Shown piece by piece: positions 1-51,362 of a stretch of DNA of 51,362 bases. The stretch is taken from assembly GCA_009773765.1 (NCBI GenBank), contig WTWZ01000043.1, positions 1 to 51,362 on the forward strand, read 5' to 3'. The notes beneath the pieces were generated by a model. It was not told the DNA's origin and did no database searches. It saw nothing but the letters and a program-made list of their open reading frames with translations. Every line of letters starts with the position of its first letter. Positions within the stretch are counted from its first letter, which is position 1. The DNA is from Prolixibacteraceae bacterium. GTDB taxonomy: Bacteria; Bacteroidota; Bacteroidia; Bacteroidales; Prolixibacteraceae. Made by a program: the position numbers and the translations under genes.

Positions 1-211
1 GTAGTCGAAGTCTGTTTTCTCTAACTAAACGACATTAATATATGATTAATTGTGACTTTTAGTTTACTTAATTTTTTTTTGCCACCTAAATTAGTATTTT
101 AATGAAATCATTTCATAACATGAAGTTATGCAAGTACTTAATTTACGGGGTTAGATTGCCGATATTTAACTAAGGTTTTATTACCTCAAGTTTTCCACTA
201 CACGAACAATA

Positions 212-2521
212 TCATTTCGCCTGATTGGTTTTTAATTTTCTATTATCCAATTTACTGTTGGTATTGAAATCCATTTTATTATCTATTTTCAGTGTATGTT
301 CGACCTTGTACACGGGAAGGGTAAAATTAAAAACAGACCCTTTCCCCTCCTGCGATTCAAGCCATATTTTACCTCCCAACATCTCAACATAGGCTTTCAC
401 AATGGCCAGTCCAAGACCAGAGCCCTGCAACGCCCGTGAATCATTGATATCAGCCTGTTCGAACCGCTTGAAAACTGCTTCCTGCCTGTTTTTTGGAATA
501 CCAATACCAGTATCGCTTACATAAAAATGCATAAAATTACCTTCTTTTGAACAACCAACCTCAATAGTCCCGCTGTCAGTAAATTTAATTGCGTTTTTTA
601 TCAGATTTGTCAAAATTGAATCAAATTTGGCTACATCAACACTAATAATTGCATCATCGTTGGTTATTTTATAGTTTAACTTTAAATTCAGGTTTTTTAC
701 TTTGGCTTGTAAACCAAAAAAATCCAAAAGTGTTTGTAGTTGCTGATTTACATTAACCGTCGAATATACCGTTTGCATCTGGCCTGTTTCAATTTTTGAT
801 ATATCGATTAAATCGTTTACAGTATTCAGCATCCTTTCGCTGCTTTTTTGAATAATGCTGATAAATTCGCGTTTTTCCCCGGCAGATAAACCGGGATCGG
901 CCAGCAGACTGGTAAACCCGATTATCCCATTCATTGGAGTTCTGATTTCGTGGCTCATATTGGCCAGAAAAGCCGATTTCAAACGGTCTGATTCCCGTGC
1001 TTGAACAAGTGCAGATTTTAATTTTTCCTCTGCCCTTTTTCTCTCTATTGATATGCTGATTTGCCCCGATATAAATTCGAGCATTTGCTTATCTTTTTCA
1101 TTGTAAGCATTTCGGTCTTCATAATTTTGTACAACAATTGCCCCTATTATTTCCCTGTCCACTTTGAGAGGCACCCCAAGCCACACTTTCGAAGGAGTGC
1201 CAATCAATTCAATTTCACCATTTTTGAACATCGTTTCAATGTCGGTATCGGTTGCAAGCAGAGATTTCTGATGTTTTAACACATAACCGGTAATTGATTT
1301 TTCGGCAGGCCATGAGGCAATGCTATCTTTTTGGTCAATATCATATTCTGTTGAAAGCATACCCGATTCCTTATCGTAAAAGGCTATGTAAAAATTGGTC
1401 GAATCGAGCAGTTTACCCAATTGCAACTGCACTGTTTCGAGCAATTCGAATAAACTGTCAGACGATAATGTGGCTTTTGAAATTTCGTAAAGTACATTTT
1501 GTAACCGCTCAGCTTTTATTTTATCAGTAACATCGGTTTGGGTGCCCCACATTCGCACAAGCTTTCCGTTTTCAACAATACCGAGCGAATTATTGGTAAA
1601 ATATACTTTTTTTCCAAAAACATTGATTTCCTCAGTTAATACATTTTCCACCACAAAATTATTTCGCACAAAACTTTTCAACACTTCGCGGTTCTCCTCA
1701 TTTTTAGTATTTCCATGCAATTCTGCCTGTCTTTTACCAATTATATCGTTACTGTTTGTTGCGCCGTACATCCTCATAAATGCATTGTTGCATTCAGCAA
1801 TACGGGCATTCTTATAAATATAATCCACTTGTTCTTCAATGGGCAAATTAACCGGCATGGGTTTTTCAAACTCAAAACGGTAAACCCCTTCCGAAACCTG
1901 AGATATAAAACTTCTGTACCTTTCCTCACTTGCTTTTAACATGGAGGTGTGCCTGGTTTTTTCAAAGTTATCGAAAATGATTTTTCCAATAATAATGGTA
2001 GCCAGCGGATAAACCGTTAAAATGGCAATGCCCATCTTCTTAATAACATTAACCGCTATTTCACGGGGAAAGGTGAACATGAGCAAAAACATGGCCAAAT
2101 GAACCACCAATCCCATGTAAACGAGCTGAACCAATTTAATTTTGTTATTTGCTTTAAAATACCTGAAATGAAAAAACAGTCCGATTAATGCAGAAGCTGT
2201 AATAACCAATGAACCGGTAAGCGCCCCAGTGCCCCCCTGGTAAATTCGAAGTGCAATAGCCAAAACACCTGCAACTGCCACCGAAACCGGGCCAAAAAAC
2301 AAAGCACAAAGACTAATTACCACCGATCTTCCATCGAAGATTATCCCCTCAGCAAATTGAAGCGGATAAAGCATGCCTGTCATGGCAATAAATCCAAATA
2401 TTAAACCTTGTAAAAGTGATTTGGTTAATGTAGACAAGTTCTTCCTATGCCAGATAAACCCTGTAAATACGCTTAATGCAACTAAAAGCGAGAGGTTATA
2501 AATGATTTCAATATATAACAT
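212..2521 (-). CDS. Membrane sensor histidine kinase (LYT-type 5TM, PAS, GAF, HisKA, HATPase)
   Basis: Inner-membrane sensor kinase of about 769 residues. The first ~190 residues are hydrophobic with five to six membrane segments and resemble the 5TM-5TMR_LYT input domain. They are followed by a PAS region (~200-340), a GAF-like region (~350-500), a dimerisation domain with the phospho-accepting His in FLANMSHEIRTPMNG (~525) and an ATPase domain with DTGIGIP and GSGLGLAIV. The start is taken as the ATG at 2521; a TTG three codons upstream is also open. No response regulator directly adjoins it; the nearest regulator is the NarL-type gene ending at 3472. The domain order is clear, but the signal sensed is unknown. 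LYT domains are linked to cell-envelope sensing in other phyla, but that role is only inferred here. Confidence 0.9.
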   Translation of the reverse strand: MLYIEIIYNLSLLVALSVFTGFIWHRKNLSTLTKSLLQGLIFGFIAMTGMLYPLQFAEGIIFDGRSVVISLCALFFGPVSVAVAGVLAIALRIYQGGTGALTGSLVITASALIGLFFHFRYFKANNKIKLVQLVYMGLVVHLAMFLLMFTFPREIAVNVIKKMGIAILTVYPLATIIIGKIIFDNFEKTRHTSMLKASEERYRSFISQVSEGVYRFEFEKPMPVNLPIEEQVDYIYKNARIAECNNAFMRMYGATNSNDIIGKRQAELHGNTKNEENREVLKSFVRNNFVVENVLTEEINVFGKKVYFTNNSLGIVENGKLVRMWGTQTDVTDKIKAERLQNVLYEISKATLSSDSLFELLETVQLQLGKLLDSTNFYIAFYDKESGMLSTEYDIDQKDSIASWPAEKSITGYVLKHQKSLLATDTDIETMFKNGEIELIGTPSKVWLGVPLKVDREIIGAIVVQNYEDRNAYNEKDKQMLEFISGQISISIERKRAEEKLKSALVQARESDRLKSAFLANMSHEIRTPMNGIIGFTSLLADPGLSAGEKREFISIIQKSSERMLNTVNDLIDISKIETGQMQTVYSTVNVNQQLQTLLDFFGLQAKVKNLNLKLNYKITNDDAIISVDVAKFDSILTNLIKNAIKFTDSGTIEVGCSKEGNFMHFYVSDTGIGIPKNRQEAVFKRFEQADINDSRALQGSGLGLAIVKAYVEMLGGKIWLESQEGKGSVFNFTLPVYKVEHTLKIDNKMDFNTNSKLDNRKLKTNQAK

Positions 2522-2530
2522 TTTCAACAA

Positions 2531-2889
2531 TTGTTTTGTATATCATTACTATCTGTTTTTTAACAACAATATTAAAAACAAAAAGTGATTTCTTTTAAAA
2601 AATAGTTTCTTTTTGATGTTTTAACCAACCATTTAGATTGAATATCAAAGTATTAAAATTTGCATATCAAATACCTTAGCTTTCAGTTTAGATATGCAGC
2701 AATCATCTGGCCTCCTGAAACCTGAAATTTAACCAAGCATTTGTGAAGGTAAAATTAAGCAAAATAAACATTGTTAAATCAGTTTTAAAAAAAAGCATTA
2801 AACAACCATATTTCATAAATTTACTGATATTAAAGTAAGTGTACTTTATAAAAACCAAAAAATCCCATAACATTAAAATGACATAAAAA
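2531..2889. other. Intergenic region with 8-bp inverted repeat
   Basis: AT-rich divergent intergenic stretch between the kinase and the small exported protein. The only structure seen is an inverted repeat, TGCATATC at 2661-2668 and GATATGCA at 2691-2698, separated by 22 bases. It could be an operator or chance. No convincing gene was found; an opposite-strand open frame here looks spurious. Confidence 0.4.
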
Positions 2890-3459
2890 ATGAAACGGTT
2901 AATAGTTTTCTCGATTTTGACACTTGGTACAATTACAGTTTCTGCCCAATTCGCCAATAACTGGCTAAATAACCAAAATAAACATTTACTGTACACCAAT
3001 TTTGATTTGATGATGGGAACGAATACCGGCGGAAACGTGGGGATGAATTTTGTTTACAACTGCAAATACTCTGTCCAGGTTGGTTATTCTTCTGATTCGA
3101 ACAAACCTGCACAATTTGTACAGGGGTTTAAATCGGGTACAATATCGGAAACCGGCGCTTCAATTATCCAGGCAAAAATGATGGAGAACTATGATATAAT
3201 GATTGGACGGCACTTTGATTTAAGCTCAAAAGGCGCCCTTCGATTTATTGTACAGGGTGGCCCGGGCATGTCGATTTTACACGATTCGAGTGAACCGGAA
3301 AAAGATCGGGAATTCAGCATAATGATTAACACAAAAATTGAATTTCCAATTATTGATATGCTTGGTTTTACGGCAGGGCCGACCCTGGTAATGAACCAGG
3401 AGAGGCAAAACCTGACTTTTTGTGTGGGTTTTATTTATGGAATCATTTCGGAATATTAA
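2890..3459 (+). CDS. Exported hypothetical protein, small outer-membrane barrel-like
   Basis: A 189-residue protein with a clear Sec signal peptide: positive start MKR, a hydrophobic core and cleavage after about SAQ at residue 20. The mature part alternates polar and hydrophobic residues and is rich in Gly and aromatics (for example MGTNTGGNVGMNFVYN). It ends in an aromatic residue (EY), which fits a small outer-membrane beta-barrel or a secreted beta protein. I do not recognise a named family. It converges with the NarL-type regulator, the stops being 12 bases apart, and no terminator was seen between them. Function unknown. Confidence 0.75.
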   Translation: MKRLIVFSILTLGTITVSAQFANNWLNNQNKHLLYTNFDLMMGTNTGGNVGMNFVYNCKYSVQVGYSSDSNKPAQFVQGFKSGTISETGASIIQAKMMENYDIMIGRHFDLSSKGALRFIVQGGPGMSILHDSSEPEKDREFSIMINTKIEFPIIDMLGFTAGPTLVMNQERQNLTFCVGFIYGIISEY

Positions 3460-3471
3460 TAATTACAAAAA

Positions 3472-4119
3472 TTACTCAATACTGATTAGCCCATTTTTCA
3501 GTGCATATTTTACAAGTTCAGCATTCGAAGTTAACTTTAATTTAGCCAAAATGTTCTGTTTGTGTGTATTAACCGTTTTTACACTAATAAACAACTTTTC
3601 GCCAATCTCCCTTGTTGATTTTCCGTGCGCAAAGAGCATAAAAATCTCCTTTTCCCGTTCCGATAATTTATCGTATTCTCTTTCTTCCGATTTTGATGGC
3701 GACAAATACCCGTTGATTACCATTTCGGTTATGTCCTGGCTGAGGTATTTCTTGCCCTCGTAAACCGTTTGGACCGCATCTGTCAACTGCCTGTAAGTGC
3801 AGTTTTTCAGCAGGTAGCCGTCGGCGCCGGCTTCAAGCACACCTTTAACATATTGCTTGTCGGAGTGCATCGAAAGTGTAATTACTTTTACCGCAGGATT
3901 CAGAATTTTGATTTTTTTTGCGGCCTCAATTCCGTTCATCCGGGGCATGGCAATGTCGAGCAAAACTACATCGGGCTTGTAATGTTTTACTTTCTCAATG
4001 GCATCAGCCCCATCTTCGGCCTGCGCAATAACTTCAATATTTTCAGCCGAGAATAACAGGGTGGCTATTCCTTCCCTGAATAATTGGTGGTCGTCAACCA
4101 GTAAAACTTTTATTTTCAT
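3472..4119 (-). CDS. NarL/FixJ-type response regulator
   Basis: Transcriptional response regulator of 215 residues. The N-terminal receiver domain has the acidic pair VDD near residue 9 and the phospho-acceptor Asp55 in VLLDIAMPRMNG. The C-terminal LuxR-type helix-turn-helix (about 148-205) contains LSEREKEIFMLFAHGKS and TVNTHKQNILAKL. It starts 12 bases after the stop of the REC-PAS-HisKA_3 kinase, so the two are very probably co-transcribed and form a kinase-regulator pair. HisKA_3 kinases normally partner NarL-type regulators, which supports the pairing. Its DNA targets cannot be told from the sequence. Confidence 0.93.
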   Translation of the reverse strand: MKIKVLLVDDHQLFREGIATLLFSAENIEVIAQAEDGADAIEKVKHYKPDVVLLDIAMPRMNGIEAAKKIKILNPAVKVITLSMHSDKQYVKGVLEAGADGYLLKNCTYRQLTDAVQTVYEGKKYLSQDITEMVINGYLSPSKSEEREYDKLSEREKEIFMLFAHGKSTREIGEKLFISVKTVNTHKQNILAKLKLTSNAELVKYALKNGLISIE

Positions 4120-4131
4120 TTCTTGTAAATA

Positions 4132-5634
4132 TTAATTATTTTTTATTGGTATTTCGATTGTTACCAAGGTAAAAACTCCCTGTTCCGATTTTAAAATCAG
4201 GCGTCCGTTGAAACTTTGCAACCGCTCTTTAATGCTTAACAACCCGTAATTTCCAGTCTTATTTTCAGAATTGTCGAAATTGTTTTTTAACCCAATGCCA
4301 TTGTCGGCCACTGAAATCCTGAATTTATATCTTCTCTGTTCCACTTCAAGTTTTATTTCGGTGGCGTTGGCATGCTTCAGAACGTTTTGTAAAAGTTCGT
4401 TTATTATTCGGTAAATAAAAATAGTGTTTTCTTTTTTAAGTTGAATATTGATATTTTCACCTATAAACTTAGTTTCAACCTGATGTGTTTGTTCAATTTG
4501 TTCCAACCGCCATTTCAATGCAGAAATCAGTCCGAGTTCATGCAATACCGGTGGGCTCAAATCGTATGTTATTTGCCGCGATTCGTTAATTGCTTTGTTT
4601 AAAAGGCCAAAAATTTCGGTTAAAGCTTTTTCGGTTTTTGGATGAAAACCGTTTGTTTCGATAGCCGACAACTTAAGGTATGCCAGGGAGAGTGTTTGCC
4701 CTAAACTATCATGTAGGTTTTCGGCAATTCTTCGTCTTTCAAGTTCTTCAACCAATGTGATTTTATTGTTTAGTTCCCGAAGTTTTTTCTGATATTGCTG
4801 AATTTGTTTCATTTTTCGGACCCGCGCCAATTCGGCATTTTTTCTTTTTGTTATATCAAAACAAATTCCACGGGTTCCAAAATACTTTCCGTCTTTCCCT
4901 GTGAATGGAAAACAGTTAATCTCAAACCAACGCTTAGTGTTTCCAACTTTTAGTTCAATTTCCAATTCCTTAAATCCAGACTGCCCTGACAATAAGACTG
5001 TTGTATTTTTTTCATCAGTTTTAAACAGGCCGGCAAAATTCATTTTCCCTATAATTTCCAAAGGTTTGGTTTTTAGAATCGATTCTATAACCGGGCTAAC
5101 ATAAACAAATTCGCCCTGATTGTCCACTTCCCAGTAAAATTGCCGTGCATTTTCCGAAATTTGCTGAATCCGCTCTTCTTTCAGCAGGTAGTTATGTGTT
5201 TCAATTTTAATTGAACGTTCGAGGTTTTCGTTTCGTTTTCGCAATATATCCTCCACATTTTTAATTCGGAGAACTACATTAATCTGAGCTTGTAATTCGC
5301 TTACAGTAAATGGTTTTGAAACAAATGCGTCGGCGCCCGCATTTAAACCCTTTGTACGTTCGGCAGGATTTGAGCCAAGCGCCGAAATCATCAGAACAGG
5401 AATATGGCTCGTTGATTTTTCTTTTTTCAGAATATCGCAAACTTCGTAACCATTCAGCCCGGGCATTAAAATATCGAGCAAAATTATTTCAGGCAATTCC
5501 TTCTTTGCTTTACTAATACCCATAATACCATTATTTGCCTTTATAAACCTGTACCCGGGATAATGCAACCTGATGATATTGCCCAACAATTGCAGATTTA
5601 TTTCATTATCGTCAATGGCTAAAATAGTTTTCAT
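4132..5634 (-). CDS. Receiver-PAS-HisKA_3 histidine kinase (NarX/DegS type)
   Basis: Soluble kinase of about 500 residues with no membrane segment. It begins with a CheY-like receiver domain (acidic DD near residue 9, phospho-acceptor Asp near 54 in IILLDILMPGLNG) and continues with a short coiled linker, a PAS domain (~160-280), a HisKA_3 dimerisation domain with the His in ENLHDSLGQTLSL (~315) and a HATPase with NELLQNVLKHA and DNGIGL. The start is put at the ATG at 5634, giving MKTILAIDDN; an in-frame ATG lies five codons upstream. The receiver at the N-terminus means this kinase can itself be an output of another kinase, possibly the membrane kinase ending at 212 (inference). It is co-transcribed with the NarL regulator downstream. 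Confidence 0.92.
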   Translation of the reverse strand: MKTILAIDDNEINLQLLGNIIRLHYPGYRFIKANNGIMGISKAKKELPEIILLDILMPGLNGYEVCDILKKEKSTSHIPVLMISALGSNPAERTKGLNAGADAFVSKPFTVSELQAQINVVLRIKNVEDILRKRNENLERSIKIETHNYLLKEERIQQISENARQFYWEVDNQGEFVYVSPVIESILKTKPLEIIGKMNFAGLFKTDEKNTTVLLSGQSGFKELEIELKVGNTKRWFEINCFPFTGKDGKYFGTRGICFDITKRKNAELARVRKMKQIQQYQKKLRELNNKITLVEELERRRIAENLHDSLGQTLSLAYLKLSAIETNGFHPKTEKALTEIFGLLNKAINESRQITYDLSPPVLHELGLISALKWRLEQIEQTHQVETKFIGENINIQLKKENTIFIYRIINELLQNVLKHANATEIKLEVEQRRYKFRISVADNGIGLKNNFDNSENKTGNYGLLSIKERLQSFNGRLILKSEQGVFTLVTIEIPIKNN

Positions 5635-5839
5635 AATGATGGTTGGCATTATTTACAAAAATCAACAATCCAGACATTTAAGGCCCTGTCATTTTTATTG
5701 ATTTTTTCAAAAGTACAAAATTTGATTGTATTAAATCAAATAATCAGCCAATGAAACTTCGTTTAAAGGTATTCAATGAAAAGAATGATTTGATTTGGGC
5801 AAAAAGGAAGGGTAAAATGCTTTTCTTGATTTTGAGTAA

Positions 5840-6553
5840 TTAGTAATTTTTTACGCAACGAATGCAGAACCCATTTTGTTTCAGGTTGTTATTTCGGCCA
5901 ATGGTTTGAGAACCGCAGTTCAATGATCTGGCCCATACAGTTTCGGATGAACCATCAGATGATGACCACCAGTACCCAAAACTGCCTTGAAACCAAAAGT
6001 TACCGTTACCAAAACGAAATCCACCGGGAAGCGCTGAAAAGCCACTTGAATTGGTGCCATTACCTTCCTTCTCCCAACCGGTGGCAGATTTCAATTGACT
6101 TCCCTGGTCGGTTCCCCTGATAAAAGGATCAATTTTGTCGGTGTGCGAAACACTCATTCCCAAAGCCCGTTCCAATTTCTTCCATTCTTCATCGGAGGGG
6201 AGGTGCCAACCCGGAGGGCAAGCAGTTTGTGCGGCAAAAAAATTGTACAGGACACCATACCTCAAATAGTTTTCAGTCAATTTTGCTTCTGAAGTATTGT
6301 TCCCGTAATAGCCATAAACATAATAATCCGGCAAATTTAAACTATCGGATTTGTACTTGCCTATTTCGGGTAAATAAGCCAGATTTTCGGCCATCCAGGT
6401 TTGATTGCCTATCTTTATCCATTGATATTCCCGATTATCGCGCGGGTCGATAAATGTACCCCGTGCAATTTCTGAATTTGTAAATTCATTATCATTGAAT
6501 TCGCATGACCATAAACAGAAAATCGAAAAAATTATGAATGCCATTTTTTTCAT
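5840..6553 (-). CDS. FISUMP-domain lipoprotein
   Basis: A 237-residue predicted lipoprotein. It has a short hydrophobic leader and a lipobox-like LWSC with Cys17, then a FISUMP domain (Fibrobacter succinogenes major paralogous domain). The hallmarks are visible in order: a DPRDNREYQWIKIGNQTWM segment, MAENLAYLP, CPPGWHLPSDEEW, a GGF/WWSSS segment and the closing FCIRCVKN. Such proteins are surface or outer-membrane lipoproteins of unknown function, common in Bacteroidota and Fibrobacteres. It stands alone, with about 180 bases on its 3' side and about 440 bases on its 5' side. An ATG at codon 4 is an alternative start. Confidence 0.9.
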   Translation of the reverse strand: MKKMAFIIFSIFCLWSCEFNDNEFTNSEIARGTFIDPRDNREYQWIKIGNQTWMAENLAYLPEIGKYKSDSLNLPDYYVYGYYGNNTSEAKLTENYLRYGVLYNFFAAQTACPPGWHLPSDEEWKKLERALGMSVSHTDKIDPFIRGTDQGSQLKSATGWEKEGNGTNSSGFSALPGGFRFGNGNFWFQGSFGYWWSSSDGSSETVWARSLNCGSQTIGRNNNLKQNGFCIRCVKNY

Positions 6554-6995
6554 ATCGGGCGTTTTTCGGTGAATATTCTTTATGAATAATTTCCTGATTA
6601 CGATTTTTTAAATTTACGTAACGATGTAAAAAACCGGTTATTTTAAATGGATGATTCTGATAGTGCAAACAGCCTGATTTCGACTTCCTAAATGCTGACA
6701 AAAACTAAGCATTTGACTGATTATTAGAAGTGTAGGTAAATATATACTTACTTTTCAGTTTATTGCACCCTGTTTTTTCAGCATTTAAAATTATAGAGGT
6801 GAAATTAAAATGATGCTACTTTGTAACGTGATTATTACGATTTACAGAAGTTACTTTTCAATAGTTTTAGTTTCGTTAGTTAATTAGTTATTGGTTATTT
6901 TAAGTTGGACGCTTTAAAAACAAACCCTGTTTTTTTTGATCTGAAATTTAAGTCCCGGAAGTTAAAAAATCCGGGACTTGATTTTTTTAATCAAC
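6554..6995. other. Intergenic region with hairpin, no gene seen
   Basis: About 440 bases between the FISUMP lipoprotein and the UbiA gene, both on the minus strand. It is AT-rich and holds the strong hairpin at 6950-6979 (listed separately). No supported gene or RNA was recognised. Confidence 0.5.
6950..6987. terminator. Strong hairpin, probable intrinsic terminator
   Basis: A perfect 10-bp stem, AAGTCCCGGA at 6950-6959 with TCCGGGACTT at 6970-6979, around a 10-base A-rich loop. On the plus strand it is followed by GATTTTTTT. It lies 16 bases beyond the stop of the minus-strand UbiA gene, so it probably ends that transcript, although the better T-tract is on the other strand. Confidence 0.7.
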
Positions 6996-8036
6996 CTAAA
7001 AGGAATAGGCCAGACAGCATAATAAAACTCCCTGTTTCACCAAAACCAAATCGATGATTAACCCCAACAGAAACAGCAGCCCAAAACGTTTGTTGTAAAT
7101 AAACGCATGGGCAGAAAGATAAAGCGGCCACACACCTTTGTCAAGTGTATCAGGTTCTGTTTCAGGTCGTGGTTTCGAGAAAATTTTGGCTGCCCAAATA
7201 AATTTTGGGATTGCAAAAACAACCACAGCCAGGGCAAAAACGGACTTTCCGCTCAAAATAAGCCATCCGACAAGGATATATTGCAAAAGCCAGAGAACAA
7301 TTGTTGTCCGGCGCGAATTCAATTCACCCAGAATAACCGGCAGGGTGAAAACACGTTTTGCCTTGTCTTCCTTCAATTTGTCGGTGTGCTTTCCAAATAA
7401 TACCGAAGTCGGGCCCATTGCATAAATAATGCCCACAATAGCCACCGGCCAGCTCCATTCGCCTCCCGATGTTACATAATAAGTTCCGCCAACCATTAGC
7501 GGGCCCCAAACCAAAACCACCGTAATTTCGCCCAGCCCGATATATTTTAGCGGCCAGGTGTAAAACAGCAGGAAAAACAGCCCCGCCAGCATTAAATACA
7601 GGGTAACAATCCCGGTTTGATAAATCAGAAATACTCCGCTTAAAACCGCAATCAGCATCGAAAAACCAATATAACTGTAAATTCCGGCTTTCGATAGAAG
7701 GCCATGCTCAACAGTTTGCGGTCCGTATAGCGAACGGTAGTAATTACCTTTGTCAATTCCCTTTCGCGAATCAATAAGGTCGTTTAAAAGGTTATTTGAT
7801 GCATGGGCAAAAACAAGACCTATAATGGCTGCCAAAAAATTCACACCCGAAAAACTGCCACTGTACCAGGCCATAATTCCGCCAATAGCGCCGGCAATTA
7901 CAGTCATTATAAAAACTGCCGAACGTGACGCAATCAGCCATTTTGAAACGATATCAACCCTCATCCATTCCTCCTTCGAAATCCTGGGTATGGTTTTCAA
8001 AGCCCTCCCCCACATCGCAAAATCTATTGCATTCAT
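6996..8036 (-). CDS. UbiA-family prenyltransferase (MenA-like)
   Basis: Polytopic inner-membrane protein of 346 residues with eight to nine hydrophobic segments. The first Asp-rich motif is NDLIDSRKGID (NDxxDxxxD, ~106-116) and the second is DKLKEDKAKRVFT (~218-230). Both are the Mg-prenyl diphosphate binding motifs of the UbiA superfamily. In Bacteroidota the closest role is 1,4-dihydroxy-2-naphthoate prenyl transfer in menaquinone synthesis, but other UbiA enzymes share the fold, so no symbol is given. No other men genes adjoin. It is divergent from the RraA-like gene, which older annotation ties by name only to demethylmenaquinone methylation. Confidence 0.85.
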   Translation of the reverse strand: MNAIDFAMWGRALKTIPRISKEEWMRVDIVSKWLIASRSAVFIMTVIAGAIGGIMAWYSGSFSGVNFLAAIIGLVFAHASNNLLNDLIDSRKGIDKGNYYRSLYGPQTVEHGLLSKAGIYSYIGFSMLIAVLSGVFLIYQTGIVTLYLMLAGLFFLLFYTWPLKYIGLGEITVVLVWGPLMVGGTYYVTSGGEWSWPVAIVGIIYAMGPTSVLFGKHTDKLKEDKAKRVFTLPVILGELNSRRTTIVLWLLQYILVGWLILSGKSVFALAVVVFAIPKFIWAAKIFSKPRPETEPDTLDKGVWPLYLSAHAFIYNKRFGLLFLLGLIIDLVLVKQGVLLCCLAYSF

Positions 8037-8220
8037 ATTTTATTATTTAAAAAATTCAAAATTACAACTAATAAAAGAGTATAAAGTTTGATTTTCGCTT
8101 TCTAAATAAGGGCTTCAAACAATAATTTTTTAGTTGAATATATTATTTCCATAATTTTTCAAAATCAACGGCTGATTTTATATTTTTACCAACTTCATAA
8201 ACCAATTAAAATCGTAGAAA

Positions 8221-9000
8221 ATGAAAAAGACAATCACTTCCTGTTTAATGACATTTTTAATCAGCGCCATTTCTTTTGCACAAACCAACCCGGTTGCCAA
8301 AGGCGTTAACTACATTGAAACCCAAACTTACACCGAGGCAGAAAATGCCGAAATACTCAAACTTTACGAAAAACTAAGGGTTGCAGATGTTTCTGACGGG
8401 ATGGATATGGTTGGGCTGCCCAACACCGGGCTGGTTGATCAGGCAATTCACCCTGATTGGGTTGACCTCGTAAACCTGTCGCACATCTTTCGCGGAATTG
8501 CAGTAACGGCGCGTTATGTACCCACCCAGCGCCCCGACCGTCCGCAACCCGGAGAGGATTTTGCTGCGTGGGAAGGCCATTTTTACTCCACCTATTCAAG
8601 CGAAGCATTTGCAGCAGCTATTCAAAAGGGTTCAGTAGTAGTATTGGACGATGTTGAAGACAAAGACATTGGTTCCATTGGCTCGAATAATATACTAAGT
8701 TGGGTAAAAGCCGGCGCTGTTGCCCTTCAGAAAGTGCCGTTATATTTGCGCAAAAAAGGCCGCGGAATCCGTCCGGGCCGAAACGAACTTGAATCGGTAA
8801 ACCGGCCTGTGGTGATTGGCGGAGTTTTGGTTTGCCCCGGCGATGTGGTTGTTGCTGATGGTGATGGCGTTGTGGTTGTCCCGCGAAAAGTGGCAAAACA
8901 GGTGGCTGAATATGCACAGGCCATACTGGATAAAGACAAAGCCGGCAGGTTAGAATTATACAAAAGTCTGGGAATACCATTGGATGATACAGTGAAATAA
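8221..9000 (+). CDS. Exported RraA-family protein
   Basis: A 259-residue protein with a signal peptide (MKKTITSC, hydrophobic core, SFAQ near residue 20) followed by an RraA fold. The family signature is the segment GSIGSNNILSWVKAGAV with GRGIRPGRNELE, then the CPGDVVVADGDGVVVVPR core. RraA-fold proteins are trimeric and include RNase E inhibitors and class II 4-hydroxy-4-methyl-2-oxoglutarate/oxaloacetate aldolases. The exported form argues against RNase regulation and for a periplasmic aldolase or binding role (inference). It is monocistronic and closed by a strong terminator. The old label of demethylmenaquinone methyltransferase is not supported. Confidence 0.85.
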   Translation: MKKTITSCLMTFLISAISFAQTNPVAKGVNYIETQTYTEAENAEILKLYEKLRVADVSDGMDMVGLPNTGLVDQAIHPDWVDLVNLSHIFRGIAVTARYVPTQRPDRPQPGEDFAAWEGHFYSTYSSEAFAAAIQKGSVVVLDDVEDKDIGSIGSNNILSWVKAGAVALQKVPLYLRKKGRGIRPGRNELESVNRPVVIGGVLVCPGDVVVADGDGVVVVPRKVAKQVAEYAQAILDKDKAGRLELYKSLGIPLDDTVK

Positions 9001-9009
9001 ATGCGGGTG

Positions 9010-9037
9010 CGGCGGTTTAAAACCGCCGTTTTTGTTT
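9010..9037 (+). terminator. Rho-independent terminator after RraA-like gene
   Basis: Stem CGGCGG (9010-9015) and CCGCCG (9023-9028) with loop TTTAAAA, followed by TTTTTGTTTTT. It lies 10 bases after the RraA-like stop codon. Confidence 0.85.
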
Positions 9038-9105
9038 TTGGTTGAAATTGTTTAGTATCTGAGTTCAAAATCGCGGTTAGAAACCACGACACCCGGAAAA
9101 TCCCA

Positions 9106-9657
9106 TCAATACTCCGTAGTAAACTTTTCAGGAAACTTCCCGACAACCCCTTTTTCGCGGTAAAAATCTTTCATACGCTTAATATCTGCTTTCGGGTCAT
9201 CGGTAAGTTCAAACTTGTTGCCGATGGTGATTTCTTTCCTGCCCCAGTCGAAACTTCCGGCATAAACTGGCACATTTGCTGCTGTGGAAATAATGTGGAA
9301 ACCTGCTTTCCAGTTTTTTGTACGTTCGCGGGTACCTTCCGGTGTTAAGGCAAGATGCAGGTGTTCGCGCTCGTGAAATATCTGAATGGTTTGCCGCACT
9401 ACATTTGCCCCTTTTGAACGGTCGATTGGAAGCCCCCCCATTTTTCGCAGGAAATAACCCATCGGCCAAAAGAAAAATTCCTTTTTAACAAGCGTGCTTG
9501 CATGTCCTCCAATCGAGGTATAAAACAACCATGAAATAACAAAATCCCATGCACTTGTATGTGGAATTCCTATAATGATACATTTTGGTTCAGGGGCCAC
9601 TCCCCCAACCGCTTTCCAACCTAAAAGTTTAAGCATGAATTTGCAAAACGACTTCAT
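9106..9657 (-). CDS. 1-acylglycerol-3-phosphate acyltransferase family protein (PlsC-like)
   Basis: Acyltransferase of about 183 residues. It has the catalytic HX4D motif in PHTSAWDF, the glycerol-phosphate binding region GLPIDRSKG and the conserved LTPEGTRERTK motif; the hydrophobic segments suit membrane association. The family transfers acyl chains in phospholipid synthesis, but short PlsC-like forms like this one often have uncertain substrates. The start is taken as the ATG at 9657, one base after the upstream stop (TAA-A-ATG), which points to translational coupling with the B3/4 gene. A longer frame begins at 9723 but overlaps that gene by 65 bases. Confidence 0.85.
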   Translation of the reverse strand: MKSFCKFMLKLLGWKAVGGVAPEPKCIIIGIPHTSAWDFVISWLFYTSIGGHASTLVKKEFFFWPMGYFLRKMGGLPIDRSKGANVVRQTIQIFHEREHLHLALTPEGTRERTKNWKAGFHIISTAANVPVYAGSFDWGRKEITIGNKFELTDDPKADIKRMKDFYREKGVVGKFPEKFTTEY

Positions 9658-9658
9658 T

Positions 9659-10321
9659 TTATCTGATATTTTTAATTTCGAAATTTGTTGCCTGTGCGTA
9701 TTTTTCAAGCAATTCTTTAGCAAAAACTGTTGCCTCCTTTAATTGTTGCGAAACAGCGTAATCAATAATAATCATCAGAAAACGCCGGGTTTCCATCGAA
9801 ACCGAAGTCCGCTCCGAGTCGCTGGTTGGTGTGCCAAACGCGCCAGCTACATCTCTGAAAACCGGCATTCCTACAATGTTCAGTTCGCCCCGGCCAATTC
9901 CAACGTAAGGTTCATTTAATTCACCAATTCCGTAAGTAATGTCGCCCTCAATTTTATCAGCATCATAACCGCCAATTGAAAACCCGGTGGAAATGGAAAC
10001 CAGGTTCAGCAAATCTATTACATTATTTATCTGGTAAATTTCGTGCCGGTTAATTACCCTTCGCAAAAGCGCTTCGGCCGACAAACGATAGCGGGCAGGG
10101 TCTTTACCACAGGTTTTATAGGCTTTCCTTGAAGCAGAAATTGCCGGAATTATACTGATATCCTCAATCTGAAATTTTGAATTCAGTTCAATTATTTTGT
10201 ACTGAATTTCTTTCCAAAGTTCTTCCTGAACAGGCTGCATTACAACATCGCATTCAATGCAGCCAAGTTCGAGTTGCGGAACTTTTTGTGCCAGTTCATC
10301 CGAAACAGTGATCTTTGACAT
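9659..10321 (-). CDS. B3/4 (tRNA-synthetase-like editing) domain protein
   Basis: A 220-residue free-standing B3/4 domain protein, related to the editing domain of the phenylalanyl-tRNA synthetase beta chain. Typical features seen are the KTCGKDPARYRLSAEALLRR region, NVIDLLNLVSISTGFSIGGYD, the YVGIGRGELNI strand and the FGTPTSDSERT/TRRFLMIII end. Stand-alone members may deacylate mischarged tRNA or bind amino acids, but the role is unproven. It is the first gene of a two-gene operon with the PlsC-like acyltransferase. Confidence 0.85.
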   Translation of the reverse strand: MSKITVSDELAQKVPQLELGCIECDVVMQPVQEELWKEIQYKIIELNSKFQIEDISIIPAISASRKAYKTCGKDPARYRLSAEALLRRVINRHEIYQINNVIDLLNLVSISTGFSIGGYDADKIEGDITYGIGELNEPYVGIGRGELNIVGMPVFRDVAGAFGTPTSDSERTSVSMETRRFLMIIIDYAVSQQLKEATVFAKELLEKYAQATNFEIKNIR

Positions 10322-10435
10322 TCTTTGGTAAAATTCGGTTTAATTCTTCCGTTGTGAATTTTTAAAATCGTAATTTTAGTTTTTCAAAACAACTTTCAAA
10401 ACTATAAAAAATAATGCTTGAGTCCGCTCCGAAAA

Positions 10436-10522
10436 GTCCTTTGACCCCCTATCCCCCAAAAGGGGGGACTTCCTAATTCAATGATTTTCAGATGTTCCCC
10501 TTTGGGGTTAGGGGTCAAACAG
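10436..10522. repeat. Pair of oppositely oriented CCCC-AAA-GGGG repeats
   Basis: Two G/C-tract palindromic units face each other. The first is TTGACCCCCTATCCCCC AAAAGGGGGG (about 10440-10467); the second is CCCCTTTGGGGTTAGGGGTC (about 10498-10518) on the other strand. Between them are about 30 AT-rich bases. A related unit occurs at 50838-50862. This is the type of dispersed repeat often found between Bacteroidota genes. Confidence 0.7.
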
Positions 10523-10707
10523 ATGAAAATTATTGAATAGATTAACTTTAGCTTATAAAAAAAACAGAAACCTTGAGGACCAGGCCACAAAAAATCAATA
10601 TGAATTTTTTAAGCCCCTGATTTTTTTGGTTGCAGATTTTACTGAAATCTGGTGGAAAAATGACAAAAAAGTATAATAACTTCGGGGGATTAAGTAGTTG
10701 GACTAAA

Positions 10708-10724
10708 CCGCCTGTAGGGCGGTA
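10708..10724. repeat. Short hairpin upstream of recombinase relic
   Basis: ACCGCC-TGTAG-GGCGGT, a 6-bp perfect stem with a 5-base loop about 45 bases before the recombinase start. It may belong to the end of the IS91-type element or be regulatory. Confidence 0.45.
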
Positions 10725-10768
10725 AAAATTATGATACTTTTATGATATAAATTTTAAAACATTTTATC

Positions 10769-11554
10769 ATGAAAAAAAAGGATCATTATTAGTAGAGAAG
10801 CTCATCCGGGAGATGCAGTTTCAGAACTACAGTCCACGGACTATTGAATGTTACAGTGAGCTTTTATCGAAGTTAGAGTGCGATTTGACAGTTTCTTTGG
10901 ACACAGTTTCAGCACAGCAACTAAAAGATTACCTGCTCAATCGGATTATCAACGAGAAGATATCTGTTTCGTTAATCAATCAAACTATTAGTGCATTCAA
11001 AACCTTGCAGGTTGATGTACTTGGGCGCGAATGGGAGCCTATTAAAATCAGGCGCCCCCGGCGGGAAAAAAGGTTGCCAGTTATTCTGTCGTTAAGCGAG
11101 GTTGAGAAACTTATTTCAGTTACTCAAAACATTAAACACAAGGCTATTTTAGCGCTGACATACTCGGCTGGCTTAAGGCGACTGGAAACACAACAAATCA
11201 AACCTGGAGATATTGATTCGGCCCGCATGCAGGTACGTGTAGTCCAGGGGAAAGGCAAAAAAGACAGGAACAGTATTCTTTCTCCCAAAGCGCTTGATTT
11301 GCTCAGGGACTATTACAAAACCCAAAGGCCTAAGACTTTTCTATTTGAACCACAAGGTAAAAAAGGGTTACCGCTCTCAGAAGAGACATTGAATACAATT
11401 GTTAAAAACAGCGCTAAAAAAGCAGGCATCAGGAAAGAGGTGTCGTTTCATACGCTCCGGCATTGTTTTGCAACCCATCTGTTGGATCTACCTGCACCTG
11501 GCAAATGTTCAGCCAGCGAATATCATTTCTCCGTTGGATTCCATGGACGTATAA
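10769..11554 (+). pseudogene. Tyrosine recombinase/integrase, broken
   Basis: A phage-type integrase with a SAM-like N-terminal domain (NYSPRTIECYSELLSKLE) and a catalytic domain (SAGLRRLE with the first Arg, then FHTLRHCFATHLLD with the HxxR box). Two lesions are visible. (1) The natural ATG at 10769 is out of frame because the following run has 8 A; 9 A would give MKKKGSLLVEK joined to the body, and otherwise the first usable ATG is 10813. (2) After THLLD the sequence jumps out of frame to IYLHLANVQPANIISPLDS ending at 11554, so the stretch carrying the second catalytic His/Trp box is deleted. The catalytic Tyr in IYLHL survives only in the shifted frame. It is followed 12 bases later by an IS91-type transposase stub, the pairing known for some IS91 elements. 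Confidence 0.88.
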
Positions 11555-11566
11555 AAATCGGGTGCC

Positions 11567-11794
11567 ATGGAAAACAAAAGACAACCCATCGAACTGGCGG
11601 ACATTTTCAGGGACTGTGGCGATGATTTCCCGAAAACCCATAACCTGTGTGCGGATCAGGCAAAAGCATTTTATGCTATAGAAAACTGCCGTACTGCAGC
11701 TCTGGGCGGGCACACTAACCGGTGCGACCAATGCGGTTTCACCAAACAATTTGCCGGGCCTGAGGGCATTATCCAATACCTGGGCAACTATAAC
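11567..11794 (+). pseudogene. IS91-family transposase fragment
   Basis: The N-terminal zinc-binding part of an IS91-type Y1/Y2 transposase is recognisable: ELADIFRDCGDDF, then CRTAALGGHTNRCDQCGF. After the first zinc knuckle the sequence skips directly to FAGPEGIIQYLGNY, which normally lies some 150-200 residues further on, and then ends at about 11794 against the DUF4249 remnant. The catalytic HUH and Tyr parts are therefore missing. Together with the recombinase it is the wreck of one IS91-type element. The junction with the DUF4249 remnant is inside the tail of this gene. Confidence 0.85.
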
Positions 11795-12232
11795 TGTACA
11801 TTTAAATCAAAAATCGGCACATTCAGGTTCTCAATAATCGCTGTTGTATCTTTGGTGTACTCAATTGTTGGTTTTTCAGGAACAGTGGTGTTTGCTTTTA
11901 GCGACTCATAACCTGTAGATTCTGCTACAATATGGTATGTCTTCCCGGACACTGGTCTTTGGGTTAGAAAATATTTTCCGTTAGATTTCAGTTTCAGTGT
12001 CCCTATTATATTATCTTCTTCGTAAAGTGTAATGACGGCGTTGTTTACTGCCTCAAATTTGCCTGAATAATCTAAAGCATGCGATAAAAGTTAAACTGGC
12101 TGTAATTATGGAATCAGGATTGAGAATGCAATTGAAGCACAATTTGGGCATGTTATTAAATTCAAGGGTTACATCCTGCTCACAGGAAATAAATGTCAGT
12201 AAAACGATGATTTGAAAAAGGATTTTCTTCAT
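11795..12232 (-). pseudogene. DUF4249 lipoprotein, truncated and frameshifted
   Basis: Read on the minus strand from the ATG at 12232, the gene gives a lipoprotein leader ending ISCEQ followed by VTLEFNNMPKLCFNCILNPD, the usual start of a DUF4249 protein. At about 12085 the frame shifts; in the new frame it continues as LSHALDYSGKFEAVNNA, ITLYEEDNIIGTL, a GKTYHIVAE segment and ENLNVPIFDLNVQ. It is then cut by the IS91 debris at about 11795. DUF4249 proteins are normally around 260-390 residues and pair with a TonB-dependent receptor. No receptor gene remains, so the pair has been destroyed. Confidence 0.82.
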
Positions 12233-12246
12233 AATAAACATTAAAA

Positions 12247-12275
12247 AGCAGGAGTTAAAAAACTCCTGCTATATT
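12247..12275 (-). terminator. Hairpin terminator upstream of DUF4249 remnant
   Basis: A perfect 10-bp stem, AGCAGGAGTT (12247-12256) and AACTCCTGCT (12261-12270). On the minus strand it has a TTTT loop and is followed by TTTTTAAT. It would end a minus-strand gene now reduced to a short C-terminal scrap (12278-12325). Confidence 0.7.
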
Positions 12276-12277
12276 TT

Positions 12278-12325
12278 CTACCATCCCCACCCAGATGAAG
12301 GATAAGTATAGCCTCCTGTTGATAT
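12278..12325 (-). pseudogene. Possible C-terminal scrap of a lost minus-strand gene
   Basis: Immediately upstream of the terminator, one minus-strand frame reads LISTGGYTYPSSGWGW followed by a TAG stop, a glycine and aromatic-rich tail. Its 5' part is replaced by the ISKra4 remnant. It may be the end of the gene once preceding DUF4249. The evidence is only position, the stop and the terminator, so this is tentative. Confidence 0.3.
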
Positions 12326-12853
12326 CAGGCTATTTGAAAGACAATCCTGCATTTGGTGGCTATCAAAGGATCATCGATTTTTACCATGCTTCGGAACATC
12401 TGTCGCATATGGCAGAAGCTATTCATGGCAAATCTTCAGCAGAGGCAAGCGAGTGGTATAAAAGGTACAGGGATATCTTAAAGACCCACAAGCAGGGAGT
12501 GTCAAGACTTATACGTTCGGCAGAGTATTATTTGGCGAACCAATCCTATAGCAAAACCAGAGAAAAAGAAATCCGGAAACATTTGGGTTATTTTAAAAAG
12601 CACAAAAAATTTATGCAATACGCCCAATATGCTGAAAAAGGATGGCCAATTGGCAGTGGTGTTATAGAGGCTGCATGTAAATCGGTAGTAAAACAACGAA
12701 TGTGCCGCAGTGGCCAAAGATGGTCAATCGCAGGTGGACAAGCCATACTTAATTTGCGCTCAGTTGTAAAATCAAACAGATGGGAAAACTTCTGGAATGA
12801 ATTTACAAAACGTTATTATACTAATTTAGCTGCGTAATAGGAGAACTGCACCC
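12326..12853 (+). mobile_element. ISKra4-family insertion sequence remnant (transposase C-terminal part)
   Basis: The 3' part of an ISKra4-type transposase is intact: IIDFYHASEHLSHMAEA, then the YAEKGWPIGSGVIEAACK motif with the catalytic Glu, the KQRMCRSGQRWS box and the AILNLRSVVKSNRW end, with its stop at 12837. Everything upstream of about residue 15 of the open frame is missing, so well over half the transposase is lost. The sequence just after the stop, GGAGAACTGCACCC at 12840-12853, is a plausible terminal inverted repeat; the left end is absent. The element is dead, and it abuts the DUF4249 wreck. Confidence 0.85.
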
Positions 12854-13281
12854 TAATAAAATAAAAATGAATTATACAAAAAGAATTGATGTTGGATTTT
12901 GTAACCCAGCATGGGCTTGATTTTTCGAACCCGCACAAGGGTGAATAACAATTTGTATTGTCGGGCGGAAACAGCGTTATTTAGATTATATTTAAGGTTT
13001 TGCTGGTATTCTGAACATATCACAAATTGGCGCAACAACAGGGTTCACGTTAAAACCAATACCTTGCCCATTATTATAATTCTATATTTACCCTGCTCAA
13101 TCAATTATACACATTTATAGTTAATGATTATAAAAAACTATCAAGTTGTATCCTTCCGTTAAATGCTTTTTTTAGTTTTGTGTCAGGTAGGTTTTTTCTG
13201 AAATTCGATGTTTAAAAATTTAAGGGTACAATACCCAAAAGAATAGTCATTAAAAATACTGGCCATTACGATAATCTGGAA
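12854..13281. other. Intergenic region, no gene recognised
   Basis: About 430 bases of mixed composition between the ISKra4 end and the porin gene. Short open frames exist on both strands but none shows a family motif. The sequence may be decayed coding DNA or the native flank of the insertion. The porin promoter must lie in its right part, but no clear TAnnTTTG box was picked. Confidence 0.4.
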
Positions 13282-15231
13282 ATGATATTAAAAATAAAAT
13301 TCATATTAACCGTTATTTTTACTATATTTTTTGTCCCTTCTTTTGTCTTTTCACAGGTGTTTGAGGAGTTCGAGGTTGATAAAGCAGGAGAAGAAAAACA
13401 AGAAGTAAAAGACAGTAAAATCTATCCGTATATTGGAACATGGAAACTTTCAGGATACGGGGCTTTTCAGGATTCTACCTCGTTGGATACACTTCCTGAT
13501 TATTTTCAGGTTTACCATCCTGTTTTTATAAATTCACTAACATCAACATTTGTAGGTAATTATGGTACGCCTGCATTAAATAATGATTTTTTTAACCGCA
13601 ATTCCAATATTGATTTCTTTTTTCTGCAATCGAGGGAAAATTATGTATTAACCCCGGTTGACATTCAATTTTACAATACCCGCACGCCATACACCCGGCT
13701 TGATTTTGGACAAAGTGGCCACCGTACAATAAAAAATGAAACCCGTTTTAATGTTTTTCATTCCCAAAATGTAAACCCGTTTTTAAACTTTACATTAAGG
13801 TTAAACACGGCCAAATCGGCAGGCCAGTATAATGCACAGGAAGCAAAAAACAATTTCATTACGCTTTATTCAAGTTACAACACCGATAATTGGAGTTTAT
13901 ATTCAGGATTTATTACAAATACATTAAAAAATAACGAAAACGGAGGTTTGACAGATGACGCACTGCTGTTTAACGGGGCCGATTCTGAATTATTAAATAC
14001 AAACCTAAATGCCAGTAAATCAGGTTTTAAAGGAACATACTACTTCGCCAGTGGCGAATACAGGATAGGGAAATTTACATCAGCAGGGGAAGATTCATCG
14101 GTTTTCAGGCCAGTTTTGGGCATTATGCTAAGATCGCAGTACGAAAGGCATATACAGGAGTTTGTTAATGAAGAAGAGGATGGGAACACTTTTTTTCAAA
14201 ACACATATTATGGCAGTAATTATATCAAAGATTCAATCCGGTTTAATAAACTTAATAATGTTTTACAGTTAAAGCAGTATGAAAATCCGGAACGTAAAAC
14301 CAGTTTTGGCACAAGGGCGTTTCTTGGTATAGATTTTATTAACACGCTATCGCCAGGGCCTGATACTGTGGTTTTTAAAAGTGTTTCAAACAGTTATTCA
14401 AATTTATATGCAGGAGGAGGTATTTTCAGGGAAAAAGGAAGATTCTGGACATGGAATTTCGACGGGAGGATTTATTTCATCGGGAAAAAAGCTGGTCAAA
14501 CCGAACTTGCCGGGATTATTTCAAAACCATTTACTGTATTAAGGGACACATTGGCTTCGTTGGTATTAACGGGCGCCATTAACAATACGGTTGCTGATTA
14601 TTTTCAACAGGAATTCTATTCGAACCATTACAGGTGGGATAATGATTTTAGCATGGAGCAAAGAATGGTTGTAAATGGCACGGTTATTTCACCAAAATTT
14701 AAATTTAAGGTTTCAGGAAACTACGCTATTATCAACAATTATATCTATAATAATTACCAGGGGATTCCGTCGCAAACGGGCAAGGAATTATTTGTACTTT
14801 CAGCATTTGCCGACAAAGATTTTAACCACCGCAACCTGCATTTCAGGGTACGCGCCCTGTGGCAAAAGGCTTCCGATGAAGAATATGTTCATTTGCCGGA
14901 TTTGTCGGCTTTTGTTTCTGCATATTATAAATTTGTGGTTTCAAAAGTACTTTTTACGCAAATTGGGTTTGATACACGATATAATACAAAGTACTATGCC
15001 GATGCCTATTCGCCGGCAACAGGCCTGTTTTATCTTCAGCGTGAAAAAAAATACGGAAACTATCCGTATATTGACGTTTATGCAAATCTGAAGTTAAAAC
15101 GGACCAGGGTATTTTTTAAAATGATTAATATAGGAACAAATTTTCTGGATACAGAGTACATAACAACTCCTCACTATCCAATGCCCAGATCGTCATTTCG
15201 ATTTGGAATTTCGTGGTTGTTTTATGATTAA
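13282..15231 (+). CDS. Putative porin (Porin_10 family)
   Basis: Outer-membrane protein of 649 residues with a signal peptide (MILKIKFILTVIF..., cleaved around FSQ at 25). The mature protein is a long series of amphipathic strands rich in Tyr, Phe and Asn. It carries the Porin_10 features PVDIQFYNTRTPYTRLDF, HRTIKNETRFNVFHSQNVN and LYSSYNTDNW, and a C-terminal strand ending in an aromatic and Asp (WLFYD). It probably forms a large beta-barrel for solute diffusion. Its TAA stop overlaps the ATG of the lytic transglycosylase (TAATG), so the two are translationally coupled, an arrangement suggesting joint envelope function. Confidence 0.88.
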   Translation: MILKIKFILTVIFTIFFVPSFVFSQVFEEFEVDKAGEEKQEVKDSKIYPYIGTWKLSGYGAFQDSTSLDTLPDYFQVYHPVFINSLTSTFVGNYGTPALNNDFFNRNSNIDFFFLQSRENYVLTPVDIQFYNTRTPYTRLDFGQSGHRTIKNETRFNVFHSQNVNPFLNFTLRLNTAKSAGQYNAQEAKNNFITLYSSYNTDNWSLYSGFITNTLKNNENGGLTDDALLFNGADSELLNTNLNASKSGFKGTYYFASGEYRIGKFTSAGEDSSVFRPVLGIMLRSQYERHIQEFVNEEEDGNTFFQNTYYGSNYIKDSIRFNKLNNVLQLKQYENPERKTSFGTRAFLGIDFINTLSPGPDTVVFKSVSNSYSNLYAGGGIFREKGRFWTWNFDGRIYFIGKKAGQTELAGIISKPFTVLRDTLASLVLTGAINNTVADYFQQEFYSNHYRWDNDFSMEQRMVVNGTVISPKFKFKVSGNYAIINNYIYNNYQGIPSQTGKELFVLSAFADKDFNHRNLHFRVRALWQKASDEEYVHLPDLSAFVSAYYKFVVSKVLFTQIGFDTRYNTKYYADAYSPATGLFYLQREKKYGNYPYIDVYANLKLKRTRVFFKMINIGTNFLDTEYITTPHYPMPRSSFRFGISWLFYD

Positions 15232-16670
15232 TGAAGTTTAAAATCACATACAAAAAAGGGGTTGCAACCTTTCTGGTTTTATTTTTTTCTATAGTTGGCA
15301 TCTTTTTATGGAACGAACTTAAAATCCTGGGGGAAAAGAAATTAATTGATTCGGCCGTGGAGTTGAATGATTTTGAGAGGATAAAAAAAACTGGAATTTT
15401 GCGGGCTGCAGTCGATTACAATTCTTCGAATTATTTTTTGTACAGAGGTACACCAATGGGTTTTGAATACGAACTTCTGCAAACCCTAAGCAACGACCTG
15501 GATGTAAACCTCGAAATTGTGGTTAGCAATAAGCTAAATGAAACTTTCGAAGGATTAAAAAGTAAACGTTTCGATTTGATTGCTCAAAATCTGGTCATTA
15601 CAATGCCCCGAAGTGGCGAAATTGATTTTACCATACCTTTTAAACAAACAAAACAGGTTTTGGTGCAACGTGCTAAAACCAGCAAATTTATTGATACTGT
15701 TTACGTTAATTCGGTTCTCGGATTGACAGGCAAAAAAATTTATGTTGAAAAGGGTTCTGCATATCATCAGCGGCTGTTAAATTTAGCGGAAGAAACAGGC
15801 GAACCGGCTAAGATTATATGCGATTCGGTTTTTGGGGTTGAAGAATTAATTTCGAAAGTTGCCAAAGGTGAAATAGACTATACCATTTGCAACGAGGACA
15901 TTGGGAAGTTGAATCAGTTTTATTATCCAAATCTTGATATTTCGTTACAAATTAGTTTTCAGCAAAATACGGCATGGGCTGTAAGAAAGGGTTCTAAAGA
16001 ATGGAAAAATTATCTGGATAAATGGGTTGCCGAAATGAAAGAAACCCGAAAATACAAGCACCTTTATTACAAGTATTTTGAAAGTCAGCGTGTTGCCGAA
16101 CGTATAAACAGTGAATTTCACAGCATATCGGGTGGCAGAATTTCGAAATACGACGGAATGATAAAAAATATAGCCCGCGGGCATAATTGGGATTGGCGGC
16201 TGATTTCGGCGATAATTTACCACGAGTCGAGATTTAATGAAAATGCAGGCGCCTGGACCGGGGCATACGGATTAATGCAACTAATGCCTGCCACTGCCGA
16301 AACATTTGGGGTTCAAGATATTGAGGATCCAAAGCAGAACGTAACGGGTGGAATTCTTCTGCTAAATTCGCTGAACAATCAGTTTTTAAAGGTCATTCCC
16401 GATTCAACCGAAAGGGTAAAATTTGTATTGGCGGCATACAATATTGGGCTTGGGCACGTGAATGACGCACAGCGGCTTGCTAAAAAATATGGAATGAACC
16501 CTCTGGTTTGGGAAAACAATGTGGAGATATACCTTCAGAATAAAGCGGAAGAGAAATATTTTAAGGACGAAGTTGTTCGATGGGGCTATTGCCGGGGAGA
16601 AGAGGCTGTAAAATTTGTAAGGAACGTTACCAATAATTATCGGCAATATGCAAATATTATTGGTTTGTAG
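15231..16670 (+). CDS. MltF-like lytic transglycosylase with substrate-binding domain
   Basis: A 479-residue, membrane-anchored (N-terminal segment ~13-28) or exported protein. Residues ~55-290 form an SBP_bac_3-type ligand domain (LRAAVDYNSSNYF, GFEYELLQ, FDLIAQNLVITMPR, DFTIPF). Residues ~300-450 form a soluble lytic transglycosylase domain with the catalytic Glu in YHESRFN, then GAYGLMQLMPATA and AAYNIGLGH. This is the architecture of MltF, which cleaves peptidoglycan glycan strands to anhydromuropeptides. It starts inside the porin stop codon, so it follows the porin in one operon. Its 3' end overlaps the end of a decayed Nudix gene on the other strand by 14 bases. Confidence 0.9.
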   Translation: MKFKITYKKGVATFLVLFFSIVGIFLWNELKILGEKKLIDSAVELNDFERIKKTGILRAAVDYNSSNYFLYRGTPMGFEYELLQTLSNDLDVNLEIVVSNKLNETFEGLKSKRFDLIAQNLVITMPRSGEIDFTIPFKQTKQVLVQRAKTSKFIDTVYVNSVLGLTGKKIYVEKGSAYHQRLLNLAEETGEPAKIICDSVFGVEELISKVAKGEIDYTICNEDIGKLNQFYYPNLDISLQISFQQNTAWAVRKGSKEWKNYLDKWVAEMKETRKYKHLYYKYFESQRVAERINSEFHSISGGRISKYDGMIKNIARGHNWDWRLISAIIYHESRFNENAGAWTGAYGLMQLMPATAETFGVQDIEDPKQNVTGGILLLNSLNNQFLKVIPDSTERVKFVLAAYNIGLGHVNDAQRLAKKYGMNPLVWENNVEIYLQNKAEEKYFKDEVVRWGYCRGEEAVKFVRNVTNNYRQYANIIGL

Positions 16671-16865
16671 CTGTAAATAGCTGGGGCGTATCGTAAATTT
16701 CAGATAAATAATTGCCGTTGCACCCCAAATAATTGCGCCCTCAAACCCGATAAACGGAATATTTATCAAACCTGTAAACGTTCCCACCCAATTTTCATTT
16801 TTAAAATATTGTCCCTTTTTCAAAGTAAGGTATTTTTCCAACTTTTCATTTTTTACAAAGCTCAA
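16657..16865 (-). pseudogene. Nudix hydrolase (CoA pyrophosphatase-like) C-terminal remnant
   Basis: The minus strand shows the end of a NudL-type protein: NIPFIGFEGAIIWGATAII, where the IWGATA motif is characteristic of these enzymes just before the C-terminus. One base is then missing (ATTATTTATC where ATTATTTTATC would keep frame), and the tail LSEIYDTPQLFTATNQ with its stop at 16657 lies in the shifted frame. The Nudix box and the N-terminal two thirds are absent; the remnant abuts the rhomboid stop codon at 16862. No proper start exists (only a TTG at 16865). Confidence 0.65.
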
Positions 16866-17650
16866 AACTCCCCGGTATGGCTTATATTGCCCAGTCTTCG
16901 TTTTTCTGTTGGCATTTTTCTGTTTGAAATTATTTCTTCGGTGTTTTTAACTTGAACAGAATCTGTTACTTCTTCCTCATTTTCACTTTCGCCCTTGTTT
17001 CCGCCTTCTTCTTCCTCCTCTTCTTCCCAGTCGAATTTATCCCTGCGGATAATATATTTCCGGAAATGCCATGCAAGAAAAACTCCCGAAACCGCCCCCC
17101 ACAAATGGCCTTCCCACGAAACATCGGGTTTAATTGGCAACAGGCCCCAAACCATCCCGCCATAAAGAAAAACAACCGTTACCGATAATGTAAGCAACCG
17201 CGTGTCGTTTCTGATTATTCCGCTTACAAAATGAAATGCTGCCATTGCATAAATCACCCCGCTTGCGCCAATGTGCCACGCCTCGCGCCCTGAAAGCCAT
17301 ACAAAAACCCCCGACAGGAAAAACAGTTGAATAAAAATACGGTACGAAATGCGCCGGTAGAAATAAATAAGCGCGAACATCAGGATAAAAAAGGGAATAG
17401 AGTTTGAAATGAGATGGTTAAAACCTGAATGAATAAACGGTGAAAACAGAATTCCGGGCAACCCTTTCAGATGCAGGGGATAAACTCCGAACCTGATAAA
17501 ACTCAAACCTGTAGTTTGTTCAATAATTTCGACAATCCAAAACACAAAAACAAACGCCGCCGGAAAAATCAGGCTGTGGAAAAAAATTCGCTTTTCCATC
17601 TCCGGGTTCAGCTTTTTCGGATTACTTGGATAGTATTTAAACAGTACCAT
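16862..17650 (-). CDS. Rhomboid family intramembrane serine protease
   Basis: Polytopic membrane protein of 262 residues. The catalytic Ser is in HIGASGVIYAMAAF (GxSG) and the partner His is in GHLWGAVSGVF; an HSGFNHLISNS motif stands near the first membrane helices. Rhomboids cleave helices within the membrane. It has a long cytoplasmic or periplasmic C-terminal tail (~200-262) that is strikingly acidic (seven consecutive Glu, then more Glu/Asp), which is unusual for the family. The core length of ~195 residues is normal. Its stop touches the Nudix remnant. Substrates unknown. Confidence 0.9.
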   Translation of the reverse strand: MVLFKYYPSNPKKLNPEMEKRIFFHSLIFPAAFVFVFWIVEIIEQTTGLSFIRFGVYPLHLKGLPGILFSPFIHSGFNHLISNSIPFFILMFALIYFYRRISYRIFIQLFFLSGVFVWLSGREAWHIGASGVIYAMAAFHFVSGIIRNDTRLLTLSVTVVFLYGGMVWGLLPIKPDVSWEGHLWGAVSGVFLAWHFRKYIIRRDKFDWEEEEEEEGGNKGESENEEEVTDSVQVKNTEEIISNRKMPTEKRRLGNISHTGEF

Positions 17651-17690
17651 AATTTATAGTTAGTTTCTGGTAGCTCGCTTCTGGTTTTTT

Positions 17691-17761
17691 GTCATTTCAA
17701 CGAGGAACGGGGAGAAATTTGTCGATGGAAAAGATTTCTCCTCCAAAGTCGTCGAAATGAC
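17691..17761. repeat. Imperfect palindromic repeat (GTCATTTC...GAAATGAC)
   Basis: GTCATTTCAACGA at 17691-17703 pairs with TCGTCGAAATGAC at 17749-17761 with one mismatch. Inside, GGAGAAATTTGTCGATGGAA and AAGATTTCTCCTCC form a second inverted set. The whole 71 bases can fold into one long hairpin. It sits between the starts/ends of two minus-strand genes, as expected for dispersed REP/MITE-like repeats of Bacteroidota. Confidence 0.8.
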
Positions 17762-17764
17762 ATT

Positions 17765-18802
17765 CTATTTGTTAATTAATTCTTTTATCAGCGCGGTAAA
17801 CTCAAAAATATCTTCTTCGGTTGTATCGAAAGATGTCATCCAGCGAACTTCCGGGGCAGTGTCGTTCCATATATAAAAAAAGAACCGTTCCTGCAAAGGC
17901 CCAATGATTTTTCGGGGAACGATAGCAAAAATTCCGTTGGCATTTACCGGTTGTGTGATTTTTATTTCCGGGAACTTTGCAATTTCCGACTCCAGCAGTT
18001 TCGCCATTTTGTTGGCATGGGTTGCTGTTTCCTTCCACAAATCGTTTTCGAAATAGGCAATAAACTGCGCGCCCACAAAACGCATTTTCGAATACAACTG
18101 CATGCTTTGTTTACGGATGTATTTTGTTAGCGAAGTCAATTCAGAATTAAAAAACAGTACTGCTTCTCCCATCATCATCCCGTTTTTTGTGCCTCCAAAC
18201 GATAAAATATCAACCCCGCAATCTTTTGTAAAAGCTTTAAAATCGAGGTTCAAAGCTACGGCGGCGTTGGCAATCCTGGCGCCGTCAATATGTAAAAGCA
18301 TGTTGTTTTTGTGGGCAAGATTGGCTAGCGCATTAATTTCTTCGGGCTGGTAAACCGTGCCCATTTCAGTAACCTGCGAAATTGAAATTACACGGGGTTG
18401 TGAGTGGTGTTCAAAACCAAATCCTTTCAAATGATGTTGAATGGCTTCGGGTGTAATCTTACCGTTCAGCGTTTCAACCGGCAACAATTTGCAACCGGTA
18501 AATTTTTCGGGGGCGCCACACTCGTCTTCCTGTATGTGCGCTGTTTCGGCACAAATTACAGAATTGAAACTGTGGGTAACTGTTGAAAGTGCCAAAACAT
18601 TGGCGCCCGTTCCGTTAAAAACAAAAAACACTTCGGTTTCATTGCCAAACTTTTCCTTGAAAATTGAAATTGCTTTTTGAGTGTAGATATCGTTTCCGTA
18701 ACCAACAACATGCCCGTGGTTGGCGTCTTCCATGGCTTTCAGAATGCCTGGATGAACTCCGGAGTTATTATCGCTTGCAAAACCTTTTTTAACTTGTATC
18801 AT
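17765..18802 (-). CDS. Low-specificity threonine aldolase family (PLP-dependent)
   Basis: Fold-type I PLP enzyme of about 345 residues that splits beta-hydroxy amino acids such as L-threonine or allo-threonine to glycine and an aldehyde. Landmarks are FASDNNSGVHPGIL, YGNDIYTQKA, HIDGARIANA with the PLP Asp, and SFGGTKNGMM with the Schiff-base Lys. The length matches the family. The start is the ATG at 18802; the longer frame begins with TTG two codons upstream. It is monocistronic, with a palindromic repeat directly at its 3' end. Confidence 0.92.
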   Translation of the reverse strand: MIQVKKGFASDNNSGVHPGILKAMEDANHGHVVGYGNDIYTQKAISIFKEKFGNETEVFFVFNGTGANVLALSTVTHSFNSVICAETAHIQEDECGAPEKFTGCKLLPVETLNGKITPEAIQHHLKGFGFEHHSQPRVISISQVTEMGTVYQPEEINALANLAHKNNMLLHIDGARIANAAVALNLDFKAFTKDCGVDILSFGGTKNGMMMGEAVLFFNSELTSLTKYIRKQSMQLYSKMRFVGAQFIAYFENDLWKETATHANKMAKLLESEIAKFPEIKITQPVNANGIFAIVPRKIIGPLQERFFFYIWNDTAPEVRWMTSFDTTEEDIFEFTALIKELINK

Positions 18803-19006
18803 AGTCAATTATAATAGTTTGATTTTTTGGATTCTTTGTAACTTTCAGCGTTAAAAACAGACTTGTAAAGAAATAAAAAATCAAAGGCATAAAAAAATGA
18901 ATCAATCAATTCCTTTAACTCAGAAATTATACCTGCTTGGCGATTTTGAAAATCAGATTTTCAGGGGAACTGAAAGTGAAGAGGAATTTCATTTCAATAG
19001 TTTACA

Positions 19007-19564
19007 TACCATGTTATTTTTGAGCACAACGAAGCTTTAAAAGATGACGGATCGCCATACACTGTTTTTACGCCGTACAGTAAAAAATGGAAACAACGAT
19101 TGGGAAACAGCGGGATATCTGAATTTCATTCACAAAATTATCTTCATCATTTAATTAAAACCAAACCGTTTCATTTTCCTGAAATTGGGGAAACCGGTTT
19201 TGTGAAAAGCCAGCTTAAGATTCCTGTAATGAATATTTCGGAGCAGTTGATAAAAAATTATGCTGAAAAACGCGATTTGCCGGCGTTGGATGCCACTTCA
19301 AAACTGGGTGTTTATCTGCGTTTTGGAACAATCAGCATCAGAGAAGTTACGCGGATTGCACTTGATTGGTCGGAAGTATTTTTAAATGCACTGATTTGGC
19401 AAAATATTTTCAGCCAGATTTTGCGACATTTTCCACAGGTTGAAAACAGGTACATTTTAAAATGGGTATCTGAATATGGAACTGTAAAATATCCGCAACC
19501 GATTGTTGAACATGCATTTGCAAGGGAGAGGGTGCTTCGTGTGTACAAGAATGCATTGGGATAA
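19007..19564 (+). pseudogene. Cryptochrome/DNA photolyase remnant
   Basis: Pieces of a class I photolyase/cryptochrome occur in order: HVIFEHNEALKDDGSPYTVF, TPYSKKWKQRL, then ATSKLGVYLRFGTISIRE and LNALIWQNIFSQILRHFPQV. The sequence then jumps to ILKWVSEYGT, KYPQPIVEHAFARERVL and a normal C-terminal end at 19564. The N-terminal antenna domain is gone, and the FAD-binding core between HFP and the C-terminus (well over 100 residues) is deleted in frame. Some 110 bases before 19007 are open from an ATG at 18897 but unrelated in appearance. A full enzyme is around 430-480 residues, so this cannot be active. Confidence 0.85.
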
Positions 19565-19680
19565 AAAGGGAAATAGCAAAACAAAAAAAATAAATATCAA
19601 ATCAGGAAGTTTTAAAACTTTGTTATTCGTAAACCTTTTATTAGATATTTTATCTTTGTAAAAGCAATATTTTAAAAATC

Positions 19681-19908
19681 ATGAATATTCAGGCAAAAAA
19701 AATAGAATTAGTCCGTTTGATTCTTAATACAGAAAAACCAGCTATTCTTGAAAAAATAGCCAAAATATTTCAACAAGAGGAAACTGATTGGAGGGAGGGT
19801 TTACCCAAAGAGGTAATTGAATCGGTAGAAAAAGGATTGCAACAATCCAAGACAGGTAAAACTGTTTCACATGAAGAGGTAATGGAAAAATATCAAAAAT
19901 GGCTCTAA
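19681..19908 (+). CDS. Antitoxin, addiction module component family
   Basis: A small protein of 75 residues, charged and helical, with an LPKEVIESVEKGLQQSKTGK region and a closing SHEEVMEKYQKW, typical of antitoxins paired with RelE/ParE toxins. Its stop overlaps the toxin start by 10 bases. It should bind and neutralise the toxin and repress the shared promoter. A TATCTTTG box (19651-19658) 22 bases upstream fits a Bacteroidota -7 element, but no well-spaced TTG was seen. Confidence 0.8.
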   Translation: MNIQAKKIELVRLILNTEKPAILEKIAKIFQQEETDWREGLPKEVIESVEKGLQQSKTGKTVSHEEVMEKYQKWL

Positions 19909-20198
19909 ATGTAAGATGGACACCTGAGTCAGAAGATACGTTTTCTGACATTATCAACTATTTGGAGCAAGAGTGGACAGAAAAGGAAATCCGAAAATTT
20001 GCCCAAAAAACTCAAAAAATAATCCTGCAGATTGCCAAAAATCCAAAAATGTATAAAGCTACTGGTAAAGAAGAAATAAGGAGAGCGGTAATTACAAAAC
20101 AAACCAGTTTATTTTATCATATCAACGAGGTTTCAAATCTTATTACGCTGTTAGCTTTCTGGGATAATAGAAAGAATCCTAATGATTTGATTTATTAA
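19899..20198 (+). CDS. RelE/ParE-family toxin
   Basis: A 99-residue toxin. The pattern VRWTPESEDTFSDIINYLEQEW, then KNPKMYKATGKEEIRRAVITKQTSLFYHI and TLLAFWDNRKNP is typical of ParE/RelE proteins, which inhibit gyrase or cleave ribosomal mRNA. Which of the two cannot be told from sequence alone. It is translationally coupled to the antitoxin (10-base overlap). It lies next to the photolyase remnant, consistent with arrival or persistence in a decaying stretch. Confidence 0.85.
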   Translation: MALNVRWTPESEDTFSDIINYLEQEWTEKEIRKFAQKTQKIILQIAKNPKMYKATGKEEIRRAVITKQTSLFYHINEVSNLITLLAFWDNRKNPNDLIY

Positions 20199-20243
20199 AA
20201 AATTCAGATAGAATCATTAGTGGTACGTTTCAGCCTTCTGGAT

Positions 20244-20780
20244 TCATTCCATCAGCCACTCCAAAATTCTATTACTCATTGGACTTGAAATTGGCGAAAG
20301 TGCATCCACAACCTGTCCGTTTTCGTCAACCAGAAATTTTTGGAAATTCCAGGTTACTTTGGCTTCCAGTGTTCCATTTTCTTCGCTGCTGGTGAGCCAC
20401 TTGTAAACCGGGTGGCAATCTTCACCCTTGATCGTTATTTTTTCCATCATCTGAAAAGTGATTTCATATTTTTTTGTACACACTTCATAAATTTCTTCAT
20501 TGTTACCCGGTTCCTGTTTTCCAAAATCGTTACAAGGGAAGGCGATAATTTCAAAATCATCGCCACCATATTCTTCATACAACTCCTGTAATTTTTTCAA
20601 TTGTGGCGCCAGGCTGCATTCCGAAGCCGTATTTACAATCAGCACTTTCTTTCCCTTCAGGGTCGAAAAATCAAATTCCTTTCCATCGATTGTAGTTGCA
20701 GTAAAATCGTGAAGTGTTTTTTTCTGAGTCGGAATTTGAAATGAAAACAGGATAGTTATGAACAAAAAGTAGTATTTCAT
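20244..20780 (-). CDS. Glutathione peroxidase family thiol peroxidase, exported
   Basis: A 178-residue protein with a short hydrophobic leader (MKYYFLFITILFSF). The glutathione peroxidase fold is marked by LKGKKVLIVNTASECSLAPQ with the peroxidatic Cys, FEIIAFPCNDFGKQEPG (NDF and the Gln of the tetrad), and KVTWNFQKFLVDENG (WNF). The active-site residue is Cys, not selenocysteine, and the usual CG(F/L)T after it is replaced by CSLA. Such bacterial forms use thioredoxin rather than glutathione. It is predicted to act in the periplasm. Divergent from dnaX. Confidence 0.9.
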   Translation of the reverse strand: MKYYFLFITILFSFQIPTQKKTLHDFTATTIDGKEFDFSTLKGKKVLIVNTASECSLAPQLKKLQELYEEYGGDDFEIIAFPCNDFGKQEPGNNEEIYEVCTKKYEITFQMMEKITIKGEDCHPVYKWLTSSEENGTLEAKVTWNFQKFLVDENGQVVDALSPISSPMSNRILEWLME

Positions 20781-20912
20781 ATCGGATATTTTAATTTTGT
20801 TTTATTCTTCAAAATTATGTCTCGGCAATTTAAATAATTGTTGTTAATAAAAAAACAGGGGCGAAAAAACAGATTTAATTATCTTTGGGCGCTCACTGCG
20901 AAAAGCGATAAT

Positions 20913-22648
20913 ATGGAAAACTTTGTTGTATCGGCGCGAAAATACAGGCCAGATACTTTTCAGACTGTAGTTGCACAGGATTCGATAACCAGCACGTTAA
21001 AAAATGCCATTAAAAACAGCCAGTTGGCTCATGCTTACCTGTTTTGCGGGCCTCGGGGTGTTGGGAAAACAACCTGCGCGCGTATTTTTGCGAAAACAAT
21101 CAACTGCACCAATTTGTCGGCCGAAGAAGAAGCCTGTAACCAATGCGATTCATGCAAAGCTTTTAATACAAGCCGTTCGTTTAATATACACGAACTTGAT
21201 GCTGCATCAAACAACTCGGTTGACGATATCCGGAATTTAACCGACCAGGTTCGTATTCCGCCGCAAATGGGAAGGTACAGTGTGTATATCATTGATGAGG
21301 TACACATGCTTTCTCCATCGGCGTTTAACGCTTTTTTGAAAACACTGGAAGAGCCGCCAAAACACGCCATTTTTATTTTGGCCACCACCGAAAAACATAA
21401 AATAATACCAACCATTTTATCACGGTGCCAGATTTTTGATTTTAATCGGATTAGTGTTTCCGATATTGCCGGTTACCTTGAATTTGTTGCAAAAAAAGAA
21501 GGTATCAATGTTGAACCCGAAGGGCTGAACGTGATTGCACAAAAAGCTGATGGCGCAATGCGCGACGCACTCTCCATCTTCGACCAGATAGTCAGTTTCT
21601 CGGGCAGGAGAATAACTTACCTCGATGTTATTGCCAACCTGAATGTACTGGATTATGACTATTATTTTAAGCTGACCGATCAGTTTATGAAAAACGATGT
21701 ACCCGAAGTATTGCTGACATTTAATGATATCCTGAACCATGGTTTCGACGGGCATCATTTTATAACCGGACTAAGCTGTCACCTCCGCGATTTGATGGTG
21801 TGCCGCAATGCTGAAACCGTGCAATTACTTGAAGTTGGGGGCGAAATTAAAGGGCGCTACAGGGAACAGGCAAAGGTAGCCGATAGCAGCTTTTTGCTTG
21901 AAGCGTTGCAAATCAGCAATGAATGCGATTTGCAGTACAAAATGAGCATGAATAAAAGGCTGCTGGTAGAGTTGGCATTAATAAGGATAGCACAGCTCAC
22001 CTTAAAAAAAAAATAGCTGACCCATCACAGCCGAAAGATTTTTTGGAACCCATTTTCACAAATCAAACCCTTCCTGCAGCAAAAACAGACGCTCCCGCTC
22101 GTCAGGTTATACAGCCGCCTGCAAAGCCCGCCGCCCCTGCCGGTGATGTTGAAATAAGAAAAATAGCACGGCGCAACCTCAGTAACCTCAGTTCCCCTTC
22201 TATTAAAGATGCACTTGAAGGTAAGCTGAAAGACAAACAACTCACGGCCAGGGAACAGCATCAAATGTATGCTAAAGATGGGGAAAAGGAAGATTTTACA
22301 ACAGAGAAACTCAAATTAACATGGGAAGCATTTTTAACAAGGCTGAATGACCGGCCAAACCTCCAGTCAACACTTTCGACCTTACCCGGGTTAAAAGAAG
22401 ATTATCAGTTAGTTTTAGAAATAGAAAACACAGTTCAGGAGGATTTAATCAGCACTATAAAACCCGAGTTGGTTTCATGGCTTCGAAAGGAACTTAAAAA
22501 TTCAAAGATTCAGTTAACTACCATAATTACGGAAAAAGTAAAAGGCCGCATTATTTATTCCGATGCTGAAAAATATGAAGAGTTGTTAAAGGAGAATCCA
22601 AGCCTGGGTTTACTCCGTCAGAAGTTAAACCTCGATTTTGGGCATTAG
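20913..22648 (+). CDS. dnaX: DNA polymerase III gamma/tau subunit, interrupted by a -1 shift at an A10 run
   Basis: Clamp-loader ATPase subunit. The 5' frame (20913-22016, 367 residues) holds the AAA+ core: ARKYRPDTFQTVVAQD, Walker A in GPRGVGKTT, a zinc knuckle with CNQCDSCK, the IIDEVHMLS Walker B and the FILATTEKHKI sensor. It ends LTLKKK-TAG in a run of 10 A (22004-22013). The -1 frame is open through the run and continues KKKIADPSQPKDF to a stop at 22648, giving a tail of ~210 residues with the helical region expected of tau. Frameshifting or slippage would yield a ~578-residue tau and a ~367-residue gamma-like protein. The start is the ATG at 20913. TATCTTTG at 20880-20887 may be the -7 box. 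A genuine mutation or homopolymer error is not excluded. Confidence 0.9.
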
Positions 22649-22660
22649 AAAAATTACTGA

Positions 22661-23296
22661 TCACGGGGCCAGCCTCGAAATTATCCAACTCCCGTTTTTA
22701 TTTTCATATAAAATCCGATCGTGCAGCCGGCTTTCCCTGCCTTGCCAGAATTCAAACTTTACGGGTTTAATTAAATACCCCCCCCAATTTTCAGGGCGTT
22801 TGAGATTTTTACTGCCCATTTCAGTTTTAACATTTTCAAACTGGCTTTGAAGAAACCCGCGCGAAGGAATTTTACTGCTTTGATCCGATACAAAAGCAGC
22901 AATCTGGCTTAAAACCGGCCGGGAAGAAAAGTACCAATCTGAAATTTTACCTGACGTTTTTTCTGCAAAACCCAAAATACGGATTTGCCTTTCCAGTTCA
23001 GGCCAGAAAAAATGCAGCCCGACAGCCGGATTTTTTGCAATGGCTTTTCCTTTGTTGCTGTTGTAACTGGTGAAGAAGGTAAATCCATTTTCATTGTAAT
23101 CTTTCAATAATACTATTCTTGAATCCGGAAATCCATCTACTCCAACAGTTACCGCCGACATGGCTGTTGGCTCATTCACTTTCGCGCTGATTGCATCGTT
23201 TAGCCAATAATCAAACTGTTTCAGCGGGTTTTTTTCAATGTTGTTTTCTGTAAGTTCGGCATACTTGTATTCAGTTCTTATCGTGTGCAGTTTCAT
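22661..23296 (-). CDS. pdxH: Pyridoxamine 5'-phosphate oxidase
   Basis: FMN enzyme of 211 residues that oxidises pyridoxine or pyridoxamine 5'-phosphate to PLP. It shows DSRIVLLKDYNENGFTFFTSY (FMN contacts), NPAVGLHFFWPELERQIRILG, YFSSRPVLSQIAAFVSDQSS, and the C-terminal signature FEFWQGRESRLHDRI. The length is normal. It converges with dnaX; the stops are only 12 bases apart and no terminator was found between them. Confidence 0.96.
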   Translation of the reverse strand: MKLHTIRTEYKYAELTENNIEKNPLKQFDYWLNDAISAKVNEPTAMSAVTVGVDGFPDSRIVLLKDYNENGFTFFTSYNSNKGKAIAKNPAVGLHFFWPELERQIRILGFAEKTSGKISDWYFSSRPVLSQIAAFVSDQSSKIPSRGFLQSQFENVKTEMGSKNLKRPENWGGYLIKPVKFEFWQGRESRLHDRILYENKNGSWIISRLAP

Positions 23297-23427
23297 ACAA
23301 AACGTTTTGTCAGAATAACTGTTAATAAGCGATAATGTTTATTGATAAAACATAAATGAACTTTTTTTTTAATGTGATGTTTTATTAAAAGAGTAAAATG
23401 TATTTTAAATAAATTAAATAGTTAGTT

Positions 23428-24036
23428 ATGAAAAAAGTATTGTTTGTTTTAATGTTGGCCGTTTCGGTTTCGGTTTTTGCTTCCAGCAAAGTTGGCAACC
23501 TTGCTATTGGCGATAAGACGGTTTTATCCGAAGCGAAAATGGATGATGTGTCGGGAGTAAAAATATCGCTGGCCGATGTAAAGCAGGAAAATGGCCTTTT
23601 GGTTTTGTTTTCGTCAAATACCTGTCCGTTTGTATTGCAGTGGGAAGATCGCTATAATGAAGTTAAAGCCTGGGCCGATAAAAACAATGTGGGAATGGTG
23701 GTTTTAAATTCAAATCACACTAAACGCGATGGCGACGATTCGTTTGATGCCATGAAAAAACATGCGAAGGAAAAAGGTTACAACTTTTATTATGCACTCG
23801 ACGACCACAGCGTAATTGCAAATGCCTTTGGAGGACAAACCACTCCTCACGCTTTTTTGTTCAACACCAAAATGGAACTGGTTTATAAAGGTGCTATTGA
23901 CGATAGTTACAAAAGTGCGAAAGAAGTAAAACAGCCCTATTTGAAGGATGCAATCACAAGTATTGCGAGTGGCAGAAAAATTGCAGTTGCTGAAACTAAA
24001 CCCGTTGGCTGCAGTATTAAACGGAAAGTGGATTAA
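23428..24036 (+). CDS. Exported redoxin/peroxiredoxin-like protein
   Basis: A 202-residue secreted protein with a signal peptide (MKKVLFVLMLAVSVSVFAS). The thioredoxin-fold domain contains the redox Cys in SSNTCPFVLQWEDRYNE, followed by GMVVLNSNHTKRDGDDSF, YALDDHSVIANAFGGQTTPHAF with the cis-Pro (TTP), and a C-terminal VGCSIKRK. It is the PRX-like type related to AhpC/TSA and TlpA proteins. It probably acts in periplasmic thiol redox balance. It is monocistronic and closed by a strong terminator. Confidence 0.85.
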   Translation: MKKVLFVLMLAVSVSVFASSKVGNLAIGDKTVLSEAKMDDVSGVKISLADVKQENGLLVLFSSNTCPFVLQWEDRYNEVKAWADKNNVGMVVLNSNHTKRDGDDSFDAMKKHAKEKGYNFYYALDDHSVIANAFGGQTTPHAFLFNTKMELVYKGAIDDSYKSAKEVKQPYLKDAITSIASGRKIAVAETKPVGCSIKRKVD

Positions 24037-24060
24037 TTAAAAAGTTTGATCAAATATTTA

Positions 24061-24096
24061 AGCTCTTGTCGGTTTGACAGGGGCTTTTTTATTTTT
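24061..24096 (+). terminator. Rho-independent terminator after redoxin gene
   Basis: The stem AGCTCTTGTC (24061-24070) pairs fully with GACAGGGGCT (24076-24085) if G-U pairs are allowed, around the loop GGTTT, and is followed by TTTTTATTTTT. It lies 24 bases past the redoxin stop and reaches into the end of the converging rsmD. Confidence 0.8.
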
Positions 24097-24622
24097 CAAA
24101 GAAGCTGAAGTTTACTTTGCCGTATTTCCGGGTTTCTTTAAAAAACGGATGATCCGAAAAATTATATTCCTTCGGATGTTCCAAAATAAACAAGCCATTT
24201 TCTAGTAAAAGATTGGTTCTTAAAACTGCATCCGGAACGTCAGCCAGATTTTTCAGGTCAAATGGTGGGTCGGCAAAAATGAAATCGAACCTGCCTTTAA
24301 AAGTTCGCAAAAATAAAAAAACATCGGTCTTGTATAATCTTGCATTTTCTATTTTTAGTTTTTCCAAAACATTTAAAATAAAACGGTGGTGTACAAAATC
24401 TTTTTCAACCATCACCGCTTCTTTACAGCCACGGCTAATAAACTCGTAACCAATGCTTCCTGAACCTGAAAAAATATCGAGGACCGTTTTCTCTGAAAAG
24501 TCATATCGATTTTCGAGGATATTGAACAGGCCTTCTTTTGAAATATCAGTGGTTGGCCGTGCCTTGAAATTTTTCCCCGGGATAAAAATCCTGCCTTTGT
24601 ATTTACCTCCTATAATTCTCAT
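24089..24622 (-). CDS. rsmD: 16S rRNA (guanine-N2)-methyltransferase RsmD
   Basis: Class I SAM methyltransferase of 177 residues, expected to methylate G966 of 16S rRNA. The order is MRIIGGKYKGR, the ARPTTDISKEGLFNIL substrate region, motif I LDIFSGSGSIGYE, VEKD and the catalytic FADPPFDL (NPPF/DPPF motif IV). The ATG at 24622 is chosen because it gives the family-typical MRIIGG start and lies one base after the DUF3822 stop (TGA-G-ATG). Last gene of a three-gene minus-strand operon. Confidence 0.93.
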   Translation of the reverse strand: MRIIGGKYKGRIFIPGKNFKARPTTDISKEGLFNILENRYDFSEKTVLDIFSGSGSIGYEFISRGCKEAVMVEKDFVHHRFILNVLEKLKIENARLYKTDVFLFLRTFKGRFDFIFADPPFDLKNLADVPDAVLRTNLLLENGLFILEHPKEYNFSDHPFFKETRKYGKVNFSFFEK

Positions 24623-24623
24623 C

Positions 24624-25448
24624 TCACAGTTCAATTGCTGAAAGATACAACTGGATTGAATGATTAAAATCAGGATGATTTACAATTGCAGGGCCGGTTT
24701 TTAGTTTGCTGATATGATTAAAATAGGGTTTAAGCAAATCTTCAATTTTTTTGTTTTTGTTCATCACATCGCAAATAAACAATTCTGTTGCACTTCGTGC
24801 TGTTTCCACCTGTTGAAAAGAGTTTAATACATTGTAAACTAAATCAGTATAATGCAGGTATGGGTAACTGTTGGCAAGAAGTAATTTGCCGTTTCGGTAA
24901 ACGGTCAGGAAGAAAAACTTTTGAGTTGTAATAATAGCTGCACAATTCCTTTTTTCACTCTTAACCTGGTTTGATAAAAGCGCTGTAAGCGGGTGAAGAA
25001 TTTCTAAGTTAACGTTAAAGAACTGATTTAACAACGAAATCAAATCAGACTGGATAGTGAAAATCAGTCGTGCACCTAAAACTGCAATTTTGTTTTCGAT
25101 TAACTCAGTTGTTGCATCTTCATGAAATAATAATGAGCCTGAGTTTTCCGGAAGTTTGTCCCCGGAAAATTCTTCAGGCACCAATGTAAATATTGCGGTA
25201 AAAATAAAAATCCTGATATTTTTAAAGCGCTTTTCTAAAAAACTTTCCGATTCGAGCCAGTCTTTTAAATGCCTGACAAGAAGTAAATTACTGCTTATTT
25301 TCACAGGAGTGGTTTTGAATGCAACCACTTTTTTATTGAATGTGTCGAAGGCTGTAAAAGAAAATCCATCCAGGCTAACCTGAATGGATAATTCATATTG
25401 TATTGTTTTTTCGATTTCGAACGAATCGTCTGTCGTAAAATCAAACAT
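24624..25448 (-). CDS. DUF3822 family protein
   Basis: A 274-residue protein of the Bacteroidota-specific DUF3822 family, with an actin/ASKHA-like feel (alternating strands, FFLTVYRNGKLLLANSYPY). It is commonly located next to rsmD, as here. No catalytic motif or signal peptide was seen. Function unknown; the tight coupling to rsmD (one base apart) suggests co-expression rather than proven partnership. Confidence 0.85.
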   Translation of the reverse strand: MFDFTTDDSFEIEKTIQYELSIQVSLDGFSFTAFDTFNKKVVAFKTTPVKISSNLLLVRHLKDWLESESFLEKRFKNIRIFIFTAIFTLVPEEFSGDKLPENSGSLLFHEDATTELIENKIAVLGARLIFTIQSDLISLLNQFFNVNLEILHPLTALLSNQVKSEKRNCAAIITTQKFFFLTVYRNGKLLLANSYPYLHYTDLVYNVLNSFQQVETARSATELFICDVMNKNKKIEDLLKPYFNHISKLKTGPAIVNHPDFNHSIQLYLSAIEL

Positions 25449-25454
25449 GCCTTT

Positions 25455-26087
25455 TTATTCCCAGTTTCCGGCGTTGTTTACAGTTTCGGTAAGCGAACCA
25501 ACCATTAGCCCCGGATATTTTTCGTTTGTCCTTCGCTGGTCGTTCAGGTTAATAATTAATTGCCAGTCCAAACCTCTTAAAATTACATTGTTGTGGGCTT
25601 TTGCCTGAAAAACCGGAACTCCAATACCGGATCCGGTAATAATTATAGTTGCTCCAAGATGAAATTCGGATGGTTCACCCGGAACAGGGACATATTTCAG
25701 GTTTTCAGCATCGTAACCCTTGCCAAATACCGCTTCAAGCGCTGGAACGCGAATACTGTCGCGAATAATTAACCCCATCTGAATTGCCTTCCTTTCCGTT
25801 ATACCGGCTTCAACCATACTGTCGTTTAACTCGCCAACTTTACGAACGGTGATTACCGATTCGTTCATGATAAAATTAAGTAAAGTATCCCAGCTGCCTG
25901 TGAATTTACCGTAAACATCTTTATACGCCAACTGTGCTTTTCTTATATCTTTGAGCCTTTCAACAGTAACATCGTAACGGTCTTTTTTTGCTTTTTCAAA
26001 CTGAATGGGGCGTTGTACACTTTGATAAATAAAAAATGCCAGAATAACAGCTACGATGAAAAGTAAGATTTGTAATACGGTTTTCAT
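25455..26087 (-). CDS. Conserved hypothetical membrane-anchored protein
   Basis: A 210-residue protein with one N-terminal membrane segment (~5-22) after MKT and a mainly soluble remainder. The segment IRKAQLAYKDVYGKFTGSWDTLLNFI has the look of a pseudopilin-like stalk (helix followed by short beta domain), but there is no prepilin cleavage motif, so this is only a resemblance. It is first in the operon with DUF3822 and rsmD, six bases upstream. TAAATTTG in the 5' region resembles a -7 box. Function unknown. Confidence 0.75.
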   Translation of the reverse strand: MKTVLQILLFIVAVILAFFIYQSVQRPIQFEKAKKDRYDVTVERLKDIRKAQLAYKDVYGKFTGSWDTLLNFIMNESVITVRKVGELNDSMVEAGITERKAIQMGLIIRDSIRVPALEAVFGKGYDAENLKYVPVPGEPSEFHLGATIIITGSGIGVPVFQAKAHNNVILRGLDWQLIINLNDQRRTNEKYPGLMVGSLTETVNNAGNWE

Positions 26088-26178
26088 TTTTATAATTTTA
26101 ATTAGTTCGTTTTTCGATTGCCTGCAAATTTAAAAAAAAATATAAATTACTTTCCTTTACTGATAGTTATTTTAATGT

Positions 26179-27615
26179 ATGATTAAAAATCATTTAAAAA
26201 CTATATTAACTCAAAATTTGCAGTTTTCGCCAACTGCATGCCAGTTGAAACTCATTGAAATGCTGGCAGAATATATATTTTCTGACGAACCCGATCAAAT
26301 AATGCTGATTACCGGTTATGCCGGTACCGGAAAAACGACAATGCTGTATTCCTTAACACAGGCTTTAAGCAAACTTAAAATACAGTCGGTTTTGCTGGCG
26401 CCAACTGGCAGGGCTGCAAAGGTTTTATCGGGTTATACGAAAATGCCGGCATTTACCATCCATAAAAAAATTTACAGGCAGAAATCGGCTTCCGATGGAT
26501 TTGGGAATTTTGTACTCGACAAGAATCTGCATAAAAACACTTACTTTATCGTTGATGAGGCTTCCATGATTTCGAATGAGGCCAGCGAAAACTCTGTATT
26601 TGGAAGTGGGAAACTGCTCGACGATTTGCTTGAATATGTTTACTCAGGCGAAAATTGCCGGTTGGTTATAGTCGGGGATACCGCTCAATTGCCGCCGGTT
26701 GGGTTAAATATCAGCCCTGCGCTTGAGCCTGCTTTACTTGAGAATTACGGTTTTAGCGTGAAAAGCGCTGAATTAACTGATGTGGTGCGACAGGCTGAAG
26801 GTTCAGGAATCTTAAATAATGCTACGCTAATCCGGAACAGAATAGGCAGCGAAAATCAGGAATCAGGATTTTTCCAACTCAATATTGCTGGTTTTGAAGA
26901 TATTGAAAAAATTCCTGGCGCTGAACTTATTGAAAGCATAACTTCCTCGTACCATAAATATGGTATTTTTGAAACAGCCATTGTCACGCGTTCAAATAAA
27001 CGGGCCAATTTGTATAACAAAGGTATCAGGGGTTCAATTTTGTATCGCGAAAATGAAATTGAGAAGGGCGATTTGCTGATGGTTGTAAAAAACAACTATT
27101 TCTGGCTTGATGAAGATGTGAAAATAGATTTTATTGCCAATGGCGATATTGCCGAAGTAGTAAAAATTTACAAATACGAAGAGTTGTATAATTTTCGTTT
27201 CGCCAATGTTTGTCTTCGTTTTATAGATTACGATGATATTGAGCTCGACTGTAAAATATTTCTCGAAACACTGAGTATTGAATCAGCTTCATTTACTTAC
27301 GAACAAAACAGGCAGCTTTTTGACGCTGTTTCTGAAGATTATACCGAAATAAGGAACAAACGCGAGCGCTGGAAAAAGGTTAAAGAAAATCCATATTATA
27401 ATGCCCTGCAGGTAAAATTTGCCTACGCTGTTACCTGTCACAAAGCTCAGGGCGGACAATGGAAAGCGGTTTTTGTCGATCACGGTTTTGTAAATGAGGA
27501 AATGCTCAATACCGAATTTTATCGTTGGCTATACACCGCTTTTACCCGCCCCACCGAAAAACTTTTTCTTGTAAATTTTAACAAGGGTTTTTTTGAAGAT
27601 GGTAATACATCTTAA
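26179..27615 (+). CDS. RecD-like superfamily 1 DNA helicase/ATPase
   Basis: A 478-residue SF1B helicase. Walker A is GYAGTGKTT (~51-59), motif Ia LLAPTGRAAKVLS, motif II FIVDEASM, motif III IVGDTAQLPPVG, motif IV-V KRANLYNKG and VTCHKAQGGQW, and motif VI YTAFTRPTEKL. It is shorter than RecD2 (about 700-800 residues) and lacks the long N-terminal region, so it is a compact RecD/Pif1-type form common in Bacteroidota. It probably unwinds DNA 5'-to-3' in repair or replication (family knowledge). Monocistronic. Confidence 0.9.
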   Translation: MIKNHLKTILTQNLQFSPTACQLKLIEMLAEYIFSDEPDQIMLITGYAGTGKTTMLYSLTQALSKLKIQSVLLAPTGRAAKVLSGYTKMPAFTIHKKIYRQKSASDGFGNFVLDKNLHKNTYFIVDEASMISNEASENSVFGSGKLLDDLLEYVYSGENCRLVIVGDTAQLPPVGLNISPALEPALLENYGFSVKSAELTDVVRQAEGSGILNNATLIRNRIGSENQESGFFQLNIAGFEDIEKIPGAELIESITSSYHKYGIFETAIVTRSNKRANLYNKGIRGSILYRENEIEKGDLLMVVKNNYFWLDEDVKIDFIANGDIAEVVKIYKYEELYNFRFANVCLRFIDYDDIELDCKIFLETLSIESASFTYEQNRQLFDAVSEDYTEIRNKRERWKKVKENPYYNALQVKFAYAVTCHKAQGGQWKAVFVDHGFVNEEMLNTEFYRWLYTAFTRPTEKLFLVNFNKGFFEDGNTS

Positions 27616-27749
27616 TCAGCAATAGTTCAATGCGAAACCCGGTTATAAAATATTACAAAATTGTAAAGCCTCCAAATTTTCGGTTCAATAGCAAAAATGA
27701 CTTATGAAAATAACGTACTATTGCCATTTTTTTAATATCTCGAAATAAT

Positions 27750-28544
27750 ATGACTATCATCCAATCCATTATTCTCGCAATCGTTGAAGGATTAACAGAG
27801 TTTTTGCCGGTTTCATCCACCGGCCACATGATAATCGCTTCGTCGGTGCTTGGTATTGCCGAAAATGAGTTTGTAAAAAATTTTACAGTTATTATACAGT
27901 TTGGGGCAATTTTGTCGGTTGTTGTTTTGTACTGGAAACGTTTTTTTAAATCATTTGAATTTTATGTTAAACTGTTTATTGCATTTATTCCGGCTGCGGT
28001 AATTGGGATTTTGATTGTTGATTTTATAGACAAACTGCTCGGAAATGTGATTGTTGTTGCTGTTTCTCTTTTGCTTGGTGGAATTTTCTTGTTGTTTGTT
28101 GATAAAATATTTGAGAAAAACGAATTGAAAGCTGATAGTGAGACAACCCGTAAAAGTGCGTTTGTTATTGGTCTTTTTCAGGTAATTGCCATGATACCGG
28201 GTGTTTCGCGTTCGGCAGCAACAATAATTGGCGGGCTCACCCAAAAACTAACAAGAAAAGCCGCTGCAGAATTTTCTTTCTTATTGGCAGTTCCAACCAT
28301 GTTTGCCGCTACTTGTTATAAATTATTTAAAATTTACCAGTCAGAAGCAGGGTTTACCAGCCACGATATTCTGATATTGGCCGTTGGAAACATTGTTGCA
28401 TTTATTGTTGCAATGCTTGCCATAAAATTTTTCATCAGTTTTCTGACAAGGCACGGTTTTAAGGTTTTTGGGTATTACCGAATAATCGTCGGGATGATAA
28501 TTTTGGCCATGTACTTTGCAGGAATTGATTTGAAATTGGTTTAG
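27750..28544 (+). CDS. uppP: Undecaprenyl-diphosphatase
   Basis: Integral membrane enzyme of 264 residues with seven to eight helices, dephosphorylating undecaprenyl diphosphate to recycle the lipid carrier of peptidoglycan and O-antigen. The catalytic (E/Q)XXXE region is [18 protein letters not shown] and the second motif is [14 protein letters not shown] with the conserved Arg. The length is typical. It converges with and overlaps RNase Z by 4 bases. Confidence 0.96.
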
Positions 28545-29452
28545 GCCTTATAAGTTTTTCCTTCCCTTGCAGCTTCTGTATTTTCAAAAACGGTCCTGGC
28601 TTCCTTTTCAAACAATTCTACATCGTTGTAGCGGGCAGAAAAATGGCCGATGAGCAGTTTTTTTGCATTGGCCAGTTTAGCCATATTGGCGGCGTCAATG
28701 GTGGTCGAATGCAGTGTTTTTTCTGCAAAACCGCGCATTGCTTCCAAAAAAGTTGCCTCGTGGTACAAAAGATCAACATCTTTTATTATTTCAGCAATGG
28801 GCAAATGAAAGGCCGTATCGGTGCAAAAGGCATACGAACGCGGGTGCGGAGGTGGTGTGGTTAATTTTTCATTTTTAATTACTTCTCCATCAGGTGAAAT
28901 ATAATCAGCCCCATCTTTTATCTCTTTAATTCTGGCTATCGGAATTTTATATTCCAGCACCATTTCCTTTTTTATATTGGCCTGTTTCTTAACTTCCCTA
29001 AACAGAAATCCGCAGGTTGAAATACTGTGTTTTACCGGGAATGAAAATACTTCTACACGTTTGTCGGCATAAATTTGCTGAGGTTTTTTGAAGTTTAAAG
29101 GATGAAAAATGAGGTTCACATTCATGTCTCCCTTAATAAAATCGAGCTGGGGTTGAAGCAGGGTTTTTAATTCTGAAGGCGAATAAATATGTATATCGGT
29201 TTTTAATCCCAGCAAATTCAGGGTTGAAATTAGCCCTATTAGCCCGTAATAATGGTCGCCGTGCAGGTGCGAAATAAAAATGTGCTTAATTTTACTGAAC
29301 CCGATCTTATTGCGGCGGAGTTGAATTTGAGTCCCCTCGCCGCAATCGATCAAAAAAAGCCGCCCAGGCATTTTTAATACCTGGGCGGTTGGATATCTGT
29401 CTGATGTTGGTAAAGCTGAATTACTGCCGAGTATGGTTAATTCAAACGGCAT
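28541..29452 (-). CDS. rnz: Ribonuclease Z (tRNA 3' endonuclease)
   Basis: Metallo-beta-lactamase nuclease of 303 residues that trims tRNA precursors. The zinc motif is [11 protein letters not shown], with further ligands in HSIST, DTAFH, LYHEATF and GHFSARY, and the family start [18 protein letters not shown]. The length matches the short form. Its ATG is at 29452, in or just after the 3' end of the STAS gene. Operon with STAS upstream. Confidence 0.95.
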
Positions 29453-29786
29453 GGTTTATTTCAGATTTTCCTTTTTTTCCAGTAAAAATTCCGCCTCTTC
29501 CACCGTATCTGTAAATTTTTACCAGGTTTTCCACATCGGGCTGCAGGCCGCACAAAATAAACGTTCCTATTGCATCTTCGCATAACCGGTTGGCTACCAG
29601 AACCGAACGCAATCCCGATGAGTCGCAGAATTTACAACTGCTTATATCAAGAATGATGTTCTTTTCTCCTTTATTGTTAATTACAACCAGCTCCGATTTT
29701 AAATCGGGTGCGTTATTTGTGTCCAGCCTGTCGGCGTTTACTTTTACGAGGGTGTGTTTTTCTTTCTTTTGAATCTCGAATATCAT
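29442..29786 (-). CDS. STAS-domain protein (anti-sigma factor antagonist-like) with altered C-terminus
   Basis: A small STAS-domain protein of 114 residues. The core is intact: LVKVNADRLDTNNAPDLKSELV, IILDISSCKFCDSSGLRSVLVANR with the regulatory Ser position in CDSSGL, and GTFILCGLQPDVENLVKI. After VKI the frame reads YRYGGRGGIFTG..., which is not STAS-like. The next frame over reads FTDTVEEAEFLLEKKENLK and stops at 29456, four bases before the RNase Z ATG, exactly what the native C-terminus should be. A short deletion has therefore probably shifted the last ~25 residues and removed several more. It may still fold. Confidence 0.85.
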   Translation of the reverse strand: MIFEIQKKEKHTLVKVNADRLDTNNAPDLKSELVVINNKGEKNIILDISSCKFCDSSGLRSVLVANRLCEDAIGTFILCGLQPDVENLVKIYRYGGRGGIFTGKKGKSEINHAV

Positions 29787-29825
29787 GTGTCAATTTACGA
29801 AATTCAGGATAAAATACAACCCTGG

Positions 29826-31916
29826 TTACTTATCTTTTTTTTCATTTTCTTCCATTTGCGTTTTTAACGCTACCAATTCGCTTATGTCGCCTAAAGTAGT
29901 TTTCTCTATTGTGAGCGTTTCAGTAACAGGTTTTTCTACTTTTTTGCCGACACGGGCAGTTTTACGTTTGGCATGGTCTTCTGCGCGTTTTTCGTCTTCA
30001 GCAATACGGGAATGCGAAACGATAATACGTTTAGCCGATTTGTTGAATTCGATAACTTTGAAATCGAGTTTCTCTTCTTGTTTAACAGAAGTACCATCCT
30101 CTTTTACCAGGTGGCGTGGGGTTGCAAAACCTTCAACGCCGTATGGCAGAGCAATTACAGCTCCTTTGTCCATTAATTCAACTACGGTTCCCTCGTGAAT
30201 TGAATCGGCGGTGAAAATGGTTTCGAACACATCCCATGGATTTTCTTCCAGTTGTTTATGGCCGAGGCTCAAACGACGGTTATCTTTGTCGATATCGAGA
30301 ACAACTACCTGAATTTCTTCGCCAATTGCTGTAAATTCCGATGGGTGTTTGATTTTTTTCGTCCAGCTTAAATCTGAAATATGAATCAACCCATCAACTC
30401 CTTCGGTTATTTCAACAAATACGCCAAAGTTTGTGAAATTACGAACGGTAGCTTTGTGTTTGCTCCCAACGCCAAATACAGATTCGATATTTCCCCATGG
30501 ATCCGATTTCAGTTGTTTAATGCCGAGCGACATTTTGCGCTCGTCGCGGTCAAGTGTTAAAATTGAAGCTTCCACTTCGTCGCTAACTTTCAGGAAGTCC
30601 TGAGCGCTGCGTAAATGCTGGCTCCAGCTCATTTCCGAAACGTGGATTAAACCTTCAACACCGGTTGCAATTTCAACAAAAGCGCCATAGTCGGCAATCA
30701 CTACCACTTTCCCTTTTACTGTATCCCCAACTTTGAGTTTTTCATCGAGGTTGTCCCATGGGTGCGGGGTTAATTGTTTCAACCCAAGGGCGATACGTTT
30801 TTTATCATCATCGAAATCCAGAATTACTACATTCAGTTTCTGGTCTAATTCAACAATTTCGCTTGGATGAGAAATACGTCCCCAAGAAAGGTCGGTAATG
30901 TGAATCAAGCCGTCAACACCTCCCAAATCCATAAATACGCCATACGATGTAATATTTTTAACGGTTCCTTCGAGTACCTGTCCTTTTTCAAGTTTACCGA
31001 TAATATCTTTTTTCTGTTGCTCAAGTTCAGCTTCAATAAGCGCTTTGTGCGACACAACAACGTTGCGGTATTCGTTGTTGATTTTAACCACTTTGAATTC
31101 CATGGTTTTGCCAACAAAAACATCGTAATCGCGAATAGGTTTTACATCAATTTGTGATCCCGGCAGGAATGCTTCTATTCCAAAAACATCCACAATCATA
31201 CCGCCTTTTGTGCGGCATTTAATGTAACCTTTAATAATTTCATCTCTTTCAAGCGCTTCATTAACACGATCCCATGAGCGGGTTGAACGTGCCTGTTTGT
31301 GCGAAAGGATCATCTGGCCTTTTTTATCTTCAAGGCTTTCGATGTAAACATCTATTTTGTCACCAACTTTCAATTCAGGGTTGTAGCGGAATTCGTTTAT
31401 ACTTACTATCCCGTCAGATTTGTAACCGATATCCACAACTACTTCACGCTTGTTCAACGAAATGACGGTCCCTGTTAAAACTTCTTTTTCAGATACCGTG
31501 TTTAAAGTGTCGTTGTACAAGTTTGACAGTTTATCTCTTTCTGATACAGAATAAGCGTCGAGCCCAACTTCAAGACTTGCCCAATCAAATTCTTCGGGTT
31601 CGGCTGATGTTTCTTTTGGTTGATAGCGGGGTTTTTGTTTTTTCTCTGCTGCCGGTGTTTCTGCTTTTTCTTCAGCAAAAACCTCATCAGCAACTTCTTC
31701 AGATGCCTCGATTAATTCTTCAGCAATTTCTTCGGCAATTTCCAATGATTCAATTGCTTCTTTTGCGTCGGCTAATTCAATTTCTGCTTCAGCCAAAGCT
31801 TCTTCTTCTTCAATTTCTTCAATTTCCTGGGCTATTGTTTCGGTAACCTGGATTTCTTCCTGTCCCGGGGTTTCAATACCCTCGGTTTCAAGATTTTCAT
31901 TTTTCTTTTCAGTCAT
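29826..31916 (-). CDS. rpsA: 30S ribosomal protein S1
   Basis: RNA-binding ribosomal protein of about 696 residues with repeated S1 (OB-fold) domains from ~residue 155 to ~640 (for example GTVKNITSYGVFMDLGGVDGL and ATVRNFTNFGVFVEITEGVDG). It delivers mRNA to the 30S subunit, especially important where Shine-Dalgarno sites are missing. The ATG at 31916 is chosen over a TTG three codons upstream. The first ~105 residues are a very acidic, Glu-rich extension before the S1 repeats. A well-spaced Bacteroidota promoter lies 50-80 bases upstream. Confidence 0.96.
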   Translation of the reverse strand: MTEKKNENLETEGIETPGQEEIQVTETIAQEIEEIEEEEALAEAEIELADAKEAIESLEIAEEIAEELIEASEEVADEVFAEEKAETPAAEKKQKPRYQPKETSAEPEEFDWASLEVGLDAYSVSERDKLSNLYNDTLNTVSEKEVLTGTVISLNKREVVVDIGYKSDGIVSINEFRYNPELKVGDKIDVYIESLEDKKGQMILSHKQARSTRSWDRVNEALERDEIIKGYIKCRTKGGMIVDVFGIEAFLPGSQIDVKPIRDYDVFVGKTMEFKVVKINNEYRNVVVSHKALIEAELEQQKKDIIGKLEKGQVLEGTVKNITSYGVFMDLGGVDGLIHITDLSWGRISHPSEIVELDQKLNVVILDFDDDKKRIALGLKQLTPHPWDNLDEKLKVGDTVKGKVVVIADYGAFVEIATGVEGLIHVSEMSWSQHLRSAQDFLKVSDEVEASILTLDRDERKMSLGIKQLKSDPWGNIESVFGVGSKHKATVRNFTNFGVFVEITEGVDGLIHISDLSWTKKIKHPSEFTAIGEEIQVVVLDIDKDNRRLSLGHKQLEENPWDVFETIFTADSIHEGTVVELMDKGAVIALPYGVEGFATPRHLVKEDGTSVKQEEKLDFKVIEFNKSAKRIIVSHSRIAEDEKRAEDHAKRKTARVGKKVEKPVTETLTIEKTTLGDISELVALKTQMEENEKKDK

Positions 31917-31968
31917 GTAATTCAAATAAAATTAATGAGTTAGACATTATATTTGTTTAAAACGCGCG

Positions 31969-31998
31969 CAAAAATATAACTTAATTCATTTATTTCAA
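31969..31998 (-). promoter_or_regulatory. Bacteroidota-type promoter of rpsA
   Basis: On the minus strand, TTG (31998-31996), a 19-base spacer and TATTTTTG (31976-31969) match the TTG-N19-TAnnTTTG consensus exactly. Expected start of transcription about 7 bases on, leaving a leader of roughly 45 bases. Confidence 0.7.
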
Positions 31999-32062
31999 AG
32001 GTTTTGTAAATTTATTTCTGTACTAAAAGCCTTTATTTACAGTTACAAATCACAAAGCTTCA

Positions 32063-32092
32063 TTGCAGTCTCTTTTTCTTTTCTTATTTTTG
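32063..32092 (+). promoter_or_regulatory. Bacteroidota-type promoter of the rfb operon
   Basis: TTG (32063-32065), a 19-base spacer and TATTTTTG (32085-32092) match the TTG-N19-TAnnTTTG consensus exactly. It directs rightward transcription into rfbA, 75-80 bases from the start codon. Confidence 0.7.
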
Positions 32093-32095
32093 GGG

Positions 32096-32131
32096 TTCAA
32101 TTCAGATTTGTTTTATCTCAAATGAATTGAA
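32096..32131 (+). promoter_or_regulatory. Hairpin at the expected rfb transcript start
   Basis: TTCAATTCA (32096-32104) pairs with TGAATTGAA (32123-32131), extended by TTTG (32107-32110) with CAAA (32119-32122) after a two-base bulge. The stem of 9 plus 4 bp would sit at the very 5' end of the rfb mRNA, or act as a dyad operator overlapping the start. Confidence 0.45.
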
Positions 32132-32177
32132 TAAGAGTATATTTTTTACCCAATAATATATATTTAAAAAGGTTAAA

Positions 32178-33059
32178 ATGAAAGGAATTATTCTTGCCGG
32201 AGGTTCAGGTACGAGGCTTTACCCCATTACCCGTTCAGTATCGAAACAAATTTTACCGGTTTACGATAAACCCATGATTTATTACCCGCTATCGGTTTTA
32301 ATGCTGGCAGGAATCAGGGAAATCCTGATTATTTCAACTCCCGCAGATATTGGGCTGTATGAAAATTTACTCGGCGATGGCTCGCAGCTTGGTATTCGCC
32401 TGGCATATAAAGTTCAGCCTTCGCCCGATGGATTGGCGCAGGCGTTTATTTTAGGCGACGAGTTTATTGGCAATGATAATGTTTGCTTAATTCTTGGCGA
32501 TAATATTTTCTATGGTTACAATTTCAGGAGTATTTTGGAAGACGCCGCCGCATTAAAAGATGGTTCTGTTGTTTTTGGCTACTACGTAAACGACCCAGAA
32601 CGTTACGGGGTTGTTGAATTTGATGCGGTAGGTAAAGCAATAAGTATTGAGGAAAAACCTGAAAAACCAAAATCGAATTACGCAGTTACAGGTTTGTATT
32701 TTTACTCGAACGATGTGGTTGAAAAAGCCAAAAACCTGAAACCATCAAAACGGGGCGAGCTTGAAATAACCGACTTAAACCGTTTGTATTTAAATGAAAA
32801 CAGGCTGAATGTAAAATTGCTCGGACGCGGTTTTGCCTGGCTCGATACAGGTACCCACGACAGTTTGCTGCAAGCTTCAAATTTTATTGCAACCATCGAA
32901 CAACGCCAGGGTTTGAAAGTTTCGTGCATTGAGGAAATTGCCTATAAAAAAGGGTTCATCACCAAAGGGCAATTGCTTGAATTGGCCAAACCCTTAATCA
33001 AAAACCAATACGGACAGTATTTAATACACCTTACCGAAAAACAGGTTTTTCCATTCTAA
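32178..33059 (+). CDS. rfbA: Glucose-1-phosphate thymidylyltransferase
   Basis: Nucleotidyltransferase of 293 residues making dTDP-glucose, the first step to dTDP-L-rhamnose. Signatures: [20 protein letters not shown], the [16 protein letters not shown] region, ILGDNIFYG (metal-binding Asp), GDGSQLG and VTGLYFYSN. The length is typical. Five bases separate it from rfbC. The second-step gene rfbB is not in this window. Confidence 0.97.
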
Positions 33060-33064
33060 GTAAA

Positions 33065-33619
33065 ATGAAAATAACAGAATCGCCACTTCCGGGATTATTA
33101 ATCATCGAACCATCTGTTTTTAGCGACGAGCGTGGATATTTTTACGAATCATATCACTTTCAGCGGTATCAGAAAATTGGGATTGAAATTCCATTTGTTC
33201 AGGACAACGAATCAAAATCAGTCCGTGGGGTAATCAGAGGGCTTCATTATCAGCTTAACCCGTTTGCCCAGGCAAAGCTGGTGCGCGTTGTGCAGGGAAC
33301 TGTTTACGATGTTGCACTTGACCTCCGCAAAGGTTCGCCAACATTTGGACAGTACTATGGCCTTGTTATCGGCGAAAAGGATAAAAAGCAACTATTCATC
33401 CCACGCGGTTTTGCCCACGGTTTTTCGGTTTTAAGTGAAACAGCCATTTTCTCATACAAATGCGATAATGCGTACAGCCGCGAACATGAGCGGGCAATTA
33501 ACGCTTTCGATCCCCAATTGGCAATTGACTGGCAATTCAATGAACACGAATGGAAAGTGTCTGATAAAGATATGGTTGCCTCATTATTTGCACAGGCAGA
33601 AATGAATTTTATCTTTTAA
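33065..33619 (+). CDS. rfbC: dTDP-4-dehydrorhamnose 3,5-epimerase
   Basis: RmlC-type cupin enzyme of 184 residues. It carries the SDERGYFYESY start, RGVIRGLHYQ with the active-site His, DVALDLRKGSPTFG, the PRGFAHGFSVLSE motif and a YKCDNAYSREHERA segment with the catalytic Tyr. It epimerises C3 and C5 of dTDP-4-keto-6-deoxyglucose. It is packed between rfbA and rfbD with gaps of 5 and 3 bases. Confidence 0.97.
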   Translation: MKITESPLPGLLIIEPSVFSDERGYFYESYHFQRYQKIGIEIPFVQDNESKSVRGVIRGLHYQLNPFAQAKLVRVVQGTVYDVALDLRKGSPTFGQYYGLVIGEKDKKQLFIPRGFAHGFSVLSETAIFSYKCDNAYSREHERAINAFDPQLAIDWQFNEHEWKVSDKDMVASLFAQAEMNFIF

Positions 33620-33622
33620 AAA

Positions 33623-34489
33623 ATGAAGATTTTAGTTACAGGCGCTTATGGCCAACTGGGAAATGAAATTAACAGTTTGGTTGCCAAATACCCTGACTGG
33701 CAGTTTTTGTTTACCGATATCGATTCGCTGGATATCACAAGTGAAAATGATTTAGAAAAATGGTTTCAATATAATCAACCTGGTTTTGTAATTAATTGTG
33801 CTGCCTATACTGCGGTTGATAGAGCCGAAACCGATATTGAAACAGCCGAAAAAGTGAATGCACTTGCCCCAAAACTGTTGGGTAAATACTCTAAAAAGGC
33901 AGATGCAAAACTGGTTCATATTTCCACCGATTATGTTTTTGATGGCGAAGCTTTTACACCTTATTCTGAAAATGCCAAAGTAAATCCCAAAAGTGTTTAC
34001 GGTGAGGCCAAATTGCAGGGAGAGCTTAACTGTTTTAAAGAAAATCCTGATACAATTATTATACGCACTTCGTGGCTGTATTCTGTTTTCGGCAATAATT
34101 TTGTAAAAACGATGCTCCGGTCAGGCAAAGAACGCGGGCAATTAAACGTGGTTTTCGACCAGGTAGGAACGCCAACTTATGCAGCAGATTTGGCAAGCGC
34201 GATACTGGAAATCATTTCAATTTCAGCAAAAAACCCGGAAAAATTTGTACCCGGAATTTATCATTATTCAAATGAGGGGGTTGCCAGTTGGTTTGATTTT
34301 GCCAAGGCAGTTTTCGAAATTTCGGGAACCAATTGTAATGTTAACCCGGTTCTTTCCGATCAATTCCCAACTGCCGCAAAACGCCCTAATTACAGTGTAT
34401 TAAATAAATCGAAGGTTAAAAATGTTTTCGGGATAACGGTCCCTTACTGGAGAGATTCTTTGAAAATTTGTATTGAAAGATTGAAATAA
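33623..34489 (+). CDS. rfbD: dTDP-4-dehydrorhamnose reductase
   Basis: SDR-type reductase of 288 residues completing dTDP-L-rhamnose. It has the NADPH site GAYGQLGNE, the VINCAAYTAVDRAE segment, HISTDYVFDG, and YGEAKLQGE with the catalytic Tyr-x3-Lys. Last gene of the rfbA-rfbC-rfbD operon; no terminator is seen before the following mutase gene 130 bases on. Confidence 0.96.
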   Translation: MKILVTGAYGQLGNEINSLVAKYPDWQFLFTDIDSLDITSENDLEKWFQYNQPGFVINCAAYTAVDRAETDIETAEKVNALAPKLLGKYSKKADAKLVHISTDYVFDGEAFTPYSENAKVNPKSVYGEAKLQGELNCFKENPDTIIIRTSWLYSVFGNNFVKTMLRSGKERGQLNVVFDQVGTPTYAADLASAILEIISISAKNPEKFVPGIYHYSNEGVASWFDFAKAVFEISGTNCNVNPVLSDQFPTAAKRPNYSVLNKSKVKNVFGITVPYWRDSLKICIERLK

Positions 34490-34543
34490 TTTCGGAAGCT
34501 GAAATGAAAGCCGAAATAAAAAAAATGGTTCGGGAAAAAGGAC

Positions 34544-34575
34544 TTGTCAGGCAAAAGATATATTTATTAGTTTTG
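34544..34575 (+). promoter_or_regulatory. Possible promoter of the phosphohexomutase gene
   Basis: TTG (34544-34546), a 21-base spacer and TAGTTTTG (34568-34575) resemble the Bacteroidota consensus. It lies 46 bases before the mutase ATG. Confidence 0.45.
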
Positions 34576-34620
34576 AAAAACGGACATTAATTAGTTTCAC
34601 AAAAATCAAAACATCAGACC

Positions 34621-36366
34621 ATGGAAAACCAGGAATTATTAAAGGAAGTAAGGGCAAAAGCACAGGAATGGCTTTCTCCTGTTTATGATGAAAAAACCAG
34701 GGCCGAAGTTCAGGCGCTGCTTGATAATGAGGATACAACTGAATTAATTGATTCTTTTTACCGGAGCCTCGAATTTGGAACCGGCGGTTTGCGTGGAATT
34801 ATGGGTGTTGGTACCAACCGGATGAATATTTACACTGCCGGCGCTGCTACACAGGGATTGAGTAATTATTTAAAAAAGAATTTTGCAGGGCTTCCCCTGA
34901 TAAAAGTGGCAATTGGCCACGACTGCCGCAACAACAGCCGCCTTTTTGCCGAAAGCAGCGCCAGGATTTTTGTCGCTAACGGAATCAAAGCCTATCTTTT
35001 TGAAGATCTGCGGCCAACTCCCGAACTTTCGTTTGCAATCCGCGAGTTAGGTTGCCAGAGCGGAATAATTCTTACTGCATCGCACAACCCCAAAGAATAC
35101 AACGGTTACAAAGCATACTGGGACGATGGCTCACAGATTGTTGCCCCGCACGACGAAAACATTGTTGACGAGGTTTTAAAAATTAAAGTTGAGGACATCA
35201 AATTTGACGGCCCGGCAGAATTAATTGAAATCATGGGCGAAGAAATGGACCGGAAATTTCTGAAAAAAGTGAAATCCGTTTCAATCTCTCCCGATGTTGT
35301 TGAAAGGCATAAAAACATAAAAATTGTTTTCACCCCAATTCATGGAACCGGGGTGAAACTGATACCTGCTGCTTTGCGCGCATTTGGTTTTACCAATATT
35401 TTCAATGTTCCTGAACAGGATGTGGTGAGCGGGGACTTTCCAACAGTAATTTCACCCAACCCCGAAGAAGTTGCTGCAATGGCGATGGCAATCAAAAAAG
35501 CCGAGGAAGTTGATGCCGATATTGTGATGGCTTCCGACCCTGATGCCGACCGTATTGGAGTTGCCGTAAAAAACGACAAAGGAAAATACATTATTGTTAA
35601 CGGTAACCAAACCGCGCTCCTTTTCATTTATTATATCATCACAAAAATGAAGGAAGCCGGAACTTTGAAGGGCAACGAGTACATTGTAAAAACAATTGTT
35701 TCAACTGAATTGATTGCAGAAATTGCACGGAAAAACAACATCGAATATTTCGATGTTTTTACCGGGTTTAAATTTATTGCCGAAATCATCCGCGAACTCG
35801 AAGGAAAGAAAAAATACATCGGCGGCGGCGAGGAGAGTTTTGGCTTTATGCCCTCAGATTTTGTGCGGGATAAAGACGCCGTGACGTCGTGTGCCCTGAT
35901 GGCTGAAATTGCTGCCTGGGCAATCGATCAGGGAAAAACACTTTACGAACTTCTTCAGGATATTTACCTCGAATATGGATTTTCGAAAGAAAAATTGAAA
36001 TCTGTTGTTCGCAAAGGAAAAACCGGCGCAGAAGAAATTGAACAGATCATGTCCCGTTTCCGGAACAATCCGCCAAAAGAACTGGGCGGGTCGCCTATGG
36101 AATGGGTAAAAGACTATTCGTCGAATATTGCAAAAAACCTGATTACCGGAGAAGAAAAAAAAATCAACCAGAAAATTACGTCGAACGTTTTGCAGTTTTT
36201 TACACTGGAAGGAACAAAAATTTCGGTTCGCCCTTCCGGAACAGAGCCAAAAATCAAGTTCTATTTCGAAGTAAAAGGAAAACTTGAATCGCGCAGCCAG
36301 TTTGATGAAGCAGAGAAAAAAGCAGAAGAAAAGATTGATTCGATTATGGAAGAACTGGGGTTATAA
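34621..36366 (+). CDS. Phosphoglucomutase/phosphomannomutase family (phospho-sugar mutase)
   Basis: Alpha-D-phosphohexomutase of 581 residues, converting sugar 6-phosphates to 1-phosphates. Catalytic phospho-Ser is in GIILTASHNPKEYNGYK, the Mg loop is ASDPDADRIGVA, the sugar loop GGGEESFGFM and the phosphate-binding loop RPSGTEPKIKFY. The length is that of the long, PgcA/PGM2-like form. It follows the rfb genes and could feed them glucose 1-phosphate (inference), although it seems to have its own promoter. Confidence 0.93.
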   Translation: MENQELLKEVRAKAQEWLSPVYDEKTRAEVQALLDNEDTTELIDSFYRSLEFGTGGLRGIMGVGTNRMNIYTAGAATQGLSNYLKKNFAGLPLIKVAIGHDCRNNSRLFAESSARIFVANGIKAYLFEDLRPTPELSFAIRELGCQSGIILTASHNPKEYNGYKAYWDDGSQIVAPHDENIVDEVLKIKVEDIKFDGPAELIEIMGEEMDRKFLKKVKSVSISPDVVERHKNIKIVFTPIHGTGVKLIPAALRAFGFTNIFNVPEQDVVSGDFPTVISPNPEEVAAMAMAIKKAEEVDADIVMASDPDADRIGVAVKNDKGKYIIVNGNQTALLFIYYIITKMKEAGTLKGNEYIVKTIVSTELIAEIARKNNIEYFDVFTGFKFIAEIIRELEGKKKYIGGGEESFGFMPSDFVRDKDAVTSCALMAEIAAWAIDQGKTLYELLQDIYLEYGFSKEKLKSVVRKGKTGAEEIEQIMSRFRNNPPKELGGSPMEWVKDYSSNIAKNLITGEEKKINQKITSNVLQFFTLEGTKISVRPSGTEPKIKFYFEVKGKLESRSQFDEAEKKAEEKIDSIMEELGL

Positions 36367-36408
36367 TCCTTATTTTACTATTTTTGAATCAATATTTAAA
36401 GAGGTGAA

Positions 36409-36600
36409 ATGGAAACCGTTGAAATTAAAATTAAAAAGACAGATTTTCCGAGATTAAGGAAGGTTCTTGAAAGCCTTGATTATCTTGAATATTGCAAAGT
36501 TACTGAGGGTGATATTGATATAATTTCAGTGGTAGCCGAAAAAAGTCTGGAGGAAGAATGGAATAGTGACGAGGATACAAGGTGGGACGAACTACTATAA
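36409..36600 (+). CDS. Small putative antitoxin
   Basis: A 63-residue acidic protein, rich in Glu/Asp at the C-terminus (LEEEWNSDEDTRWDELL), directly preceding a MazF/PemK-like toxin by nine bases. No known fold is certain; the composition and position fit an antitoxin that sequesters the toxin through its acidic tail. A TATTTTTG box at 36379-36386 may be its -7 element. Confidence 0.7.
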   Translation: METVEIKIKKTDFPRLRKVLESLDYLEYCKVTEGDIDIISVVAEKSLEEEWNSDEDTRWDELL

Positions 36601-36609
36601 TTTAATATT

Positions 36610-36942
36610 ATGTTTGAACAAGGCGATATTGTTTCCGTTGCTTTTCCATTTACAAATGCCCCCACCACTAAAAAAAGGCCTGCATTAATTTTATCTAACC
36701 ACAAAGTGAATCAAACTGGCGATTATTTGCTTGTTCAAATTACGTCAAAGATGAAAAATGACGGGCTTTCTATGGATTTGAAAGATAGTGATTTTCTAAT
36801 TAAAGTTTTACCATTGAAAAGTTACATCAGGATTCATAAAATCTTCTTGTTGAATGAGTCCCTGATAATAAATAAGATAACAAGAGTTTCCGATAAGTTC
36901 AGGAAACAACTTGCTTCTCGAATTACTGAATTGATAAACTAA
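36610..36942 (+). CDS. MazF/PemK-like toxin
   Basis: A 110-residue PemK/MazF-type toxin: QGDIVSVAFPFTNAPTTKKRPALILSN at the start and LPLKSYIRIHKIFLLNESLI later match the CcdB/PemK barrel. Family members are sequence-specific mRNA interferases. It forms a pair with the acidic small protein upstream, and is followed 13 bases later by the DUF1080 gene, which may read through from it. Confidence 0.85.
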   Translation: MFEQGDIVSVAFPFTNAPTTKKRPALILSNHKVNQTGDYLLVQITSKMKNDGLSMDLKDSDFLIKVLPLKSYIRIHKIFLLNESLIINKITRVSDKFRKQLASRITELIN

Positions 36943-36955
36943 TAAATCAAAAAAG

Positions 36956-37711
36956 ATGAGAAAAATTACAACTGTTATGATTTTGCTGTTGGTAGTATCG
37001 GGATTGTTTGCTCAAACCCCCGGGCCAATGAAGATGAAACCCGAAATGACTGAAATCTGGGATCCTGAAGTTCGGGTTATTACCCCCGGAGAAACTCCGT
37101 CGCAAGCCCCGTCTGACGCTATTATTTTATTTGATGGCACTAACCTTGAGGCCGAATGGACCAATGGAAATGGAGAAAAACCTGAATGGATTGTTGCCGA
37201 CGGCTGCGTTACCGTGAAAAAAGGTACAGGAACAATTAAAACAAAAAGGGTTTTCGGCGATTGCCAGTTGCACATTGAATGGCGCACTCCTGCCCAAGTG
37301 GATGGCGAAAGCCAGGGACGTGGAAACAGCGGTGTTTTTATGCAGGGAATTTATGAAGTTCAGGTTTTGGACAATTACAACAACCGCACCTATCGTAACG
37401 GCCAGGCCGGAAGTATTTACAAGCAAAATCCCCCACTGGTAAATGCCTGTAAAGCGCCCGGAGTGTGGCAAACCTACGATATTATTTACACCGCACCCCG
37501 ATTTAACGAAGACGGAACTTACTTTACACCGCCAACAATAACCGTTTTACACAATGGCGTTTTGGTGCAGAACAACGTAAAAATGCGAGGGCCAACCGAA
37601 TATATTGGGATTCCGGAATACACAGTGAAAAAACATGGCCCCGGCAGTATCGAATTGCAAGACCATGGCAATCCGGTAAGTTTCCGTAATATCTGGATCC
37701 GCGAATTGTAA
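36956..37711 (+). CDS. Exported DUF1080 (3-keto-disaccharide hydrolase) protein
   Basis: A 251-residue protein with a signal peptide (MRKITTVMILLLVVSGLFAQ). The concanavalin-like DUF1080 domain shows ILFDGTNLEAEWTNG, CQLHIEWRTP, GNSGVFMQGIYEVQVLDNY, WQTYDIIYTAPRF, GPTEYIG and the closing SFRNIWIREL. The family includes glycan 3-keto-disaccharide hydrolases. It probably acts in the periplasm on sugars or glycosides; no partner sugar genes adjoin. Ends at a bidirectional terminator shared with msrA. Confidence 0.9.
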   Translation: MRKITTVMILLLVVSGLFAQTPGPMKMKPEMTEIWDPEVRVITPGETPSQAPSDAIILFDGTNLEAEWTNGNGEKPEWIVADGCVTVKKGTGTIKTKRVFGDCQLHIEWRTPAQVDGESQGRGNSGVFMQGIYEVQVLDNYNNRTYRNGQAGSIYKQNPPLVNACKAPGVWQTYDIIYTAPRFNEDGTYFTPPTITVLHNGVLVQNNVKMRGPTEYIGIPEYTVKKHGPGSIELQDHGNPVSFRNIWIREL

Positions 37712-37761
37712 AAATCATGGCATGGTTCAATGTCGTGCTGTGAATAAATATTTGAAAGATT

Positions 37762-37801
37762 AAAGCAGGGAGAAAACATTTTTCCACCTGCTTTGGTCTT
37801 T
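37762..37801. terminator. Bidirectional terminator between DUF1080 gene and msrA
   Basis: AAAGCAGG (37762-37769) pairs with CCTGCTTT (37787-37794) around a 17-base loop, with T-rich flanks on both strands (GGTCTTTTTA on the plus side). It lies between two converging genes. Confidence 0.7.
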
Positions 37802-37808
37802 TTACTTT

Positions 37809-38399
37809 TTATTTCAGTTTCTCCTTAAAAACCTTTTTGAACTTTTCAACCTTTGGCGCAACCACAAACTGGCAATAAGGTTGGTTTTTATTGCGTGCAA
37901 AATAGTTTACATGGTAATCTTCGGCAGGGTATAATGCACTGAAAGCAGTAACTTCGGTAACAACCGGGTTTTTGTAAACTTTTTCTTTTCCCAGCGATTG
38001 AATAATTTTTTGAGCGGTTTGTTTTTGCTGATCCGAATGGTAAAAAATGGCCGACCGGTACTGTGTGCCAATATCGTTCCCCTGGCGGTTGAGTGTTGTT
38101 GGATCGTGAGTTGCAAAAAACACTTCCAGAATTTCGGTAAAACTGATTATTGCAGGGTCGAATGTAATTTGAACCGCTTCTGCATGGCCCGTGGTTTCGC
38201 TGCAAACTTCATTGTACGAAGGGTTTTTAACATGCCCTCCGCTGTAGCCGGGCTTAACATCAGTAACTCCGTTTAACTCTAAATAAACTGCTTCGGTACA
38301 CCAGAAACATCCTCCCCCAAGCGTGGCTTTTTCAAACTCTTTTCCCATCGTTTCAATTGAAAACATAAATAATACTAAAACGAAAATATTTTTCTTCAT
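37809..38399 (-). CDS. msrA: Peptide methionine sulfoxide reductase MsrA, exported
   Basis: A 196-residue enzyme with a signal peptide ([15 protein letters not shown]...). Catalytic Cys in [18 protein letters not shown], then [26 protein letters not shown] and [12 protein letters not shown], all MsrA hallmarks. It reduces methionine-S-sulfoxide in proteins; the leader places it in the periplasm. The length is normal. Confidence 0.95.
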
Positions 38400-38511
38400 C
38401 TTTGTGCATTAACTTTTTCGAGCATATATGTTTTGTCACAGCAATAGTAACAAAAGAGATGAAAGTATGTTTTTGAAAATGTTAACCCTTCCCAAACTCG
38501 AAACCCTGAAC

Positions 38512-40038
38512 TCAATTCTCCCTCACCGCTTTCAATTCCTCAAAGAAAATATCGTCATTTGGCACATCGAAATCCATCCCTGTAATTTCGAGGTTGTTGT
38601 TCGTGTTAAATTTCACCGTTCCAAATGTAAACCAGGCCTGCGTTTTATCCCAGTTTATTTTCCATACATCATAGTGCCAGTGTTCCAAAGTGGCCGATAA
38701 ATCGGGTGTGTGTTCGAAATAAAGCCGCAGCTTCCCGTTTTCCGGTATCACTTCAATTTTTCCGTAAATCAGTGAGTTGTAATTTCCGGCATATTTTTCA
38801 AGCGGCAACGAAGGATTGGTTCCTTTCACCTGTTTTTCAATCCTGCCGGCAATCCGTTTATCTCCTGCCTGCCGTTTTTTATTTTGTTCCAGCATTTGTG
38901 CTGCCCAGTCTTTTTCTTCCAAGCCCAGAAATGTATTCAACACATAATTTGTGACGGCTGTTGTTGGCGCATTCATTCCGTTGGTTAAAACCACGACCCC
39001 CAGTTTTTCGCCGGGTATCATGGTTACTGCCGATATCATTCCGTCGTAACCCCCGGTGTGGCTCACCCGCAGCCTACCATGAAAATCGGCCAGGCTCCAG
39101 CCCAGCCCGTAACCGCGGAAATGAGTTTTTGATTCATTTGGTTTGGTTTGGTCAACCAGAAATGGATTGTGTATTTTCCAAAGCATATTTATTGAAGTGG
39201 AAGCCAGCAGGGTATCTGCGCCGGTAATCCCGTTGTCCATGTTAAAAACCATCCATTTTCCAATGTCGTTCACCGATGAAATTATGCCGCCCAAAGCGCC
39301 AATCTCTTCCCAATCCACATACGGAATCGGGATGTTTTTCTCTTCTTCAAAAGCATGGGGCATTGCAAAATTTCCTTTTCCCGTGAGTTTTGAAAGCGAA
39401 AAAAAGGTGCGGTCCATTTTTAAAGGAATTAAAATCCTTTCCTGCAGATTTTCTCCCCAGGTTTTTCCGGTAACCGTTTTAATTACTTCTCCGGCAGTAA
39501 TATACATTACGTTTGAATAACCAAAACCATCACGGAAGTTAAATTGATTGGGTAGGTATTTAATCCTTCGTATTATTTCTTCGGAGGTTAAACCTGATTT
39601 GTACCAGATTACATCGCCGCTGAAAGTACCCAGTCCAACGCGGTGGCAAAGCAAATCTTTGATTGTTGTTTCCCTGCTCACAAACGGATCGTACAACTCA
39701 AAATATGGCAGGTATTTCTGCACTTTGTCGTCCCAGTTTAGTTTTCCTTCCTGCACAAGCATGGCGATTAACGACGAGGTAAAAGCTTTTGAGTTAGAAG
39801 CAATTGCATACAATGTATTTCCATCTGGTTTTTCAGGTTTGCCCATTTCCAGGACCCCGTAACCTTTGCTGAAAACAATTTCGCCGTCTTTTACAATTCC
39901 CACGCTCATTCCCGGAACTCCCCAGTCGCTGGCTGCTTTTCCGAAGTAGGCATCCAGTTTTTCAAAATCCACTTTTTGGGAATGTGCAGAAAATATAACA
40001 GATAGGACTAAAATATACAGGGATATAATTCGTTTCAT
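38512..40038 (-). CDS. Serine hydrolase, beta-lactamase/esterase family, exported
   Basis: A 508-residue protein with a leader peptide (MKRIISLYILVLSVIFSAHSQ). Class C beta-lactamase-like domain: catalytic SxxK in IASNSKAFTSS, YxN in FGYSNVMYI, and HTGG in RVSHTGGYDGM. A C-terminal beta domain (~395-505) follows, with GNYNSLIYGKIEV and FEELKAVRE, like DUF3471. Such proteins are peptidases, esterases or penicillin-binding relatives; the substrate cannot be inferred. Monocistronic. Confidence 0.9.
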   Translation of the reverse strand: MKRIISLYILVLSVIFSAHSQKVDFEKLDAYFGKAASDWGVPGMSVGIVKDGEIVFSKGYGVLEMGKPEKPDGNTLYAIASNSKAFTSSLIAMLVQEGKLNWDDKVQKYLPYFELYDPFVSRETTIKDLLCHRVGLGTFSGDVIWYKSGLTSEEIIRRIKYLPNQFNFRDGFGYSNVMYITAGEVIKTVTGKTWGENLQERILIPLKMDRTFFSLSKLTGKGNFAMPHAFEEEKNIPIPYVDWEEIGALGGIISSVNDIGKWMVFNMDNGITGADTLLASTSINMLWKIHNPFLVDQTKPNESKTHFRGYGLGWSLADFHGRLRVSHTGGYDGMISAVTMIPGEKLGVVVLTNGMNAPTTAVTNYVLNTFLGLEEKDWAAQMLEQNKKRQAGDKRIAGRIEKQVKGTNPSLPLEKYAGNYNSLIYGKIEVIPENGKLRLYFEHTPDLSATLEHWHYDVWKINWDKTQAWFTFGTVKFNTNNNLEITGMDFDVPNDDIFFEELKAVREN

Positions 40039-40513
40039 AATTCTTATTTTAAATGCGTCCTAAAAATAGGGGAAATTTTTATTCTGCGTGTTCATTTGGC
40101 ATCACTTAGAATGAATATAACCGGATATGTGACCGGATTTGAAATACGGCAGTTTTGGACCATTGCCCAACTGAGAGCTACTTCCCCGTTCAATATGAAT
40201 GGAAAATAGCGCGGAAAAAACCCGACAGTACTTTTGGCAGGGATTAGTTTTATACTGCCTTGCACAATTAAACTAAATTTCTGTAAATTGGTCAATTCAA
40301 AGTTTTGTATTTCAATTCTTTAATTTGGTTCTTTACAGGGATACGGTTCGCGCGGGGCAAACGCAGTTGTAATTGTTGAAGCAAAAAAAGGTAAATAGTT
40401 TTTGCAATTTTTGTCTTCTGTTACGGTACTTAAAACTTTGTTTACCTATTTTTGTAAACCATTCAGTTTAATTAAAAACTTGTAAATCAGTAAAATAATA
40501 TATAAATAAAAAT
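40039..40513. other. Intergenic region with TonB plug scrap
   Basis: About 470 bases between the serine hydrolase and the membrane protein. It holds the 20-codon TonB plug scrap at 40339-40398 (listed separately). A TATTTTTG box at 40447-40454 may serve the next gene, but its -33 TTG is not at the usual distance. Otherwise no gene is supported. Confidence 0.45.
40339..40398 (+). pseudogene. TonB-dependent receptor plug-domain scrap
   Basis: One plus-strand frame reads GYGSRGANAVVIVEAKKGK before a TAG stop. This is the conserved end of the SusC/RagA plug domain (usually YGSRGANGVVLITTKKGK). No start or upstream homology is left in the same frame, so it looks like the last scrap of a lost receptor or small plug protein. 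Confidence 0.5.
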
Positions 40514-40924
40514 ATGGAATTCAAGAGGTTAGTTAAAAAAATCGGTTACTGGAGTGTTTTTATTCTTGTTGTTGTAATTGCAGCGTTTATTTACTGGAAA
40601 TACATGTTTACCTACAGTAAAGGTTACAGGGCAGGTTTGTTACAGAAATTTTCGGAAAAAGGAATGTTGTTTAAAACCTACGAGGGTGAAATGATTTTGA
40701 GCAGCGTTCAGTCGAATGCCAATGTTGCCATTGCGTCCGAAAAATTTATTTTTTCTGTTACAGAAGATGCAATTGCCCGGCAAATGGAACAGATTCAGGG
40801 CAAACATGTGGTGCTGCACTATCTTGAAAAGAAGGGAACCCTGCCCTGGCGCGGCGAAAGTACGTATATTGTTGACAGTGTAAGGATAGCCGATGTTTCG
40901 GGAGGAACTTTCGCGCCGAGATAG
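40514..40924 (+). CDS. Conserved membrane-anchored hypothetical protein
   Basis: A 136-residue protein with one membrane segment (~12-30, IGYWSVFILVVVIAAFIYW) and a soluble beta-rich rest (SKGYRAGLLQKFSEKGMLFKTYEGEM). It resembles a small family often labelled 6-phosphogluconate dehydrogenase in databases without any such domain being visible. It precedes pyk by about 70 bases on the same strand. Function unknown. Confidence 0.7.
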   Translation: MEFKRLVKKIGYWSVFILVVVIAAFIYWKYMFTYSKGYRAGLLQKFSEKGMLFKTYEGEMILSSVQSNANVAIASEKFIFSVTEDAIARQMEQIQGKHVVLHYLEKKGTLPWRGESTYIVDSVRIADVSGGTFAPR

Positions 40925-40995
40925 GGGGTGGATGAGGAAAACCTTCATGTAGCATTTAAACGCTTAAATTATAAGTAAAATCAAATCTCGAATTG

Positions 40996-42423
40996 ATGAA
41001 AAAAGGTTATTCACAGACCAAAATTGTGGCCACATTAGGCCCGGCTACCTCTTCAAAAGAATTATTAAACAGTTTAATTCAGGAAGGGGTTGATGTTTTC
41101 AGGCTTAATTTTTCGCATTCCTCCCAACAGGAACATTTAAAAATGATTTACCTGATTAAAGAGTTGAACAGGGAGTTGAAAACCCATGTTGCAATTCTCG
41201 CTGATTTGCAGGGGCCAAAACTCCGTATAGGCGAAATTGAGAATAACCGGATTGATTTGATTGAAGGTGATATCATAACCTTTGTAACCCAAAAATGCAT
41301 CGGTACAAAAGCAGCAATTTATATGAGTTACAAAGAATTTCCGAAGGACGTGGATGTAGGGGAATTTATTCTGATTGACGATGGAAAGATTAAACTTGAA
41401 GTGGTTGAGTCCAATAAAAAAGATAGGGTAAAGGCAAAGGTGGTTTATGGCGGACCGCTTTCATCCAGAAAAGGGGTAAATCTGCCGGATACAAAAGTTT
41501 CGCTCCCTTGCCTGACCGAAGAAGATATATCGAATGCCATTTTTGCACTTGAAAACGATGTGGACTGGATTGCGCTTTCGTTTGTCCGCAAAGCCTCGGA
41601 TATACTCGAACTGAAGGCACTGATAAAACAGAAAAACGGCCATGCCGGGGTAATTGCCAAAATTGAAAAACCGGAAGCTTTGGATGAAATCGACTCAATT
41701 GTTGATGCCACAGACGGAGTGATGGTTGCCCGCGGCGATTTGGGTGTTGAAGTTTCGTTTGACCGCGTTCCGTTAATACAAAAACAAATTGTTGCAAAGT
41801 GCATTGCAAAGGCCAAACCGGTTATTATTGCCACCCAAATGATGGAGAGCATGATTGCCAATTTCACCCCAACCCGCGCCGAAGCCAACGACGTGGCAAA
41901 TGCCGTACTCGATGGCGCAGATGCGCTGATGCTGAGCGGAGAAACTTCGATTGGCAAATTTCCGGTACAAACCATTCGGAACATGCAGAAAATCATCAAC
42001 TTTACCGAAACACATGGAAATACATTTAACAAACAATATATTCCGACACCTGATTCTTCTACGTTTCTTGCCGATTCAATCTGTTATAATGCCACAATAC
42101 TGGCCCAGCAGATTAAAGCCAAAGCCATTGTGGCAATAACCAATTCGGTTTACACCGCATATCGTTTGGCAAGCCACAGGCCCGGGGCTGATATTTTTTC
42201 TTTTACCAATGATGTAAAATTACTCCGGAAATTATCGCTGGTTTGGGGAGTGAGGGCATTTTATCTGCCAAAATCCGAACAAATTGCCGATGCTTACCAG
42301 GAATCCATCCAAATCCTGAAAGAGAATAGTTTTGTTGAGGAAGGAGAAAACGTGGTGCATGTTGCTTCAATAGCGCTAAATGATAGGGGCGGCGCCAATA
42401 TGGTTAAGGTTACCCAGGTGTAA
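40996..42423 (+). CDS. pyk: Pyruvate kinase
   Basis: Glycolytic enzyme of 475 residues, making pyruvate and ATP from PEP. Visible: KIVATLGPATSS, the DVFRLNFSHSS loop, ILADLQGPKLRIG, VIAKIEKPEALDEID with the catalytic Lys, MVARGDLGVEV, and VIIATQMMESMI. The ATG at 40996 is chosen; a TTG one codon before is also in frame. A C-terminal allosteric domain is complete. Confidence 0.97.
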   Translation: MKKGYSQTKIVATLGPATSSKELLNSLIQEGVDVFRLNFSHSSQQEHLKMIYLIKELNRELKTHVAILADLQGPKLRIGEIENNRIDLIEGDIITFVTQKCIGTKAAIYMSYKEFPKDVDVGEFILIDDGKIKLEVVESNKKDRVKAKVVYGGPLSSRKGVNLPDTKVSLPCLTEEDISNAIFALENDVDWIALSFVRKASDILELKALIKQKNGHAGVIAKIEKPEALDEIDSIVDATDGVMVARGDLGVEVSFDRVPLIQKQIVAKCIAKAKPVIIATQMMESMIANFTPTRAEANDVANAVLDGADALMLSGETSIGKFPVQTIRNMQKIINFTETHGNTFNKQYIPTPDSSTFLADSICYNATILAQQIKAKAIVAITNSVYTAYRLASHRPGADIFSFTNDVKLLRKLSLVWGVRAFYLPKSEQIADAYQESIQILKENSFVEEGENVVHVASIALNDRGGANMVKVTQV

Positions 42424-42488
42424 CGGCGGTTGGAAGCCGGTAGAATAAAGTTGCGTTATACTAAAAACGGGGTAAATTTTTACAATTA

Positions 42489-42669
42489 ATGAGGTTCACA
42501 ATACAACATTTCGTTTATTCACAGCAATTTGTATTTTACTTTTAGCAGAAAGTGTTGAATTTTAAAAGAGAAGCAAATTAAACTTAGTCCATCAATTATT
42601 GGGGTTGAATGAAAGGTTTTGGAAGAAAATGCTGAAGTTGCTGTTGAAATTTAAAATTCCTTAAATTAG
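42489..42669 (+). pseudogene. Decayed DUF2007-type gene
   Basis: A third copy of the DUF2007 genes at 48020 and 50576. From the ATG at 42489 the frame gives MRFTIQHFVYSQQFVFYF, then an in-frame stop, matching the VTIASFTSNFDMKYILF start. In another frame SPSIIGVE-stop-KVLEENAEVAVEI-stop-NSLN ends at 42669, matching SPSNMGIEIRVLEENAEEALEIYNS. Three stops and a frameshift mean it is dead. Confidence 0.8.
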
Positions 42670-42692
42670 ATAAATTGTGTTTTAAATACCGA

Positions 42693-43301
42693 TTAAAAAA
42701 TTTTAAATATAACTGATGCATAAATGGCAAATCGTACATATCTGAAAAGCGCCCAGAGTAAATAATGTTTAAAGTTGTACTTGATAAGTCCCGAAGCTAA
42801 ACTTACTACCGAATGCGGAATAGGTAACATTGCGCCCACAAAAACGAAAAATCCACCCCATTTTCGCAAATTGGCAATATGCCTGGCAATTTTGTTTTCC
42901 AAATGGTTTTTAACCGAAGGAATCAGAAACATTCGGTTTCCGATGATGTATGAAATGATCCCTCCAACGTACGACATGGTTGCCAGTAAAAGTAAAAACA
43001 ACCAGGGAGTAACTGATTTTGATGCCCATGCTATGAACACTTCTGGAGGTATTAATCCCAGTGCCGTTTCTGAAACCAGGAAAAATGAAAAGATGATTCG
43101 GGGCGAATATGTTGACACTAATTTGTTAAGAAACGTATTGATATCCAATACAAATAATTCAAGTCCCAGCACAACCAAAATAAATGCAATTGCTGCGATA
43201 CTTCCTTTAACAGCAACATCTTTCAAAAAGGGGTAAAACCCGGTAATCTTGTAATATCGGTTAATTAATAACAGTCGTTTGGTTGAATTTCTTTCAATCA
43301 T
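42693..43301 (-). CDS. VTT (SNARE-associated/DedA-like) membrane protein
   Basis: Polytopic membrane protein of 202 residues with about five helices. The VTT signature is visible in LGLIPPEVFIAWASKS and in the Gly-rich GAMLPIPHSVVSLASGLI (Pro-rich half-loop). DedA/VTT proteins act as lipid scramblases or flippases, in some bacteria for the carrier undecaprenyl phosphate. Isolated gene; role inferred from family. Confidence 0.85.
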   Translation of the reverse strand: MIERNSTKRLLLINRYYKITGFYPFLKDVAVKGSIAAIAFILVVLGLELFVLDINTFLNKLVSTYSPRIIFSFFLVSETALGLIPPEVFIAWASKSVTPWLFLLLLATMSYVGGIISYIIGNRMFLIPSVKNHLENKIARHIANLRKWGGFFVFVGAMLPIPHSVVSLASGLIKYNFKHYLLWALFRYVRFAIYASVIFKIF

Positions 43302-43919
43302 AATATCTCTATTTTATTGTGCCTAACAGTTCATTGATAAATTTTAAGCCGGCGTCCAATTATTTTTGTTTGTTAAAAAATCTTGTAAATTCATTTGATT
43401 TTAATTTGAATTTTAATACTAAAAAAAATTACCAAATTACCGTAAGCAATTCAATTCTAATAACATGAGATTTCATTATGTTATTCTAAAGAAAAAAGCA
43501 GGATTTCTATCTATTCTTTGGTGGTTGCCATAAAGGGTAAGACTGGATTTTTAAAAACGAAGTATTTTGAATAGAAATAAAGGTAAATAAATTTTCCGCA
43601 ATGCGGTTTGATTGAAACAGACGATTTGAATTTTCATCTTCATAAGAATCGCAATCCGACAGAAAACCCCCGATAGTATAGGTTGCTGATGATAATCCGG
43701 TTGCATATAGTACCTTCCCAAATTGTGTATTTAGCACATAACAGGTAATCATGACAGTAATTATCATAAAAAAAACAATATGTTTATTCGATTCTGAATC
43801 ACGCCGCAAATATATTACAAAACCATCAGCATAGTGTTTGCTGGTTGTTAATTTGAATTAAAAGATAATGTTACAAACAAACAGCAAATCTTTCGGTTTA
43901 AAAAAATGTTGAAACAGGA
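43302..43919. other. Intergenic region with small inverted repeat
   Basis: About 620 bases, AT-rich. It holds AATAACAT (43459-43466) and ATGTTATT (43478-43485) as a small hairpin, and one doubtful open frame (43507-43809, listed separately). No RNA gene was recognised. Confidence 0.4.
43507..43809 (-). CDS. Doubtful small membrane protein
   Basis: A 100-codon minus-strand frame with one hydrophobic segment (HIVFFMIITVMITCYVL). It resembles no family I know, its composition is only partly protein-like and no ribosome-binding or promoter support was seen. It may be real but could equally be noise in an AT-rich gap. Confidence 0.3.
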   Translation of the reverse strand: MRRDSESNKHIVFFMIITVMITCYVLNTQFGKVLYATGLSSATYTIGGFLSDCDSYEDENSNRLFQSNRIAENLFTFISIQNTSFLKIQSYPLWQPPKNR

Positions 43920-45176
43920 TTATTTACGCTCAAAGTATAAAATCTGTCCTTTTACAAATCCGTTTTTAATCCCTTCGCTTGAAATGTACAGTCCGCCATC
44001 GGGCGAAAACGCCAATCCTTCAGGTTTGTAGAATATTTCTGAAGGTAGCGGAAATACGTTTACGAGTTTTTTGTTTTTGTAAATAGCCAGAAGCCGGTTT
44101 AATGCTGACAGAACATATTTTTCACTCGTCAGCGGATGAACTGCAATTGCTGACGGATTAAACTGGTAAACATTGGATACAGAGGCTAATTCAGGATATT
44201 TTTTTGCAATCATTTTATTGATTTCATTATTGCTGATGGAAAATGAGATTTGGGTTTTGTGAATATTATCGGGAGCCATTTCATATATAACCCGGTAATC
44301 ATTGTTTCCGTTAACCGGGCTGGTTTTACAGGCTAAAAACAGCAGGTTTTTTTGGCGGTCGAAGAATAATCCTTCAACATCGGTGCCGTTGGTAGCGGCA
44401 ATTGTCTGGGTTGCTTTTCCATCAAAATTTTTATAATTAAAACTGAAAACCGTTCCATCGCTTCTCAAAACATAAGCTAAATCTCCATTAATTGCCACAT
44501 CTTCAAAATCGCCAATATCGGTAAACCGCAGCATATCTGTAATTTTTCCCTGTTTTGTGTCGAAAGTAAAAAGTATGCCCGTTTCATCCTGAATACAATA
44601 AATCATGTTTTCAGAACCCATTGCAATTCCCGATATTTCGCGCAAAATTTCGGGCATCTCAAATGTTTTATTTGGCTTTAGAAAATTGTAAGGCAGCTTT
44701 TCATTGTTAAAAGCCACCGAAAGATTGTCGGTTGTCCAGTTTTCATTAAAAATCAGGTTCGAAGGTTTGTAGTATTTTCCATCGGTGGTAAAATATACAT
44801 TTTCCTCGATTCCAGTTTTCATCATTTCAACTTTATAAAATGAAGTATCTTTCGTTTCAACCAAATGCAATTCGTCAAATGTCCAGCCTTCGTAGCTTTT
44901 GTTTAATTTTTTCTGAATCTTTTTAAAAACTTCATCTGAAATTTTTACCTCTTTTTCGGTGTAAATCAATTCAAAGTCGTCGTTAAACAGAACTTCAATT
45001 CTTTCGTTATTGCATAAGAATTCAATTTCATAATAACCGGTTTTAAACTCGGTTTCAATAATTTTTGCTTCGGGACAGAGCTTTTTTACATTAAATTCAA
45101 TTTCTTTTGTTTCAGACGAATGTGAGGTTGCTTCAATTGAAATCAATATAAAAAATGCCAGGAAAATTGTATTCAT
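43920..45176 (-). CDS. Exported PepSY-like plus SdiA-regulated beta-propeller protein
   Basis: A 418-residue protein with a leader peptide (MNTIFLAFFILISIEATS). The N-terminal ~150 residues look like a PepSY-like/DUF2874 domain (two repeats of strand-helix, KLNKSYEGWTFDELHLVETKD). The rest (~170-418) is an SdiA-regulated/phytase-like propeller: LREISGIAMGSENMIYCIQDE, DIGDFEDVAINGDLAYVLRSDG, GTDVEGLFFDRQ and KPEGLAFSPDGGLYISSEG. Such propellers bind or hydrolyse ligands outside the membrane. The fusion is noteworthy. Monocistronic. Confidence 0.85.
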   Translation of the reverse strand: MNTIFLAFFILISIEATSHSSETKEIEFNVKKLCPEAKIIETEFKTGYYEIEFLCNNERIEVLFNDDFELIYTEKEVKISDEVFKKIQKKLNKSYEGWTFDELHLVETKDTSFYKVEMMKTGIEENVYFTTDGKYYKPSNLIFNENWTTDNLSVAFNNEKLPYNFLKPNKTFEMPEILREISGIAMGSENMIYCIQDETGILFTFDTKQGKITDMLRFTDIGDFEDVAINGDLAYVLRSDGTVFSFNYKNFDGKATQTIAATNGTDVEGLFFDRQKNLLFLACKTSPVNGNNDYRVIYEMAPDNIHKTQISFSISNNEINKMIAKKYPELASVSNVYQFNPSAIAVHPLTSEKYVLSALNRLLAIYKNKKLVNVFPLPSEIFYKPEGLAFSPDGGLYISSEGIKNGFVKGQILYFERK

Positions 45177-45233
45177 TCTGTGGATATTTTAATTGCGACA
45201 TAAATAGGGTAAATAACTGTTTTGAAAAATCAA

Positions 45234-45281
45234 TTTCATCCGGAGAAGATGTCGGTAGTTATGACAAATCACCGGATGAAA
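45234..45281. repeat. Inverted repeat TTTCATCCGG...CCGGATGAAA
   Basis: Perfect 10-bp arms at 45234-45243 and 45272-45281, separated by 28 bases, in the gap between two minus-strand genes. There is no T-tract, so it is more likely a dispersed palindromic repeat or operator than a terminator. Confidence 0.6.
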
Positions 45282-45389
45282 CGAGCATGACAAAATTTTG
45301 CCACACAGATGGAACATTATAAAGCGAGTTACATCGAATACCTTTAAAAATTAGCAATTATAATGAGATGAAATGACATTTTTAATGTG

Positions 45390-45800
45390 TTAACCAGCAA
45401 TGGAAGTTGTGTTTTCCTCTTTCATACCGGTCACTTTAATTTCCACGTTTTTTACCTCAATTTCGGTTCCTTCGAGCAAATCGTAATCAACTTCGCCAAT
45501 AATCTCCATTTCTGTGTTCTCGTTGAAAGTTGCTGCCGGAAGGCGTTTTTTGTCGATTTCAACCTTAATTTTTCCAGTGGCATCTTTAAACATGTAATTA
45601 TCGTCGCCCAACTGTTCGATGATAAATCCCTTGAGTTTTACCATTGTGTCTTTTCTGTCGAGTTTCAGCGCGTTGTCCGAAACTTCTTTTACTGTTTTTA
45701 CCTTTGCAGTGGAGCCCGGACCGGTATATTGTGCCGACAAAGTTCCGAAAATGCCCGCTAAAAGGGCTGTCATCATAATTGTTCCTAACCGTTTCATCAT
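45390..45800 (-). CDS. YgiW/YdeI-type OB-fold stress protein, exported
   Basis: A 136-residue protein with a signal peptide (MMKRLGTIMMTALLAGIFGTLSAQ) and a BOF/YgiW-type OB fold (TVKEVSDNALKLDRKDTMVKLKGFI, NYMFKDATGKIKVEIDKK, IIGEVDYDLLEGTEIEVKNVEI). Family members are periplasmic proteins tied to peroxide, acid or antimicrobial-peptide stress. It lies just upstream of no co-oriented partner but close to the following two-component genes on the same strand, which suggests possible joint control. Confidence 0.85.
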   Translation of the reverse strand: MMKRLGTIMMTALLAGIFGTLSAQYTGPGSTAKVKTVKEVSDNALKLDRKDTMVKLKGFIIEQLGDDNYMFKDATGKIKVEIDKKRLPAATFNENTEMEIIGEVDYDLLEGTEIEVKNVEIKVTGMKEENTTSIAG

Positions 45801-45859
45801 TGTTTAATTTTAAATTCAACGGCTAAAATAGAAGTCAATTCTGGAGAGATTTTGGATTT

Positions 45860-47098
45860 TTAATCAGGTTTGAAAAAAACGTTGATTTTGTGGTTTGTTT
45901 CTGAGATTTTATATGAAAGTTTGAAATTGTACAACTCGCAAATTTGTTTTACAATGGCCAGTCCAATGCCAATATTTCCGTTTTCGCCTTTTGAAAATCG
46001 CTGTAAAAGTGAATCGGGATTTCCTTTAAATTCGGGTCCGCTGTTTTCAATTTCAAGCATTTCGGCAGTAAGTTTAATCGTAATATATCCTTGCTGAAGA
46101 TTGTGTTTAACTGAGTTTTTTATGAGGTTGTTAATCAGTATCCCGGCCAATCCGGCATCCATAAAAACTGTACATGTTTCTATTTCCCGTGTAACCTTTA
46201 TTTCCCTGATGTTTATGGCTTCAGAGAATGTTTCGAGCGAACTCAGTAAAACCTCGGCGAGGTTAAGCGACACATTATTGCTGAATTCCATGTTGTTTAT
46301 TTTGCTTAAAAGCAGAAGCGATTTTTGTGCCTGCGAAAGTTTGGTAGCAGCCGAATAAATTTTGTTCAACTCATCAATATTCCGCGCATCTTCCTGTTGT
46401 TTGTCCAACAGTTTGCCTGCATTTGCTTTTATAATTGCCAAATGTGTTTGCAGTTCATGCGACGCATTCTCGTTAAACTCCTTGTTGTGTCGGTAATCGT
46501 CAGAAATTTTTTTCAGTAGGTTTTGTAAAGTTGAATTTAGTGTGTTGAATTCATCGATACTGGTTTTTTCAAATACGGGGACGGATTCGCTGATTTTAAA
46601 CCTTGTAATTTTATCCAAAGTTTTGTAAAATGGATTCCAGATTTTCCCGGTAACCATGTTTACAGTTAATATTAGAAACAAGGCAAAAAGTGTTACCAGT
46701 CCGGTAATTATCAATAAAGTTCCCTGCGCAATATCGTCACGTCCCAACAATAAATGCCTGAGAACAATGGTAAAATCGCGTCCGTTGTGATTTATCGAGA
46801 AACGCAGTTCGCGGTGAGGAACCATTTCGTTATCACCGGATTCGAGCAAAAGCGTGTCTTTAAAAAAAGGTTCGTCGTATTTTACATCTTCAATAATATC
46901 GTCCACATTGTTAAAATCGGGCAAATCATTGTTTGCTTTATGATATTCGATTAATCGCTCCATTTCATAAGTTAAAAACTCGTCGGTTTCTTCGTACGAA
47001 ATGCATTTAATCATAAAAAAGGCGAAAAAACTGCCAATAACTATCATGGGTATTAACCACACCGAAGTATAAAAATATGTGCGTTTTATAAGTTTCAC
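45860..47098 (-). CDS. Two-component sensor histidine kinase (OmpR-partner type)
   Basis: A 412-residue membrane kinase with two membrane segments (~10-30 and ~135-160) and a periplasmic loop between them. HisKA with the His in FNENASHELQTHLAIIKANAG, and HATPase with NNLIKNSVKHNLQ and the GENGNIGIGLAIVKQ loop. The start is a GTG at 47098, which overlaps the regulator stop (TAGTG). It is the second gene of a regulator-kinase operon. Signal unknown. Confidence 0.92.
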   Translation of the reverse strand: MKLIKRTYFYTSVWLIPMIVIGSFFAFFMIKCISYEETDEFLTYEMERLIEYHKANNDLPDFNNVDDIIEDVKYDEPFFKDTLLLESGDNEMVPHRELRFSINHNGRDFTIVLRHLLLGRDDIAQGTLLIITGLVTLFALFLILTVNMVTGKIWNPFYKTLDKITRFKISESVPVFEKTSIDEFNTLNSTLQNLLKKISDDYRHNKEFNENASHELQTHLAIIKANAGKLLDKQQEDARNIDELNKIYSAATKLSQAQKSLLLLSKINNMEFSNNVSLNLAEVLLSSLETFSEAINIREIKVTREIETCTVFMDAGLAGILINNLIKNSVKHNLQQGYITIKLTAEMLEIENSGPEFKGNPDSLLQRFSKGENGNIGIGLAIVKQICELYNFKLSYKISETNHKINVFFKPD

Positions 47099-47781
47099 TA
47101 TTCTTTGTTTATTTCGAGTTTATAACCGATTCCGTAAACGGCTTTTATCGGGTCGTCGGTTCCGGCAGCCGTAATTTTTTTTCTGAGGTTTTTAATGTGC
47201 GAATAAATAAAATCGAACGAGTCGGCCAAATCCATGTTATCGCCCCAAATGTGTTCTGCAATACTTTCCCGCGTCAGCACTCTCGACTGGTTTGAGAAGA
47301 AAAAAAGCAAAATATCATATTCACTTTTGGTGAGTTCAATTTTTTGTTTTCCGGCAAAAACTTCCCTGTTGTTTGTGTCAATTGAAATTTCGCCAATGGT
47401 TACCAAATCGTTTCCCGAAAAACTGCGCCTTCTGAGCAGCGCTTTCACACGGGCAACAAGTTCTGCCATATCAAAAGGCTTTGTAATATAATCGTCGGCC
47501 CCCAAATCAAGCCCTTCAATTTTATTGTCGAGTGAGTTGCGGGCCGAGATGATAATGATTCCCGATGACAGATTTTGTTTTTTGATTTCTTTTATGAGTT
47601 CAAGTCCCGATCCATCGGGTAGATTTATGTCAGCAATAATAATATCGTAATTGTACAGAAATATTTTTTCGTGCGCGCTTTCAAATGTTTCAGCGGTTTC
47701 GCAGACGAAATTTTCAGCAGCCAGTATTTCTTTTATCGATACAAGTAGTTTTGTATTGTCTTCAATAACCAAAAGCTTCAT
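47098..47781 (-). CDS. OmpR/PhoB-type response regulator
   Basis: A 227-residue transcription regulator. Receiver domain with VIEDN, the phospho-acceptor Asp51 in YDIIIADINLPDGSG and the Lys in DDYITKPFDM. Winged-helix C-terminal domain (~128-225) with LTKSEYDILLFFFSNQSRVLTRE and SHIKNLRKKI, and the usual KAVYGIGYKLE end. First gene of the operon with the kinase, overlapping by one base. Confidence 0.95.
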   Translation of the reverse strand: MKLLVIEDNTKLLVSIKEILAAENFVCETAETFESAHEKIFLYNYDIIIADINLPDGSGLELIKEIKKQNLSSGIIIISARNSLDNKIEGLDLGADDYITKPFDMAELVARVKALLRRRSFSGNDLVTIGEISIDTNNREVFAGKQKIELTKSEYDILLFFFSNQSRVLTRESIAEHIWGDNMDLADSFDFIYSHIKNLRKKITAAGTDDPIKAVYGIGYKLEINKE

Positions 47782-48019
47782 CTCTTTTTTATTTCAATAT
47801 TAGAAAACAATTTTGGATGAATTTTGTAGAAATTCACAATTCACAAAAAATTGTAGATAATTACTCAAATCAATCCCATTATTCATCGACTGAATTAAAT
47901 TTTTATCCGTTTTGACAACTGTTTCACTTTGAAATAGGTAAAAAAAATGTGTAGTTTTAGGAAATATCAAATTTTAATTGAATTTGAAGTAGAAAATATG
48001 AAATCGTAAACTTACAATT

Positions 48020-48247
48020 ATGAATAAAGCTGTTACTATCGCATCGTTTACAAGCAATTTCGATATGAAATACATTCTTTTTAAGGAAATGCTTGAAGAA
48101 GCCGGAATTGAATATGTTTTGGTAAATGAAATTACAAGTACCATTGATGGCACTTTTGCCGGCAGCCCATCAAATATGGGCATTGAAATCCGTGTTCTGG
48201 AAGAAAATGCTGAAGAGGCACTTGAGATTTATAATTCCATAATTTGA
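48020..48247 (+). CDS. DUF2007-family putative signal-transducing protein (copy 1)
   Basis: A 75-residue protein, MNKAVTIASFTSNFDMKYIL... with NEITSTIDGTFAGSPSNMGIE and RVLEENAEEALEIYNS, typical of DUF2007 (a small ferredoxin-like signal domain). About three quarters of its residues match the copy at 50576; a decayed copy lies at 42489. These proteins have no proven role; the multiple copies are the notable point. Confidence 0.85.
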   Translation: MNKAVTIASFTSNFDMKYILFKEMLEEAGIEYVLVNEITSTIDGTFAGSPSNMGIEIRVLEENAEEALEIYNSII

Positions 48248-48434
48248 TTTGTTTGTAAACAAAATCATTTTTACTTTTAAGGGCAAAAATCAGTTTGTAG
48301 GCCTTTTTCAATGAGAATAAAAATTAGAAAACATGAATCTACACAACACCTTTTGTATAGTGGATTCGGAAAAGGTGAATAGACAAACAAGTTGGCAACA
48401 ATTTTCACAATCCAATTAAAAAAAATACAACAAA

Positions 48435-49058
48435 ATGGAACATATTCTCCAAAAGCTGACATTGATAATATTTGTGGTTATAATAGGAATTTTTGATGTA
48501 AATGCTCAAAAACAAGAAGGACTTGAAATAGGAACTAATATAGGTATAAGTCTGGCAGGAGTAGTTGCACCAGGAGAAGGCAACACTGAAACTATAGTAA
48601 CCTATAACAATGGTGTATCTGGTGAATACTATTTCTCTGATAGATGGGGCGCTAAGTTGAAAGTAATTTGGGATAACAAAGGTTATTCAAACGGTACAAT
48701 TATAGACAAGAACGGTAATAAGATAACAACTGATATTAATCTGAATTATATTACTATTCCCTTAATGGCAAATTGCCATTTTAGTAAACATAGGAGATGG
48801 TATTTAAGCTTTGGTCCTTATCTGGGCCTATTAACCAGTGCAAAAGATTCAGAATTACGTGAGGATATAAAAAATCAAATGAACGGTTTCGATTATGGTT
48901 ATGCGTTATGCATTGGGTACAAATATGAAATAACTAATAACACGAAACTATTTCTTGAATGTGATGGTCAATATGGTATTAAAAATATAATAGCTGGAAA
49001 CTATAGGGTTTGGAATACCAGAGGTGCTTATAATATTGGGGTATTGATTAATTTATAG
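48435..49058 (+). CDS. PorT-like outer-membrane beta-barrel protein
   Basis: A 207-residue protein with a leader (MEHILQKLTLIIFVVIIGIFDVNAQ) and an OMP_b-brl-type barrel (IGTNIGISLAGVVAPGEGN, VSGEYYFSDRWGAKLKVIWD, YITIPLMANCHFSKHRRWYLSFGPYLGLL, closing in YNIGVLINL). It may be a porin-like or assembly barrel in the outer membrane. It opens the accessory stretch before the attC-like repeat. Confidence 0.82.
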   Translation: MEHILQKLTLIIFVVIIGIFDVNAQKQEGLEIGTNIGISLAGVVAPGEGNTETIVTYNNGVSGEYYFSDRWGAKLKVIWDNKGYSNGTIIDKNGNKITTDINLNYITIPLMANCHFSKHRRWYLSFGPYLGLLTSAKDSELREDIKNQMNGFDYGYALCIGYKYEITNNTKLFLECDGQYGIKNIIAGNYRVWNTRGAYNIGVLINL

Positions 49059-49075
49059 TGTATAAAAAACAAGAA

Positions 49076-49232
49076 AAAAAACTGTTGCCAACAAAGTACA
49101 TATTGCAGGGCGGGGTTCGGTGGTACGCCAACTCCGGATTCTCGCATCGCCGTTCATTCCTACCGGACAAGGACGCTCTCCGAAATCCGCTTCTGCACTT
49201 ACAATTTTCCGTTAAGGCCGCATGCAAAAAAA
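49076..49232. repeat. attC-like repeat after the PorT-like gene
   Basis: A GC-richer stretch in an AT-rich gap. It begins near TGTTGCCAAC (about 49083-49092) and ends near TTCCGTTAAGGCCGC (about 49207-49221), with an imperfectly self-complementary middle (TCCGGATTCTCGC against GCTCTCCGAAATCC). These ends loosely resemble attC boxes (RYYYAAC / GTTRRRY), but neither matches exactly. A similar start, GCCTAACACG, occurs at 49886 just after the next genes. The repeat type seems to be dispersed in Bacteroidota. Confidence 0.45.
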
Positions 49233-49255
49233 AGATAATTTCGCGCAAAATATAC

Positions 49256-49286
49256 TTGATTAATATACTAAAATGATATACTTTTG
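49256..49286 (+). promoter_or_regulatory. Promoter of the MazEF-like pair
   Basis: TTG (49256-49258), a 20-base spacer and TACTTTTG (49279-49286) match the Bacteroidota consensus. The surrounding ATGATATACTTTTGTGATATAAA resembles the sequence ahead of the recombinase relic at 10731-10751. Confidence 0.6.
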
Positions 49287-49306
49287 TGATATAAAATGAT
49301 TGTATT

Positions 49307-49537
49307 ATGAAAACTGTATCATTAAAAATAGACGACTCGATTTTTGGCGAGACTGAAAACATTCTTTCTCGGATTAAGATACCCAGAAACCGATATATTA
49401 ACGAAGCTTTAGAGTATTATAATAAGCTTCAGCGTAGACAAATATTAGAAAAACGGCTTAAAAGCGATTCTGATTTAGTCAAAAATGACTCTATCAAAAT
49501 ATTAAAAGATTTCGAAAGGATAGATTATGTCGATTAA
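49307..49537 (+). CDS. MazE-like antitoxin
   Basis: A 76-residue protein with a ribbon-helix-helix-like start (MKTVSLKIDDSIFGETENIL, PRNRYINEALEYYNK) and a charged C-terminus (KNDSIKILKDFERIDYVD). It should bind the operator by the N-terminal part and the MazF toxin by the tail. It overlaps the toxin by 11 bases. Promoter at 49256-49286. Confidence 0.8.
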   Translation: MKTVSLKIDDSIFGETENILSRIKIPRNRYINEALEYYNKLQRRQILEKRLKSDSDLVKNDSIKILKDFERIDYVD

Positions 49538-49874
49538 ACAATACGAAATCTGGATTGCAGATTTAAATCCCCAAATAGGGACTGAGCCTGGTAAAACACG
49601 ACCTGTATTGGTTTTGCAGACTAATTTGTTAAATAAGATACCCCATCCATCAACGATTATTTGCCCTATTACTACTAATGTAGAAAAGGACGCAGATATT
49701 TTAAGAGTACATTTAAAAAAAGGTATGGCCAATTTAAATGAAAATTGTGATATAATGATTGACCAGATACGGGCGATTGATAATACTCGATTGATTAAAA
49801 GGATTGGTGACTTGCCTTCTGCTTTGATTGATAAAGTGAAAGAAAACATAATGATAACGCTTGATTTGGAATAA
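49527..49874 (+). CDS. MazF/PemK-type toxin (mRNA interferase)
   Basis: A 115-residue toxin with IWIADLNPQIGTEPGKTRPVLVLQTNLLN (family start), STIICPITTNVEKDADILRVHL and CDIMIDQIRAIDNTRLIKRIGDL. Its conserved Arg and Thr positions fit a PemK-like mRNA interferase. It overlaps the antitoxin by 11 bases and is followed within about 10 bases by the start of an attC-like sequence (GCCTAAC, 49886-49892). Confidence 0.9.
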   Translation: MSIKQYEIWIADLNPQIGTEPGKTRPVLVLQTNLLNKIPHPSTIICPITTNVEKDADILRVHLKKGMANLNENCDIMIDQIRAIDNTRLIKRIGDLPSALIDKVKENIMITLDLE

Positions 49875-50004
49875 ATAATGCACGGCGGCCTAACACGCGG
49901 TCATAAAACATGCCGGGGTCATTGGGTTATTAAGCGCTCCATCCCGCCTCATGATTTTGCAACTGTGGATAGTGACGCAGCCCCGCAAACCGGCACGTTT
50001 CATA

Positions 50005-50444
50005 GTGTGGCGAGAAGCAGAACATCGGCAAGATATAGTTCTGCATGCTGTAAATAAGATGGTGGATGCATTTGTAAGCAGAACCACCGCTTTCACTGTT
50101 CAGGCAGGGGAGGCAAACCACCAAATGGTGCTTTGGTAAAGAGCCATGGTACTGAGCGATTTGGAAAAGGCAGTCCATGAGATTGTCAGGTATGGATATA
50201 GGAGTTGAACGCAAGTGAACCCTCGATGAGGAGCCGAGAAGTGGGAACAACCTGTCAAAAGCTACGGAGTATGAGACGGAGTGAAAGAGTATATCGGCAA
50301 CCTGATTACCGGATATACGGCAGGCGTCTTACAGAGGGCAAGAAAGTACGTTCCAATCAGGGATGTGCAGGGGTTGATTCGGTAAGCATGGAGGAATTTG
50401 ATGCAAAACGGAGTAAACATTTGTACAAGTTATGGAACAGGATT
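50005..50444 (+). mobile_element. Group II intron fragment (5' RNA domain plus RT start)
   Basis: A stretch with group II intron features. It may begin with GTGTG at 50005, matching the 5' GUGYG consensus. The segments GGTATGGATATAGGAGTTGA, GAACGCAAGTGAACCC and AGCCGAGAAGTGGGAACAAC are typical of domain I. Near 50343-50444 the coding frame reads NQGCAGVDSVSMEEFD and KHLYKLWNRI, the start of a group II intron reverse transcriptase. The RT ends there (about 30 of ~420 residues), with no catalytic YADD, maturase, or domains V and VI. It is therefore a truncated, immobile relic, probably with a deletion also between domain I and the RT. The 5' boundary is a guess. Confidence 0.72.
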
Positions 50445-50575
50445 GTTTATTGTACGAAAAATATTCCGCGTAATTGTAAAAACATTTAAAGCCATGACAA
50501 CATCCATTAATGAACAAGCAAGATTTGATGCACGTATTCCAAAAATAACTTTTCAATTTAATTAAATATACGAAT

Positions 50576-50803
50576 ATGAATAAACCAGTTACAATTGCAA
50601 CGTTTACCAGCAATTTCGATATGAAATTCTTCCTGATTAAAGAAATGCTGGATGAAGCCGGTATAAAATACATGGTGGTGAATGAAATTACCAGCACAGT
50701 TGATGGTGTTTATGCAGGCAGCCCATCAAATATGGGGATTGATATTAGGGTTTTGGAAGAAAATGCTGATGAAGCTTTTGAAATTTATAATTCAATTAAA
50801 TAG
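50576..50803 (+). CDS. DUF2007-family putative signal-transducing protein (copy 2)
   Basis: A 75-residue paralogue of the protein at 48020 (MNKPVTIATFTSNFDMKFFLI, NEITSTVDGVYAGSPSNMGID, VLEENADEAFEIYNSIK). It is intact. Together with copy 1 it brackets the accessory island. No promoter was clearly seen; the 5' flank carries the end of the group II relic. Confidence 0.85.
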   Translation: MNKPVTIATFTSNFDMKFFLIKEMLDEAGIKYMVVNEITSTVDGVYAGSPSNMGIDIRVLEENADEAFEIYNSIK

Positions 50804-50837
50804 ATAATTGGCACTCTTATCCGCAATTTCTTAAAAA

Positions 50838-50862
50838 GTCCCCCTCCGGGGGATTAGGGGGC
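50838..50862. repeat. G/C-tract palindromic repeat unit
   Basis: GTCCCCCTCCGGGGGATTAGG is a short palindrome (CCCCC-T-CCGGGGG) followed by GGGGGC. It resembles the paired units at 10436-10522 and overlaps the stop codon of the S9 peptidase pseudogene. Confidence 0.6.
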
Positions 50863-51362
50863 TTTCTTCTCCACCGCCGGAATCCCATCTTTCATCCATT
50901 TCGGCATCGGTTCTCCTTTTAAATAATGGTTGAAGAATTGCGCCATCCGAATCTGAAAATCGTGTTTGTCGCGAAGTTTGGTGGGTCAGTGGTCGGCTTC
51001 GTTGTAATTGAGCAACCACGCCGGTTTTTGCAACCTTCGCAATCCGGTAAAAAACTCGATTCCCTGGTACCATGGTACAGCTCCATCATCATCGTTGTGC
51101 ATAATTAAAATGAGCGGTTTAATCCTGATGTCCAGCGGATTCCACCGTAAGCGCTCAACATGTTTACAACGGGCGCACCCGATTCGATGGCTGCAAACAT
51201 ATTGGTACGGGTAGCAAGGTAAGCCACCTGGTAGCCGCCCCAACTGTGGCCTTGCGCGCCAATGTGTTTTTCATCGACAAAACCTTTTTCGATTATCGCT
51301 GTTACTCCCGGCATTACACAGTTAAACGCGTCTTCTCCGGGGTAACCTTCCTTGTAGTAAAT
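50854..51362 (-). pseudogene. S9-family peptidase (prolyl oligopeptidase type) C-terminal part, broken, runs off window
   Basis: Minus-strand end of an S9 peptidase. From the window edge it reads YYKEGYPGEDAFNCVMPG, then GHSWGGYQVAY with the catalytic Ser and APVVNMLSAYGGIRW. A deletion and frameshift follow; the other frame continues PLDIRIKPLILIMHNDDDG with the catalytic Asp, then VPWYQGIEFFTGL and KPAWLLNYNEADH. An in-frame TGA at 50988-50986 replaces what would be Trp (NYNEADHW), after which the same frame goes on PTKLRDKHDFQIRMAQFF, HYLKGEPMPKWMKDGIPA and stops at 50854. With two lesions it is a pseudogene. The 5' part is outside the window. Confidence 0.88.

Follow-up and report, generated by a model that had tools for sequence, protein, structure and literature searches.

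A two-frame dnaX gene in a Prolixibacteraceae genome, with tau probably made by recoding at a run of ten A

How is tau made from a dnaX gene whose core and tail are written in different reading frames? The question is raised by the dnaX locus of a Prolixibacteraceae bacterium (assembly GCA_009773765.1), which we analyzed within a window consisting of the whole 51,362-nt stretch of contig WTWZ01000043.1. A first-pass annotation, made from the sequence alone, had claimed that the core of DnaX ends LTLKKK-TAG inside a run of exactly ten A, that a tail of about 210 residues is open in the -1 frame to position 22648, and that slippage would yield a tau of about 578 residues, so that the short form would come from the zero frame and the long form from slippage.

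The dnaX locus in the window

This layout was borne out in each respect (Table 1). The zero frame starts at ATG and has exactly ten A within its LTLKKK-stop end, the -1 frame is open from ATA for 211 codons to a stop at 22646-22648, the joined product has 578 aa, and the frames of the core and the tail place the short form in the zero frame and the long form behind slippage.

Table 1. Features of dnaX, in positions of the window
Feature	Positions	Strand	Description
Short DnaX (gamma-like), zero frame	20913..22016	+	367 aa, AAA+ clamp-loader domains I-III
A10 run, putative slippage site	22004..22013	+	Zero frame TTA AAA AAA AAA TAG; A10 in 31/34 congeners
Zero-frame stop TAG	22014..22016	+	Adjoins the run and ends the short product
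Hidden stop TGA, third (+1) frame	22018..22020	+	Would end translation of mRNAs that gained two A or lost one
Tau tail, -1 frame	22013..22648	+	211 aa and stop; PRK14971 match, purifying selection in relatives

The core matched TIGR02397 with 441 bits and positions 1-365 of the 614 in PRK14971 with 730.6 bits, and its Pfam matches were to the delta2, ATPase lid and gamma3 domains. Because the match to gamma3 (gamma/tau domain III) ends at residue 362, the short product consists of just domains I-III. The tail matched positions 421-612 of PRK14971 with 84.3 bits, the model cut-off of 685 bits being one for the whole protein. No Pfam family was found in the tail at E 1, searches of the PDB with the tail as a single sequence and as a profile gave nothing credible, and in a comparison that bore on the fold of E. 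coli tau domain V, the tail had no Foldseek match at E 0.001 or better (VIA middling). In the 4.27-Mb, 118-contig genome only one place lies above the dnaX family cut-off, and it lies next to genes for a glutathione peroxidase and a pyridoxamine phosphate oxidase, which are on the minus strand.

A TTG-started open reading frame at 22043-22648 exists, from which the tail might be made as a separate protein after the short DnaX. However, the core and the tail match successive parts of one and the same model, the two parts are fused in 92 run-bearing genes of relatives, and a separate protein would have no need for a retained A-run; we give this reading almost no credence.

The junction run exceeds what chance would give: the 4.27-Mb genome has 45 overlapping A10 matches on both strands, or 34 distinct runs when merged by hand. 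One of them, on another contig (C64; L302:28-1209), falls in frame midway through a long open frame that encodes a peptide-N-glycosidase F C-terminal domain, and this gene is a second slippage candidate in the genome.

Conservation of the run in relatives

Thirty-six genomes of the same genus were searched and a tail match was obtained in 34. In 31 of these the junction carries A10 and the tail is written in the -1 frame; two of the others have A11 and read straight through, and the remaining one has A9 and a +1-frame tail. The position and direction of the frame change are kept, 32 of the 34 congeners being split. Among 22 other family members, 18 are split at A10, three are split at A11, and one has A11 in a single frame. 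The closest named relative among the best 80 of 594 matched stretches, a Sunxiuqinia sp. MAG with 80% core identity, has a dnaX that is likewise split at A10. One genome (G073) has two dnaX loci, with A9 and A10 at the junction, which may reflect a duplicate gene or mixed strains.

Silent positions beside the run are also conserved. In all 35 genes from the window and its genus the isoleucine codon after the run is ATA, compared to 313 of 1584 isoleucine codons elsewhere in the same genes, and the second tau-frame codon always ends in T (24 GCT, 9 GTT, 1 GAT and 1 AAT). These choices create the zero-frame TAG and the stop in the +1 frame. Of the 335 conserved degenerate codon columns only eight show no variation, including the ATA after the run and an ACC two codons before it. 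The letters 5' of the run (22002-22003 and upstream in the window) are ACCTT in 33 of the 35 genes and TCCTT in two; outside the family, the letters upstream of the run differ. Finally, dN was far below dS in the tails of congeners (e.g. 0.024 against 0.318 in close congener comparisons, dS to the window being saturated), and the tail of these relatives is under purifying selection.

A single genome could show the same picture through an error in sequencing or assembly, or if a private frameshift mutation had recently left a pseudogene. Homopolymers are prone to errors, and some of the odd run lengths, i.e., the A9 of a one-contig congener (G006) and the A11 of three family members with one frame, may be errors themselves. 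Nevertheless, the same A10 split recurs in the 31 congeners, 11 of which have assemblies of ten contigs or fewer (a list compiled by hand), and neither the silent conservation of ATA and ACC nor the purifying selection on congener tails fits an error or a private mutation. The first-pass annotation had suggested aligning close relatives for a conserved A-run, which was found; it had also held that sister genomes with another A count and one continuous frame would indicate an error or a private mutation, and such genomes amount to the two A11 congeners, beside the one with A9, so the split was not refuted. We therefore reject assembly error (very unlikely) and private mutation as a general account, and as an account of the window this reading is highly improbable. 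The split of dnaX at A10 is confirmed as real, and it is probably programmed.

The comparison was extended to 247 genes, made up of the window, 86 loci of 85 relatives, 80 contigs of named genomes, and 80 more loci at the level of class and phylum; no two of the genes share the same core-protein start. The 86 loci came from a tail search that matched 86 of 101 genomes, that of the window included (those without a match were two of the same genus, two of the same family and 11 of the same order), and G073 contributes two of them. The named contigs represent the 80 best among 594 matched stretches, and the 80 class and phylum loci were hand-picked, not random, among the matches listed (176 of 178 genomes matched). 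Three split genes without a run (L140, L168 and L253) were set aside, as they lie at contig ends or in vector-looking sequence. Run lengths were counted in a tightened junction window, since a looser one caught non-homologous downstream A10 or A7 in some read-through genes (e.g. in G100). Trees were built with FastTree from one protein and held 244 cores after the short rows L041, L086 and L088 were omitted. The genes are related, and the counts that follow are not counts of independent events.

The junction carries a run of A9 to A13 in 196 of the 247 genes: A10 in 146, A11 in 24, A9 in 22, and A12 and A13 in two each. Below A9, four genes, all read-through, have A7, none has A8, and 47 have no run of seven or more. 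Within the 439,684 coding nucleotides of these genes, runs of nine or more A number 196 at the junction versus seven elsewhere; since the junction run was picked for being the longest within about 140 nt, this count carries a degree of selection. Other homopolymers in the 247 genes were limited to two C9+ runs, with no T9+ run. In one gene (L108) a C11 run lies about 148 nt past the junction reference and in another (L239) a C9 run lies about 624 nt before it; both are inside dnaX coding sequence, rare and unexplained.

The reading frame at the junction is far less constant than the run. Among the 196 run-bearing genes, 92 read through, 99 need one extra A to reach tau, and five need two; A10 is the commonest length in both layouts (60 of the 92 read-through and 86 of the 104 split genes). 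Across the 194 run-bearing rows of the 244-core tree, the single or split label changed 27 times or more (mean of 64.4 and minimum of 54 in 60 shuffles), and it did so at least six times among the 36 run-bearing rows from assemblies of ten contigs or fewer, indicating that the run persists while the frame changes. Within the linker the run lies from 20 to 123 nt past a reference residue and, because it shifts place in this way, it appears to have arisen or moved more than once.

Three genes in the broader set depart from this pattern. Two Bacteroidales-type dnaX genes without an A-run (L190:2565-3397, and L122 in G061, on the minus strand with its core end near 1397) continue into an open tail in the +1 frame and resemble each other in sequence at the junction, and they may have a different recoding site or be MAG assembly errors. 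In a third (L202:2565-2700), the core stops at an in-frame TAG, beyond which a DnaX-like tail goes on in the same frame; this may be a read-through or an error.

Putative slippage at the junction, transcriptional or ribosomal

dnaX of the window is a two-frame gene, and we consider it likely that its tau is made by recoding at the A10 run through transcriptional slippage. RNA polymerase would slip on the run and produce a mixture of mRNAs with differing A counts. An mRNA with 10 A would yield the short, gamma-like DnaX ending at TAG, one with 11 A (or 8, or 14) would yield tau, and one with 12 or 9 A would yield a short form ending at the nearby TGA, and thus one gene could supply both clamp-loader subunits.

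This mechanism was weighed against programmed -1 ribosomal frameshifting, in which ribosomes would slip on A_AAA_AAA and make tau from mRNA that has 10 A throughout. Ribosomes could indeed slip as well, since each of the 196 run-bearing genes has the heptamer A_AAA_AAA in its zero frame, and 43 of them also have A_AAA_AAG. The latter is absent from the zero frame of the window. E. coli dnaX uses ribosomal frameshifting, as described in a 2016 review (PMC5009743), and two-frame dnaX genes with only 7 or 8 A are reported from Chlorobium (PMC3711429). Furthermore, the tail lies in the -1 frame in 99 of the 104 split genes; this 99:5 bias for one over two extra A fits -1 ribosomal slippage, whereas transcriptional slippage would need a bias to +1 insertion. 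However, ribosomal slippage should work with 7 or 8 A, and these lengths are missing from the split genes, and it could not serve the five genes that need two extra A.

Closure of the wrong frames extends to the +1 frame of the core, which -1 ribosomal slippage does not need closed. Both non-tau frames are closed within six codons of the run in 166 of the 196 run-bearing genes compared to 12.6% of control positions, and the +1 frame of the core is closed within six codons in 164 of 191 genes compared to 32.6%, these controls using one window setting. Outside the family both wrong frames are closed within six codons in 112 of 139 genes, and in all 35 genes of the window and its genus they are closed within two codons, the stops in the window being one and two codons from the run.

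Joint closure of the wrong frames also bears on DNA-level phase variation, in which replication would change the run length and switch tau on and off in the population. The genus does have runs of A9, A10 and A11, which speaks for switching, but a single length is common to the 31 congeners and both wrong frames are closed together in most run-bearing genes. Loss of a replicase subunit by switching would be costly. We consider phase variation very unlikely.

The first-pass annotation had noted two possible ribosomal stimulators, an AAGGAT (21983-21988, 16-21 nt upstream of the run) and a 4-bp stem (GCTG/CAGC, 22016-22019/22028-22031), and had judged them poor. Both are present, and each was found in only one of the 35 genes of the window and its genus, the window itself, which counts against ribosomal frameshifting. 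No Shine-Dalgarno-like site was found 4-20 nt upstream in the 57 genes of the window, genus and family, a range that excludes the AAGGAT of the window, and no convincing strong stem was found near the run. In the window, folding gave z-scores of -0.27 to -1.25 in three stretches with the stem and +0.31 in a fourth. Across 195 genes the downstream folding energy was slightly lower than that of their own control windows (mean z of -0.15; for 13% of genes the value fell within the lowest 5% of that gene's windows), and in the 57 genes of the window, genus and family there was a weak shift, with a mean z of -0.58. Such a slight excess is on the side of ribosomal frameshifting, and downstream folding may have a weak stimulatory effect. 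A terminator-like match on the minus strand (22032-22015) was rejected, as it uses the T10 and the stem confined to the window, and the region has two such matches versus 2.6 expected.

Altogether, transcriptional slippage is favored over -1 ribosomal frameshifting because the run outlasts the frame switches, both wrong frames close, and conserved stimulators were not found, in line with the earlier proposal that slippage by RNA polymerase is the likelier mode. The two run-length classes, split at nine A, support transcriptional slippage as well, since a length of nine A has been linked to it (PMC1088944). Also counted in its favor are switches by one A, the jump from A7 to A9, and the preference for A10 in every frame; counted against it are the 47 genes of 247 without any run. 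We think it unlikely that ribosomal frameshifting is the main route to tau, and slippage in transcription and on the ribosome may both contribute. The comparisons establish the sequence layout and its conservation, the retention of the run irrespective of frame, the closure of both wrong frames and the purifying selection on tails of relatives; the occurrence of slippage, its transcriptional mode, a ratio of products and a role for two DnaX forms are inferred.

For the phylum at large, we lean towards a broader reading in which the dnaX junction of much of the Bacteroidota serves as a slippage device indifferent to frame. Selection would hold about ten A and prevent either wrong frame from opening, while the encoded frame (read-through, one extra A or, rarely, two) would drift and would have switched dozens of times. 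RNA polymerase rather than the DNA would then set the ratio of tau to the short form, and the gain of one base in a gene of the replicase would be near-neutral. If this reading is true, Bacteroidota dnaX is a large natural experiment: its many gene pairs one A apart would allow the cost of slippage, the realignment spectrum of RNA polymerase and the need for two DnaX forms to be measured directly. Gene-calling pipelines are also liable to call a split dnaX broken or to drop its tau tail. A pattern of a run that is kept and a frame that is not was not found phylum-wide in the open-access literature searched, where no paper on dnaX slippage across the Bacteroidetes was found beyond PMC3711429 and PMC5009743.

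Comparison with known recoding systems

In E. coli, dnaX is described as undergoing -1 ribosomal frameshifting on A_AAA_AAG, where the stimulators are a Shine-Dalgarno site upstream and a stem-loop (PMC5009743, PMC3711429), and one Chlorobium is named in the review as having E. coli-like stimulators (PMC5009743). As in E. coli, two products would come from one gene in the window, but the heptamer is different, conserved stimulators were not found, and the order of the products is reversed. Shigella flexneri mxiE, in which slippage is reported to be needed for the longer product (PMC1088944), resembles the window in that the encoded frame gives the short product and one inserted base the long one; it differs in that the gene is unrelated and its run is of U.

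Thermus thermophilus dnaX uses transcriptional slippage on A9, with stops in both other frames (PMC1088944, PMC5009743). It shares with dnaX of the window a run of at least nine A between the short form and the tail, with near stops in both other frames. In Thermus, however, tau is in the zero frame and slippage leads to gamma, while the zero frame of the window leads to the short form. The Thermus layout, with tau in the genome-encoded frame, is that of the 92 read-through genes among the 196 run-bearing relatives, and not that of the window.

The closest precedent is that of Antonov et al. 2013 (PMC3711429), who found two-ORF dnaX in 12 genera, with 17 genes in all and ten A in nine of them. 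They called this a novel organization whose tau requires recoding, and they too inferred transcriptional realignment; the reversed order, in which the zero frame gives the short form, is also mentioned in the 2016 review (PMC5009743). The window agrees with those genes in having the core and the tail in different frames, the -1 direction and ten A at the junction, and some of the nine A10 genes may be close relatives of its dnaX. Fused-frame relatives that keep the run and a closed third frame are described here and are absent from the portion of their account available to us. Since the architecture was reported in 2013, dnaX of the window represents a further case of it.
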